Below, one piece after another: positions 1-61,577 of a stretch of DNA of 61,577 nucleotides. The translations under genes were made by a program, and so were the position numbers. Where the stretch lies: assembly GCA_002789915.1 (NCBI GenBank), contig PFUD01000159.1, forward strand, positions 789-62,365, written 5' to 3'. Position 1 is the stretch's first letter. Every line of letters starts with the position of its first letter. The notes under the pieces were generated by a model. That model was not told the DNA's origin. It ran no database searches and was given only the letters and a program-made list of their open reading frames with translations. Source of the DNA: Comamonadaceae bacterium CG_4_9_14_3_um_filter_60_33. Lineage in GTDB: Bacteria > Pseudomonadota > Gammaproteobacteria > Burkholderiales > Burkholderiaceae_C.

Positions 1-140
1 GGTTGGCAACCGCCAAGGCCGCCGAGCCGCAGCCCGAGCACGCCCTGCCGCGCATCGTGGCCGACTACATTGCCGGCATGACCGACCGCTTTGCCCTGCG
101 CGAACACGAGCGCCTGACCGGCTTGCGCCTGCTCGACTGA
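1..140 (+). CDS. dgt: dGTPase-like protein, C-terminal end (partial)
   Basis: The reading frame enters from the left edge and stops at 138-140, leaving about 45 residues. The tail contains VADYIAGMTDRFALREHERL, which matches the C-terminal helix of deoxyguanosinetriphosphate triphosphohydrolase-like proteins (HD superfamily, hydrolysing dNTPs). The HD motifs lie outside the window, so the call rests on the tail only. DUF1415 follows after 9 bp in the same direction, suggesting co-transcription. Confidence 0.7.
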   Translation, partial: LATAKAAEPQPEHALPRIVADYIAGMTDRFALREHERLTGLRLLD

Positions 141-149
141 AAGACCCTC

Positions 150-758
150 ATGACCCCCGACGCCACCGTGATTGCCGACACCCGCGCCTGGCTGGAGCGC
201 GCCGTGATCGGGCTGAACCTGTGCCCGTTTGCCAAAAGCGTGCACGTCAAGGGCCAGGTGCATTACGCGGTGAGCCATGCCACTACCCGGCAAGACTTGC
301 TGGCTGACCTGATCATTGAGCTCAAAGACCTGGCCGCCACGGACGCCAAACTGCGCGACACCACGCTCTTGATCGCGCCCGAGTGCCTGCAAGACTTTCT
401 GGATTTCAACGACTTTCTGGCGGAAGCCGACCGGGCGCTGGAAGACCTGGAACTTGATGGCGTGCTGCAAATCGCCTCGCTGCACCCGCGCTACCAGTTT
501 GCCGGCACGGCTGAGGACGACATCACCAATTTCACCAACCGCTCGCCTTACCCCACGCTGCATTTGCTGCGTGAAGACAGCATCGACCGCGCGGTGGCAG
601 CTTTTCCCAACCCCGAGTCGATCTTCGAGGTCAATATGCAAACCATGGAGCGCCTGGGGCTGGACGGCTGGGCGGCGCTCAAGGTGGATCGCACTGCGCC
701 ACTTGAGCCGCCCGCGCCGCCCGTGGCATCATCGCCCCATGACACACCCAAAACCTGA
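150..758 (+). CDS. DUF1415 family protein
   Basis: This 202-residue soluble protein starts with an ATG 9 bp after the dGTPase-like gene. The segment LNLCPFAKSVHVKGQVHY near residues 24-41 and the later HPRYQFAGT and NRSPYPTLHLLRE stretches are characteristic of DUF1415, a conserved proteobacterial family with no established biochemical role. No signal peptide or membrane segment is visible. Its end overlaps the start of the methyltransferase gene by 20 bp, so the three genes probably form one transcription unit. Confidence 0.85.
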   Translation: MTPDATVIADTRAWLERAVIGLNLCPFAKSVHVKGQVHYAVSHATTRQDLLADLIIELKDLAATDAKLRDTTLLIAPECLQDFLDFNDFLAEADRALEDLELDGVLQIASLHPRYQFAGTAEDDITNFTNRSPYPTLHLLREDSIDRAVAAFPNPESIFEVNMQTMERLGLDGWAALKVDRTAPLEPPAPPVASSPHDTPKT

Positions 759-1662
759 AAGCGCACAGCGAAGCAAGCCAGTGGCCAAGTTAGCAACCAA
801 ACCCGTGGCCAAGGCGCCGCCGACGCTGGCCGACGACATTCGCCCCGGCCAGTCCATCGAATTGCTCAAGGAGCTGCACATCCTGACGCGCGACGGCAAG
901 CTCAACCAGGACTCGCGGCGCAAGCTCAAGCAGGTGTACCACCTCTACCAGTTCATTGAGAAACTGCTGCTGGAGCTGGGCGATCAGCCATCGGGCATCA
1001 CCCTTGCCGACCACGGCGCCGGCAAGTCATACCTGGGCTTCATTCTGTACGACCTGTTTTTCAAGCAACTGGCGCAAGGGCACATTTACGGCATCGAAAC
1101 GCGCCCGGAACTGGTGCTAAAGTCCCGCGAACTGGCGCAGCGGCTGGGCTTTGAGCGCATGTCGTTTCTGAACCTGACGGTGGCTGAGTCGGCGCAATCC
1201 GACCAGTTGCCCGCACGCATCGATGTGGTCACGGCGCTGCACGCCTGCGACACCGCCACCGACGACGCGATTGCCTTCGGCCTGCAAAAGCAGGCGCGCT
1301 TCATGGTGCTGGTGCCTTGCTGCCAGGCTGAAGTGGCGCGCGTGCTGAGCCAGCACAAGGCGTTGTCGCTGTCGCGCACGCCGTTGTCCGAGCTGTGGCG
1401 CCACCCCTTGCACACGCGCGAAATGGGCAGCCAGATTACCAACGTCCTGCGCTGCCTTTATCTGGAAGCCTGCGGCTACCAGGTCACGGTGACCGAGCTG
1501 GTGGGCTGGGAGCACAGCCTAAAAAACGAGCTCATCATCGCCCGCCATACTGGCCAGAAAAAGCGCGCAGCAGCCGAGCGCCTGCGCGCGCTGCTCGACG
1601 AATTTGGCCTGTCACCCCTGCTCGATACCCGCTTTAAACAATTGGGGTCAGATTCCAATTAA
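739..1662 (+). CDS. Class I SAM-dependent methyltransferase with IR-encoded C-terminus
   Basis: The start chosen is the ATG at 739, overlapping DUF1415 by 20 bp; the frame is open further upstream but inside that gene. The 307-residue product has a Lys/Ala-rich N-terminus, then a methyltransferase fold with the motif I-like LADHGAGKSYLGF, an acidic ETRPE loop, VVTALHACDTATDDA and a VPCCQAEV segment, as in the Methyltransf_32 type. The substrate is unknown. The last seven codons and the stop lie inside the left 27-bp inverted repeat of the downstream RAYT element, so the native C-terminus was probably replaced when the element arrived. Confidence 0.75.
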   Translation: MTHPKPESAQRSKPVAKLATKPVAKAPPTLADDIRPGQSIELLKELHILTRDGKLNQDSRRKLKQVYHLYQFIEKLLLELGDQPSGITLADHGAGKSYLGFILYDLFFKQLAQGHIYGIETRPELVLKSRELAQRLGFERMSFLNLTVAESAQSDQLPARIDVVTALHACDTATDDAIAFGLQKQARFMVLVPCCQAEVARVLSQHKALSLSRTPLSELWRHPLHTREMGSQITNVLRCLYLEACGYQVTVTELVGWEHSLKNELIIARHTGQKKRAAAERLRALLDEFGLSPLLDTRFKQLGSDSN

Positions 1663-1666
1663 TTTT
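1640..1666 (+). repeat. Left 27-bp inverted repeat (REP-like)
   Basis: A perfect inverted match to 2464-2490. It overlaps the last codons and stop of the methyltransferase gene and ends 14 bp before the likely RAYT start codon. Confidence 0.85.
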
Positions 1667-1679
1667 GGACATTAGCAAC

Positions 1680-2384
1680 ATGGCACGTCTTCCTCGTCTC
1701 ACTTTGCCCGGTTACCCGCACCATGTGATTCAGCGTGGCAACAACCGCCAAGCCATTTTTGCCACGGCCGCCGACTACCGCAGGCTGCTCGACCTGCTGG
1801 AAGAAAACGCCAAAAAATTCGACGTGGCGCTGCACGCCTATGTGCTGATGAGTAACCACTTCCACCTGCTTGCCACGCCGCAGACGGCAGATGGCTTGAC
1901 CAAAATGATGCAGGCCGTGGGCCGCAGCTATGTGCGCTATTTCAACGACACGCAAAAACGCAGCGGCACCTTGTGGGAGGGGCGCTTCAAGTCCACCCTG
2001 ATCCAGACCGACCGCTACCTGCTGGCCTGCATGGCCTACATCGACCTCAATCCGGTGCGGGGCGGTTTGGTGGCGCAGCCGCAAGACTACCCGTGGTCGA
2101 GCCATTTGCACTATCTGGGCGTGCGCCCGGACCGGTTGATCACGCCGCATGCATTGGTATGGGCGCTCGGCAACACGCCTTTTGCCCGCGAAGCCGCGTA
2201 CGCCGAATTGGTGCAGAGCGGCCTCAATTCGGTGCAGCAGGCTGCCATCACGCAGGCAACTTTGAGCGGCTGGGCCCTGGGTGAAGCCGATTTTGTGGCT
2301 GATTTGCAAAAGAAAACAGAGAGGCGCGTGGCCAAAGCGGGCGCTGGGCGGCCCTTTTCTGTCACCAAGCCAGCTCAAAAATAG
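1680..2384 (+). CDS. REP-associated tyrosine transposase (IS200-like, RAYT)
   Basis: The start at 1680 gives MARLPRLTLPGYPHHVIQRG, the canonical N-terminus of this family; an upstream ATG at 1665 lies in the inverted repeat. The 234-residue product has the HUH motif within MSNHFHLLATP and downstream tyrosines in SYVRYFNDTQ, followed by GTLWEGRFKSTLI and CMAYIDLNPVRGG. Enzymes of this type cleave and rejoin single-stranded REP hairpins and are thought to spread REP sequences. The reading frame is intact. Both flanking repeats are perfect, consistent with recent activity, though activity itself cannot be read from sequence. Confidence 0.9.
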   Translation: MARLPRLTLPGYPHHVIQRGNNRQAIFATAADYRRLLDLLEENAKKFDVALHAYVLMSNHFHLLATPQTADGLTKMMQAVGRSYVRYFNDTQKRSGTLWEGRFKSTLIQTDRYLLACMAYIDLNPVRGGLVAQPQDYPWSSHLHYLGVRPDRLITPHALVWALGNTPFAREAAYAELVQSGLNSVQQAAITQATLSGWALGEADFVADLQKKTERRVAKAGAGRPFSVTKPAQK

Positions 2385-2463
2385 ACGTTAAGCTACCAAA
2401 AAATCAAGCTTTTTTGCTATTTTTATTAATGTGTCCCCAATTAATTCATGAAATTCGATTTTG

Positions 2464-2490
2464 AAAATTAATTGGAATCTGACCCCAATT
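2464..2490 (-). repeat. Right 27-bp inverted repeat (REP-like)
   Basis: A perfect reverse complement of 1640-1666. It ends 8 bp before a candidate -35 box for gltB, so the element sits immediately against the gltB promoter. Confidence 0.85.
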
Positions 2491-2497
2491 ATTTTGT

Positions 2498-2526
2498 TTG
2501 GCATGGATGCTGCGATGCGGTAAAGT
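2498..2526 (+). promoter_or_regulatory. Candidate gltBD promoter
   Basis: TTGGCA at 2498-2503, a 17-bp spacer and TAAAGT at 2521-2526 resemble a sigma-70 promoter. It lies between the right repeat of the RAYT element and the gltB start at 2559. A purine-rich CACAGGAG ribosome-binding site follows at 2543-2550. Confidence 0.5.
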
Positions 2527-2558
2527 CACTATCTTTGAAATTCACAGGAGCGCGCCCC

Positions 2559-7292
<4,734 letters not shown>

Positions 7293-7333
7293 GAAGTCAT
7301 TGAAGAGAAGTTGCGAGACTAAGGAAAAATATC

Positions 7334-8800
<1,467 letters not shown>

Positions 8801-8856
8801 TTCAACGGGTAAGAGACGGCCCTCGATGCTTGCTAGGTGTAATCCCTTATGATGTC

Positions 8857-8880
8857 AAGGCCGGGACCCCGGCCTTTTTT
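8857..8880 (+). terminator. Rho-independent terminator after gltD
   Basis: AAGGCCGG and CCGGCCTT form a perfect 8-bp stem around a GACC loop, followed by a run of T to 8880. It lies 57 bp after the gltD stop and immediately before mlaF, insulating the two operons. Confidence 0.9.
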
Positions 8881-8888
8881 GTTTATTT

Positions 8889-9707
8889 ATGGCCTCAACT
8901 TCATCAAACGCGCTTGTCGAATTACGCCACCTCACCTTCGGGTACGGAGAGCGGGTGATTCTGGACGACATTTCCCTGTCGATCCCGCGCGGCAAGGTGA
9001 CGGCGCTGATGGGTGCCTCGGGTGGCGGCAAGACCACCATCCTGCGCCTGATGGGCGGGCAGAACCGGGCGCAGTCAGGCCAGATGTTGTTTGACGGGCA
9101 AGATGTCACGCCTATGAACCAGGCGCAGCTTTACGCCGTGCGGCGTCGCATGGGCATGCTGTTCCAGTTTGGCGCGCTGTTTGCCGACCTGTCGGCGTTC
9201 GACAACGTGGCGTTTCCACTGCGCGAGCACACTGATCTGCCCGAGGCACTGATTCGCAACATCGTGCTCATGAAGCTCAACGCAGTGGGTCTGCGCGGCG
9301 CGTATGACCTGATGCCGAGCGATCTGTCAGGCGGCATGGCGCGGCGCGTTGCGCTGGCGCGCGCCATTGCGCTCGACCCTGAACTGGTGATGTACGACGA
9401 GCCTTTTTCCGGCCTGGACCCGATTTCGCTGGGTACGGCGGCGCGGCTGATTCGCCAGCTCAATGATGCGATGGGGCTGACCAGCGTTTTTGTCTCGCAT
9501 GAGCTGGAGCAAACTTTTAGCATTGCCGACCACGTGATCATCCTGGCAAATGGCAAAATCGCCATGCAGGGCACGCCCGCGCAGGTGCGCGAAAGCGGCG
9601 ACCCGTTGGTGTACCAGTACGTCAACGCCCTGTCGGACGGCCCGGTGCAATTTCATTACCCGGGCCCATCGATGACTGAAGATTTTGGTGTGGAGTCAAA
9701 CGCATGA
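8889..9707 (+). CDS. mlaF: Phospholipid ABC transporter ATP-binding protein MlaF
   Basis: The 272-residue ATPase has Walker A GASGGGKTT at residues 42-50, the LSGGMARRVALARA signature and Walker B VMYDEPFSGLD. The product energises the MlaFEDB complex, which moves phospholipids between the inner membrane and the periplasmic carrier MlaC. The stop overlaps the mlaE start by 4 bp (ATGA). The ATG follows the gltD terminator by only 8 bp, so the promoter must overlap the end of the preceding intergenic region. Confidence 0.92.
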   Translation: MASTSSNALVELRHLTFGYGERVILDDISLSIPRGKVTALMGASGGGKTTILRLMGGQNRAQSGQMLFDGQDVTPMNQAQLYAVRRRMGMLFQFGALFADLSAFDNVAFPLREHTDLPEALIRNIVLMKLNAVGLRGAYDLMPSDLSGGMARRVALARAIALDPELVMYDEPFSGLDPISLGTAARLIRQLNDAMGLTSVFVSHELEQTFSIADHVIILANGKIAMQGTPAQVRESGDPLVYQYVNALSDGPVQFHYPGPSMTEDFGVESNA

Positions 9708-10486
9708 GTTGGTACAACCCTGCCGATATCGGCCTGGCCAGCCGGCGCCAACTGGCGGACATGGGCCTGGGCGCGCGGCTTTTCCTGCGCCTGCTCGCCA
9801 CCTTGCCTGGTAGCCTGAAGCGTTTCGGCCTGGTCCGTGACCAGATTCACTTTTTGGGCAATTACTCATTGGCCATCATCGCGATATCTGGCCTTTTCGT
9901 TGGCTTTGTCTTTGGTCTGCAAGGCTACTATACGTTGCAGCGCTATGGTTCCTCTGAGGCTTTGGGTCTGCTGGTGGCACTGAGCCTGGTGCGTGAACTC
10001 GGGCCGGTGGTCACCGCGTTGCTGTTTGCTGGGCGGGCCGGCACTTCGCTCACCGCCGAGATTGGCCTGATGAAGGCGGGCGAGCAGATCGCCGTCATGG
10101 AAATGATGGCGGTGGACCCGGTGCAGCGCATCCTGGCGCCGCGCTTCTGGGCTGGCGTCATCACCATGCCGCTGCTTGCGGCGGTATTCAGCGCCATGGG
10201 CATCATTGGCGGCTGGGTGGTGGGCGTGCTCATGATCGGCGTTGATGCGGGCTCGTTCTGGAGCCAGATCCAAGGTGGCGTAGATGTTTGGAAGGACGTG
10301 GGCAACGGCATCATCAAGAGCATTGTGTTTGGCTTTACCGTGACCTTTGTAGCGCTGCTGCAGGGCTTCGAGGCCCAAGCCACCCCCGAAGGCGTGGCCA
10401 GCGCCACCACACGCACCGTGGTGGTCGCGTCGCTGGCCGTGCTGGGGCTGGACTTCATCCTGACAGCGATGATGTTCACCATATAA
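9704..10486 (+). CDS. mlaE: Phospholipid ABC transporter permease MlaE
   Basis: A 260-residue integral membrane protein of the MlaE/Ttg2B family, with several hydrophobic segments and the conserved ELGPVVTALLFAGRAGT and AEIGLMKAGEQI stretches that form the cytoplasmic coupling region. It pairs with MlaF and MlaD at the inner membrane. It overlaps mlaF by 4 bp, indicating translational coupling. Length is normal. Confidence 0.93.
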   Translation: MSWYNPADIGLASRRQLADMGLGARLFLRLLATLPGSLKRFGLVRDQIHFLGNYSLAIIAISGLFVGFVFGLQGYYTLQRYGSSEALGLLVALSLVRELGPVVTALLFAGRAGTSLTAEIGLMKAGEQIAVMEMMAVDPVQRILAPRFWAGVITMPLLAAVFSAMGIIGGWVVGVLMIGVDAGSFWSQIQGGVDVWKDVGNGIIKSIVFGFTVTFVALLQGFEAQATPEGVASATTRTVVVASLAVLGLDFILTAMMFTI

Positions 10487-10527
10487 AGCGAATGAGCTCT
10501 GTCCCCAACTGATTAAAAAGAGGTTTT

Positions 10528-11007
10528 ATGCAACGTTCAAAAAATGATATTTGGGTCGGTCTGTTCGTGCTGATTGGCGTGGTGGCCATTTTGTTTTTGG
10601 CGCTACAGTCGGCCAACCTGTTAAGCCTGAGTTTCCAGAACACCTACCAGGTCAAGGCCAAGTTTGACAATGTGGGCGGCGTCAAGCCCAAGGCGGCGGT
10701 GCGCAGTGCCGGCGTCGTGGTGGGGCGGGTGGACAAAATCGTCTTCGACGATCAAACGTTCCAGGCCGAGGTGACGCTGGCGCTGGAAACCCGTTATGTG
10801 TTTCCCAAAGACAGCTCGCTCAAAATTTTGACCAGCGGGCTGCTGGGCGAGCAGTATCTTGGGATCGAAGCAGGCGCCGATGAAAACAACCTGGGCCCGG
10901 GAGATACCATCTCCAGCACCCAGTCGGCAGTGGTGCTGGAAAACCTGATCAGCCAGTTCTTGTTCAGCAAGGCGGCGGACAGCAGCAGTCTGGATGTGAA
11001 CAAATGA
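10528..11007 (+). CDS. mlaD: MCE-domain phospholipid transport protein MlaD
   Basis: The 159-residue protein has one N-terminal transmembrane helix (about residues 8-28) and an MCE domain with YQVKAKFDNVGGVKPKAAV and GLLGEQYLGIEAG. MlaD forms the periplasmic hexameric ring of the complex. A GAGG ribosome-binding site precedes the ATG after a 41-bp gap. Its end overlaps the earliest possible mlaA start by 4 bp. Confidence 0.93.
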   Translation: MQRSKNDIWVGLFVLIGVVAILFLALQSANLLSLSFQNTYQVKAKFDNVGGVKPKAAVRSAGVVVGRVDKIVFDDQTFQAEVTLALETRYVFPKDSSLKILTSGLLGEQYLGIEAGADENNLGPGDTISSTQSAVVLENLISQFLFSKAADSSSLDVNK

Positions 11008-11021
11008 AAGAAGAACAAGCG

Positions 11022-11774
11022 ATGAAGTCAATCAATCCTGCGGGTTGTGGCGGCGTATGGCGTGCCGGTTTACTGCTCAGCCTGGCCGTGTTGGCTGGCT
11101 GTGCCACTGGTCCCACTGCCGATCCGAAAGACCCGCTGGAGCCCTTTAACCGGGGCGTGTACAAGTTCAATGACGTGGTGGACCGGGCTGTGCTCAAGCC
11201 GGTTGCCACGGCTTACCGCGATGTGCTGCCGTCGCCGGTGCGCACCGGGGTGACCAATTTCTTTGCCAATCTGCAAGATGCCTGGTCGATTGTGAACAAT
11301 GCCCTGCAACTCAAGGGCGAGGCCGCCAGCAATAGCTTGGTTCGGTTCGGTGTCAACACCGTCTTTGGCTTGGGTGGCGTGCTCGACATTGCCACTGAGA
11401 TGCAAATTGAGCGCCAGACTGAAGACTTTGGCCAAACGCTGGGCTACTGGGGAGTGGGCGCCGGGCCTTACTTGGTGCTGCCCTTGCTGGGGCCGTCAAC
11501 CGTGCGCGACACCGCCGCTTTGCCGGTGGATGCCCAAGGCAATCTGGTCTCGGGGGTCAATGATGTCTCCACACGCAATTCCCTCACCGGGCTGAATTTG
11601 TTGAACCGCCGCTCGCGCCTGCTCGACGCCACAAAAATGCTCGATCAGGTGGCGCTGGACCCCTACACATTTACCCGAGATGCCTTTTTGCAGCGCCGTC
11701 AAAATGATGTCTATGACGGCTATCCGCCCGACGAGAGCTCGAGTCCTTTTGTTGAAGACTATTCAGCCAACTAA
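11022..11774 (+). CDS. mlaA: Outer-membrane lipoprotein MlaA (VacJ)
   Basis: I prefer the ATG at 11022 because it places a normal lipoprotein signal at the N-terminus with lipobox LAGC and Cys27; the ATG at 11004, overlapping mlaD, would add six residues. The mature part has DPLEPFNRGVYKFND and later GQTLGYWGVGAGPYLVLPLL, typical of VacJ/MlaA, the outer-membrane component that extracts mislocalised phospholipids. Gram-negative mlaA is often unlinked to mlaFEDCB; here it sits inside the operon, as is common in betaproteobacteria. Confidence 0.92.
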   Translation: MKSINPAGCGGVWRAGLLLSLAVLAGCATGPTADPKDPLEPFNRGVYKFNDVVDRAVLKPVATAYRDVLPSPVRTGVTNFFANLQDAWSIVNNALQLKGEAASNSLVRFGVNTVFGLGGVLDIATEMQIERQTEDFGQTLGYWGVGAGPYLVLPLLGPSTVRDTAALPVDAQGNLVSGVNDVSTRNSLTGLNLLNRRSRLLDATKMLDQVALDPYTFTRDAFLQRRQNDVYDGYPPDESSSPFVEDYSAN

Positions 11775-11793
11775 TTTTTTGGGAGCAAGAGCC

Positions 11794-12456
11794 ATGAACA
11801 GACGCTTATTCAACCAGGGCCTGCTGGTCCTCGCGGCCGGTGTGTCGCTGCTGTCGGTGCTGTCGGCCCATGCCGCAGACGAAGCGCCTGATGCGCTGAT
11901 CCAGCGTCTGACCCAGGAAGCGCTCGACACCATTCAGGCCGACAAGGAGGTGCAGTCCGGCAACGTGGCGCGCATCGCTCAGCTGGTGGACGAGAAGGTC
12001 ATGCCGCACGTGAACTTCCAGCGCATGACCGCCTCTGCGGTCGGCCCTGGCTGGCGCCGGGCAACACCCGAGCAGCGCCTGCGCCTGGAGACTGAATTCA
12101 AGACCCTGCTGGTACGCACCTATGCAGGCGCCATGGGGCAGGCGCAAAACCTGAGCTTCACGGTCAGGCCGCTGCGCGCCGCACCAGATGATAAAGAAGT
12201 GATTGTGCGCACCCTGATCAAGGGCCGTGGCGACCCGGTGCAGTTGGATTACCGGCTTGAAAAAACGCCGGGTGTTGGTGCTGGTTGGAAAATATTCAAC
12301 CTCAATGTGCTCGGTGTCTGGCTGGTCGACACCTACCGCAGCCAGTTTGCCCAGGAAATCAACGCCAATGGCATCGACGGCCTGATCACCACGTTGGCCG
12401 AGCGCAACAAAGCCAATGCGGCGGGCGCCAAGTCCGAAAACTCCGCAAAAAACTAG
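11794..12456 (+). CDS. mlaC: Periplasmic phospholipid carrier MlaC
   Basis: The ATG at 11794 follows GGGAGCAAGAG and begins a signal peptide ending near SAHA (about residue 28). The 220-residue product has MPHVNFQRMTASAVG and later YRLEKTPGVGAGWKIFNLNVLGVWLVDTYR split across the fold, typical of MlaC/Ttg2D. It shuttles lipids between MlaA and MlaD. The C-terminal Ala/Lys/Asn tail is low complexity. Confidence 0.92.
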   Translation: MNRRLFNQGLLVLAAGVSLLSVLSAHAADEAPDALIQRLTQEALDTIQADKEVQSGNVARIAQLVDEKVMPHVNFQRMTASAVGPGWRRATPEQRLRLETEFKTLLVRTYAGAMGQAQNLSFTVRPLRAAPDDKEVIVRTLIKGRGDPVQLDYRLEKTPGVGAGWKIFNLNVLGVWLVDTYRSQFAQEINANGIDGLITTLAERNKANAAGAKSENSAKN

Positions 12457-12458
12457 CC

Positions 12459-12731
12459 ATGTTGCGTCTGCCCAAAACCTTATTGCACGACACGGCAACG
12501 GCGACTCTGGCCGAGATGCTGGCTGGCGTGAGGGCCGAGCCATCCACCAGCGTCGCGGTTGACGCTTCAGCCCTGCAACGCTTTGATTCCACGGCACTGG
12601 CCGTGTTGCTGGCGTTGCGCCGGGCCGCCTTGCAGGCCGGCAAAACGCTGGCCTTGCAAGGCGTGCCGCAACGCCTGCAAGATCTGGCCACGTTGTACGG
12701 CATTGCCGAACTGCTGCCGTCCCAAGCCTGA
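12459..12731 (+). CDS. mlaB: STAS-domain protein MlaB
   Basis: A 90-residue STAS-domain protein starting 2 bp after mlaC. The ALQRFDSTALAVLLALRRAA segment corresponds to the conserved STAS loop and helix, where a Ser or Thr is normally present. MlaB stabilises and regulates the MlaF ATPase. Position and size support the assignment more than sequence alone. Confidence 0.85.
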   Translation: MLRLPKTLLHDTATATLAEMLAGVRAEPSTSVAVDASALQRFDSTALAVLLALRRAALQAGKTLALQGVPQRLQDLATLYGIAELLPSQA

Positions 12732-12739
12732 TGCCCCGG

Positions 12740-12745
12740 TAAAAT
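12740..12745 (+). promoter_or_regulatory. Candidate -10 box before ABC-2 exporter operon
   Basis: TAAAAT lies 10 bp upstream of the start at 12755 in the gap after mlaB. No convincing -35 box is present at the right distance. It may give a nearly leaderless transcript for the exporter genes. Confidence 0.35.
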
Positions 12746-12754
12746 AGCGGCCCC

Positions 12755-13696
12755 ATGCCCGCCATCTCATTCCAGTCCGTCTCCAAAAGCTACCCATCTC
12801 CTCGCGGCCCGCAGGGCGGCACATTTCTGGCGCTCAACAATGTCAGTCTGGACATTGAGGCGGGTGAGTTTTTTGGCCTGCTCGGCCCCAACGGCGCGGG
12901 TAAAACCACCATGATCACCATTTTGGCGGGTCTGGCCAAAGCCAGTTCCGGGCGCGTCAGCGTGATGGGCCATGACGTGCAAACTGACTTTGCCGCTGCT
13001 CGCCGCGCCTTGGGTGTGGTGCCGCAAGAGCTGGTGTTCGACCCCTTTTTCAAGGTGCGCGAGGCGCTGCTGTTCCAGTCGGGCTACTTTGGCGTCAAGC
13101 ACAACGAAACCTGGGTCGATGAGTTGCTTGACTACCTGGGGCTTGCCGACAAGTCCGACGCCAACATGCGCTCGCTCTCGGGCGGCATGAAACGCCGCTT
13201 GCTGGTGGCGCTGGCGCTGGTGCACAAACCGCCGGTGATCGTGCTCGACGAGCCCACCGCCGGCGTCGATGTGGAGCTGCGTCAGACGCTGTGGCACTTC
13301 ATCGACAAGCTCAACAAACAGGGGCATACCGTGCTCCTGACCACCCATTACCTGGAAGAAGCCGAGGCCCTGTGCGGCCGCATTGCCATGCTGAAAACCG
13401 GCCAGGTAGTGGCGCTCGACAGCACCAGCGCGCTGCTCAGCGCGGCCTCGGGCAATGTGTTGCGCTGCACCGTCGATGGCGACCTGCCGCCTGAGCTGGC
13501 CAGCCTGGCGCGCGTCACCGGGCGTGTGGTGCAATTGCCCGCCAAAGATGCCGCTGCCGTTGAGCAGTACCTGGCGCAAATCCGCCAGGCGGGCCTACAG
13601 GTGCAAGACATCGAGATTCGCCGCCCCGACCTCGAAGATGTATTTTTAAAGGTGATGCATCAGCATTCCGGACGTGACGATCGGGTTGCACTATGA
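12755..13696 (+). CDS. ABC-2 type exporter, ATP-binding protein
   Basis: The 313-residue ATPase has Walker A GPNGAGKTT (about residues 44-52), signature LSGGMKRRLLVA, Walker B VIVLDEPTAGVD and an H-loop in LLTTHYLEEAE. It belongs to the CcmA/YadG class of ABC-2 ATPases. It overlaps the permease gene by 4 bp. The transported molecule is not evident; the conserved position between mla and murA suggests an envelope role, which is inference. Confidence 0.88.
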   Translation: MPAISFQSVSKSYPSPRGPQGGTFLALNNVSLDIEAGEFFGLLGPNGAGKTTMITILAGLAKASSGRVSVMGHDVQTDFAAARRALGVVPQELVFDPFFKVREALLFQSGYFGVKHNETWVDELLDYLGLADKSDANMRSLSGGMKRRLLVALALVHKPPVIVLDEPTAGVDVELRQTLWHFIDKLNKQGHTVLLTTHYLEEAEALCGRIAMLKTGQVVALDSTSALLSAASGNVLRCTVDGDLPPELASLARVTGRVVQLPAKDAAAVEQYLAQIRQAGLQVQDIEIRRPDLEDVFLKVMHQHSGRDDRVAL

Positions 13697-14448
13697 CCGG
13701 CTGGCAAATGCTGTTTTACAAGGAAGTGCTGCGCTTCTGGCGGGTGGGGGCGCAAACCATCACCGGCCCCATTCTGACGGCGATGCTGTATTTGCTGGTC
13801 TTTGGCCAAGCGCTGGAGTCGCACGTCAAGGTCTATGACGATATCAGTTACACCGCTTTTCTGGTGCCGGGCCTGGCCATGATGAGCCTGTTGCAAAACG
13901 CTTTTGCCAACAGTTCGTCTTCTTTGGTCGCCAGCAAGGTGATGGGTAACCTGGTGTTTTTGTTGCTTACGCCCTTGTCGCCGTGGCACTGGTTTGTGGC
14001 CTATGTCGGCGCGGCCGTGGTGCGCGGCCTGGTGGTGGGTTTTGGCGTGCTGGCGGTGGCGCTGCTGTTTGCCGTGCCGCCTTTTGCACAACCGCTGTGG
14101 GCCTTGCTGTTTGCCGTGCTGGGCTCGGCGCTGATGGGCTCGCTGGGTGTGGTGGCGGGTTTGTGGTCTGAAAAGTTCGACCACATGGCGGCGTTCCAGA
14201 ATTTTGCCGTGATGCCCATGACTTTCCTGAGCGGGGTTTTTTACTCCATCCATTCGTTACCGCCGTTTTGGCAAACCGTGAGCCATTTCAATCCGTTTTT
14301 CTACATGATCGACGGCTTTCGCTATGGCTTTTTCGGCGTTAGCGACGTCTCGCCCTGGCTCAGCCTGGCCGTTGTGGTCAGCGCTACCGCAGCTGTTGGG
14401 CTGTGGGCGCTGCAGCTGCTGCGCATGGGTTACAAAATCCGCAATTGA
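13693..14448 (+). CDS. ABC-2 type exporter, permease
   Basis: A 251-residue membrane protein with about six hydrophobic segments and the ABC-2 permease features FLVPGLAMMSLLQNAFANSS and a late FLSGVFYSIHSLPPFWQ segment, as in the YadH family. The 4-bp ATGA overlap with the ATPase shows they form one transporter. The substrate is unknown. Confidence 0.88.
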   Translation: MTGWQMLFYKEVLRFWRVGAQTITGPILTAMLYLLVFGQALESHVKVYDDISYTAFLVPGLAMMSLLQNAFANSSSSLVASKVMGNLVFLLLTPLSPWHWFVAYVGAAVVRGLVVGFGVLAVALLFAVPPFAQPLWALLFAVLGSALMGSLGVVAGLWSEKFDHMAAFQNFAVMPMTFLSGVFYSIHSLPPFWQTVSHFNPFFYMIDGFRYGFFGVSDVSPWLSLAVVVSATAAVGLWALQLLRMGYKIRN

Positions 14449-14511
14449 AGAAGTGAACGACAACGGCTGCGCATCTTTTTGTGCAGGGCTCAAAAATTCA
14501 AGAAAGTGACC

Positions 14512-14757
14512 ATGAACGCTGACCAAATCAAACAACTCATTGCTGCCGGCCTGGCCTGTGACCACATCACGCTGGAGGGCGATGGGCGCCACTGGTATGC
14601 CGTTGTCGTCTCGGCAGCTTTCGAGGGCAAGCGCGCTATTGCGCGCCACCAGCAGGTCTATGCCACACTGGGCGACAGGATGAAAAACGATGAAATTCAC
14701 GCCCTGTCGATCAAGGCCTTTACACCTGCCGAATGGGCAGCACAGCCGGCGGCCTGA
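14512..14757 (+). CDS. BolA family protein
   Basis: The ATG at 14512 gives 81 residues with HITLEGDGRHWYAVVVS and the class II KH-like region RAIARHQQVYATLGDRM ending in DEIHALSIKAFTP. It resembles IbaG/YrbA, the small BolA protein commonly encoded upstream of murA and thought to work with monothiol glutaredoxins in iron-sulfur handling. The murA start follows the stop after 3 bp. Confidence 0.9.
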   Translation: MNADQIKQLIAAGLACDHITLEGDGRHWYAVVVSAAFEGKRAIARHQQVYATLGDRMKNDEIHALSIKAFTPAEWAAQPAA

Positions 14758-14760
14758 CGT

Positions 14761-16038
14761 ATGGACAAATTACTGATTCGCGGTGGCCGTCAGCTTTTCG
14801 GCACGGTCACCATCTCGGGCGCGAAGAATGCCGCTTTGCCCGAGCTTTGCGCCACGCTGTTGACCCCCGAGCCGGTCACGCTGGTCAACGTGCCGCGGTT
14901 GCAGGATGTGGCGACCATGCGCAAGTTGCTCGCCCATATGGGGGTGCAGAGCCAGACCCACGGCGAGCGTGGTGGCATGAGCTTCTCTGCCGCAGGGCCC
15001 ATCACACCCGTGGCTCCTTACGAGTTGGTCAAAACCATGCGCGCCTCGGTGCTGGTGCTGGGGCCATTGCTGGCGCGCTTCGGGCACGCCCGCGTGTCGC
15101 TGCCCGGGGGCTGTGCCATTGGCTCGCGCCCGGTCGATCAGCACATCAAGGGCCTCACCGCCATGGGCGCCGAGATTGCCGTGGAACACGGTTACATGGT
15201 GGCGACGCTGGCCGCAGGGCGCACGCGGCTCAAGGGAGCGCGCATTGCGACTGACATGGTGACGGTTACCGGCACTGAAAACTTTTTGATGGCTGCAGCC
15301 CTGGCCGAGGGTGAAACCATTCTGGAAAACGCCGCCCAGGAGCCCGAAATCCCCGACCTGGCTGAAATGCTCATCCAGATGGGCGCCCGCATCGAAGGCC
15401 ATGGTACCAGCCGCATCCGCATTCAGGGCGTTGAGCAATTGCATGGCTGCACACACCAGGTGGCGGCCGATCGGATTGAGGCCGGCACCTTTTTATGTGC
15501 CGTGGCCGCTGCCGGTGGTGACGTGGTGGCGCAGCATGGTTGCATCGAACATTTGCAGGCGGTGGTTGAGAAATTGCGCGACGCCGGCGTGAACGTGACC
15601 AAAGTGGCCGACGGCATCCGGGTGCAGTCCATGGGTGCCGGTCAGCTCAAGGCGCAAAGCTTTCGTACCACCGAATACCCCGGTTTCCCGACCGACATGC
15701 AAGCCCAGTTCATGGCGCTCAATGCAGTGGCGCAGGGTACCGCGCTGGTGACCGAGACCATCTTTGAGAACCGTTTCATGCACGTCAACGAACTGGTACG
15801 CCTGGGCGCCAACATCCAGATTGATGGCAAAGTAGCCATGGTCGAAGGGGTACGCGCGTTGTCGGGTGCGACCGTCATGGCCACCGACCTGCGTGCCTCG
15901 GCCAGCCTGGTGATTGCCGGTTTGGTGGCCGAGGGCGAAACCGTGGTGGACCGCATTTACCACCTCGATCGCGGCTACGATCAGATGGAAGCCAAGCTGC
16001 GCGCGCTTGGCGCCGATATTGAAAGAATCAAATCATGA
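14761..16038 (+). CDS. murA: UDP-N-acetylglucosamine 1-carboxyvinyltransferase
   Basis: The 425-residue enzyme begins [20 protein letters not shown] with the conserved SGAKNAALP motif (Lys22, Asn23). The catalytic Cys118 is visible in [18 protein letters not shown]; this is the fosfomycin-sensitive form of the active site. It commits UDP-GlcNAc to peptidoglycan by enolpyruvyl transfer from PEP. It overlaps hisG by 4 bp. Confidence 0.97.
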
Positions 16039-16673
16039 TTACCCTGGCCCTGTCCAAAGGACGCATTTTTGAAGAGACCCTGCCGCTGCTCAAGGCCGCA
16101 GGTATCGAGGTGCTGGAAGACCCGGAAACCTCGCGCAAGCTCATTCTGACGACGAATCAGCCCAACGTGCGCGTTCTGGTGGTGCGCGCCACAGACGTGC
16201 CGACCTACGTGCAGTATGGCGGCGCTGACCTGGGCATCACCGGACGCGACACGCTGCTGGAGCACGGCAGCGACGGACTTTACCAGCCGCTGGACTTGCA
16301 AATTGCAAAGTGCCGCATCAGCGTAGCGGTGCGCTCGGACTTTGACTACGCCACGGCTGTGAAAAAAGGCTCGCGCCTGACCGTGGCCACTAAATATGTG
16401 GCAATTTCGCGCGACTTTTTTGCCGCCAAGGGCGTGCACGTCGATTTGATCAAGCTCTACGGCAGCATGGAGCTGGCACCACTGGTAGGCATGGCCGATG
16501 CTATCGTCGACCTGGTCTCCACCGGCAACACGCTCAAGGCCAATCAACTGGTCGAGGTCGAGCGCATCATGGACATCAGCTCGCGCCTGGTGGTGAACCA
16601 GGCCGCGCTCAAGCTCAAGCAGGCCCCAATCCGCAAGATCATCGATGCCTTTGCAGCGGCCATTGGCCAATAG
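16035..16673 (+). CDS. hisG: ATP phosphoribosyltransferase, short form
   Basis: The 212-residue product starts [19 protein letters not shown] and contains [15 protein letters not shown] and the PRPP-binding segment [17 protein letters not shown]. It catalyses the first step of histidine synthesis. The length shows that the C-terminal regulatory domain is absent, so by family knowledge it should need HisZ, which is not in this window. It overlaps murA by 4 bp. The next biosynthetic gene, hisD, is separated by a toxin-antitoxin pair. Confidence 0.95.
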
Positions 16674-16694
16674 ATGACCTTCAGCGCTATAAAG

Positions 16695-16714
16695 TGGTAT
16701 TGAATACAATACCA
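16695..16714. promoter_or_regulatory. Palindromic operator of the hisG-hisD toxin-antitoxin pair
   Basis: TGGTATTG, AATA, CAATACCA form a perfect 8-bp palindrome ending 2 bp before the toxin ATG. Type II modules are normally autorepressed by the antitoxin complex binding such a site; here it would also block ribosome loading or the start region. Confidence 0.7.
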
Positions 16715-16716
16715 TA

Positions 16717-17133
16717 ATGAAACCAAATATTGTTCTTGATACCAATGTGCTGGTCACGGCGCTGAGGTCGGCAAGAGGGGCTTCGTATCGATTGTTGTCG
16801 ATGCTTGACCAAGACCGATTTTTATTGCATGTTTCTGCACCGCTGGTGGCCGAGTACGAGTCTGTGCTCAAGCGCGGTTTGTTGGCACTGTCAGAGCAAC
16901 AGATTGATGATGTGGTGGATTACATTTGTGCACTTGCCAAACCACACAAAATTTACTATTTGTGGCGCCCCATGCTGAAAGATCCAGGCGATGATTTCGT
17001 TCTTGAATTGGCGATCAAAGCACATGCTCAAATCGTGACCTGGAACGTGGCTGATTTCAATAAGGCCAGGTCATTTGGCGTCGTGGTGCAAACCCCGCGT
17101 GAATTTTTGAATTTGTTGGAGAAATCACAATGA
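16717..17133 (+). CDS. PIN-domain toxin, COG1569-type
   Basis: The 138-residue protein starts IVLDTNVLVTALRS, with the first PIN acidic residue, and continues VAEYESVLKRG and LKDPGDDFVLELAI, followed by VTWNVADF: the acidic quartet expected of a PIN ribonuclease is present. It belongs to the putative toxin-antitoxin PIN family TIGR00305/COG1569. It precedes its antitoxin and overlaps it by 4 bp. Codon use is less GC-rich than murA or hisD, consistent with acquisition by transfer. Confidence 0.85.
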   Translation: MKPNIVLDTNVLVTALRSARGASYRLLSMLDQDRFLLHVSAPLVAEYESVLKRGLLALSEQQIDDVVDYICALAKPHKIYYLWRPMLKDPGDDFVLELAIKAHAQIVTWNVADFNKARSFGVVVQTPREFLNLLEKSQ

Positions 17134-17363
17134 GTGCCTTGAGTATCCGGTTACCAGATTCCCTGCACAAAATGGCCCAGGCGATTGCACGTCAGGATCA
17201 GGTGTCGTTGAATCAATTTGTGGCCTCTGCCGTGGCAGAAAAAGTGTCTGCCCTGGCCACCGAACAGTACCTCAATGAACGTGCATCCCGGGCTACGGTG
17301 GAAAAATTCAAGACGGCCTTGGCGCAGGTTCCTGATGTTGAAGCACCAGCATTTGATCGGTGA
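17130..17363 (+). CDS. Ribbon-helix-helix antitoxin
   Basis: A 77-residue protein with the N-terminal [17 protein letters not shown] strand and helix, then [18 protein letters not shown], typical of CopG/HicB-like ribbon-helix-helix antitoxins. The C-terminal segment would bind and neutralise the PIN toxin. The stop lies 4 bp before the hisD ATG, so hisD translation probably depends on this transcript. Confidence 0.85.
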
Positions 17364-17367
17364 AATC

Positions 17368-18717
17368 ATGAATTTCACCGCCAACCCCGTTCGTCTTTCA
17401 ACCGCCAGCAGCAGCTTCGAGGCTGACTTCAAGGCGCGCCTGCACTGGTCGGCTGATACCGATGCCGGCATCGAGCAGCGCGTGGCTGACATCCTGGCCG
17501 ATGTGCAAACGCGCGGTGATGCCGCCGTGCTCGACTACACCGCGCGTTTTGACGGCTTGCAAGCGGGCGCCATGACAGAACTGGAACTCACCCAGACTGA
17601 GCTCAAGGTGGCCTTCGATGGCTTGCCAGCGGACCAGCGCGAAGCCCTGCAAGCTGCTGCCGCGCGCGTGCGCAGCTACCACGAGGCGCAGCGCAAAGCC
17701 AGCGGCGAGAGCTGGAGCTACCGCGACGAAGATGGCACCTTGTTGGGGCAGAAAGTGACGCCGTTGGACCGGGTGGGCATTTATGTGCCCGGCGGCAAGG
17801 CGGCGTACCCCAGCAGCGTGCTGATGAACGCCATTCCGGCGCATGTGGCCGGCGTCGGTGAAATCATCATGGTGGTGCCCACGCCAGCGCGTGACAAAAA
17901 CTCGGCATCCGCCTCGCGTGGCGAAAAAAACATGCTGGTGCTGGCCGCTGCCTACGTGGCCGGTGTCACGCGCGCTTTCACCGTGGGCGGTGCCCAGGCA
18001 GTGGCGGCGCTGGCCTATGGCACTGGGACGATCCCCAAGGTGGACAAGATCACCGGCCCTGGCAACGCCTTTGTTGCCGCTGCCAAACGCCGTGTGTTTG
18101 GCACGGTCGGCATCGACATGATCGCCGGCCCGAGCGAAATCCTGGTGCTGGCTGATGGCAGCACGCCACCCGACTGGGTGGCCATGGATTTGTTCAGCCA
18201 GGCCGAGCACGATGAGCTGGCGCAAAGCATTTTGCTGTGCCCCGTTGCAGCCTACATCGACCAGGTGCAGGCCAGCATCAACCAACTGCTGCCCGAGATG
18301 CCGCGGCGCGAGATTATTGCCAAGTCGCTCAACGGCCGTGGTGCCTTGATTTTGACCCGCAGTATGGAAGAAGCCTGCGACATCAGCAACCGGATTGCGC
18401 CGGAACACCTGGAGGTGTCAAGCCGCGACCCGCACCGCTGGGAGCCGCTGCTCAAGCACGCCGGCGCCATTTTTCTGGGCGCTTACACCAGCGAGAGCCT
18501 GGGCGACTACTGCGCCGGCCCCAACCACGTGCTGCCGACCAGCGGCACGGCGCGTTTTTCATCCCCGCTGGGGGTTTATGACTTCCAGAAGCGCAGCAGC
18601 CTGATCGAAGTCAGCGAAGCCGGTGCCCAGACGCTGGGCCGGATTGCCTCGGTGCTGGCGCATGGCGAGGGCCTGCAAGCCCATGCCAGGGCGGCAGAGA
18701 TGCGCTTGAAAAGCTAA
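17368..18717 (+). CDS. hisD: Histidinol dehydrogenase
   Basis: I chose the ATG at 17368; the open frame extends upstream into the antitoxin gene but the extension is out of family. The 449-residue product has [17 protein letters not shown], the signature around [12 protein letters not shown] and [10 protein letters not shown], and the catalytic Glu-His pair in RIAPEHLEV. It performs the last two steps of histidine synthesis with Zn and NAD. No other his gene follows, unlike the usual hisGDCB order in relatives. Confidence 0.96.
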
Positions 18718-18773
18718 CACGGCCTTGACGGCCTGAGTTCTTTCTCATTCTTCAACTTTACTACCTGACCACC

Positions 18774-19121
18774 ATGTCCAATTTACCTGCCTGCCCCCAA
18801 TGCACCCTTGAAAACACCTACCCTGACGGTGAGAACTACATCTGTCCGGACTGCGGCTTCGAGTGGCCCCGCGTGGCGGCTGCTGAAGGCGGCGAGGAGG
18901 CCGGCGGCCCGGTCAAGGACGCCAACGGCAACCCGCTTGCCGATGGCGACACCGTCATCCTGATCAAGGACCTCAAAGTCAAGGGTTCGTCCATCGTGCT
19001 CAAAAAAGGCACCAAGATCAAGGGCATCCGCCTGCCCCAGGGTGCTGGCGACCACGAGGTGGACTGCAAGACCGACCAGGGCGCGTTCATGCTCAAGGCC
19101 GAGTTCATGAAAAAAGCCTGA
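18774..19121 (+). CDS. YjdM/PhnA-like zinc-ribbon protein
   Basis: The 115-residue protein has an N-terminal zinc ribbon with CPQC (Cys8, Cys11) and CPDC, then the PhnA C-terminal domain DANGNPLADGDTVILIKDL and VLKKGTKIKGIRL. The family was named from the alkylphosphonate operon but is not needed for phosphonate use, and its role is unclear. A 56-bp gap separates it from hisD. Confidence 0.9.
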   Translation: MSNLPACPQCTLENTYPDGENYICPDCGFEWPRVAAAEGGEEAGGPVKDANGNPLADGDTVILIKDLKVKGSSIVLKKGTKIKGIRLPQGAGDHEVDCKTDQGAFMLKAEFMKKA

Positions 19122-19140
19122 GCCGCCAGCCAGACTCACC

Positions 19141-19986
19141 ATGGCCAACTGTTCCCGCTTCTGGGCCGACTTGACGACGGCCGACTTCACGCGCCTGCGC
19201 ACCAGCGGCGTGGCCGCGCGCACCATCGCCGTGTTGCCGGTGGCAGCCACCGAGCAGCATGGGCCGCATCTGCCGCTCAGTGTCGATGCGGTGCTGGTCG
19301 ATGGCGTCGTGGCCGCTGCGCTGGCGCACCTGCCCACTGAATTGCCAGCGCTGTTTTTGCCCACCCAGATGATTGGCCTGAGCCCGGAGCATGCCCGCTT
19401 TCCCGGCACGCTGACCCTCAAGAACGAGACTATTTTGCGGCTTTGGACCGACATCGCCGAATCGGTGGCGGCGGCTGGCATCAGCAAGCTGGTGCTGTTC
19501 AATGGCCACGGCGGCAACGTCAGCGTGATGGATTTAGTGGCACGCGACCTGCGCGCCCGGCTTGACATGCTGGTCTATAGCGTGAGCTGGTTCAATTTGC
19601 CATTGACCGACGAGCGCGGCCAGGATGTCAACGCCTTGTTCAGTTCGGAAGAGCACCGCTTTGGCATTCACGGTGGTGACATCGAAACCTCGATGATGCT
19701 GGCGCTGGACCCCGCCCGCGTGGACCTGCGCCAGGCACGAAACTTTGCCTCCAAGGCGCAGGCGCGTGCAATACAGTTCGACATCCTGGGCAACGGCAAG
19801 AGCGCCAAACTGGCCTGGCAAACGCAAGACTACAACGCCGCAGGTGCAGTGGGCAATGCGGCCAACGCCACGGCAGAAAAGGGCCACGCTGTGGTCAACG
19901 CCGCTGGCCGGGCGCTGGCACGGCTGCTCGCCGAAATTGACCGCTTGCCGCCCGACACGCTGGTGGCGAACCCCAACCTGCCCTGA
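19141..19986 (+). CDS. Creatininase family amidohydrolase
   Basis: The 281-residue protein shows the metal-binding pattern of the creatininase/MftE superfamily: ATEQHGPHLPLSVDA near residues 37-51, FNGHGGN near residue 120 and FGIHGGDIETSMML near residue 178. Members hydrolyse cyclic or linear amides such as creatinine or formamidopyrimidine. The substrate here cannot be assigned. It starts 19 bp after the YjdM-like gene and is likely co-transcribed. Confidence 0.85.
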   Translation: MANCSRFWADLTTADFTRLRTSGVAARTIAVLPVAATEQHGPHLPLSVDAVLVDGVVAAALAHLPTELPALFLPTQMIGLSPEHARFPGTLTLKNETILRLWTDIAESVAAAGISKLVLFNGHGGNVSVMDLVARDLRARLDMLVYSVSWFNLPLTDERGQDVNALFSSEEHRFGIHGGDIETSMMLALDPARVDLRQARNFASKAQARAIQFDILGNGKSAKLAWQTQDYNAAGAVGNAANATAEKGHAVVNAAGRALARLLAEIDRLPPDTLVANPNLP

Positions 19987-20022
19987 GCCATGCCTCTGTC
20001 AGCGCCGGGCTGAGCTCTGCCG

Positions 20023-20916
20023 ATGAACCCTTATGACCTGTTTGCCCTGGGCGCGGCCGCCTGCTGGGCGCTGGGCAGCGTGATGTCGGTCACGCCGTCG
20101 CGCCATCTGGGCGCTTTTGCCTTTACGCGCTGGCGCATGGCCATGGTGGCTGTGATGCTGTGGACGGTGGTGGCGGTGCAGGGCAGTTGGCACAGCTTTA
20201 ACGGTCACGCCTGGGGCGTCATGGGAGTCAGTGGCCTGATCGGCATCTTTATTGGTGACACCGCGTTGTTTTCAGCCATCAACCGGCTCGGGCCGCGCCG
20301 TGCCGGGGTGCTGTTTGCCACCCACGCCGCGTTCAGTGCAGCCTTGGGCTTCACTCTGCTGGACGAGCGCATGAGCATTCAAGCCCTGCTGGGCGGGGTG
20401 CTGACCTTGGCCGGGGTGATGCTGGCCATTGTGTTGGGCCGCCACAAGGATGAAACCCATGCCTGGGAAGCCAACCATGGCCAAGTGGGCGTGGGTGTGG
20501 CGCTGGCGCTGCTGGCGGCGCTGTGCCAGGCGGTGGGCTCGCTGATTGCCAAGCCGGTGATGGCGCAGCAGGTGGACCCAATCATGGCTTCGGCGGTGCG
20601 CGTCAGTGTGGCCACCGCCGCTCATGGGGTGCTGTTGCTGGCCGGTTTTATGGCGGCGCGTGCCCATCAGGCCCCTACGGCGCGGGTGCTGGCGCAAACC
20701 GGTCTCAACGGCTTCATCGCCATGGGCATTGGCATGACGCTGGTGCTGCTGGCGCTGGAACAAGGCGACGTCGGCATGGTCGCCATTTTGTCGTCGGTGT
20801 CGCCCATTTTGGTGTTGCCGCTGCTTTGGTTGCAACTCAAGCGCGCCCCGGCGCCGGGTGCCTGGCTGGGCGCTATTCTCACCGTGGTCGGCACGGCGCT
20901 GATTCTGTGGCGCTGA
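20023..20916 (+). CDS. DMT superfamily transporter (EamA type)
   Basis: A 297-residue protein with about ten hydrophobic segments and two EamA repeats; the first includes GDTALFSAINRLGPRRAGVLF and LDERMSIQALLGGVLTLAGV and the second ALEQGDVGMVAILSSVSPI. The family exports metabolites or takes up small solutes; substrate unknown. It is the last gene before the phasin promoter region. Confidence 0.85.
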   Translation: MNPYDLFALGAAACWALGSVMSVTPSRHLGAFAFTRWRMAMVAVMLWTVVAVQGSWHSFNGHAWGVMGVSGLIGIFIGDTALFSAINRLGPRRAGVLFATHAAFSAALGFTLLDERMSIQALLGGVLTLAGVMLAIVLGRHKDETHAWEANHGQVGVGVALALLAALCQAVGSLIAKPVMAQQVDPIMASAVRVSVATAAHGVLLLAGFMAARAHQAPTARVLAQTGLNGFIAMGIGMTLVLLALEQGDVGMVAILSSVSPILVLPLLWLQLKRAPAPGAWLGAILTVVGTALILWR

Positions 20917-20948
20917 TCGACGCGTTAGAGCCGAAACCCTAACTTTTT

Positions 20949-20963
20949 TGCTGCACTGCAACA
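20949..20963 (+). promoter_or_regulatory. Candidate PhaR-type operator, copy 1
   Basis: TGCTGCACTGCAACA, identical to 21008-21022. It lies upstream of the -35 box of the phasin promoter. TGC/GCA-rich sites of this kind are the known targets of the PHB-sensing repressor PhaR in other bacteria; assignment to PhaR is inference. Confidence 0.6.
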
Positions 20964-20971
20964 AAAAAGCC

Positions 20972-20999
20972 TTGCGAAGCCCTGGGTTTTCCCTATAAT
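20972..20999 (+). promoter_or_regulatory. Phasin promoter
   Basis: TTGCGA (20972-20977), a 16-bp spacer and a consensus TATAAT (20994-20999) form a good sigma-70 promoter. It sits between the two identical 15-bp sites, 77 bp upstream of the phasin start. Confidence 0.75.
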
Positions 21000-21007
21000 T
21001 CAACTCA

Positions 21008-21022
21008 TGCTGCACTGCAACA
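21008..21022 (+). promoter_or_regulatory. Candidate PhaR-type operator, copy 2
   Basis: A perfect repeat of TGCTGCACTGCAACA, covering the expected transcription start region just downstream of TATAAT. A repressor bound here would block initiation. The start-to-start spacing with copy 1 is 59 bp. Confidence 0.6.
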
Positions 21023-21076
21023 TAATTGTTTGAGTCAGCTTTATGTCCCTCAACTCACCCATTAAAGGAACTCATC

Positions 21077-21622
21077 ATGTACAACATCGCCGACCAAATC
21101 ACCGCCGCCAACAAAACCAACCTCGACACCACAATGGCCCTGGCCACCAAGACCCTCGCCGGGTTCGAGAAGCTGGTTGAACTCAACATGGCTGCTGCCA
21201 AGGCCTTGACGACTGAAGCCATCGAGCACGCCAAATCCCTGCTTTCTGCCAAAGACCTGCAACAAGCCGTTGCCCTGCAAACCAGCCTGATCGCTCCGAT
21301 GGCTGAGAAGTCGGTTTCTTACGGCCGTCACGCGTATGGCATTGCTGTTGAAACCGGCGCCCAATACACCAAGGCCGCTGAAGTAAAGGCTGCCGAAGCG
21401 CAAAAGGCTTTCAGTCAAGTGATTGAAAACGTGGCCAAGAATGCACCGGCTGGCAGCGAGTCGGCTGTGGCTGTGCTCAAGAGCGCCGTGGCTTCCAGCC
21501 AAAACGCCATTGAATCAGCCCAAAGCTCGGCCAAGCAAGCTCTGTTGATGGCTGAAAGCAACATGGCTGTCGTGACTGAGCAAGCCCTGAACGCTGCCGC
21601 AACGGTTAGCAAGAAAGTCTAA
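21077..21622 (+). CDS. phaP: Phasin family protein
   Basis: The ATG at 21077 follows TTAAAGGAACTCATC. The 181-residue protein is Ala-rich and helical throughout, with ANKTNLDTTMALATKTLAGF, then FEKLVELNMAAAKALTTEAI and VALQTSLIAPMAEKSVSYGR, typical of PHB granule-coating phasins. It controls granule number and surface. Cysteines are absent. The promoter with paired operators and a terminator show it is a single-gene unit. Confidence 0.9.
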   Translation: MYNIADQITAANKTNLDTTMALATKTLAGFEKLVELNMAAAKALTTEAIEHAKSLLSAKDLQQAVALQTSLIAPMAEKSVSYGRHAYGIAVETGAQYTKAAEVKAAEAQKAFSQVIENVAKNAPAGSESAVAVLKSAVASSQNAIESAQSSAKQALLMAESNMAVVTEQALNAAATVSKKV

Positions 21623-21644
21623 ACAACTGCTTCTTTCGCGCATT

Positions 21645-21672
21645 AAAAAGGCACCTTCGGGTGCTTTTTTTT
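21645..21672 (+). terminator. Rho-independent terminator after phasin
   Basis: AAAAAGGCACC, TTCG, GGTGCTTTTTT form an extended stem with a stable TTCG tetraloop (one G-T pair) and run into T residues, 23 bp after the phasin stop. Confidence 0.9.
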
Positions 21673-21718
21673 AAGCCATAGAATGCTAAAGCATTAGAAC
21701 AATAAGCTGTTTCACATC

Positions 21719-24700
21719 GTGTTTTCCTCCGCGCTGCAACTGACGTACAACATGGCCATTCTGGTGGCCATGGTGATGACTTCGGGCTTGATCAGGCGGG
21801 GCCAAGAGGCACCGCAGCGCCAGGCGCTGTTGCAGGGCTTCTTGTTCGGGGCTGCCACTGTGGTCAACATGGCAGCGCCGATGGTGCTCGGGCCGGGGTT
21901 GATTTTTGACCCGCGCACGGTCACGCTGAGTTTGTGCGGCTTGTTTTTTGGTCCGCTGGCAGCAGGTGTGGCCGCGGTCATGGCGCTTGCGTACCGGCTG
22001 TTTTTGGGTGGCACCGGGGTCACCATGGGGGTGCTGGTGATCATTTCGGCGGCTGCATGGGGCTTGTATTTTTACCGGCGCTGGAGTCGTCCAAAGCTTG
22101 CCATCCGTTTGCGCCAATTGCTGCTGCTGAGTGTGGTGGTTCATATCACAGAGTTGTTGCTGATGGCCACTCTGCCGGCTCCGTTGGGGTGGCAGACGCT
22201 GCAGAGACTGGGTCTGCCAATCATGCTAGCCTTTCCGTTGCTGACGGTGTTGCTCGGCAAAATGCTCACCAGCCAAGACGCCATGGATGAGGCTGTGGCT
22301 GCCTTGCGCAAAAGCGAGCACCTGCACAGCAGCATTCTGCAAACCGCCATGGACGGCTTTTGGCTGACAAATCTACAAGGGCGCTTGCTCAAAGTTAACC
22401 AAGCCTATGCGCGCCTGAGCGGTTATACCGAGGCTGAATTATTGGGCATGCGCATCAGCCAGCTCGAAGCAAGGGAGTCTGATGCGCTGAGTCTTGCGCA
22501 CATCCAGAGAATCGTGGCAACGGGCTCGGATCGGTTTGAAACGCAGCACCGCGCCAAAGACGGCACGGTGATTGATGTGGAGGTTAGTGTTCAGCATCAT
22601 GCGGTTGAAGCGGAGCAACTGGTTGTTTTTTTGCGCGACATCACCGAGCGCAAGCGGGCAGAGCATGCCCTCAGGGAAGCCAAGGCGTTGACCGAGGCCA
22701 TTGTGGAAAACGCACCGCTGACGATTTTCCTCAAGGATGCGCGCAGTTTGCGCTTTGTACTGTTGAACCGTGCGGGCGAAGACTTGTTTGGCTATGACCG
22801 CAACGACCTGCTAGGCAAGAGTGATCTCGACCTTTTTCCACCTGGACAAGCTCATGACTTCATGCGCAAAGACCGCGAGGTTCTGGAGGGCAGCATGGAG
22901 GCGCAAGACACCCCGCTGGAGCCTGTGCAGACGGTCCGCAAAGGACAGCGTTTTTTGCACACCCGCAAGGTGGGCCTGCGTGGCGGTGATGGGCAAATGA
23001 AATACCTGCTGGGTATTTCCGAAGACATCACTGAGAGCAAAAAGGACCAGGAGAGATTGCTGTTGACGGCCAATGTCTTCACCCACGCCCGCGAGGGAAT
23101 TCTCATCACCGATGCGGCCGGAATCATCGTTGATGTCAATGAATCATTCAGTCGCATCACCGGCTATTCACGCGCCCAGGTGCTGGGGCAAACACCCCGT
23201 ATTTGGAGCTCAGGTCATCAAACGCCCGAGTTTTACCAAGAGATGTGGTCCACTTTGCGGCGTGATGGGCAGTGGTACGGCGAGGTCTGGAACCGGCGCC
23301 AAAATGGCGAGGTGTATGCTGAAATGCTCAACATCTCTGCCGTTTTAGACGCGCAGGGGCTGGCACAAAACTATGTAGCCCTGTTTTCAGACATTACCGC
23401 CATCAAGGAGCATGAAAAAGAACTGGAGCACATTGCCCATTACGATGTGCTCACCGGTTTGCCCAATCGGGTGCTGTTGGCTGACCGCCTGGACCAGGCC
23501 ATGACTCAAAGCGGTCGACGTAGTCAGCAACTGGCCGTGGCTTACCTTGATCTGGACGGTTTCAAGAACATCAACGACCAGCATGGTCACGCATTGGGCG
23601 ATGTACTGCTGCGCCAGGTGGCCAGCCGCATGAAGCAGTCGCTGCGCGAGGGTGACACCCTGGCCCGCATCGGCGGCGATGAATTTGTGGCCGTGTTGAT
23701 CGATCTGGATGACAGTCAGGCCGCCGTGCCCTTGTTTGAACGCTTGTTGAAAGCGGCGTCCGAGCCGGTGCACCACGACGGCTTATTGTTGCAAACATCG
23801 GCCAGCCTGGGCGTGACCTTTTACCCGCAAGCCGAGGCCCTGGAAGCTGACCAATTGTTGCGCCAGGCCGACCAGGCCATGTACCAGGCCAAGCTCTCAG
23901 GTAAAAACCGTTTTCACTTGTTTGATGCCGAGCAGGACCGCACAACACGGGGCCATTTTGAGAGTCTGGCGCGCATTCGCAACGCGCTGGCTGCCAGCGA
24001 GTTTGTGCTTTTTTACCAGCCTAAAGTCAATATGCGCAGCGGTGCCGTGATCGGTGTTGAAGCGCTGATCCGCTGGCAGCACCCTGAAAAAGGTTTGCTG
24101 GCACCTGCTCTGTTTTTGCCCGTGATCGAGGACCACGCCTTGGCGATTGAAGTCGGCGAGTGGGTCATTGACACGGCGATCAGCCAAAATGAAATTTGGC
24201 AAAGTCAGGGGCTGGATTTGCCCGTCAGTGTCAATGTGGGAGCGCGCCAGCTCCAGCAGGGAAATTTTGTGGTGCGCTTGCAGGCGTTGTTGGCCGCGCA
24301 CCCGCAGTTCCGGCCGTCGAACCTCGAAATCGAAATACTGGAAACCAGTGCGCTCAAGGACATGGCCGGCGTGTCGCAGTTGATTGAAGACTGTTACCAG
24401 ATGGGCGTGCTGTTTGCGCTGGACGACTTTGGCACCGGCTACTCGTCGTTGAGCTACCTCAAGCACTTGCGCGTCAGCATGCTCAAGATTGACCAGAGCT
24501 TTGTGCGTGACATGCTCGACGACCCCGATGATCTGGCCATTTTGCAGGGGGTGATTGGTCTGGCCGTGGCGTTCAAACGCCAGGTTATTGCCGAAGGCGT
24601 TGAGACCTCAGCGCACGCCAACATGCTGCTGCAACTGGGCTGCGAACTGGGTCAGGGTTATGGCATTGCCCGGCCCATGCCTGCCGCCGAGGTGCCGCAA

Positions 24701-24739
24701 TGGGCGCAGCGCTGGCAACAAAACCCGCGCTGGGTCTAG
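21719..24739 (+). CDS. 5TM-sensor PAS-GGDEF-EAL c-di-GMP protein
   Basis: The GTG at 21719 is the first usable start after an in-frame stop at 21695. The 1006-residue protein has an N-terminal membrane part of five or six helices (to about residue 180) resembling the 5TMR_LYT sensor of LytS kinases, then three PAS segments (about 200-560). The GGDEF motif is intact at 652-656 and the EAL motif at 781-783, with DDFGTGYSSLSYL later. It may both make and degrade c-di-GMP; which activity dominates cannot be told. A 14-bp palindrome AATGCTAAAGCATT at 21682-21695 lies just upstream. Confidence 0.88.
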   Translation: MFSSALQLTYNMAILVAMVMTSGLIRRGQEAPQRQALLQGFLFGAATVVNMAAPMVLGPGLIFDPRTVTLSLCGLFFGPLAAGVAAVMALAYRLFLGGTGVTMGVLVIISAAAWGLYFYRRWSRPKLAIRLRQLLLLSVVVHITELLLMATLPAPLGWQTLQRLGLPIMLAFPLLTVLLGKMLTSQDAMDEAVAALRKSEHLHSSILQTAMDGFWLTNLQGRLLKVNQAYARLSGYTEAELLGMRISQLEARESDALSLAHIQRIVATGSDRFETQHRAKDGTVIDVEVSVQHHAVEAEQLVVFLRDITERKRAEHALREAKALTEAIVENAPLTIFLKDARSLRFVLLNRAGEDLFGYDRNDLLGKSDLDLFPPGQAHDFMRKDREVLEGSMEAQDTPLEPVQTVRKGQRFLHTRKVGLRGGDGQMKYLLGISEDITESKKDQERLLLTANVFTHAREGILITDAAGIIVDVNESFSRITGYSRAQVLGQTPRIWSSGHQTPEFYQEMWSTLRRDGQWYGEVWNRRQNGEVYAEMLNISAVLDAQGLAQNYVALFSDITAIKEHEKELEHIAHYDVLTGLPNRVLLADRLDQAMTQSGRRSQQLAVAYLDLDGFKNINDQHGHALGDVLLRQVASRMKQSLREGDTLARIGGDEFVAVLIDLDDSQAAVPLFERLLKAASEPVHHDGLLLQTSASLGVTFYPQAEALEADQLLRQADQAMYQAKLSGKNRFHLFDAEQDRTTRGHFESLARIRNALAASEFVLFYQPKVNMRSGAVIGVEALIRWQHPEKGLLAPALFLPVIEDHALAIEVGEWVIDTAISQNEIWQSQGLDLPVSVNVGARQLQQGNFVVRLQALLAAHPQFRPSNLEIEILETSALKDMAGVSQLIEDCYQMGVLFALDDFGTGYSSLSYLKHLRVSMLKIDQSFVRDMLDDPDDLAILQGVIGLAVAFKRQVIAEGVETSAHANMLLQLGCELGQGYGIARPMPAAEVPQWAQRWQQNPRWV

Positions 24740-24793
24740 AGCGCAGTGTCGCAGTGTCGGAGATGTGCCCTGGTATGTGTTCGGGTTCGTGTC

Positions 24794-25462
24794 TCAGGCG
24801 TGGCTGACCCATTCCGCGTAGTCCATCTGCTCCAGATGCGGCAGCGTGTTGTAGGTCAGCAGGGCGTGGCGCTTTGGCGTAAAAGAAAACTCGGTCACCG
24901 CCGTGTTGCGCAAGCGCATGTTGAGCTCAATGGTGGCCTCGGGGGGGGTCGCCAGCACATGACCAATCGCGCTGGCAATTGGCCCGCCACTAGACACCAG
25001 CAGCACGCGCTCGGCCTGGCTTTGCCGCACATGGTCGAGCACCTCGATCACCTGCTTGCCAAAGGTTTGCCAATCGGGCGTATTTGTAGGCTCGGTGTTG
25101 CCCAACATCCATTGCAGCAAACCACTGCGCAGCAGCCTGAAGTACTGGCGGTAATTGTCTGGCGTGGGGCTGCGGTCAAGCGGCACGGGGTGCACGGCGG
25201 CAATCACGGCGTCGCTGCTGTATTCGTTCAGGCCGGGCCACTGCGTGGCGGGCAAGGGCAGGCCCAGACCTTCGCTGATGCCGTTCAGGGTTTGTGTGTG
25301 GCGCTTGAGCGTGCCGCTAAGTACAGCATCGAAGCGGATGCCTTTGCCGGCAAAGTAGCGCCCCAGTTGCACGCTTTGGCGCTTTCCCAGGTCGCTCAAT
25401 TGATCGTAATCGTCAGCGCCAAAAGACGCTTGTCCGTGTCGCACCAGATAAAGACTGCTCAT
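24794..25462 (-). CDS. Histidine phosphatase family protein
   Basis: The 222-residue protein begins MSSLYLVRHGQASFGADDYD, with the RHG phosphate-binding motif, and later has VLLVSSGGPIASAIG where the second active-site histidine region is expected. It is a phosphoglycerate-mutase-like phosphatase of unknown substrate. The VSSGG in place of the more usual VSHGG is worth noting, since it would lose the second catalytic histidine. It converges on the GGDEF-EAL gene with a 54-bp gap and no obvious terminator. Confidence 0.8.
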   Translation of the reverse strand: MSSLYLVRHGQASFGADDYDQLSDLGKRQSVQLGRYFAGKGIRFDAVLSGTLKRHTQTLNGISEGLGLPLPATQWPGLNEYSSDAVIAAVHPVPLDRSPTPDNYRQYFRLLRSGLLQWMLGNTEPTNTPDWQTFGKQVIEVLDHVRQSQAERVLLVSSGGPIASAIGHVLATPPEATIELNMRLRNTAVTEFSFTPKRHALLTYNTLPHLEQMDYAEWVSHA

Positions 25463-25565
25463 GGCCGCGAATTTAAGTGATGTTGGCGTTGCGCGCAGGT
25501 CATGCCGGCGATAACCTTGATTGGCGCTGGTGTTGCGACCGCGTCTACAGCTTGGGTGACAGAAT

Positions 25566-26177
25566 TCACGCCGTCGCCATCCACAGCGCCGTGGCCGCCA
25601 GTACCGCCGCCATGCTGTGGTTGAACCAGCGCAATCTTCGGCCGCCGTGCTGCGCGTCGGCCAGCCATTGTCGCAACAGCGTCCCCACCAGCGCGTAGCT
25701 CAGATTGCTGGCCAGGGCAAAAGCCAGCAACAGCGGCAGCACCACGGCAAAGCGTGTCCACAGGTCATCACGCCCGGCCAGCCAACCTGCCACCACGGTG
25801 AGCGCCAGCATCCAGGCCTTGATGTTGAGAAACTGCAGCATCACGCCTTGCCAGAAAGTCACGTTGAGCTGGCTGGCATCAGCCTGGGCCAGCTTGTGGG
25901 CCTGCGTCAATTTCCAGGCCAGCCAAAACAGATAGGCCACACCGCTGGCCTTGACGGCAAGGCGCAGCGGCGGCAGGCCCGCCACCAGTGCACCGACACC
26001 GGCGGTGCACAGGACCAGCAGTAAGCCCCAACCCACCGGCACGGCCAGCACAAAACGCAAAGCCCGGCGCAGACCGAAATTGGCTGCCAGCGCGGTGGAC
26101 AAGGTGGTGTTGGGGCCAGGGGTGAAACTGACGGCCGTGCACAGCAGCAACAGCGCTGTCAGCTCGGCGCCGCTCAT
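25566..26177 (-). CDS. LysE family translocator
   Basis: The start at 26177 gives 203 residues beginning MSGAELTALLLLCTAVSFTP, with the family signature SFTPGPNTTLSTALAANFG. About five or six hydrophobic segments are visible. LysE/RhtB proteins export amino acids or related compounds; the substrate is not predictable. A longer open frame to 26366 overlaps the DUF3567 gene in another frame and was rejected as the start. A 103-bp gap separates it from the phosphatase downstream. Confidence 0.85.
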   Translation of the reverse strand: MSGAELTALLLLCTAVSFTPGPNTTLSTALAANFGLRRALRFVLAVPVGWGLLLVLCTAGVGALVAGLPPLRLAVKASGVAYLFWLAWKLTQAHKLAQADASQLNVTFWQGVMLQFLNIKAWMLALTVVAGWLAGRDDLWTRFAVVLPLLLAFALASNLSYALVGTLLRQWLADAQHGGRRLRWFNHSMAAVLAATALWMATA

Positions 26178-26187
26178 GAATGGTGCG

Positions 26188-26496
26188 TCAATGCACCACA
26201 ACCGGGTTTTGCGCCAGCTCGGCGTATTGCTCCAGGGTGTCTTCCACTTCTTCCTGGGTGGGCGTTTTGCTTTGCCATGCTGATATTTGCTGTTGAAACA
26301 ATTCGGCCCAGGAGCCATCGAGGTAAACCTCTTTGTTGGCGCGCTTGTCCACAATCTCGAAGCCATGGCGCACCAGTTGTGGCACGATCAGCAGTTGCTC
26401 GCCGGCTTTCATGTCGTCGGGTTGTATCTCGGCCATGACGGCGTTGGCCAGCATGTGGGTGACCGAATAAGTCTCAGAGTCGTAGAGCGTATGCAT
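26188..26496 (-). CDS. DUF3567 family protein
   Basis: A 102-residue protein, MHTLYDSETYSVTHMLANAV, followed by RHGFEIVDKRANKEVYLDGS and an acidic C-terminal helix. This matches DUF3567, a small family essentially confined to betaproteobacteria, with unknown function. It ends 10 bp before the LysE-family start, so the two are probably co-transcribed. Confidence 0.85.
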   Translation of the reverse strand: MHTLYDSETYSVTHMLANAVMAEIQPDDMKAGEQLLIVPQLVRHGFEIVDKRANKEVYLDGSWAELFQQQISAWQSKTPTQEEVEDTLEQYAELAQNPVVVH

Positions 26497-26566
26497 GACT
26501 TAAATTATCCATGAATCCTGAAGGCCTTGGACTGGGTTGCGAATAGCGTGATTTCAACGACCTCTT

Positions 26567-27340
26567 TCAAGGGCTGTCAGCGGCTTCAGTGGCCTGCCAT
26601 TTTTGATCTGCATAGTCGCCATTGGTTTCCGTCAGCCGGATGCGCACCGGCAGATAAGCCAGCTCTGGCGCCAGCCAAAGCTCCAGTTGCTGGTCTTGCG
26701 CTTTTCGCGGCATGCGTTCGAGCTTTAGTGCCTGCAACGTTCCGCCCGGCAGTTGCAGGGTTTCCATGCCGCCAAACTTGAAGCGCCACGCGTCCGCATC
26801 ACGGTGACTCACAGTTTGCACGTTCAGCACGGTGCCAGGCGCAAAGCGCTGTGGCGCGCTGGCCACCAGCGCCGCGAGCTGCAACGTCACGCTCAGGCGG
26901 TCCTGGGCACCCGGCTGTAAGACTGCGGAGGGCGTGTTGGCGCTGAAGCGCACGATGCCCTGCGCACGGTCGAAGCTGGCAACTTCTTCGTTGCGAAAGG
27001 TGTTCGTGAAACGCTCCGGTGCCAGGCCAAAGGCATCAAATTTGCCCAGGCTGGTCTGCATGCGCGTCAAGCCAAAGGCACTGAAGCGCAAGCGTGCCTG
27101 GTAGCCTGGCTCTTGATGTTGCCACAGCAACTCGGCGCGCATCCTGAACGGAAATTTGTTGGAATCCACCCGATAGATCAGCTTGGTCGCGGGCGGCAGG
27201 GCGGTGCGCTTGAAAGCGGTTTGCTGCATCGACAGCACGGTGCCGGCTTGCGCGGCTGACGCTGGCAGCGCAGTCGCTGCGTTGACCAGCGGCGCGAGCA
27301 ACGCAGCCAACGTCAGGAATAGCCAGGATTTCATGGTCAT
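26567..27340 (-). CDS. DUF3108 family periplasmic protein
   Basis: The 257-residue protein has a signal peptide (about residues 1-22) and the DUF3108 pattern: LIYRVDSNKFPFRMRAELLW, FSAFGLTRMQTSLGKFDAFG, PERFTNTFRNEE and a late LELWLAPELAYLPVRIRL. The family is periplasmic with no known activity. The start overlaps the marC stop by 4 bp, so both are translated from one message. Confidence 0.85.
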   Translation of the reverse strand: MTMKSWLFLTLAALLAPLVNAATALPASAAQAGTVLSMQQTAFKRTALPPATKLIYRVDSNKFPFRMRAELLWQHQEPGYQARLRFSAFGLTRMQTSLGKFDAFGLAPERFTNTFRNEEVASFDRAQGIVRFSANTPSAVLQPGAQDRLSVTLQLAALVASAPQRFAPGTVLNVQTVSHRDADAWRFKFGGMETLQLPGGTLQALKLERMPRKAQDQQLELWLAPELAYLPVRIRLTETNGDYADQKWQATEAADSP

Positions 27341-27933
27341 GCCACTTGCCGGACAAAGGTTTTGACGCCGCGCAGCAGCATCTCGATCGACACCGCCACC
27401 AGCACCAGACCCATCAGGCGCTCCAGCGCCATCACAAAACGGTCACCGGCGACGCGCTGGATGCGCTCGGCCAGCACCAGCACCACCGCGCTCACGCTCA
27501 TGGTGACGCACAGCGCGGCGATCCACTCGAGCCGCTTTTCTGGCGCCTGCGACACCAGCAACAGCACCGTGGCCAGTGCCGACGGTCCGGCAATGGCCGG
27601 AATGGCCAGCGGCACGATCAGCGGCTCGCTTTGAGGTTCGTCCGCCTCTACTTTGGGCGGCGGGAAAATCATGCGCAGCGCGATCAAAAACAGAATCACG
27701 CCGCCGCCAATTTGTAAGGAGAGCTCGCTCAGGTTCATGACGCGCAAAAAACCCGCGCCGATGAACATGAAGGTCAGCAGCAGCAAAAAGGCAATCAGCA
27801 CCTCGCGCAAGATGACGCGGGCACGCCGCTCGGGCGCCACGTGCTTGAGGGCGTTGGCAAAAATAGGGATGTTGCCGATCGGATCGGTGATCAGGATCAG
27901 CAAGATAGTGGCTGAAACAAAGGTGTACTGCAT
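27337..27933 (-). CDS. MarC family integral membrane protein
   Basis: The start at 27933 gives MQYTFVSATILLILITDPIG, the usual MarC N-terminus; the upstream open frame is out of family. The 198-residue product has about six hydrophobic segments, with ITDPIGNIPIF and AIPAIAGPSALATVLLL repeats. MarC proteins are six-helix membrane proteins of uncertain function, once linked to multiple antibiotic resistance. In relatives marC sits in the his operon; here it is with uspA and DUF3108. Confidence 0.85.
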   Translation of the reverse strand: MQYTFVSATILLILITDPIGNIPIFANALKHVAPERRARVILREVLIAFLLLLTFMFIGAGFLRVMNLSELSLQIGGGVILFLIALRMIFPPPKVEADEPQSEPLIVPLAIPAIAGPSALATVLLLVSQAPEKRLEWIAALCVTMSVSAVVLVLAERIQRVAGDRFVMALERLMGLVLVAVSIEMLLRGVKTFVRQVA

Positions 27934-27981
27934 GCGCTTGACTAAAGCTGTTGATGGCAACAGGATAGCAGGCTTGCCACA

Positions 27982-28021
27982 CCACCCCTGCGGCGCGCTG
28001 CCATGGGCACCGCAGGGGTGG
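27982..28021. repeat. Strong hairpin between uspA and marC
   Basis: CCACCCCTGCGG and CCGCAGGGGTGG form a perfect 12-bp stem; the 16-nt loop holds a further TGCC/GGCA pair. There is no T run on the minus strand, so it is more likely an mRNA-stabilising or processing element than a terminator. Confidence 0.65.
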
Positions 28022-28037
28022 GGAAAACTGCGCGCTG

Positions 28038-28496
28038 TCAGGCAGGTTTTCTGCGCACCAGGAACACAGACGTGGTGGCGATGCGAACCAGGTTTTCGGC
28101 CACGCTGCCCATCACCATGCGCTCGAAACCGCGTCTGCCGTGGGTGCCGATCACGATCAGGTCGGCATCCCACTGTTTGGCGGCCTCGACGATCATTTCG
28201 GCGACACGTTTTTTATTCGATTCGATCAGCATGCGGTCGGGCTCCAGGCCGGCCTCCTTGGCTTTGGCCACGGCGCTGTCGAGCAGCTTTTCTGCGGCCG
28301 TACGCATTCCGGTTTTGATCTCCTCCGGATCGATCAAATTACCGATGCCCATGTTGTTTTGTTCCAGCAGGCCGGTGTCGATCACCTTGCCAATGCACAG
28401 GCTTACGCCTGGCATGCTGGCGAACTGAATCGCTTCTTTCAGCGCCAGTTGCGCCGTGGAACTGCCGTCGATGGCGACAAAAATACGTTTACACAT
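28038..28496 (-). CDS. uspA: Universal stress protein family
   Basis: A 152-residue UspA-domain protein, starting MCKRIFVAIDGSSTAQLALK and ending with the ATP-binding pattern VIGTHGRRGFERMVMGSVAE, which indicates the nucleotide-binding type. It starts 27 bp downstream of the lactate permease stop on the same strand, so it may be read from the lactate operon. Confidence 0.9.
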   Translation of the reverse strand: MCKRIFVAIDGSSTAQLALKEAIQFASMPGVSLCIGKVIDTGLLEQNNMGIGNLIDPEEIKTGMRTAAEKLLDSAVAKAKEAGLEPDRMLIESNKKRVAEMIVEAAKQWDADLIVIGTHGRRGFERMVMGSVAENLVRIATTSVFLVRRKPA

Positions 28497-28523
28497 GAAT
28501 CAACTCCTGAAGTATTGGGATGG

Positions 28524-30233
28524 TTAAGGCTTGGCGATCAGCATGGTGGGATCGGTAACTCCAAAGCCGTAGATGGCCACCATGGCAATCACACCCGCCA
28601 TGATGATGTAGTAGAGCGTGGGCAGAATGGTCATGCGCAAAATGCTGCCTTCACGCCCCATCAGCCCCACTGTGGCTGAGGCTGCCACCACATTGTGAAT
28701 GGCGATCATGTTACCCGCTGCCGCACCCACCGCCTGGCTGGCCACCAGCATGGCACCCGACACACCAATCAGGTGTGCGGTGTCAAACTGGAATTGCGAC
28801 ATCATCAGGTTCGACACGGTGTTCGACCCTGCGATAAAGGCGCCCAGTGCGCCAACCGAAGCGGCAAAGAACGGATAGACGCTGCCGACGCTGCTGGCGA
28901 CCAGTTCGGCCATGGCACGCGGCATGGAGGGCAGGTTCGCCACGTTGACGCCTGAGTTGATCAAAATCCGCACCATCGGGATGGTGAACACCAGCACAAA
29001 ACCGGCGCCCAGCAGGGTCCGTGAAGACTCAGCCACCGCCGCCTTGAGTTCAGAGAACTTCATGCGTTGCAAGAAGAATGTGGCCAGCACGACCATCACC
29101 ATGATGCCGCCTGGCAGGTACAAGAACTGGATGCTGCCGGACAAGCCTTTTTCGCCCAGGATGTTGGCCCAGCCCAGCACCAGATTTTTGGTGAAGAAGG
29201 TCTTGATTTCAGGGCTCACACGCGACGCCACCAGCGCAATGGCCAGCAGCAGATAGGGCAACCAAGCCAGGCCAACCGACATGGGGGCTTTTGAGGTGAG
29301 CTCGTCGAGTTTGATCTCGATACTGCCCAACCAGTGCGACGGCCAATCTTTGGCATCAGCAAAGTCCCAAGATTTCTTTGGCAGCAAAAAGCCCGCCTTG
29401 GCAGCCGGAACGACGATGGCCAGACCCACCAGAGCACCGATCATGGACGGAAACTCAGGCCCCAGGAAAACGCCCGCAGCAGCGTAGGGGAGCACGAAGC
29501 ACAGCCCGGCAAAAATGGCAAATGGTGCAATCGCCAGGCCTTCGCTCCAGGATTTGTTGCGGCCAAAAAAGCGCGTCATCATCACGCACATCAGCAAGGG
29601 CATCAAAATGCCGATGGCGGCGTGGGTCAGAGCAACTTCCGAGGTGACCAGGCGGTAAAAAACTTCCCAATCGGAGCCGCTGGCCAGCAGTTGGGCTGAA
29701 ATGCCGGCCTTGTCCAGACCACCACTCACACCCACCACAATTGGTGTGCCCACCGCGCCAAACGACACCGGGGTGGACTGCACCATCATGCCCAGCATGA
29801 CCGCGCCCATGGCCGGAAAGCCCAAAGCTACCAGCAAGGGTGCTGCCACGGCGGCGGGCGTGCCGAAACCGGAGGCGCCCTCAATGAAGCAGCCAAACAA
29901 CCAGGCGACGATGATGACCTGCACCCGGCGGTCCGGGCTGATGTTGGCAAAGCCGCCACGAATCGCCTTGATGGCGCCGGAATGCTTCAAGGTGTTGAGC
30001 AGCAAAATCGCGCCAAAAATGATCCACAGCACCGCGCCCGTCAGGATCAGGCCCTGCAATATCGAAGCGATAACGCGGTTGGTTGACATGCCCCAAGCGC
30101 CCAGGGCAATCACGATGCTAAGTATGAGCACCGCCGGCATGGCGCGTTTCGCCGGCCAGTTAAAACCCACCAGCAGCACGGCTGCCAGCACCAGTGGCGC
30201 GAAGGCCAATAAAGAAAGCATGGTTTGGCTCAT
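28524..30233 (-). CDS. lctP: L-lactate/glycolate permease
   Basis: The 569-residue protein has more than ten hydrophobic segments and LctP/GlcA signatures such as [20 protein letters not shown] and [20 protein letters not shown]. It imports lactate (D, L) or glycolate with protons. It lies downstream of the D-lactate dehydrogenase gene after a 113-bp gap in the same direction and upstream of uspA. The gap is A/T-rich and could hold a separate promoter. Confidence 0.93.
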
Positions 30234-30346
30234 GATGGCATCCTGAGTGTTGAAACTTGTGAATAAAAATGGATGGGTCGCCCGATATGCATGATGAAAA
30301 TACTCCTCGTTGTAAAAATTAAAAAGATAGCGTCAAGGGGAAAAAC

Positions 30347-33124
<2,778 letters not shown>

Positions 33125-33156
33125 GATTTGTCTCCTTCGTTATGCTTTTGGTAAAG

Positions 33157-33167
33157 TGGTATTACCA
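33157..33167. promoter_or_regulatory. LldR-type operator O1
   Basis: TGGTATTACCA matches the TGGT-N3-ACCA core recognised by FadR/LldR-type GntR regulators. It lies 33 bp upstream of the D-lactate dehydrogenase start. Confidence 0.7.
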
Positions 33168-33263
33168 GCTAAGGACTGTAATGTCCTCATTAATCAAAGG
33201 TAATTAGGGATTACCCGTACGATTCATACTTTTTTTCATTAGGGTTTTGAAATATGATGCAAT

Positions 33264-33274
33264 TGGTCTTACCA
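33264..33274. promoter_or_regulatory. LldR-type operator O2
   Basis: TGGTCTTACCA, with flanking AAT and GAC, lies just downstream of a TATGAT -10-like box (33253-33258) and 21 bp before the regulator ATG. It is 107 bp from O1, close to ten helical turns, as in looped operator pairs. Confidence 0.7.
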
Positions 33275-33294
33275 GACTTGCCCTTGTCTAAACC

Positions 33295-34062
33295 ATGAAC
33301 CCAAAGCGCCCTGTTGCACACCGCCTGACTGACTCCGTTGCCAGCGAACTCGAAAAGCGCATCCTTGAAGGTTCGCTCAAGCCGGGCGATCGGCTGCCTT
33401 CGGAGCGTGCGCTGGCGCTGGGTCTGGGCGTGTCGCGCCCCTCGCTGCGCGAGGCGATGCAGCAACTGGTGTCCAAAGGTCTGCTGAGCACGCTTCATGG
33501 TGGCGGCACCTTTGTCACCGACCGGTTGGAGGCGCATTTTGCTGATCCCTGGCAGGACATGCTCAAGGACAACCCCTTGCTGCACCGCGACCTGCTCGAA
33601 GTGCGCCAAATGCTCGAAAGCCAAGCCGCAGCACTGGCCGCCGACCGCGCCACAGACGTCGACATCAGCCGGCTCGATGCGGTCCATGCAGCGCTCGAAG
33701 CCAGCTACGAGTTGGATGATCTGAATCACTGTATTGAGACCGACGTGGCCTTTCACCAAGCCGTGGCCGAGGCCTCGCACAACGTGCTGATTGGCCACCT
33801 GACGGCCAGCCTGATGCGGGTTGTCCATGGTCATGTGGCCAATAATCTGGTGCATCTGCACGCCCGGCCTCAGCGCTGGAGCCAGTTGCGGGCGCAACAC
33901 CGCGCCATTTGGCAAGCCATTCGCGAACATAAGCCGCAAGAGGCGGCGCTGGCTGCCAGCGAACACATTGAGTTTGTGCGCCGAAGCATCGAGGACAAGG
34001 CGCTCGATGAAGCAAGGCGCTCCAGCGCGCTCAGGCGCCTGGGGGAAGCGGCCGCAAAGTGA
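33295..34062 (+). CDS. lldR: GntR/FadR family lactate regulator
   Basis: The 255-residue protein has an N-terminal winged helix with LKPGDRLPSERALALGLGVS and RPSLREAMQQLVSKGLL, then an FCD ligand domain with metal-binding histidines near DVAFHQAVAEASHN and VVHGHVANN. Its divergent position to the D-lactate dehydrogenase and the two TGGT-N3-ACCA operators support lactate-responsive repression. The start at 33295 is the first ATG after O2. Confidence 0.88.
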   Translation: MNPKRPVAHRLTDSVASELEKRILEGSLKPGDRLPSERALALGLGVSRPSLREAMQQLVSKGLLSTLHGGGTFVTDRLEAHFADPWQDMLKDNPLLHRDLLEVRQMLESQAAALAADRATDVDISRLDAVHAALEASYELDDLNHCIETDVAFHQAVAEASHNVLIGHLTASLMRVVHGHVANNLVHLHARPQRWSQLRAQHRAIWQAIREHKPQEAALAASEHIEFVRRSIEDKALDEARRSSALRRLGEAAAK

Positions 34063-34233
34063 CTAAATGGCATACAGCGATTCACAGTCGGCGGGCGCGG
34101 TCTTGAACACGTTGGCGGCAAGCTCAAACAAACTTTTCATGTATCGAGAATAGCAGTTGGCTTCTGCGTGTTTGCAGAAAAAAGAGTGACCCCTTTGCCG
34201 TGTTGGGATTAGCCAGTGCAATAATCGCGCCCC

Positions 34234-34608
34234 ATGACAATTTTGCACAACCTGCGCAACGCACCTTGGCTGGCCCGTCTGGCCCTGCTGTGGTTCGCCC
34301 TGACGCTGGGCGCCGCTGTAGCCTCGCCCATGGTGCAGCCGCAGCAAGAACTGGTCATCTGCACTGGTGCGGGCATGCTCAAGGTGGTGCTGACCGATGA
34401 CGGCACGTTCACCACTGCGGCCACGTCCGACCCCGGTGACGCTCTCTTTTGCCCGTTGTGCCTGGCCGGTGGTGCGCCCGTTGCGGCTGGGGTCCAACCG
34501 ATGGCCCAACCCCGCGACAGTGCGCAGGTGCCGCTACGCACGCCAACGGTGCACATCGCCACCCTGAGTGCTGCGCCCCCGCCAGCGCGCGGTCCGCCAA
34601 ACGCCTGA
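34234..34608 (+). CDS. DUF2946 family protein
   Basis: A 124-residue protein with a hydrophobic N-terminal segment (residues 10-30), then the DUF2946 pattern ICTGAGMLKVVLTDDG and the cysteine pair in FCPLCLAGGA. The C-terminus is rich in Pro and Ala. The family usually accompanies copper genes, as here upstream of the PCuAC chaperone. A role in copper handling is therefore likely but unproven. The 171-bp gap before it holds a possible 25-codon frame on the minus strand but nothing else evident. Confidence 0.75.
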   Translation: MTILHNLRNAPWLARLALLWFALTLGAAVASPMVQPQQELVICTGAGMLKVVLTDDGTFTTAATSDPGDALFCPLCLAGGAPVAAGVQPMAQPRDSAQVPLRTPTVHIATLSAAPPPARGPPNA

Positions 34609-34762
34609 TCACCCCGTGTCAGGCAAACCTTGCGTTGCTGCGTCAGCACGGAAGGCGAAGTTTTTCGTTTCCCCAGGTTTTGTCAGCGTTGCGCCCTGCC
34701 GCACGCTTTGCTGCCGCGAGCAGTGCGATAAGACCGTGATCGATTTAATCCCAAGGATTTTT

Positions 34763-35269
34763 ATGAAATTCAAATCACTGATGACCGCAGTCGCCCTGGC
34801 CGCAACCACGCTCGGCGCCCTGGCTACAGATGCCGCCGTTGAGGTGCAAAACGCCTGGGTCCGTGCCACCGTCAAAGGCCAGATGGCCACCGGCGCATTC
34901 ATGACGCTTACCGCCAAACAAGCCACCACACTGGTCGGCGTGGCCTCACCCGTGGCCGGCGTGGCGCAAGTGCACGAGATGACGATGGACAACGGCGTCA
35001 TGAAAATGGCCGAAGTCAAGGGCGGGCTAAACCTGCCCGTTGGCAAAGCCGTGGAGCTCAAGCCCGGCGGCTATCACCTGATGCTGATGGACTTGAAAGC
35101 GCTGCTGACCAAGGACAGCACCGTGCCCGTCACCCTGACTTTCAAGGACGCCAAGGGCATTGAGAGCACACTGGAACTGACGCTGCCCGTGGCCGCCATG
35201 GCGCCGGGCGGCATGGCCAAACCTGCTGCCATGGACCATTCCATGCACGGCAACATGCCAGCCAAGTAG
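34763..35269 (+). CDS. Periplasmic copper chaperone PCu(A)C
   Basis: The ATG at 34763 follows AAGGATTTTT and begins a signal peptide of about 22 residues. The mature protein carries the copper ligands of the PCuAC family: His71 in VHEMTMDNG, Met82 and the HLM of GYHLMLMD (His105, Met107). The C-terminus MDHSMHGNMPAK adds further His and Met. The family delivers Cu(I) to cytochrome oxidase. The gene lies between DUF2946 and an OprC-like receptor. Confidence 0.92.
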   Translation: MKFKSLMTAVALAATTLGALATDAAVEVQNAWVRATVKGQMATGAFMTLTAKQATTLVGVASPVAGVAQVHEMTMDNGVMKMAEVKGGLNLPVGKAVELKPGGYHLMLMDLKALLTKDSTVPVTLTFKDAKGIESTLELTLPVAAMAPGGMAKPAAMDHSMHGNMPAK

Positions 35270-35435
35270 CGCTTCTGAAGGCCGGGCTGATCCTTTGGAT
35301 CTGCCGACCAGAGCGGTTACGACCAGCGCTGTGCGGCCCCTGGGTGCGCGCTGCGGCGCATCCCCGCGGCCCTTGCTCGCTCTGAGTTTGCCGGTCTCAA
35401 CCATTGCACCATTGCAACCATTCAAGAACATTTCC

Positions 35436-37787
35436 ATGATCTACCCCCATCCCCATCTGTTTGCCTGCGCCATGGCGCTGGCCGTGACAGTGCTGAGCCT
35501 GCCATGCAGCCAGGCGCTGGCGCAAGACGGCGCCACGGCATCCTTACCCACCGTAACGGTGAATGCCAGCAAGAGTAAGAGCAGCCAGACACCGGGCGCG
35601 ATCCTCATCGACAAAGCCGCTTTGGCGCCCAAACTATTCTCCACCAGTGACACCGCCAGCTTGTTGACCAATGTGCCTGGCCTGAGCCTGAACGGTGCCG
35701 GGGGAGTGTCGAGCCTGCCCGCCATCAACGGCCTGGCCGACGACCGCCTGCGCATCAAGGTAGATGGCATGGATTTGATTGCCTCATGCCCCAACCACAT
35801 GAACCCGGCGCTATCGTACATCGACCCGACCCAGTTGGGCGCGCTCACGGTGTATGCCGGTATCGCGCCGGTCAGCAGCGGCGGTGACAGCATTGGCGGC
35901 ACCATCGTGGCAGAGTCGCCCGTGCCGGCGTTCGCCGCGCCCGGCCAAAAGGCCATTGTCGAAGGTGAAGCAGGCACTTTTTACCGCAGCAACAACAACG
36001 CCAGTGGCGCCAATCTCTCAGCCGCCTACGCCACCGACAGTTTCAACATCAGCTACAAAGGCGCCACCAGCCAGGCTGACAACTACAGCGCCGGCGCCAA
36101 TTTCAAAACTTATGATTTCACTGGTCGCATGGGTCACATCCTTGCGCGTGATGAAGTCGGTTCCACCGCTTATGAAACCCGCAACCACACCTTGGGGCTG
36201 GCCTTTAAAAATGACGACCATCTGTTTGAGGCCAAGTTGGGCCTTCAGAACATGCCGTTTCAGCTCTACCCGAACCAGCGCATGGACATGCTCTACAACA
36301 AGCAAGACAGTCTGAATCTGCGTTATTTGGGCCAGTTCGACTGGGGCTCGCTGGAGGCCCGTGTCTACCAGGAAAACGTTGACCACTTCATGGACTTTGG
36401 ACCTGACAAACGCTATTGGTACGGTGGCGTCACTTCGCCCACCGGCGTGGTCACCGGTTCGGGCGGCTCCATGGCCGTGAATGGCGCACCGTGCAGCCCG
36501 GCTGGCACAGCCATCTGCGCCGCGGGCATGCCGATGTACACCGAGGGCAAAACCACTGGTGTCAGTGTCAAAGCCGACCTGGCCATGAACCCGCAAGACC
36601 TTTGGCGGGTGGGCGCAGAGCTGCAGCAATACCGCGTCAACGACTACTGGCCCGCCTCGGGCGGCGGCATGATGCCGGGCACCCTCTGGAACATCAAAGA
36701 CGGCGAACGTGACCGCGCGGCACTGTATGCAGAACTGGAAACCCGCAAAAGCGCGCATTGGATGACATTGATCGGTGCCCGCGTGGAGCGGGTCACGATG
36801 GATGCGGGGCAAGCCAGCGGCTACAACCCCACTAGCAACGGCGCCGGGACGATGCTGAATTTTCAAATGCGCGACGCCGATGCTTTCAACGCCCAAAGCC
36901 ACGCCAGCACCGACACCAATGTCGATCTCACAGCCCTGGCCAGGTACACCGTTAACGACAATTACGACATTGAGTTCGGCTTTGCCCACAAGGTGCGTTC
37001 TCCCAATGTGTACGAGCGTTTCACCTGGTCCACCTGGCAAATGGCGGCGCTGATGAACAACTTTATTGGCGACGGCAATGGCTATGTCGGCAGCCTCGAC
37101 CTCAAGCCTGAGTCAGTCAACACCCTGAGCGCCACCTTTGACTGGCACGCCGCAGACAAGGCCTGGGGCTTCAGGGTCACGCCGTTTTACACCCAGGTGG
37201 ACGACTACATCGACGCCGTACAGTGGAACGCCAAAGACAATGTGCCCGCCACCCCGCTGGTCACCGACAAGTTCAGCGTGCTGAAGTACACGAACCAGTC
37301 AGCGCGGCTGTACGGTGTCAATTTGTCGGGCCACATACCGCTTGCTGAAACCACTTGGGGTGAATTTGGCGTCAAGGGGCTGTTGAACTACACCCGCGCC
37401 ACGAATGAGGACACCGGGGGCAACCTGTACAACATCATGCCGCTCAACGCCAAGCTGATCGTGACCCAAAAAATGGGTGGCTGGAACAACAGCCTGGAAC
37501 TGGTGGCCGTCAAAGCCAAGACCGATGTCTCCGCCATGCGCAACGAGATCAAAACCCCCGGCTACAGCCTGGTGCATCTGCGCACCAGTTATTCCTGGAA
37601 AACGGTGCGACTGGACTTTGGCGTGGAAAACCTGCTTGACAAGTTTTACTACCTGCCTACCGGCGGCGCCTATGTGGGTCAGGGCACCACCATGAGCAAC
37701 CCGGCGTTGCCCAACTACCCGCAGTGGGGTACGGCTGTGCCGGGCATGGGCCGATCCATCTACGTGGGTGTGAATGTGAAGTTTTAA
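35436..37787 (+). CDS. TonB-dependent copper receptor (OprC/NosA type)
   Basis: The ATG at 35436 gives 783 residues with a signal peptide ending near ALAQ (residue 30), a plug domain and a beta-barrel ending in a terminal phenylalanine. CPNHM at residues 118-122 (Cys118, Met122) and HFM at 317-319 (His317, Met319) match the CxxxM and HxM copper-binding halves described for OprC. It should import copper across the outer membrane using TonB. The 166-bp gap after the PCuAC gene may hold its own promoter. Confidence 0.9.
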   Translation: MIYPHPHLFACAMALAVTVLSLPCSQALAQDGATASLPTVTVNASKSKSSQTPGAILIDKAALAPKLFSTSDTASLLTNVPGLSLNGAGGVSSLPAINGLADDRLRIKVDGMDLIASCPNHMNPALSYIDPTQLGALTVYAGIAPVSSGGDSIGGTIVAESPVPAFAAPGQKAIVEGEAGTFYRSNNNASGANLSAAYATDSFNISYKGATSQADNYSAGANFKTYDFTGRMGHILARDEVGSTAYETRNHTLGLAFKNDDHLFEAKLGLQNMPFQLYPNQRMDMLYNKQDSLNLRYLGQFDWGSLEARVYQENVDHFMDFGPDKRYWYGGVTSPTGVVTGSGGSMAVNGAPCSPAGTAICAAGMPMYTEGKTTGVSVKADLAMNPQDLWRVGAELQQYRVNDYWPASGGGMMPGTLWNIKDGERDRAALYAELETRKSAHWMTLIGARVERVTMDAGQASGYNPTSNGAGTMLNFQMRDADAFNAQSHASTDTNVDLTALARYTVNDNYDIEFGFAHKVRSPNVYERFTWSTWQMAALMNNFIGDGNGYVGSLDLKPESVNTLSATFDWHAADKAWGFRVTPFYTQVDDYIDAVQWNAKDNVPATPLVTDKFSVLKYTNQSARLYGVNLSGHIPLAETTWGEFGVKGLLNYTRATNEDTGGNLYNIMPLNAKLIVTQKMGGWNNSLELVAVKAKTDVSAMRNEIKTPGYSLVHLRTSYSWKTVRLDFGVENLLDKFYYLPTGGAYVGQGTTMSNPALPNYPQWGTAVPGMGRSIYVGVNVKF

Positions 37788-37843
37788 GGCGCTACGTGTC
37801 GGCAGCTTGAACAAACCCTTATTCGCACACGCGTGATCTCAGT

Positions 37844-37864
37844 AGAATTCCAACTTCTAATTCT
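37844..37864. promoter_or_regulatory. Candidate operator of AbrB/PIN module
   Basis: AGAATT, nine bases, AATTCT form a perfect 6-bp inverted repeat 20 bp upstream of the antitoxin start. AbrB-type antitoxins usually bind such sites to repress their own operon. Confidence 0.55.
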
Positions 37865-37884
37865 TACTTCAACCGAGGTGCGAC

Positions 37885-38133
37885 ATGTTGGTGACGGACA
37901 AGGGCCAAATTACGATTCCAAAAGCCGTGCGGATTGCCGCTGGCGTGGTGCCCGGCACGCAAGTGAGCGTGCGCTTTGAAGCGGGCAAAATCATTGTGGA
38001 AAAGCTGGCCAATGGGCGCAGCACGGACCGCCGTGGGCAAATGCGCCAAGCTGCAGCCAAGGCGCACGACGGCATGAGTCCCGAGTACCAGGCGCTTGGC
38101 GCAGATGAAATCATGGCTTTTTTGCGCGGCTAA
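37885..38133 (+). CDS. AbrB/SpoVT-family antitoxin
   Basis: An 82-residue protein with the swapped-hairpin AbrB domain MLVTDKGQITIPKAVRIAAG and VSVRFEAGKIIVEKL, followed by a helical tail that would neutralise the toxin. The next gene encodes a PIN protein, making this a type II toxin-antitoxin pair of VapBC layout. Confidence 0.85.
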   Translation: MLVTDKGQITIPKAVRIAAGVVPGTQVSVRFEAGKIIVEKLANGRSTDRRGQMRQAAAKAHDGMSPEYQALGADEIMAFLRG

Positions 38134-38175
38134 GACGTGACCAGTTTGCTGCATTACGACGGCGGCAGTGGTTTC

Positions 38176-38568
38176 ATGGTGGACAGCAATGTCTGGATCG
38201 ACTGCATGGACGCCCGCAGTCCTTGGCACGACTGGGCGATTGACCAACTGCAGTCTTGCAGCGAACAAGGCGTGCTGCACGTCAATGCCCTGATTTATGC
38301 CGAATTGCTTGTACCCGGCACGCCGGCCCATTTGCTCGATGGCATGTTGGCTGTCTATGAAACCCAGCGCAGTGCGCTGCCATGGGCAAGTGCTGCGCTG
38401 GCGGCCCAGGCATTTCGGCTGTATCGCGAGCGGGGTGGCGTCAAGACGGCACCTTTGCCAGACTTCTTTATCGGTGCACACGCGGCGGTGGCCAACTTGA
38501 CTGTGCTGGCCCGTGACCAGGCTCCGTACCGCAGCTACTTCGGCCGTCTGAAGACCCTGGGGATTTGA
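38176..38568 (+). CDS. PIN-domain toxin (VapC-like)
   Basis: I prefer the ATG at 38176, which starts MVDSNVWIDCMDARSPWHDW with the first PIN Asp at residue 3; a GTG at 38137 would add 13 residues and sit 3 bp after the antitoxin stop. Later acidic positions are visible in ALIYAELLVPG and LPDFFIGAHAAV, and VLARDQAPY near the end. It is probably a site-specific ribonuclease. Product length is 130 residues. Confidence 0.82.
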   Translation: MVDSNVWIDCMDARSPWHDWAIDQLQSCSEQGVLHVNALIYAELLVPGTPAHLLDGMLAVYETQRSALPWASAALAAQAFRLYRERGGVKTAPLPDFFIGAHAAVANLTVLARDQAPYRSYFGRLKTLGI

Positions 38569-38623
38569 TAAATTGGGGTAAGCTGTTGCTTGTTTGATTT
38601 TGATAACTTTTTAGGAGACAGAC

Positions 38624-39337
38624 ATGAGTAATTCAGACGCTTCCGGTTTTGGCAAATTCGTCCCTGGTTTTGATTTTTTGCAGAACCTGGCCAAGGGCGC
38701 TTCGCAAGCGGTGCCGCAAATGCCAAACATGGCCAATTGGATCGCGCCGTCGCTCAACGAAGAAGAACTGGACAAGCGCATTGCCGAACTCAAGACAGTG
38801 CATTTCTGGCTCGATCAAAACTCCAAGGCACTCGGTGCCACGGTGCAGGCGCTCGAAGTCCAAAAAATGACGCTGGCCACCCTTAAAGGCATGAATTTGA
38901 GCATCGCCGACATGGCCAATGCGTTCAAGTTCAAGGCAGTCGATACGGCGGCCTCTGGTGTGCAGAGAGTCACAGAAAAAGCCGCAGCCGCGGCCCATAC
39001 GGTGGCACAAGCAGCAGAAAAAACCGAAGAAGCTGCCAATAAAGTAGGCGATGCGGTCAAGCCGGTGGCGTCCGCAGCGGCCGCAGGTCTGGTTGACCCA
39101 ATGCAGTTGTGGACCTCACTGACCCAACAATTTCAGCACATTGCCGCCGGCGCCATGAAGGAAGCCAGCAAGGCGACGGCCGTAAACATGGACATGGGCA
39201 AGAATCTGGCCAAGGGGGTCGCCAGCGAAACCGTCAAAGCGGCCCAAAAGGCACCCGCAAAACAAGCAGTAGCCAAAAAAGCGCCAGCCAAAGCCGTCAA
39301 AAAAGTCGCCGCTAAAAGCAGCGCGCGCGGCCGCTAA
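38624..39337 (+). CDS. phaM: PhaM-like PHB granule regulator
   Basis: A 237-residue protein with an N-terminal domain GFGKFVPGFDFLQNLAKGA, LNEEELDKRIAELKTVHFWL and QALEVQKMTLATLKGMNLS, an Ala-rich middle, and a histone-like C-terminus of PAK/KKA repeats. PhaM in Cupriavidus activates PHB synthase and tethers granules to the nucleoid through such a tail. AGGAGACAGAC precedes the ATG. It fits with the phasin gene 17 kb away. Confidence 0.85.
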   Translation: MSNSDASGFGKFVPGFDFLQNLAKGASQAVPQMPNMANWIAPSLNEEELDKRIAELKTVHFWLDQNSKALGATVQALEVQKMTLATLKGMNLSIADMANAFKFKAVDTAASGVQRVTEKAAAAAHTVAQAAEKTEEAANKVGDAVKPVASAAAAGLVDPMQLWTSLTQQFQHIAAGAMKEASKATAVNMDMGKNLAKGVASETVKAAQKAPAKQAVAKKAPAKAVKKVAAKSSARGR

Positions 39338-39367
39338 AACCGTGCGTTTGAACGGCAGGCCAGTCGC

Positions 39368-40636
39368 ATGAAATTGTTTCCTTACGCGCACGCCACCCAC
39401 CCGCAGTGGGGCATGGCGGCCAATCTGGCGCTGGCCCAGTTGCGCGCCCAGATGACGTTGCACGGTTACGCTGCCAACCCGACGCTGGCGCTGCTCTACA
39501 TCACCGACCACTATGCGGCCCATGCGCAGGAGATTCTGGAGCACCTGAGCGCCGAGCTGTCCGAGATCACCGACTGGGCTGGCACGGTGGGTGTGGGCAT
39601 TGCCGCCAACAACGTCGAATATTTTGATGAACCCGCGCTGGCGCTGATGCTGTGCGAACTGCCCAGCGACCAGTACCGGGTGTTCTCGGGGGTGGCGCCG
39701 CTTGGGCTCACGTTCGAGGCGCACACCGCACTGGTCCATGCCGATGGCACAACGCCGGATGTGGCCGAGCTGATTGAAGAATTGGCCGCCCGCACCGACT
39801 CTGGCTATGTGTTCGGCGGCCTGGCGTCCAGCCGCGGCGCGGCGGTGCAGTTTGCGGTGGCCGCTGACGGCACCGTGAAGGGCCAGGGCAAGGCCAGCGG
39901 CGTTTTCAGTGGTGGCTTGAGTGGGGTCGCTTTTGGACCCGAGGTGGCGCTGGTGTCGCGCGTCACGCAAGGCTGCCTGCCGATCAGTCGTGCGCACAGG
40001 GTCACCGGCGCTGAGCGCAATGTGGTGCTCACGCTCGATGACGAGCCGGCCTTGCAGGTGATGTTGCGCGAGTTGAACGTGACCCTGGACGAGCCGCGCG
40101 AAGCGCTGCAAGCCGTGCGCGCCACGCTGGCCGGTTTGACCGAGCCTGCCAGCCTGGCCAATGTGGCGCCCACCGTAACGCGCACCGGCAACTTTGGCCC
40201 TGACGTGCGGGTGCGCCACATCATCGGCCTGGACCCCGGGCGCGCAGGTGTGGCGGTAGCCGACATCGTGACTGAAGGCATGGAACTGGCCTTTTGCCAG
40301 CGCAACGTACAGGCGGCGCGCGCCGACCTGATGCGCATTTGCGCCGAAATCCGCGAAGAGCTGGAGCCGCAGGAGCAGGCGCTGGAAACCGCCAGCGCCC
40401 TGGCGCAAGCCGAGGTCGACGCCGCACCGCATGCCGCGCGCGGCATCGCGGGTGCCATTTACGTGAGTTGTACCGGCCGTGGCGGCAACCATTTTGGCGG
40501 CCCCAGCGCCGAGTTGCAGATCATCCGCCGCGCCCTGGGCGACGTGCCGCTGGTGGGGTTTTTTGCCGGCGGCGAGATTGCCCGCAAGAACCTGTATGGC
40601 TATACGGGGGTGCTGACAGTGTTTGCTGGCAAGTAG
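39368..40636 (+). CDS. FIST-domain sensory protein
   Basis: The 422-residue protein contains a FIST_N domain (LALLYITDHYAAHAQEILEH, WAGTVGVGIAANNVEYF) and a FIST_C domain near the end (YVSCTGRGGNHFGGPSAEL, VGFFAGGEIARKNLYGYTGV). FIST domains are predicted small-ligand sensors, usually attached to signalling modules; here no output domain is attached, so it may act with a partner. It lies 30 bp after phaM and may share its transcript. Confidence 0.88.
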   Translation: MKLFPYAHATHPQWGMAANLALAQLRAQMTLHGYAANPTLALLYITDHYAAHAQEILEHLSAELSEITDWAGTVGVGIAANNVEYFDEPALALMLCELPSDQYRVFSGVAPLGLTFEAHTALVHADGTTPDVAELIEELAARTDSGYVFGGLASSRGAAVQFAVAADGTVKGQGKASGVFSGGLSGVAFGPEVALVSRVTQGCLPISRAHRVTGAERNVVLTLDDEPALQVMLRELNVTLDEPREALQAVRATLAGLTEPASLANVAPTVTRTGNFGPDVRVRHIIGLDPGRAGVAVADIVTEGMELAFCQRNVQAARADLMRICAEIREELEPQEQALETASALAQAEVDAAPHAARGIAGAIYVSCTGRGGNHFGGPSAELQIIRRALGDVPLVGFFAGGEIARKNLYGYTGVLTVFAGK

Positions 40637-40656
40637 GGTGGCTTGTACACGCTAGC

Positions 40657-40698
40657 ATCCTTGCAAATATGGAGTTTCATTCCATGATTTGCAAGGAT
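40657..40698. repeat. 17-bp stem-loop between convergent genes
   Basis: ATCCTTGCAAATATGGA, a 7-nt GTTTCAT loop, and its complement with a single extra G form a long hairpin. It sits between the convergent FIST and J-domain genes. There is no flanking T tract on either strand, so it is not a classical terminator. Confidence 0.7.
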
Positions 40699-40738
40699 AG
40701 ATTTAATGCACTCAGGCGCCATTCACGGTGCAGTTGCC

Positions 40739-41917
40739 TCAATCGAAAGCAAAATCCTCCGGGTCAAAGTAAGCGTCTTGAACCCCCTCGTGCTGCTCTT
40801 TGAGCCAGCGCTTGAAGCGGGCGTCGTCCTGCACCAGGGCCAGGTCTTGCTTCATGATGTCAATTTCTTCGCGTAAGTCGAGTTCCTGCTCGACAAGATG
40901 GCGACGCAAGGCGGTCGCGCTCACAGTGGCGTAGATGGGCAAATTGAATTCGTCCATGATGCGCTGCTCAGCCATAAAAAGCTCTTGGGTGAGCACTTTC
41001 ACTCGGTCTTTGAGCAAGGCGGTCAAGGCCGCCAGCTTTTCTTTGGCCATGCTGGCCATTTGGCTGGCATCGACCAGGTCAGCGCGCAACTGCAGTTGCA
41101 GCAAGGCCAGCAAGTCGCGCTTTTCGTAGGCTGCGTTGGCTTCTTTCATGAGTGCGGTTTTGCGCAACTGCTCGGCGTGATCGGTTTCGCGATCAGGGTG
41201 CAGGGCGCTGACCAACTGGCGGTAAATAGTGCGCAGCGCGCCGGTGGCGTCCTCGGTTTGGGCTTTGGCCCGGGCTTCGGCCTTGAGCTGCGCGGCAGAC
41301 TTTTTACGATTGGCCTTGCGGCTGGCGCGGGCGGCCTCATCAGCGGCAGCTCTTTCTTGCATCTTGGCCATGTTGGCGCGCAGCAGGTCTTCCATGCTGT
41401 CAAACGATGTGTCGTCGTCGCCTAATTTTTCGCCGAACATATTTTCCATAAACATTTTCATGTCAGCGGCATCTGCTCTCTCTTCTTCCTCCAAAGTAGT
41501 TGCGCTGTGCGTCGCATACAGCGCGCGCATGGCCTCATCGCCTGTGCCGGCCACAGCCGCAGCCAAGTGGCAAAGAATCTCGCGGGCCATGGCTTTTTGT
41601 CGCTTGCCCAAACCTTTGCGCTGCAAGCGCTCATCCAGCCAAACGACCATCTGACGCATCAGCGCCGTGCGTTCTTTTTCCAGCGGCGCCATTGTTCGGG
41701 TCGCCACCACACGGTGCGCGTCGGCCAGTTGGCTGGTTTCCTCGATCTGTTTTGCCAGGGCTTCGGTTTTGCTCAGCAACTGGTTAAAGCGCTTTTGCGC
41801 TGGTGACACTTGGCCGCTGCCAAACTTGAGGGCGCTTACCACCAGCCCGGCGGCTGGATTCGGTGTGGCTGGAGTTTGCGGCTGATCTTCTTTGAAAAGA
41901 GGAGGTTGATGTGGCAT
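40739..41917 (-). CDS. J-domain co-chaperone-like protein
   Basis: The 392-residue protein carries an internal J-domain-like segment, IYRQLVSALHPDRETDHAEQ, with the HPD tripeptide at 240-242 and flanking helices. The long N-terminal part is charged and helical, with a Lys/Ala/Arg-rich coiled region near 190-225, and the C-terminus is acidic. The J domain would stimulate an Hsp70; the client is unknown. Position in the middle of the chain and absence of a Gly/Phe region make it unlike DnaJ. Confidence 0.75.
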   Translation of the reverse strand: MPHQPPLFKEDQPQTPATPNPAAGLVVSALKFGSGQVSPAQKRFNQLLSKTEALAKQIEETSQLADAHRVVATRTMAPLEKERTALMRQMVVWLDERLQRKGLGKRQKAMAREILCHLAAAVAGTGDEAMRALYATHSATTLEEEERADAADMKMFMENMFGEKLGDDDTSFDSMEDLLRANMAKMQERAAADEAARASRKANRKKSAAQLKAEARAKAQTEDATGALRTIYRQLVSALHPDRETDHAEQLRKTALMKEANAAYEKRDLLALLQLQLRADLVDASQMASMAKEKLAALTALLKDRVKVLTQELFMAEQRIMDEFNLPIYATVSATALRRHLVEQELDLREEIDIMKQDLALVQDDARFKRWLKEQHEGVQDAYFDPEDFAFD

Positions 41918-42032
41918 GTCGGGTTGCGAGTTTGATTGCAGCGGGCGATTCTATAAATGTTGCCAACGCTCTCTTTACCGTCAGCTTGCGAGCACGACCG
42001 TACGCTCTTCGCCAAGCCATGGACGACTTAAT

Positions 42033-43331
<1,299 letters not shown>

Positions 43332-43368
43332 TCAAATTGCCTGTGCATCGCTTTACTTGTATGATTCT

Positions 43369-43390
43369 CTTTACTTTAACAATGGTAAAG
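43369..43390. promoter_or_regulatory. Candidate operator of second AbrB/PIN module
   Basis: CTTTAC, ten bases, GTAAAG form a perfect inverted repeat 8 bp before the antitoxin ATG; another CTTTAC lies at 43351-43356. This is the usual place for an autoregulatory site. Confidence 0.55.
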
Positions 43391-43398
43391 GATTCGTC

Positions 43399-43629
43399 AT
43401 GCAAGCAGAAGCAATTGTGTCGAGCAAAGGGCAGGTGACTTTACCCGCTGCCATGCGGGCCAAGCTGGGCATTGGCCCGGGTTCGCACATCCAGTTTGAG
43501 CTGCGCGGGCAGGAGTTGGTGATCAAGCCTGAACTGCCGATGAGTGCGTACCGCGGCCTACTCAAGAAATACAACTTGAACCCGGCCGATCTTGAAATCG
43601 AAAAAGAGCCTGATCGGGAGTTTGAATGA
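43399..43629 (+). CDS. AbrB/MazE-family antitoxin
   Basis: The ATG at 43399 gives 76 residues: MQAEAIVSSKGQVTLPAAMR, then IGPGSHIQFELRGQELVIKP, an AbrB-type DNA-binding fold with a short tail containing the sequence YRGLLKKYNLNPAD. It overlaps the PIN gene by 4 bp. The frame is open upstream but the extension overlaps the divergent tgt promoter region. Confidence 0.85.
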   Translation: MQAEAIVSSKGQVTLPAAMRAKLGIGPGSHIQFELRGQELVIKPELPMSAYRGLLKKYNLNPADLEIEKEPDREFE

Positions 43630-44000
43630 ACATTGTCGATTCGTCTGGCTGGCTTGAATATCTGCTCGATACCGACCGGGCGGACTTGTTTGCCGATGCT
43701 ATCGAGCAACGCGACTCTTTGCTAGTACCCGTGATAGCACTGTATGAAGTCCACCGAGTGCTCAGTCGCAAGGTGTCGCCCGACGCCGTGGCGGAGTGCC
43801 TGGACGTGATGCGGCTGGCGCGTGTGCTCGACATCACCGACCGCCGCGCAGTAGCTGCGGCCAACGTGGCCCAGCGCCACAAACTGGCCATGGCTGACGC
43901 CATGATGTACAGCCTGGCACTTGAACTCGGCGCCACCTTCTGGACGCAGGATGTGGATTACGAGGGATTGCCTGGGGTGAACTATTTCGCCAAGCCCTGA
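43626..44000 (+). CDS. PIN-domain toxin (VapC-like)
   Basis: A 124-residue PIN protein: MNIVDSSGWLEYLLDTDRAD (first Asp at 5), VPVIALYEVHRVLSR (Glu), KLAMADAMMYSLAL (Asp) and TFWTQDVDYEGLPGV (final acidic residues). The full catalytic set is visible, so the toxin should be active as a ribonuclease if expressed. It overlaps its antitoxin by 4 bp. Confidence 0.88.
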   Translation: MNIVDSSGWLEYLLDTDRADLFADAIEQRDSLLVPVIALYEVHRVLSRKVSPDAVAECLDVMRLARVLDITDRRAVAAANVAQRHKLAMADAMMYSLALELGATFWTQDVDYEGLPGVNYFAKP

Positions 44001-44087
44001 AGCGCCAGCAACATGAGAATTCGCAATGAGGGCTGGGTTGGTCCGTTCTAGGATGCTCGCTAACAATCAACCCTCAGAAGCATCATC

Positions 44088-44519
44088 ATGAAAAGTTCTT
44101 ACGCAAAAGTCTCTCTTGTTGCCATGTCGTTGACGCTGTGCAGCGGCGCTGTTCTTGCACAACAGCCCATGACCGACCAAGGCAAGCTGGAGTACGACAC
44201 CAATTGCGCGGTTTGTCATGGCCCGGGTGGCAAGGGAGATGGCTCACTCCAACCCTTGCTTCGAGTCAGTGCGACCGACCTGACCCAGTTGGCCAAAAAG
44301 AACCAGGGCATCTTGCCCGTGACCCGGATGTATGAGGTGATCGACGGCGCTGGCGTGCCCAGCCATGGCTCGCGCGACATGCCGATCTGGGGCAGAACGT
44401 ACCAGTCTGAAAATGCCCAGAACCTCTTGGAAGCGCGCGGCAATTACGACGCGCAGGCCTTGGTTCGGGCGCGCATTCTGGTGTTGATCGAATACATCAA
44501 CCGGCTGCAGGCCCGCTGA
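44088..44519 (+). CDS. Secreted class I cytochrome c
   Basis: The 143-residue protein has a signal peptide ending VLAQQ (cleavage near residue 24), a single haem motif CAVCH (Cys40, Cys43, His44) and a probable methionine ligand at Met98 in SRDMPIWG. It should be a periplasmic monohaem electron carrier. The partner is unknown. It converges on queA with only a 5-bp gap and no terminator. Confidence 0.88.
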   Translation: MKSSYAKVSLVAMSLTLCSGAVLAQQPMTDQGKLEYDTNCAVCHGPGGKGDGSLQPLLRVSATDLTQLAKKNQGILPVTRMYEVIDGAGVPSHGSRDMPIWGRTYQSENAQNLLEARGNYDAQALVRARILVLIEYINRLQAR

Positions 44520-44524
44520 GCTTT

Positions 44525-45688
44525 TCAGGTCGCTCTGCGTGCGCGGCTCAGCAGCATGGCGTCGCCATAGCTGAAAAAGCGATAGCGTTGTTCGATAGCG
44601 TGGGCATAAAGCGCCTTGATGTGCGCGTGGCCCGCAAAGGCGCTCACCAGCATCATCAGGCTCGACTTGGGCAGGTGGAAGTTGGTGATCAGCGCATCCA
44701 CCAGCTTGAACTCGAAACCAGGTGTGATGAAGATGCGGGTGTCCTTGGAAAACGGGGTCAGATCCCGAGAAGTGGGGGTCGGATCCGAATTACGTGTAGA
44801 TTTGGCTCTGCCCCCCATTTCTCTGACCCCATTTTCCTGCGCCCAGGATTCCAGCGTGCGCACTGTGGTGGTGCCCACCGCAATGATGCGTCCGCCACGC
44901 GCGTGGCAGTCGGCGATGGCCTGCTGGGTGACCACCGGCACTTCATACCATTCACTGTGCATCTGGTGCTCGGCCAGGTTTTCGGTCTTGACCGGCTGAA
45001 ACGTGCCCGCGCCCACATGCAGCGTGACGTGGGCGCGCTGCACGCCCAGGGCGTCGATCTGCGCGAGCAGGGCTTCATCAAAATGCAGCGCGGCGGTGGG
45101 CGCGGCCACAGCGCCGAGATTTTTGGCAAACACGGTTTGGTAGCGCTGGGCGTCTTCGGCTGAATCGGTGTGCGTGATGTAGGGTGGCAGCGGCACATGG
45201 CCGTGGCGCGCCATCAGCGTAAAGGGGTCGTCGCCCGCGTCGTTGGACAGCACAAAGCGAAACATCGGGCCCTCAGCGTCGGGCCAGCGCCCCAGCAGCG
45301 TGGCGCTCAAGTGGTCCGAATAGCCCGGCGCGCTGATGAGCGAGACGGTGTCGCCAATGGCCGGCTTTTTGCTCACGCGCAGGTGCGCTGCCACCTGATT
45401 GCCCCCGAGTACGCGCTCGATCAGCAACTCCAGTTTGCCACCAGTGGCCTTTTCGCCATACAGGCGCGCGTTCATCACCCGGGTGTCGTTGAACACCATC
45501 AGGTCGCCCGCCTTGAGCAGTGCGGGCAGGTCTTTGAAGCTGCGGTCAACCGGCGCTGCGCCGGTGCCGTCGAGCAGGCGCGAGCCACTTCGCTCGGGGG
45601 CAGGATGCTGGGCGATCAGTTCGGGAGGCAATTCAAAGTCAAAATCACTCAATCGAAAAGTACGGGGTGCGGCAGGCGTAATGGGCAT
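44525..45688 (-). CDS. queA: S-adenosylmethionine:tRNA ribosyltransferase-isomerase with in-frame insert
   Basis: The 387-residue enzyme has the family segments [50 protein letters not shown] and [20 protein letters not shown], and makes epoxyqueuosine from preQ1 tRNA. E. coli QueA has about 356 residues. The excess lies between LESWAQ and [10 protein letters not shown], where residues 287-312 are encoded by a REP-like sequence; this stretch ([19 protein letters not shown] and on) is unlike other QueA proteins. The insert keeps the frame, so the enzyme may still work. Operon with the folate cyclo-ligase upstream (5-bp gap). Confidence 0.93.
44754..44830. repeat. REP-like element inserted in frame in queA
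   Basis: GGGGTCAGA at 44754-44762 and TCTGACCCC at 44822-44830 are perfect inverted ends. A second internal copy, GGGGTCGGATCCGAATTACG at 44774-44791 and flank, matches the RAYT-flanking core GGGGTCAGATTCCAATTAAT at about 15 of 20 bases. The two copies can fold into nested hairpins, the BIME-like arrangement expected of sequences mobilised by a RAYT. Confidence 0.7.
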
Positions 45689-45693
45689 GGGGC

Positions 45694-46293
45694 TTATACC
45701 GGCCAGACGACGCCGTGGTCGTTCAAGATGGCATCCATTGGCAGGTCATGCGCTTCGGGCTCGAAGTCGGACACAAAGTCGGTGCCAAAGCCCAGCCCCA
45801 CGGTGAACGGGCGCGGCTGCATGGTGGCCAGGGCGCGGTCGTAAAAGCCACCGCCGTAGCCCAGGCGGTAACCGCCAGGGGCATAGCCAACGCAGGCGAC
45901 AAACAGTAGCGTCGGAGTGATGACTTCGGTGTCTTTGGGTTTGGGGATGCCATAGGCGTCTTCTTCCATTGGGCAACCGGGGTACCAGGTGTGAAAAGCC
46001 ATGGTTTTATGAACTTTGTCCACCACCGGCAGTCCAATTTTGCGTAGTTGTTGTTGCTCAATGAGTTCGCCATCTTCTTTCCAGCGGTGCAGCGCGGGCA
46101 AGGGGTCAAACTCTCCCTTGATCGGCCAATAGGCGCCAATCACGGTGTCTGGGCGGCCCACTAGCCAGATGCGCATCACCTGCTGTAGCATGGCAACACG
46201 CTGCAAGCGGTCTGGCATACGCAGGCGTTGCTCAACCAGGCGCTTGCGCAATGCTTTTTTTTCAATGGCCTTTTGTTCATCAGTTTTATTCAT
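45694..46293 (-). CDS. 5-formyltetrahydrofolate cyclo-ligase
   Basis: I take the ATG at 46293; a GTG at 46302 would add three residues and directly abut the divergent transglycosylase start. The roughly 199-residue product has a basic N-terminal helix ([13 protein letters not shown]), [14 protein letters not shown] and the signature [15 protein letters not shown], typical of the YgfA/MTHFS family, which recycles folinate to methenyl-THF. It is followed by queA after 5 bp. Confidence 0.9.
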
Positions 46294-46302
46294 AATCACC
46301 AC

Positions 46303-48294
46303 ATGCAGTTCCGAACGATTTTGACATTGATTAGCTTGCTCGGCACGCTACATGGTTTGCCAGCGCAGGCGCAAAGCCTTGCGCTCGACCCGAGCGCGCC
46401 TGATGCCGTCATTCTGGAGATGCGCGATGCCTTTAAAAAAGGCGCGTCAAGTCGCCTGACCGAACTGCTGCCGCTCACCCAGGGCCATGTGCTGGCGCCT
46501 TGGGCCGCTTACTGGGAGCTGCGCGCCCGGCTCGAGACAGCTGCGCCAGAAGAAATTGACAATTTCCTGAAACGTTTCGCGGGCACCTACCAGGAAGACC
46601 GGCTACGCAACGACTGGCTGCTGCAACTGGGCAAAAACCGCGACTGGTCCCGCTTTTCCGGTGAGGCTACGCGTTTTCGCATGCAAGACGATCGCGAAGT
46701 GCGCTGCTATGTGCTGGCCATGGAACACATTCTGGCCAAGGTGGACATGTCAAAGGAGGTCAAATCGCTCTGGCTGGCGCAGAGAAACAACGACGACGGC
46801 TGTGCCTTTGCCGTGCAAACGCACATTGATAGTCAACTTTTGGGCGACCAGGATGTCTGGCAAAAAGTGCGCTCGGCGCTGGAACTGCGGCGCATCCCGG
46901 CGGCCCGCCAAGCGTTCGACATGGTGGCGCCGCAAGCCAGTGCGCAGTGGGCCGCGCTGATGCGCAAGCCCGAGCAATTCTTGACCCGTTTGACCTTGTC
47001 GAACCAGCGCCAAACCCAGGAGCTGGTGGTGCTGGCGCTGATCCGGCTGGCGCAAACCGAGCCGCAGCGTGCCGCCGAACTGCTGGATAGTCGCTGGCAA
47101 AAGCACCTGCACCCAAACCAGCGCAACTGGGCCTGGGCAGCCATTGGCGCCCAAGCCGCGCAAAAGTTGTCAGATGATGCGCTCACGTTTTTTGCCAATG
47201 GCCGACCAGCTGCCATGCAAGACGAGCAGTTGACTTGGTATGCCAGAGCCGCCCTGCGCCAGGGTGACTGGGCGCGCGTGCTCAGCGCCATCGAGGCCAT
47301 GACGCCCGATGCCGCCCTGGATGCCACCTGGGTCTATTGGCGTGCGCGGGCCATGCTGGCGCTCGCCACCACGGAGCCCGTCCTGCAGCAGGCGCGCCAA
47401 TTGCTGCAAAGCGTGGCCGGGGTGCAGGGTTTTTACGAGTTGCTGGCGCAAGAAGAACTGGGGCTTCCCATCATGCCACCCCCCTTGCCCGAGCCTTTGA
47501 CCGTAGCCGAAAAGACCAACGCCCGTGCCAACCCCGGCTTGCAGCGTGCCCTGGTGGCCATTGCCATCGGTTTGCGTTCCGAAGGCGTGCGCGAATGGAA
47601 CTACAGCGCCAACCTGCACACGCCTGGCGGCATGAATGACCGCGAGCTGCTGGCCGCCGCCGACCTGGCCTGCCAGCATGAGGTGTGGGACCGCTGCATC
47701 AACACCAGCGAGCGCACCAAAAACGTGATCGACCTCACGCAGCGCTTTCCCATGCCGCACAAGCAGGCGGTGCTGGCGCGCACCCGCGAGATCGGGCTGG
47801 ACCCGGCCTACGTTTACGGACTGATCCGGCAAGAGAGCCGCTTCATCATGGACGCCCGCTCGGGCGTGGGTGCCAGCGGCCTGATGCAGGTGATGCCAGC
47901 CACGGCGCGCTGGACCGCCAAAAAAATTGGCATGACCGATTTCAAGCCGCACCAGATTACCGAGCGCGACACCAATATCGCCATTGGCACCGGTTACCTC
48001 AAGCTGGTGCTCGACGACTTTGCCGGCTCCATGCCAATGGCCGCTGCCGCCTACAACGCAGGTCCTGGCCGGCCCCGTGCTTGGCGCGGCCAGAGCGGCG
48101 CGCCAGTGCTGGAGGCCGCCATCTGGGCCGAAAACGTGCCTTTCACCGAAACCCGCGATTACGTCAAAAAAGTGCTGGCCAACACCACCATTTACGCCGC
48201 CATGATCAGCGGGCAAACCCAGTCGCTCAAAGCCCGTCTGGGCGAGGTCGGTCCGCTTGACAGCCTGCTGCCGGTAAACCGCGACCTGCCCTAA
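46303..48294 (+). CDS. slt: Soluble lytic murein transglycosylase
   Basis: The start at 46303 opens a signal peptide ending LPAQA (about residue 22) and gives 663 residues. The N-terminal half is an Ala-rich helical U-domain; the C-terminal SLT domain has the catalytic Glu511 in RQESRF, GLMQVMPATA and AAAYNAGPGRP. It cleaves peptidoglycan glycan strands with 1,6-anhydro products. Its start is within 10 bp of the divergent folate cyclo-ligase start. Confidence 0.93.
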   Translation: MQFRTILTLISLLGTLHGLPAQAQSLALDPSAPDAVILEMRDAFKKGASSRLTELLPLTQGHVLAPWAAYWELRARLETAAPEEIDNFLKRFAGTYQEDRLRNDWLLQLGKNRDWSRFSGEATRFRMQDDREVRCYVLAMEHILAKVDMSKEVKSLWLAQRNNDDGCAFAVQTHIDSQLLGDQDVWQKVRSALELRRIPAARQAFDMVAPQASAQWAALMRKPEQFLTRLTLSNQRQTQELVVLALIRLAQTEPQRAAELLDSRWQKHLHPNQRNWAWAAIGAQAAQKLSDDALTFFANGRPAAMQDEQLTWYARAALRQGDWARVLSAIEAMTPDAALDATWVYWRARAMLALATTEPVLQQARQLLQSVAGVQGFYELLAQEELGLPIMPPPLPEPLTVAEKTNARANPGLQRALVAIAIGLRSEGVREWNYSANLHTPGGMNDRELLAAADLACQHEVWDRCINTSERTKNVIDLTQRFPMPHKQAVLARTREIGLDPAYVYGLIRQESRFIMDARSGVGASGLMQVMPATARWTAKKIGMTDFKPHQITERDTNIAIGTGYLKLVLDDFAGSMPMAAAAYNAGPGRPRAWRGQSGAPVLEAAIWAENVPFTETRDYVKKVLANTTIYAAMISGQTQSLKARLGEVGPLDSLLPVNRDLP

Positions 48295-48299
48295 GCCCC

Positions 48300-48992
48300 A
48301 TGATGAAACTCTACATTGGCAACAAAAATTACTCGTCCTGGTCGATGCGGCCGTGGGTGCTGCTGACGCAGGCGGACATCGCGTTTGAAGAAGTGATGGT
48401 GCGCTTTGATTCCTTTGCGCCCGACTCAACATTCAAGGCCACGCTGCGAGACTTGTCACCCACCGGCAAGGTGCCGCTGCTGGTTGATGGTGACCTGGTG
48501 GTGTGGGACACGCTGGCCATTGCCGAGTACCTGGCCGAGCAGTTTCCGGAAAAATCTCTGTGGCCGAAAGACAAGGCGGCTCGCGCTCAGGCGCGCAGCA
48601 TTTGTGCCGAAATGCACAGTGGGTTTACCGCGCTGCGCAGCCATTGCCCGATGAACATCGAAGCCCGCCTGCCCGAACAGGGCGCCTTGATCTGGCGCGA
48701 CCAGGCCGCTGTGCGCAGCGATGTGGCGCGCCTTGTGGCCATGTGGCAGCAGTGCCTGCGGATGAGCGGTGGCCCCATGTTGTTTGGCGACTTCAGCGTG
48801 GCGGATGCCACCTTTGCCCCAATCTGCACGCGCCTGGTCAGCCACGCGCTGCCGCTGCCCGACGACATTCAGGCCTACGTGCAACGGGTTGGCGCGCTGC
48901 CGGGCGTCAAAGCCTGGATCGACGGCGCTCTGGCCGAGCACGATTTTCTGGAATTTGAAGAGCCTTACCGCTTGTCGCGCCAACTTGCATGA
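48300..48992 (+). CDS. Glutathione S-transferase family protein
   Basis: A 230-residue protein with the thioredoxin-like N-terminal domain, MKLYIGNKNYSSWSMRPWVL, including the SSWSMRPW segment where the catalytic Ser or Cys lies, then GKVPLLVDGDLVVWDTLAIAE and an all-helical C-terminal domain. Substrate unknown. It starts 5 bp after the slt stop and probably shares its transcript. Confidence 0.88.
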   Translation: MMKLYIGNKNYSSWSMRPWVLLTQADIAFEEVMVRFDSFAPDSTFKATLRDLSPTGKVPLLVDGDLVVWDTLAIAEYLAEQFPEKSLWPKDKAARAQARSICAEMHSGFTALRSHCPMNIEARLPEQGALIWRDQAAVRSDVARLVAMWQQCLRMSGGPMLFGDFSVADATFAPICTRLVSHALPLPDDIQAYVQRVGALPGVKAWIDGALAEHDFLEFEEPYRLSRQLA

Positions 48993-49020
48993 ATCCAGAG
49001 CAACCCCCCGAATTATGAAG

Positions 49021-49159
49021 GAGTACCGTCATCGCGAGCGCTCCGAATCAGGCTCGATACCGCACACGGTCCTTGAACAGGAGTGCCGTCACTGCGAGCG
49101 AAGCGCGGCAGTCTATGCGCCCGGAAGTCATGGATTGCTTCACTTCGTTCGCAATGACG
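49021..49159. repeat. Palindromic intergenic repeat cluster before cca
   Basis: Two direct copies, GAGTACCGTCATCGCGAGCG (49021-49040) and GAGTGCCGTCACTGCGAGCG (49081-49100), match 17 of 20 bases exactly 60 bp apart. The second begins an imperfect inverted repeat: 49087-49117 pairs with 49129-49159, ending GCAATGACG. The GTCATTGCGAGCGAAG-type sequence is a short repeat I recall from many bacterial genomes. It fills most of the 188-bp gap between the GST and cca genes. Confidence 0.75.
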
Positions 49160-49180
49160 ACGTTCTTTCAAGTTAAGGCT

Positions 49181-50443
49181 ATGGGCACCGGCATGCAAAC
49201 TTACCTGGTCGGCGGTGCCGTGCGCGATGCCCTGTTGGCCTTTCCCGTCAAAGACCGCGACTGGGTGGTGGTGGGCGCCACCCCCGAGCACATGCTGACA
49301 CAGGGCTTTGTGCCGGTGGGCAAAGACTTTCCGGTGTTCCTGCACCCACAAACCCATGACGAATACGCGCTGGCGCGCACTGAGCGCAAGACTGCGCCGG
49401 GCTACCACGGCTTCGCCATCCACGCGGCACCGAGCGTGACGCTTGAAGAAGACCTGGCCCGGCGTGACCTCACCATCAACGCCATGGCAGTCGCCGCTGG
49501 TCATGTCGGCCCTGATGGCCAATGGGACGCGCAGCAACTGATCGACCCCTATGGCGGCTGCCAAGACCTGGCGGACAAGGTGTTTCGCCACGTCAGCCCG
49601 GCGTTTCGTGAAGACCCGGTGCGTATCCTTCGCGTGGCGCGCCTGGCGGCCCGCTTTGCTAACTTTACGGTGGCCCCCGAGACGCTGCAACTCATGCGCC
49701 AGATGGTGACCAGTGGCGAGGTTGATCACCTGGTGCCCGAGCGCGTTTGGCAAGAGCTCGCGCGCGGCCTGATGGAGGCCAATCCCTCGCGCATGTTTGC
49801 GGTACTGCGCGACTGCGGTGCGTTGGCCCGCTTGCTGCCCGAGGTGGACGGGCTGTGGGGCGTTGCGCAGCGCGCCGACTACCACCCCGAGGTGGACACT
49901 GGCGTGCACGTCATGATGGTGGTTGATATGAGCGCGCGGCTGCAAGCGCCGCTGCCGGCACGCTTTGCCTGCCTGGGACATGACCTGGGCAAAGGCAACA
50001 CGCCGCCCCACATTTTGCCCAAGCATTTGGGGCACGAGCAGCGCAGCGCGCAACTGCTGCACGGCGTTTGCGAGCGCTTGCGCGTGCCCATCGACTGTCG
50101 GGACCTGGCCGACATGGTGGCGCGCGAGCACAGCAACATTCATCGTTCGATCGAGTTTGATGCCGCCTCCCTGGTGCGACTGCTGGAGCGCTGCGATGCG
50201 CTGCGCAAGCCTGAACGCTTTGGCCAGGCGTTGCTGGCCTGCGAATGCGATGCCCGCGGGCGCCTGGGTTACGGTGAAACACCCTATCCGCAGCGCCAGC
50301 GACTGCGCGATGTGCTGGCCGTGGTGCAGGCGGTCGAGACCAAAGTCATCGCCGAAAACGCAATGGCAGTGGGGACTGTGGGAAAAAAAATCGGCGAGCT
50401 GATTCACCAGGCCCGAGTCGCTGCAGTACAGATGGCTTTATGA
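49181..50443 (+). CDS. cca: Multifunctional CCA tRNA nucleotidyltransferase
   Basis: The usual family start MQTYLVGGAVRDALLAFPVK corresponds to the ATG at 49193; I list the ATG at 49181 four codons earlier as an equally possible start. The open frame back to 49073 runs through the repeat and is not used. The product has the GGAVRD and VGKDFPVF nucleotidyltransferase motifs, the ARTERK and RRDLTINAMA segments and a C-terminal HD domain (CLGHDLGKGNTPPH) giving phosphatase activity, as in E. coli Cca. It adds or repairs the 3'-CCA of tRNA. Confidence 0.95.
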   Translation: MGTGMQTYLVGGAVRDALLAFPVKDRDWVVVGATPEHMLTQGFVPVGKDFPVFLHPQTHDEYALARTERKTAPGYHGFAIHAAPSVTLEEDLARRDLTINAMAVAAGHVGPDGQWDAQQLIDPYGGCQDLADKVFRHVSPAFREDPVRILRVARLAARFANFTVAPETLQLMRQMVTSGEVDHLVPERVWQELARGLMEANPSRMFAVLRDCGALARLLPEVDGLWGVAQRADYHPEVDTGVHVMMVVDMSARLQAPLPARFACLGHDLGKGNTPPHILPKHLGHEQRSAQLLHGVCERLRVPIDCRDLADMVAREHSNIHRSIEFDAASLVRLLERCDALRKPERFGQALLACECDARGRLGYGETPYPQRQRLRDVLAVVQAVETKVIAENAMAVGTVGKKIGELIHQARVAAVQMAL

Positions 50444-50465
50444 CCGCCTCGGGTATGCTCACACT

Positions 50466-51170
50466 ATGTCTAGTTTGCTGATCATTGAAGACGACGAGTT
50501 GCTGCGCGACGGCCTGTGCGCACAGCTAGCCCAGGCTGGCCACAGCGTTACAGCGGCGGCCGATGGCGAGGCCGGGCAAGCGCTTCTGGAGACGCAGCGC
50601 TTTGACGGTGTGGTGCTCGACCTTGGTTTGCCCAAAATCAGTGGTATGGAGGTGTTGTGCTGGGTGCGCAAGCGCCTGCCCGCGCTGCCGGTGCTGATCC
50701 TGACGGCGCGTGACGGTGTCGATGACCGGGTGCAGGGGCTCAACGCCGGCGCTGATGATTACCTCACCAAACCCTTCGATATGGCCGAGCTACAGGCCCG
50801 CCTGGGCGCCATGCTGCGGCGCGCGCGCTTGCCCGCGTTTGGCGGCTCGCTGGAGCTGGCCAGCAGCCACAGCGAGCGGCCGTTGCGGGTCGATGCGCAT
50901 CTGCCGCAGGCCTGGCTTGGCGACGAGGCGCTGGAACTTACGCAGCGCGAATGGGCCCTGTTGTCGCTGCTGGTGACCTACGCTGGGCGCGTGGTGAGCC
51001 GCGAGGATGTGCTGGAGACCTGGCAGAGCGAGCCCGGCGAGCCCGGTGCGCTCACCTCCAACGCGCTGGAGGTGTACATCCATCGCTTGCGGCGCAAATT
51101 GGTGGATTCGGGCCTGAACATTCGCAATGTGCGCGGTTTGGGCTACATGCTGGAAAACCACGCCGCCTGA
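50466..51170 (+). CDS. OmpR-family response regulator
   Basis: The 234-residue protein has a receiver domain with acidic pocket Glu8-Asp9-Asp10, phosphoacceptor Asp52, and Lys102 in LTKPFDMAEL. A Trans_Reg_C winged helix follows, with LELTQREWALLSLLV and VEVYIHRLRRKL-like sequence (LEVYIHRLRRKLVDSGLNIR). It resembles TctD/QseB. The downstream sensor kinase starts 17 bp after the stop, so the pair is one two-component system. Confidence 0.93.
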   Translation: MSSLLIIEDDELLRDGLCAQLAQAGHSVTAAADGEAGQALLETQRFDGVVLDLGLPKISGMEVLCWVRKRLPALPVLILTARDGVDDRVQGLNAGADDYLTKPFDMAELQARLGAMLRRARLPAFGGSLELASSHSERPLRVDAHLPQAWLGDEALELTQREWALLSLLVTYAGRVVSREDVLETWQSEPGEPGALTSNALEVYIHRLRRKLVDSGLNIRNVRGLGYMLENHAA

Positions 51171-51186
51171 ATCTCGCTGTGCGCAC

Positions 51187-52608
51187 ATGACCGCAGCCAC
51201 CCCAACTCAGCACGGCGGGCAGGGCCTGTCGCTCAAGCGCCAGTTGCTGCTGTGGCTGTTGCTGCCACAGTTGGTGTTGTTTTTGGTCGGTGGCGCGCTG
51301 GCCTACCGGATTGCGCTCAATTACGCCGAAAAAGCCATTGACCAGTCGCTGACGCAATCGGTGCGCTCGCTGGCGCGCCAGGTCAAGCCGATCGGCTCGG
51401 GTTTGTTGATCGACTTTCCGCGCGCGGCGCAAGACATCATTGAGCAGGATCCGACTGACCGGGTCAGCTACATGGTGTCGAGCCCACCGGGTAGTTTTCT
51501 GCTTGGCAACGGCAAACTGCCAGGCCCGCCCGAGGAAATGCTTGCACCAACCCGCGATGCGTTACTTTATAACGCCCGGGTGGACGGCAAGCCGATGCGC
51601 GTGGCGCTGATCGAAGTTGACTATGGCGACGCAGATTCGCCCCAGCGCATGCGGGTGCAGGTGGCCAAGAGCCTGGCCGTGCAACAGCGCCTGACCACTG
51701 AATTGATCGCCGACATGCTGGTGCCGCTGCTGCTGCTCGCGATGGTGCTGAGTGCGCTGGTTTATGGTGGCATTTTGCGCGGTTTGCGGCCTTTGAGGCG
51801 GCTGCAGGCGCAGCTTGGCGACCGGCAAGACCAGGCGCTGTCAGACCTGTCGCCGCTCGAGATGACACAGGCACCGCAAGAGGTGCATGCACTGGCCGCT
51901 GCGGTGAATCAGCTGCTGTCGACGGTGCGGCGCAGTCTGGGCCAGGAAAAGCGCTTTCTGAACGATGCCGCGCACCAGTTGCGCACGCCGCTGGCGGGCC
52001 TGATCAGTCAGACCGAACTGGCGCTGGCCGAAAAAGAGCCACAAGCCCTGCGCGAGCGGCTGAACAAGGTGCTCGCCGGTGCCCGGCGCAGCGCCCACCT
52101 GGTGCACCAGTTGTTGTCGCTGGCGCGCAACGAAGTCGAGGTAAATTTGCAGCCACTCGATGTGGCCGCCCTGGCGCGCGAAGTGGCCCGCGACTGGACC
52201 CCGCGTGCGGTCTCGGCAGGCATCGACCTGGGCTACGAAGGCGCAGAGCGCCTTGTGCTGCCGGGCGCGCCTTTCTTGCTGCGCGAGGCACTGAGCAACC
52301 TGATCGACAACGCCTTGACCTACGCCGGTGCAGGCTGTGAAGTGACGCTCCGGGTGCGGTCGCATGGCGCTCTGGCGCTGCTGGAAGTGGAAGACAATGG
52401 CCCGGGCCTTTCAAGCGAGAATTTACCGCATGTGTTCGAGCGCTTTTGGCGCGCCAGCGATGTGCCGGGCGGTTGTGGTCTGGGCTTGGCGATCGTGGCT
52501 GAAATCGCCCAGCGCCATGGCGGACAAGCCCGGGTGCTGGCGGCCAAGCCGCATGGTTTGCGGGTGCAGTTGTGGTTGCCGATCAGTCCTGATGCGGTGC
52601 TTGCGTGA
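51187..52608 (+). CDS. Sensor histidine kinase (TctE-like)
   Basis: The ATG at 51187 gives 473 residues with transmembrane helices at about 18-40 and 176-196 enclosing a periplasmic 2CSK_N domain. The phosphoacceptor His263 lies in FLNDAAHQLRTPLAG, and the ATPase domain has ALSNLIDNALTYA (N box), EDNGPGLS (G1) and GGCGLGLAIVAEIA (G2). The architecture matches TctE, the sensor for tricarboxylates, but the signal here is unknown. Confidence 0.92.
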   Translation: MTAATPTQHGGQGLSLKRQLLLWLLLPQLVLFLVGGALAYRIALNYAEKAIDQSLTQSVRSLARQVKPIGSGLLIDFPRAAQDIIEQDPTDRVSYMVSSPPGSFLLGNGKLPGPPEEMLAPTRDALLYNARVDGKPMRVALIEVDYGDADSPQRMRVQVAKSLAVQQRLTTELIADMLVPLLLLAMVLSALVYGGILRGLRPLRRLQAQLGDRQDQALSDLSPLEMTQAPQEVHALAAAVNQLLSTVRRSLGQEKRFLNDAAHQLRTPLAGLISQTELALAEKEPQALRERLNKVLAGARRSAHLVHQLLSLARNEVEVNLQPLDVAALAREVARDWTPRAVSAGIDLGYEGAERLVLPGAPFLLREALSNLIDNALTYAGAGCEVTLRVRSHGALALLEVEDNGPGLSSENLPHVFERFWRASDVPGGCGLGLAIVAEIAQRHGGQARVLAAKPHGLRVQLWLPISPDAVLA

Positions 52609-52648
52609 CTTTCTGGGCCCTTGTTTTGTGGTAACAATTGATTTAGCT

Positions 52649-55138
52649 ATGCATATAGAAAATAACGTCGGGTCCGAGACGGCCGAACTTTGGCAAACCT
52701 TGCTGGCCAGCATCAGTGAGGGTGTTTGTGTCTTTGATGCTGAGGGCTGCATCTGCCTGTTCAACGACTGTCTGCCTGAAATGCTGGACCTGCCGAAAGA
52801 ATTTTTGGCCAGTCGTCCATCCCTGCGTGAAGTTTATGATCTTCAGGTGCAGCGCGGTGATTTTGGCGGCGCGCTGCATCCGTTGGCCAACCCGTCTCAG
52901 GACGACGGCAGCCAGGCCGAACTGCCAGACCATGTGTTGCGACTGAAACATCAGGGACGCACCTTGCAGGTGCAGAGCAGGCGACTGCCGGTGGGTTTGA
53001 TACAAATTTATGTTGATGTCAGCGATTACGTGCAGGCGGAAGCAGGTCGCAAGCGGGCCAACCAATTGCTGTTTGCAACCCAAGCCATCGCCGAGTTGGG
53101 CGGCTGGGAAGTTGACATGCAGCTCGATCAAGTCACCTGGACCGACGGTGTGTACCGCATCTTCGAGACCACCCCTAAAGATTTCACGCCAACCCTCGTC
53201 ACCATTCGCCCCTTGTTTACCGAGGAGGCCCTGGCAATTCAAGCTGCCACGCTAGAGCCGTCGAGTCAGCCAAGCTCAAGCCACGACTATGAAATTGAAA
53301 TGATCACCCTGAAAGGGCGGCGCATCTGGGTGCATTCGCGGGGCACGACCAGTTGGGTAGATGGCCGTGCCGTCAAGCGTACCTCGATCGTGCAGGACAT
53401 CACTCGGCGTAAGCAAACCGAGCTGACTTTGCGCGACAGCGAGGCGCGCTGGAAGCTGGCGCTGGAAAGCGTGGGCGATGGCCTGTGGGACTTGCAGGTG
53501 CAAAGCGGTGAACAGTACCTGTCGGCGAACTTGCTACAAATGTATGGCTACGCAGATGGTGAACTCAATCCGAGTCTGCAAGCACTCGATGCACTCGTCC
53601 ATCCCGAGGACATTGCGCAACTACAGCTTGCTCGTCAAGCCCATTTTGATGGCCACACGGCCACCCTCAGCCATGAGCACCGGGTGCTCTGCAAAGATGG
53701 CAATTGGAAATGGGTGCACAGCCGCGGCATGGTGATTGGCCGTGACGCACAAGGCCAGCCGCTGCGCATGATCGGCACCCATTCCGACATTACCGAGCGC
53801 AAGACGGCCGATGAAGTGGTCTGGCAGCAGGCGCACTTCGACGCGCTCACCGGGCTGCCCAATCGGCGCTTGATGCGTGAGCGCCTGGTGCAGGAAATGA
53901 AAAATTGCCGCCGCAATCATCTCAAATTGGCGCTGTTGTTCATCGACCTGGACCATTTCAAGGAAGTCAATGACACGCTCGGCCATGACCGCGGTGACGA
54001 CTTGCTGGTGGAGGCGGCCCAGCGTATTCAGCGCTGCCTGCGTGAAGTCGATACCGTGGCCCGCATGGGCGGCGATGAATTTACCGTCATCATCACGGCG
54101 CTGTCCGACGAGGCGAGTCTGCAGAGCATCCTGCCCAAGCTGCTCAATGCCCTGAATGCGCCCTTTCAGTTGGGTCTGAACCAGGTTTTTGTGTCCGCCA
54201 GCGTGGGCGTCACGGTCTATCCTACCGACACCCTGGAGGTGGAAGACCTGCTGAAAAATGCCGACCAGGCGCTGTATGTGGCCAAGGCCGCAGGGCGCAA
54301 CCGCTTCAGCTTTTTCACGGCAGCACTGCAAGAGGCGGCAATGCAACGCGCCCAGTTGACGCACGACCTGCGAGCGGCCCTGCCAGCGCGAGAATTTTGC
54401 ATGGTCTATCAGCCCATCGTGAACCTGGCGACCGGCAGAATTCAAAAAGCCGAAGCCCTGGTGCGCTGGCAACATCCCACGCGTGGCCTGATCAGTCCGG
54501 CCGACTTTATTCCGGTGGCCGAAAGCAGCGGCCTGATTGTCGACCTCGGCGAATGGATATTTGCCCAGGCGGCGGCCCAGGTCAAGGCATGGCGGAATTG
54601 CTTGCACCCCGAGTTTCAGGTCAGCGTCAACAAATCTCCCTTGCAGTTCGAAAACCCGAATCCAGAGCACACGCCGTGGATCGAGCAACTGCGTGCTCTT
54701 GGGCTGCCGGGTGAAAGCATTGTGGTGGAAATCACCGAGGGCTTGTTGTTGTCGAACAGCAGTGGCGTGGTTGCGCAATTGCTGAAGTTGCGCGACGAAG
54801 GCATCAATGTGTCACTGGACGACTTTGGTACCGGTTACTCGTCGCTGTCGTACCTGCAAAAGTTCGACATCGACTTCATCAAGATCGATCAGTCGTTCGT
54901 GCGCCACTTGACCTCTGGTTCAACCGACCTGGTGTTGTGCCAAGCCATCATCGCCATGGCCCACGCATTGGGCATGAAGGTGATCGCCGAAGGCGTGGAA
55001 ACCACTGAGCAGCGCGATTTGCTGGCAGCGGCGAACTGCGACTTTGCCCAGGGCTATTTGTACTCGCGGCCGGTGAACGCCGAGGCTTTCGAGGCCATGG
55101 TGCTGGGCTCAGAGCAGGCGCTCGACTCGTTGATGTAA
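52649..55138 (+). CDS. PAS-GGDEF-EAL c-di-GMP protein
   Basis: The ATG at 52649 begins 829 residues with no membrane segment; an earlier in-frame extension overlaps the kinase gene. A PAS-like N-terminal region (to about 130) and two further PAS/PAC segments (about 140-390) precede GGDEF at 474-478 and EAL at 602-604, both intact, with DDFGTGYSSLSYL later. It may be bifunctional for c-di-GMP. It starts 40 bp after the histidine kinase, so it could be co-regulated by it. Confidence 0.9.
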   Translation: MHIENNVGSETAELWQTLLASISEGVCVFDAEGCICLFNDCLPEMLDLPKEFLASRPSLREVYDLQVQRGDFGGALHPLANPSQDDGSQAELPDHVLRLKHQGRTLQVQSRRLPVGLIQIYVDVSDYVQAEAGRKRANQLLFATQAIAELGGWEVDMQLDQVTWTDGVYRIFETTPKDFTPTLVTIRPLFTEEALAIQAATLEPSSQPSSSHDYEIEMITLKGRRIWVHSRGTTSWVDGRAVKRTSIVQDITRRKQTELTLRDSEARWKLALESVGDGLWDLQVQSGEQYLSANLLQMYGYADGELNPSLQALDALVHPEDIAQLQLARQAHFDGHTATLSHEHRVLCKDGNWKWVHSRGMVIGRDAQGQPLRMIGTHSDITERKTADEVVWQQAHFDALTGLPNRRLMRERLVQEMKNCRRNHLKLALLFIDLDHFKEVNDTLGHDRGDDLLVEAAQRIQRCLREVDTVARMGGDEFTVIITALSDEASLQSILPKLLNALNAPFQLGLNQVFVSASVGVTVYPTDTLEVEDLLKNADQALYVAKAAGRNRFSFFTAALQEAAMQRAQLTHDLRAALPAREFCMVYQPIVNLATGRIQKAEALVRWQHPTRGLISPADFIPVAESSGLIVDLGEWIFAQAAAQVKAWRNCLHPEFQVSVNKSPLQFENPNPEHTPWIEQLRALGLPGESIVVEITEGLLLSNSSGVVAQLLKLRDEGINVSLDDFGTGYSSLSYLQKFDIDFIKIDQSFVRHLTSGSTDLVLCQAIIAMAHALGMKVIAEGVETTEQRDLLAAANCDFAQGYLYSRPVNAEAFEAMVLGSEQALDSLM

Positions 55139-55159
55139 CTGGCGCTGCGCCACAGTGAC

Positions 55160-56233
55160 TCAGGAAGCCAGCCGTAAGCCGCTTTGCGCGTCAAACCAGT
55201 TGTTGTGGTTGGCACTCACCGTCATGCCCACGGTGTCGCCAATTTTGACTTGCGTGCTCGGCGGCGTGCGCACCGTGATCGGGCCAACATCTGTTTTCAC
55301 CACCACATAGGTGTCGGCGCCAGTGGGCTCCACCAGGGTGACCTGGCCGCGCCAGGTGGCGTCGTCTTTCAGGTGGATGTGTTCCGGGCGCTGTCCCAGC
55401 GCCACCTTGCCGCTGGCCGGGCAGGGCAGTGCCAGATGGCCGCCGGCAAAGGTAAATACAGCGTTGTCGCCAGCGCCGCTGGCCTCGCCCGAGATGAAGT
55501 TCATGGTCGGTGAGCCGATGAAACCCGCTACATAGGTGTTGGCCGGGCGGCGGTAGATGTCGTCGGGCGTGCCGATTTGCTGCAGGATGCCGTCCTTCAT
55601 CACCGCAATGCGGCTGCCCAGCGTCATGGCCTCGATCTGGTCGTGCGTCACGTACACCGTGGTGATGCCTGACACAAGGTGCAGGCGTTTGATTTCAGCG
55701 CGCATCTCCACGCGCAGCTTGGCGTCCAGGTTGCTCAAGGGTTCGTCGAACAAAAACAGTTGCGGGTCACGCGCCAGGGCGCGGCCCATGGCCACGCGCT
55801 GACGCTGGCCACCCGAGAGCTGCGCCGGGCGGCGCTCCAGCAGGTGCTCGATTTGCAACATCTCAGCCACTTCCTGGATGCGTTTTTTGCGCACGTCCGG
55901 GGGCACCTTGCGCATCTCCAGCGCAAAGCCGATGTTGTCGGCCACGCTCATGGTGGGGTACAGCGCGTAGCTTTGGAACACCATGGCAATATCGCGCTGC
56001 GCTGGCGCTATGCCAATGACGTTTTTGCCAGCTATTCTGAGCTCGCCCTCGGTTGGGTCTTCCAGTCCGGCAATGATGTTGAGCAGCGTGGACTTACCGC
56101 AACCCGAGGGTCCGACCAGAATCAAAAACTCGCCTGGTGCGACGTCAATATCAATTTTTTTCAGGATTTCGACGGCTTTGTCGCCCTTGCCAAAAACCTT
56201 GCGAATACCTGCAATGTGAAGTGATGCTGCCAT
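55160..56233 (-). CDS. Sugar ABC transporter ATP-binding protein (MalK/UgpC/GtsD type)
   Basis: The 357-residue ATPase has Walker A GPSGCGKST, signature LSGGQRQRVAMGRAL, Walker B LFLFDEPLSNLD and a C-terminal TOBE region (VALGQRPEHIHL). Such MalK-type ATPases can serve one or several sugar transporters. It is the last gene of the Gts-like operon, 16 bp after the inner permease gene. Confidence 0.92.
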   Translation of the reverse strand: MAASLHIAGIRKVFGKGDKAVEILKKIDIDVAPGEFLILVGPSGCGKSTLLNIIAGLEDPTEGELRIAGKNVIGIAPAQRDIAMVFQSYALYPTMSVADNIGFALEMRKVPPDVRKKRIQEVAEMLQIEHLLERRPAQLSGGQRQRVAMGRALARDPQLFLFDEPLSNLDAKLRVEMRAEIKRLHLVSGITTVYVTHDQIEAMTLGSRIAVMKDGILQQIGTPDDIYRRPANTYVAGFIGSPTMNFISGEASGAGDNAVFTFAGGHLALPCPASGKVALGQRPEHIHLKDDATWRGQVTLVEPTGADTYVVVKTDVGPITVRTPPSTQVKIGDTVGMTVSANHNNWFDAQSGLRLAS

Positions 56234-56249
56234 GATGGTGTGTCCCTTG

Positions 56250-57104
56250 TTAACCTTTGACCGCGCCGGCAGTCAGACCTTTGACGAAATATTGACCAGC
56301 CAGCACATACACCAGCATGGTCGGCAGGCCGGCAATGATGGCCGCTGCCATGTCGACGTTGTAATTTTTCACGCTACTGGTGGTGTTGGCCATGTTGTTC
56401 AGGCCCACCGTGATGGGCTTGCTGTCGGCGCCGCTGAAGGCCACACCAAACAAAAAGTCGTTCCAGATGTTGGTGAACTGCCAGATCAAAGTGACCATCA
56501 GAATGGGCGTGCTCATGGGGATCACGATGCGGTAGAAAATGCGCCAGAAACCGGCGCCGTCCATGCGCGCAGCTTGAACGAGTTCACGCGGAATGGCGGT
56601 GTAGTAGTTTCTGAAAAACAGCGTGGTGCCAGCCATGCCTGCCAGACAGTGCACCAGCACCAAGCCGGTGATGGAGCTGCTCAGGCCCAAAAACCCCAGC
56701 ACTTGGCTCATCGGCAGCAACACCACTTGGTACGGCATGAAGACGCCAAACAGGATGAAGCCGAACAGCAAGTCTGAGCCCTTGAACTTCCACATGCTCA
56801 GCACGTAACCGTTCAAGGCGCCCCAGACGGTCGAGATCAGCACCGCTGGCACCGCCATCAGCACCGAGTTCCAGAAGTAGGGTTTCAGGCCACGGCAATC
56901 GACCCCGGTGCAGGCGGTGGACCAGGCCAGCGTCCACGCCTCAAAATTGAGCGAGGTCGGCAGGCTCAGTAGATTACCGGAGCGAACTTGCGCAGCATCC
57001 TTGAAACTGGTGGCCAGCATCACATAGAGCGGGGCCAGAAAGAAAAAGGCGGCGATGCCTAGCACGGCGTAGACCGCGAGACGGGAAAGGTTCTTTGCGT
57101 TCAT
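56250..57104 (-). CDS. Sugar ABC transporter permease (GtsC-like)
   Basis: A 284-residue permease of the MalG type, with about six hydrophobic segments and the EAA-like loop ELVQAARMDGAGFWRIFYRI followed by PILMVTLIWQFTNIWNDFLF. The segment CTGVDCRGLKPYFWNSVLM is unusual for MalG proteins but characteristic of glucose-type GtsC. It starts 5 bp downstream of the other permease gene. Confidence 0.9.
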   Translation of the reverse strand: MNAKNLSRLAVYAVLGIAAFFFLAPLYVMLATSFKDAAQVRSGNLLSLPTSLNFEAWTLAWSTACTGVDCRGLKPYFWNSVLMAVPAVLISTVWGALNGYVLSMWKFKGSDLLFGFILFGVFMPYQVVLLPMSQVLGFLGLSSSITGLVLVHCLAGMAGTTLFFRNYYTAIPRELVQAARMDGAGFWRIFYRIVIPMSTPILMVTLIWQFTNIWNDFLFGVAFSGADSKPITVGLNNMANTTSSVKNYNVDMAAAIIAGLPTMLVYVLAGQYFVKGLTAGAVKG

Positions 57105-57109
57105 GGTGC

Positions 57110-57988
57110 TTACCTTTCGTGCGGTTTGGAACGGAGTTCGCTGTAAAGATACGGCACCACAATGGCGGCCACCATCGCCAGCATCATGGTCGCGCTGGCC
57201 GCGCCCAGGCCAATCTGGCCACGGGTAAAGCTCATGGTGAACATGAAGGTGGCGGGCACGTCCGAGGCGTAACCCGGCCCACCCGCAGTGAGCGCCATCA
57301 CCAGGTCAAAGGCCTTGATGGAGAGGTGCGAAAGCACCAGGATGGTCGAGAACACCACCGGCCGCAGCACCGGCAAAATGATGCGCCAGTAAATGCGTGG
57401 CAGGCTGGCGCCGTCAATCTGCGCGGCCTTGATGATGCTGTCGTCGATGCCGCGCAGGCCAGCCAGAAACAGCGCCATGGCAAAGCCGGCTGACTGCCAG
57501 ACGCCGGCAATCACCACGCAGTAAATGGCGGTGTCAGACTGCACCAGCCAGTCAAAGGTGAAGCTGCTCCAGCCCAGGTCTTGCATGAGTTTTTCCAGGC
57601 CCAGGCTGGGGTTCAAAATCCATTTCCAGGCGGTGCCGGTGACGATGAACGACAGCGCCATCGGGTACAAATAAATGGTACGAATCACGCCTTCAAAGCG
57701 GATTTTTTGGTCCAGAAAAATGGCCAGCAGCATGCCCAGCAGCATGGAGCCACCAACATACAACACGCTGAAAATACCCAAGTTTTTCAGTGCCACGTAC
57801 CAGCGGTCCATTTCCCACAAGCGGGCATATTGCGCCAGACCTACAAATTCGTCGTAGTTGGGCAACATGCGTGAGTTGGTCATGGACAAGACGCCGTTCC
57901 AGATCATGAAGCCGTAGATAAAGGCGAAGCCGAGCACAAAGGCTGGGGAGATCACCAGTTTGGGCAAGATGTTTTCAAATGATTTCAT
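57110..57988 (-). CDS. Sugar ABC transporter permease (GtsB-like)
   Basis: A 292-residue MalF-like permease with six hydrophobic segments and the coupling loop DDSIIKAAQIDGASLPRIYW. N-terminal LVISPAFVLGFAFIYGFMIW and the motif TGTAWKWILNPSLGLEKLM resemble GtsB of pseudomonads. It is the first permease gene downstream of the substrate-binding protein, separated by a 388-bp structured gap. Confidence 0.9.
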   Translation of the reverse strand: MKSFENILPKLVISPAFVLGFAFIYGFMIWNGVLSMTNSRMLPNYDEFVGLAQYARLWEMDRWYVALKNLGIFSVLYVGGSMLLGMLLAIFLDQKIRFEGVIRTIYLYPMALSFIVTGTAWKWILNPSLGLEKLMQDLGWSSFTFDWLVQSDTAIYCVVIAGVWQSAGFAMALFLAGLRGIDDSIIKAAQIDGASLPRIYWRIILPVLRPVVFSTILVLSHLSIKAFDLVMALTAGGPGYASDVPATFMFTMSFTRGQIGLGAASATMMLAMVAAIVVPYLYSELRSKPHER

Positions 57989-58376
57989 GAGCGTTTCACC
58001 TTACGGTTGGAAGTTGGCTTGGGCTGTTTTGGGAGCACCTACGCTGTGACGGGATCAGACGGGCCGGGTATTTCACTTCGTTCGTGTCCCCCGACCGAAA
58101 GCCTGTTGCTTTCGGTCTCCTCCTTGACCTCACTACGCGAAACACCCGACCCGTCTGATCCTGGGCGGGGCTTTGCTTTGCTTGTCAGAACTTCCAAGTC
58201 CTAGGCAGGGTGGCACGGTTTCAGTCTTCTTGCCAGCATATTCACCATTCAGCAGTAGGGTTGGGGTGCATACCAGAGCGAAGTCAAAGAGGAGCCCGCA
58301 GGGCGGGGGACATGAGCGGCGGAATGTACCCCAGCCCTGCTGCGCGTACCGTTAACAATCCCCAGCGAGCACAGCT
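57989..58376. other. 388-bp intergenic region with two large stem-loops
   Basis: No gene is supported here. Arms 58052-58076 and 58137-58161 (starting GGATCAGACGGGCCGGGT) match at 22 of 25 bases as an inverted repeat and enclose a perfect 10-bp hairpin, GACCGAAAGC at 58093-58102 with 58108-58117. A second inverted repeat, 58252-58270 with 58325-58343 (16 of 19, all three differences G-T compatible), follows. Located between the binding-protein and permease genes, they may set relative mRNA levels. They may also be dispersed repeats. Confidence 0.75.
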
Positions 58377-59687
58377 TTACCGGGTAGCCGCCGCCTTGGC
58401 GATGCTCAATACGCCATCAGCCACGCTCATCTTGTCGTTGTTCCAGAACTGGCTCACCGCATCTTTCATAGCACCCGAGACAGCAGGCGGCACCGCCATT
58501 TCGTGAGCGATGGAAGGCACCAGGCCGCCCGTGCTGGCCGTCGCCACAAAGTCTTCGCTAGACAGTTTGGCGCAGTCGTCAAACTTGGTCATGTCCATGT
58601 TCAGGCGCACAGGGATCGAACCCTTGTTCAGGTTGAAAACTTCCTGAAATTCCGTGCCCATGATGGCAGCAGCCAGGTCGCCCTGCGCTTTTTGGGCGGT
58701 GGCGTCTTTCAGCTTGAACATGGCAAACGAATCGACGTTGAAGGTGAAGGCGTTGGCGGTGCCAGGGGCAGCAGCGCAGATGTAGTCTTTGCCCGGCGCT
58801 TTGCCTGCGGCGGTGAACTCGCCCTTGGCCCAGTCACCCATGAACTGAAAAGCGGCCTTTTCCTGGATCACCATGGCCGTGGCCAGGTTCCAGTCGCGCC
58901 CGGGCGCGGCCGCGTCGGTGTAAGACTTGACCTTGCGGAAGGTCTCCAGCGCCTTGGTCATGGTGGCGCTGGTCAAGGCTTTTTGGTCCAGTTTGATAAA
59001 GGCTTCTTTATAGAAATCAGTACCGCCAACACCCAGTGCCACAGATTCAAAGGTGGTGAAGTCTTGCCAGTTCTGGCCACCATGGGCCACCGGGATCAAG
59101 CCGGCTTTTTTGACTTTTTCGGCGGCAGCAAAAAATTCGTCCCAGGTTTTTGGGGCGCTTGCCACGCCGGCTTTCTTAAGTACGGCGGCGTTGGCCCACA
59201 TCCAGTTGACGCGGTGCACGTTCACCGGGACAGCGACATAGTTGCCGTTGTACTTCATCACATCAGCCACCACGGCAGGCAACAAGGTGTCCCAGCTTTC
59301 TGCTTTCGCGGTCTCGTCCAGATTGGCCAAGACGCCTTCAGCGGCCCACTCCTGAATGGCAGGGCCCTTGATCTGGGCGGCAGCGGGCGGGTTGCCTGCC
59401 ACCACACGGCTCTTGAGCACGGTCATGGCGTTGTCGCCACCGCCGCCGGCCACGGCAAAGTCTTTCCAGGCATGGCCCTTTTCCTGCATGATGCGCTTGA
59501 GTTCGGCCACTGATTTGGCCTCGCCGCCCGCCGTCCACCAGTGCAAAACCTCTACGGTGCTTTCAGCCGGAACTGCAACGGGCGAGGTTGCGGGCGCTGG
59601 TGCTGGAGCGGCTTCCTCTTTTTTGCCGCACGCAACAATCATTGAAGCCGCAGCCACCGCAATGGCCAACTTTGAAAGTGTGAACAT
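58377..59687 (-). CDS. Glucose/mannose-type ABC transporter substrate-binding protein (GtsA-like)
   Basis: The start at 59687, preceded by AGGAGATGAC, gives 436 residues with a lipoprotein-like signal (IVAC, Cys20) and a Pro/Ala-rich linker. The mature part, VEVLHWWTAGGEAKSVAELK, DFAVAGGGGDNAMTVLKSR and YVAVPVNVHRVNW, closely follows GtsA, the glucose-binding protein of Pseudomonas, so glucose or mannose is the likely ligand. Palindromes at 59713-59757 lie just upstream. Confidence 0.9.
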   Translation of the reverse strand: MFTLSKLAIAVAAASMIVACGKKEEAAPAPAPATSPVAVPAESTVEVLHWWTAGGEAKSVAELKRIMQEKGHAWKDFAVAGGGGDNAMTVLKSRVVAGNPPAAAQIKGPAIQEWAAEGVLANLDETAKAESWDTLLPAVVADVMKYNGNYVAVPVNVHRVNWMWANAAVLKKAGVASAPKTWDEFFAAAEKVKKAGLIPVAHGGQNWQDFTTFESVALGVGGTDFYKEAFIKLDQKALTSATMTKALETFRKVKSYTDAAAPGRDWNLATAMVIQEKAAFQFMGDWAKGEFTAAGKAPGKDYICAAAPGTANAFTFNVDSFAMFKLKDATAQKAQGDLAAAIMGTEFQEVFNLNKGSIPVRLNMDMTKFDDCAKLSSEDFVATASTGGLVPSIAHEMAVPPAVSGAMKDAVSQFWNNDKMSVADGVLSIAKAAATR

Positions 59688-59712
59688 GTCATCTCCTGGA
59701 ATATCGGGTTGC

Positions 59713-59757
59713 TTCGTGCAGACACCATGTTGCACGAATTAATTAATTGTTAATTAA
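59713..59757. promoter_or_regulatory. Adjacent palindromes upstream of the sugar-binding protein gene
   Basis: TTCGTGCA, ten bases, TGCACGAA (59713-59738) is a perfect 8-bp inverted repeat 26 bp upstream of the start codon. It abuts TTAATTAATTGTTAATTAA (59739-59757), a second palindrome. Either could be an operator for a sugar-responsive repressor, or the first could fold in the leader mRNA. The rest of the 59688-59869 gap shows nothing further. Confidence 0.6.
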
Positions 59758-59869
59758 TATTCAACATCTTGCAAGTCAGTGTTTACCCTTGGTCTGACAC
59801 CGTTGATTGAGCAGGCTTGCCAACTCTCTGTAGCCCCGATAAAGAGTAGCGCAATTCAGGTCTCCCGGT

Positions 59870-60862
59870 TTACACCACCAGTGCCAGCGCCCCAAAATCA
59901 CCCACCCGCTCGCCCAGACCGGCGCTGACCAGCTCGCAGCCATCGGTGAGCGGTGGCAACTTACCCTTCACCACGGCGCGCAGGCGCGGCAACAGGTAGT
60001 CGCGGTGATACCAATAAACACTGCCGCCTATGCTGATGCGCTGTAGGTCGAGCGTAACGGTCAGGTTGTACAGCATGCGCCCCATCACCAGGCACAGGTC
60101 GTCAATCAGGCCGATGGCCTTGGCGTCACCCGCGTAGGCCGCTTTGAAAAGCGCGGCAGCGTCGGGGTAACCCAGCGGCTGAAAGCGCCGCGCAATGGCG
60201 TTGCCGGCCACCAATGCCTCGACATCGCCCACGTTGCCGCAGCCGCACAAGGCATCCGAGTTGTCGCTGACAAACAGGTGACCCGCATGGCCCGCGTTGC
60301 CGTTCTTGCCGCGCAGCACATGGCCATCCACACACAGGCCGGTGCCAATGCCGGTGCTCCAGGTGACGTAGGCGCAGTGGGCCATCGGTACGCCGTCAAT
60401 TTGCAGCGCGCCCCAGCGGCGCTCGGCTTCCAGCGCGCCAATGCCGTCGTTTTCGACCCGCACCTGGGCAAACGCGGCGCGCAAGGGCGCCTCCAGCAAC
60501 GCGGTTTGCCAGTCGTTGGGCAGGCCGCGCGCCTTGCCCGCCAGGCCGCCGCAGATGTTGGGCGCGGCCAGTTCAACCAGGCCCTGTTTGAGCACGAAAG
60601 GCCCGCACGACGACACGCCCACGCGTTTAATGGCGGAGGCTTGAACCCCAGCCAGCGCGCAGCTTTGGCCAATCAGCCGGATGATCTGCTGCGCCAGCGC
60701 ATCGTTCTGGCCACGGGTGGCGGTGGGCTCGGTGAGCTTACCGCGGCTGCCCTGCGCATCGACGATGTTGACGGCCACCTTGGTGCCGCCAATATCGACG
60801 CAGGCGACCGGGGCGCTGCCCTCAGGCAGGCGAAAGCCATCGGTTAAAACGTAGGTTGTCAT
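59870..60862 (-). CDS. ROK family sugar kinase
   Basis: The start at 60862 gives 330 residues beginning MTTYVLTDGFRLPEG; an upstream frame reaches 60901. It has the ATP motif VACVDIGGTKVAVNIVD, the ExGH-like GHAGHLFVSD region and a cysteine-rich segment CGCGNVGDVEAL. The ROK zinc site normally has three cysteines here; the third is Asp213, so zinc binding may be altered or lost. With the Gts-like transporter it is probably a glucokinase, mannokinase or fructokinase. Confidence 0.85.
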   Translation of the reverse strand: MTTYVLTDGFRLPEGSAPVACVDIGGTKVAVNIVDAQGSRGKLTEPTATRGQNDALAQQIIRLIGQSCALAGVQASAIKRVGVSSCGPFVLKQGLVELAAPNICGGLAGKARGLPNDWQTALLEAPLRAAFAQVRVENDGIGALEAERRWGALQIDGVPMAHCAYVTWSTGIGTGLCVDGHVLRGKNGNAGHAGHLFVSDNSDALCGCGNVGDVEALVAGNAIARRFQPLGYPDAAALFKAAYAGDAKAIGLIDDLCLVMGRMLYNLTVTLDLQRISIGGSVYWYHRDYLLPRLRAVVKGKLPPLTDGCELVSAGLGERVGDFGALALVV

Positions 60863-60900
60863 TGGGTGTGTTTCCATTAAATGCATCGGTTTGGCCGGCA

Positions 60901-61278
60901 TCAGGCGCGGCCGTAATCATCGCCCAGGCGCACGATGTCGTCCTCACCCAAGTAGGCGCCGAACTGTACTTCAATTACTTCCAGGGGGGCCGCAGTGGCA
61001 TTGCTCAGCCGGTGAGTCGCGCCCAGCGCAATGTCGCAATGCTGACCCACCGTGAGTTCAAGCGTGTCCTCGTCCAGCGTGACACGGGCCGTGCCCTGCA
61101 GCACCACCCAGTGCTCGGCGCGCTGGCTGTGTTTTTGCAGGCTGATGCGCTGCCCCGGCAGCACGCTGATGCGCTTGATCTTGTGGTTGGGTGCCTCAGA
61201 CAGGGTTTCATACCAGCCCCAAGGACGGGTAACGCGCTCGATGCGCGCGACAGTTTGACGGGCGGTGTACATCAACAT
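60901..61278 (-). CDS. Phosphomannose isomerase-like cupin protein
   Basis: A 125-residue single-cupin protein resembling the C-terminal cupin of bifunctional ManC/AlgA: TRPWGWYETLSEAPNHKIKR, LPGQRISLQKHSQRAEHWVV and HCDIALGATHRLSN contain the metal-binding His and Glu pattern. The nucleotidyltransferase half of ManC is absent. It is probably a mannose-6-phosphate isomerase-like enzyme or sensor. The start may be 61278 or the ATG at 61272. It heads the minus-strand sugar cluster. Confidence 0.85.
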   Translation of the reverse strand: MLMYTARQTVARIERVTRPWGWYETLSEAPNHKIKRISVLPGQRISLQKHSQRAEHWVVLQGTARVTLDEDTLELTVGQHCDIALGATHRLSNATAAPLEVIEVQFGAYLGEDDIVRLGDDYGRA

Positions 61279-61577
61279 GAACGAGAGTTTTCAGGCCGTC
61301 ATGCTAAACCGTTGGGGGCAAAGCAGGTTACCAAAGCAGTACGCAAAGGCTTGTACAAAAAACCGTCGAGCCGCATGCGACGAAAAGCCGACGCGGTTTG
61401 ATTCATGAAACAAGCACCTTTGGCATTGTCACGACAGGTTTGACCAACAAAATCGATGACTGCTTCAGAGTTAAATTTACTTCGCCAGTGCAGCGGGAGC
61501 GGGTCTTCAAAAGTTCAAATTGCCCGCCGGATACCCGACGCTGATATCTGAATGCCTTCCGAAAATTATTCGGACTC
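61279..61577. other. Right-edge region without a supported gene
   Basis: No recognisable gene is seen. Two minus-strand frames are open to the window edge: one ends with a stop at about 61403, the other ends GYPAGNLNF before a stop at about 61512. Neither is recognised. The region nearest 61278 should hold the promoter of the sugar cluster, but no convincing -35/-10 pair was found. Confidence 0.4.

Follow-up and report, generated by a model that had tools for sequence, protein, structure and literature searches.

Is the REP-like palindrome that is read through in queA a domesticated part of a tRNA-modification enzyme, or is it selfish DNA that the gene has tolerated? The palindrome lies in a window of 61,577 nucleotides (the whole stretch of DNA that was analysed), in which queA occupies positions 44525..45688 on the minus strand as an ORF of 387 residues, the insert included. 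An earlier, sequence-only reading had described at 44754..44830 a 77-bp sequence with GGGGTCAGA/TCTGACCCC ends and a second internal copy, translated as QueA residues 287-312. The REP-like palindrome was found exactly there on the minus strand, and the 387-residue ORF bears out its reading in frame as codons 287-312. It is a composite, in which one GGGGTCAGA...TCTGACCCC-type element is nested in another. A covariance model of short palindromes, derived from 40 elements that related genomes carry, matches the composite at 44750-44834 (E 1e-06) and confirms the internal copy, GGGGGCAGAGCC...GGATCCGACCCCC, at 44771..44819 on the minus strand (30.6 bits, E 7.2e-08). The left and right outer arms, at 44747..44762 and 44822..44837 on the plus strand, form an inverted pair of 16 nt each with 94% complementarity. 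Exact GGGGTCAGA occurs in four copies in the window, two in the queA element and two beside a gene for a REP-associated tyrosine transposase (RAYT), against 0.30 expected, and none of 100 shuffles reaches four; with one mismatch allowed, the excess in the window is weak (17 versus 10.9; 5 of 100 shuffles). The fold z-scores of the 93-nt queA stretch (-4.70 as DNA, -4.43 as RNA; none of 200 shuffles as stable) show the capacity for a long stem-loop that is characteristic of protein-coding palindromic elements, and its RNA fold reaches -43.7 kcal/mol. Stem covariation was considered as proof of an RNA function and rejected, because neither the pairs changed on both sides (6 versus 5.4; 231 of 500) nor the pair types (14 versus 12.0; 92 of 500) are raised. 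In the same stem alignment 92.8% of cells are paired, and double-change cells number 56 against 16.8 in shuffled alignments (0 of 500), a comparison in which relatedness is uncontrolled.

Comparison with relatives shows that the queA element is an insertion. Measured between its LE and DT boundary residues, which are conserved, the QueA loop has 35 residues in the window and 10 (SWALSGQPTG) in the nearest relative, L021, with which the window copy shares a starred branch (100/96) and 86% identity over 352 columns. The net gain of 25 residues agrees with the roughly 26 extra residues proposed earlier. Of 28 other loci of the genus, 14 have a short loop of 9-10 residues, while in the other 14 it measures 15-36. 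Eighty named relatives were also taken, with 73 loops readable by pattern and seven not; 39 of the 73 have 10 residues and the longest has 21. Aligning relatives over residues 287-312, as the sequence-only reading had advised, thus finds them without this insert. The same loop carries a clear REP in L007, a decayed one in L008 and fragments in the DNA of L014 and L020. When the loop is left out of the tree, parsimony counts at least eight changes between long and short states (29 genus rows plus the outgroup row L035, with nine forks unresolved). Taken together, these traces and length changes mean that the loop was invaded, and shortened, more than once. The genus is probably Rhodoferax, as the QueA of Rhodoferax lacus (L036) groups with its rows (94/75, a branch without a star). 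A long loop may also arise in another way, since L035, from another family of the order, has 31 residues and L010 has 30, both without the motif.

The gene that carries the insert looks intact and constrained. QueA, a member of Pfam PF02547, scores above the cut-offs of two curated families (NF001140, 443.5 bits, cut-off 324; TIGR00113, 401.5 bits, cut-off 267.45), and the invariant positions are retained in the window copy. Outside the loop, comparison with L021 gives dN 0.078 and dS 0.655, and therefore dN/dS near 0.12. QueA is single-copy, with one match at E <= 0.001 in a draft genome of 196 contigs that is 91.86% complete; the other genomes of the genus are mostly drafts too. The protein with its insert would most likely be translated and active. 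An AlphaFold2 model (36 sequences; pTM 0.88, mean pLDDT 88.6) places the insert in a low-confidence predicted loop, flanked by a conserved helix that ends at about residue 291 and by a strand formed by 313-316; pLDDT drops below 50 at residues 291-297 and 303-307. The placement between conserved elements, claimed earlier for two strands, is upheld for a helix and a strand, and the model predicts a loop there. A whole-fold comparison gives four matches at E <= 0.001, all of them QueA structures, with a TM-score of about 0.5 (by the model's length) and an rmsd of 9-11, so that this comparison says little about the loop. The interval between tgt (42033-43283) and queA holds, at 43399-44519 of the window, a cytochrome c gene as well as a pair of genes of the MazE/AbrB-like and PIN-domain types.

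The queA insert is one of many. The paired pattern GGGGNCRGA-N15-45-TCYGACCCC gives 111 forward matches, distributed over 25 of 40 genomes of the genus, and its backwards control pattern is found in none of the 40. Eighty-seven merged elements were examined, two of which (L002 and L007) came from other searches and the rest from among the matches listed. Thirty-eight of the 87 are spanned by ORFs that run for 150 residues or more without a stop; eight of these 38 (L121, L126, L165, L167, L171, L194, L198 and L199) were dropped as intergenic or N-terminal. The remaining thirty were judged to be intragenic and read in frame, in conserved genes that belong to 12 families, and the other 57 were not counted as intragenic. 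The families, assigned by scan for representatives and by blastp clusters for the rest, are lipB (7 elements), polA, purL and an MmeI-type methylase (4 each), AMP nucleosidase (3), queA (2), and uvrA, icmF, hrpA, a cusA-type RND gene, gspE and valS (1 each). One flank of the MmeI-type methylase copies has a poor codon-use score. Dispersed copies, in frame and intergenic, are thus present as in protein-coding palindromic elements, and homologues free of the insert, a further mark of such elements, were found for QueA, LipB, PolA and ValS. Among the 87 elements no frame-breaking copy was found when codon scores were used to seek coding flanks without a through frame; the two candidates, L118 and L182, proved on reading to be intergenic, between two genes. 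Translational bypass of the element or its excision from the mRNA, considered because of the hairpin, was rejected since no copy needing either was found. Of 23 hand-picked inserts, 16 are read in the open frame that is the most hydrophilic, against 7.7 expected (p 5e-05), where two rows have a single open frame and several rows share a gene, so that not all are independent. In the genome of the window, at least uvrA, icmF, purL, lipB and hrpA also carry in-frame elements. The queA insert had been called the most unusual item in the window; a unique domestication event was rejected, given the many other in-frame copies. Of 20 regions followed in the same genome, 18 are taken up by another relative, 47-51 nt long and with an end like GACCCGCAAG, and intragenic placement was flagged for none of these 18. 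Beyond the genus, the pattern occurs in 20 of 200 genomes of the family, two of those 20 being from the genus itself. In L320, L325, L328, L329 and L331, which belong to other genera of this family, palindromes with GGGGTCAGA also lie within long open frames.

Palindromes of this kind are reportedly known from Rickettsia, as the Rickettsia palindromic elements (RPE) of Ogata et al. in 2000. In the accessible text on them, RPE and Wolbachia palindromic elements resemble the present ones as dispersed palindromes translated in frame in unrelated housekeeping proteins, and RPE inserts occupy solvent-exposed places; in QueA the insert falls in a predicted loop of low pLDDT. A Rickettsia guanylate kinase bearing an insert of this sort was active, its affinity for substrate being altered (PMC2229807). 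RPEs are, however, about 100-150 bp long according to the accessible text, whereas the elements here mostly measure 38-82 bp, have GGGGTCAGA ends and belong to a betaproteobacterial genus; the likeness drawn here is one of kind. A second comparison is offered by the GTAG and CGTC REPs, which in the available parts of the source lie within ORFs, often of excinuclease genes (uvrA), DNA polymerase I (polA) and tRNA synthetases, and whose intragenic insertions in loops or linkers are argued there to be neutral (PMC3733652). Membership in either super-family was rejected, since the unpaired end tag of neither is present in the 40 aligned elements, which instead have AATT/AAAT-like ends beside GGGGTC. 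The available parts of that paper also describe transposases flanked by GGGGWSAS repeats (TIRtrons / TIRYT; PMC3733652). These come close to the present case, because GGGGTCAG fits GGGGWSAS and flanks a RAYT-type gene in the window; in the 40-element alignment columns 5-8, 10 and 12-15 are invariant and the GGGGWSAS end is found. The TIRtron repeats, unlike the queA insert, are presented in those parts of the paper beside transposases and as dispersed families, and not as translated inserts (PMC3733652). In open-licence papers no translated repeats of the GGGGTCAGA type, or in this genus, were found, nor was a paper on Rhodoferax, Comamonadaceae or QueA with palindromes. The queA element is therefore a protein-coding REP, a kind familiar from the work on Rickettsia, here in a new host group and of a repeat type that those papers did not show as translated. 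The genus thereby provides a second rich, seemingly free-living system besides Rickettsia with mobile palindromes in conserved proteins. Its many sequenced species and cultured members make it possible to trace on trees how old the inserts are, which sites they prefer, how they are oriented and how well they are tolerated, and to test this in cultivable relatives and E. coli. The targets overlap those of the earlier papers (QueA, UvrA, DNA polymerase I and tRNA synthetases), so why the same proteins tolerate inserts becomes testable.

The RAYT gene of the window lies at 1680..2384 on the plus strand. It scores 81.1 bits against NF047646 (cut-off 80) and E 3.6e-12 against PF01797, both over 1692-2381, and an HFH motif is visible in its translation. 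The element that contains it ends on the left with AATTGGGGTCAGATTCCAATT (1640..1660) and on the right with AATTGGAATCTGACCCCAATT (2470..2490), both on the plus strand. The kinship of the queA insert to these repeats 42 kb away is less firm than proposed earlier: it is shown by the common 9-nt GGGGTCAGA tag, and with the covariance model of short palindromes the RAYT ends score no better than E 0.19-0.55. From this tag, a link between the queA element and the RAYT gene is plausible. Two elements of 61 nt (G000:C48:617-677 and G000:C178:8440-8500) have the same long ends as the RAYT element, and the second is in frame in purL. The RAYT may possibly be the mobiliser of these 61-nt relatives.

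How, then, did the palindrome come to be part of QueA? Very probably it is a tolerated selfish mobile palindrome, inserted in frame into a gene that would have kept working. A small GGGGTCAGA...TCTGACCCC-type mobile element would have entered a surface loop of QueA, between the end of the helix at about residue 291 and the start of the strand at 313, presumably transposed by a RAYT-type enzyme. Because the length of the element and its open frame kept queA readable, the ribosome would translate it as about 25 extra residues forming a flexible loop, and QueA with this loop most likely still works. The pattern across the genus is what selection acting on selfish DNA would leave behind: genic copies that keep the frame, occupy loops or linkers and for the most part are translated in a hydrophilic frame. 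Such loops would go on changing through further insertions, deletions and perhaps inversions. Against this explanation, the RNA hairpin could slow translation, and loop length also varies without a visible REP, as in L035 and L010. The hairpin might even do harm. In that case the insertion, by its mRNA structure or by disturbing the fold, would be turning queA into a pseudogene, and REPs elsewhere do act as RNA structures, according to the available parts of PMC3733652. Such damage is very unlikely, however, for a gene with an open frame, low dN/dS against its sister and retained invariant positions, which is moreover the only genomic copy. That the palindrome was created by misassembly of a metagenome-derived draft would fit a source genome in 196 contigs; its probability is practically negligible, as L007, from an independent genome, has a similar in-frame element at the same QueA loop, and others lie in different genes of many genomes, including the one-contig genome G010.

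The sequence-only reading had favoured domestication. If the element was co-opted, the loop encoded by the REP would have gained a QueA function, such as tRNA contact, partner binding or stability, and its peptide would be under selection. That QueA loops are long at 14 of the 28 further genus loci could speak for such a role. So could the Rickettsia proteins, since the accessible text of PMC3767692 lists tRNA ribosyltransferase-isomerase (QueA) with RPE-4 in R. japonica and RPE-7 in R. felis, which means that one protein was hit in two distant groups. However, the sister L021 does without the insert, the long and short states interchange repeatedly on the partly unresolved loop-free tree, and the model has low pLDDT in the loop. 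The loop peptides vary between species in sequence and length, their residues are unrelated, and no sign of peptide conservation was seen among the compared relatives. Co-option is therefore improbable, and tolerated selfish DNA is most likely the better fit.

Tolerance as selfish DNA leaves room for a bolder and rather doubtful idea, that the palindromes of the genus are frame-preserving, invertible linker cassettes which steadily reshape the loops of essential proteins. Both arms read GSDP-like turns in one frame in either orientation, so that an element could be flipped in place, duplicated, nested or shortened and the protein would stay whole. In queA and in lipB the inserts are found repeatedly at a single loop, in lipB in both orientations. 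On the LipB tree (29 of 30 fetched sequences placed, L236 dropped; 8 of 26 inner branches starred), six rows have the element in one orientation, seven in the other, six have something else and ten have short loops, with at least nine changes among the first orientation, the second orientation and the short-loop state. As a part of the same doubtful idea, an in-place flip could have turned FRFAA into AAQRN in LipB. L243 and L246, which share a lipB clade of four rows (100/99), align better with a 58-nt stretch inverted (score 93.5 versus 71); L253 of this clade keeps the right arm alone. The difference between L243 and L246 may also be an independent insertion in the opposite direction.

In PolA, the linker that joins the exonuclease part to the polymerase part holds the inserts. 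The linker of UvrA could be read in 9 of 30 loci and is variable also without a REP, for example in L202 and L205, and residues 8-13 of the partial UvrA frame of L141 hold a second LGSDPN motif near the start, perhaps another REP trace. Other repeat-like peptides (DRHGLRPRDDE..SLRAQRGNPLS; VIPGLTRDPW) appear in L277, L278 and L284 of polA and in L251 of lipB, and these loops may contain more repeat families that are translated at those sites. In ValS, GSD...GSDP is found in 2 of 30 loci, at a loop that reads like DCGLNEHTPAECAT in others. A 102-nt direct repeat, 88% identical between its copies, occurs twice in the valS region of L312 (629-730 and 1055-1156), where the copies give similar peptides at two ValS loops.
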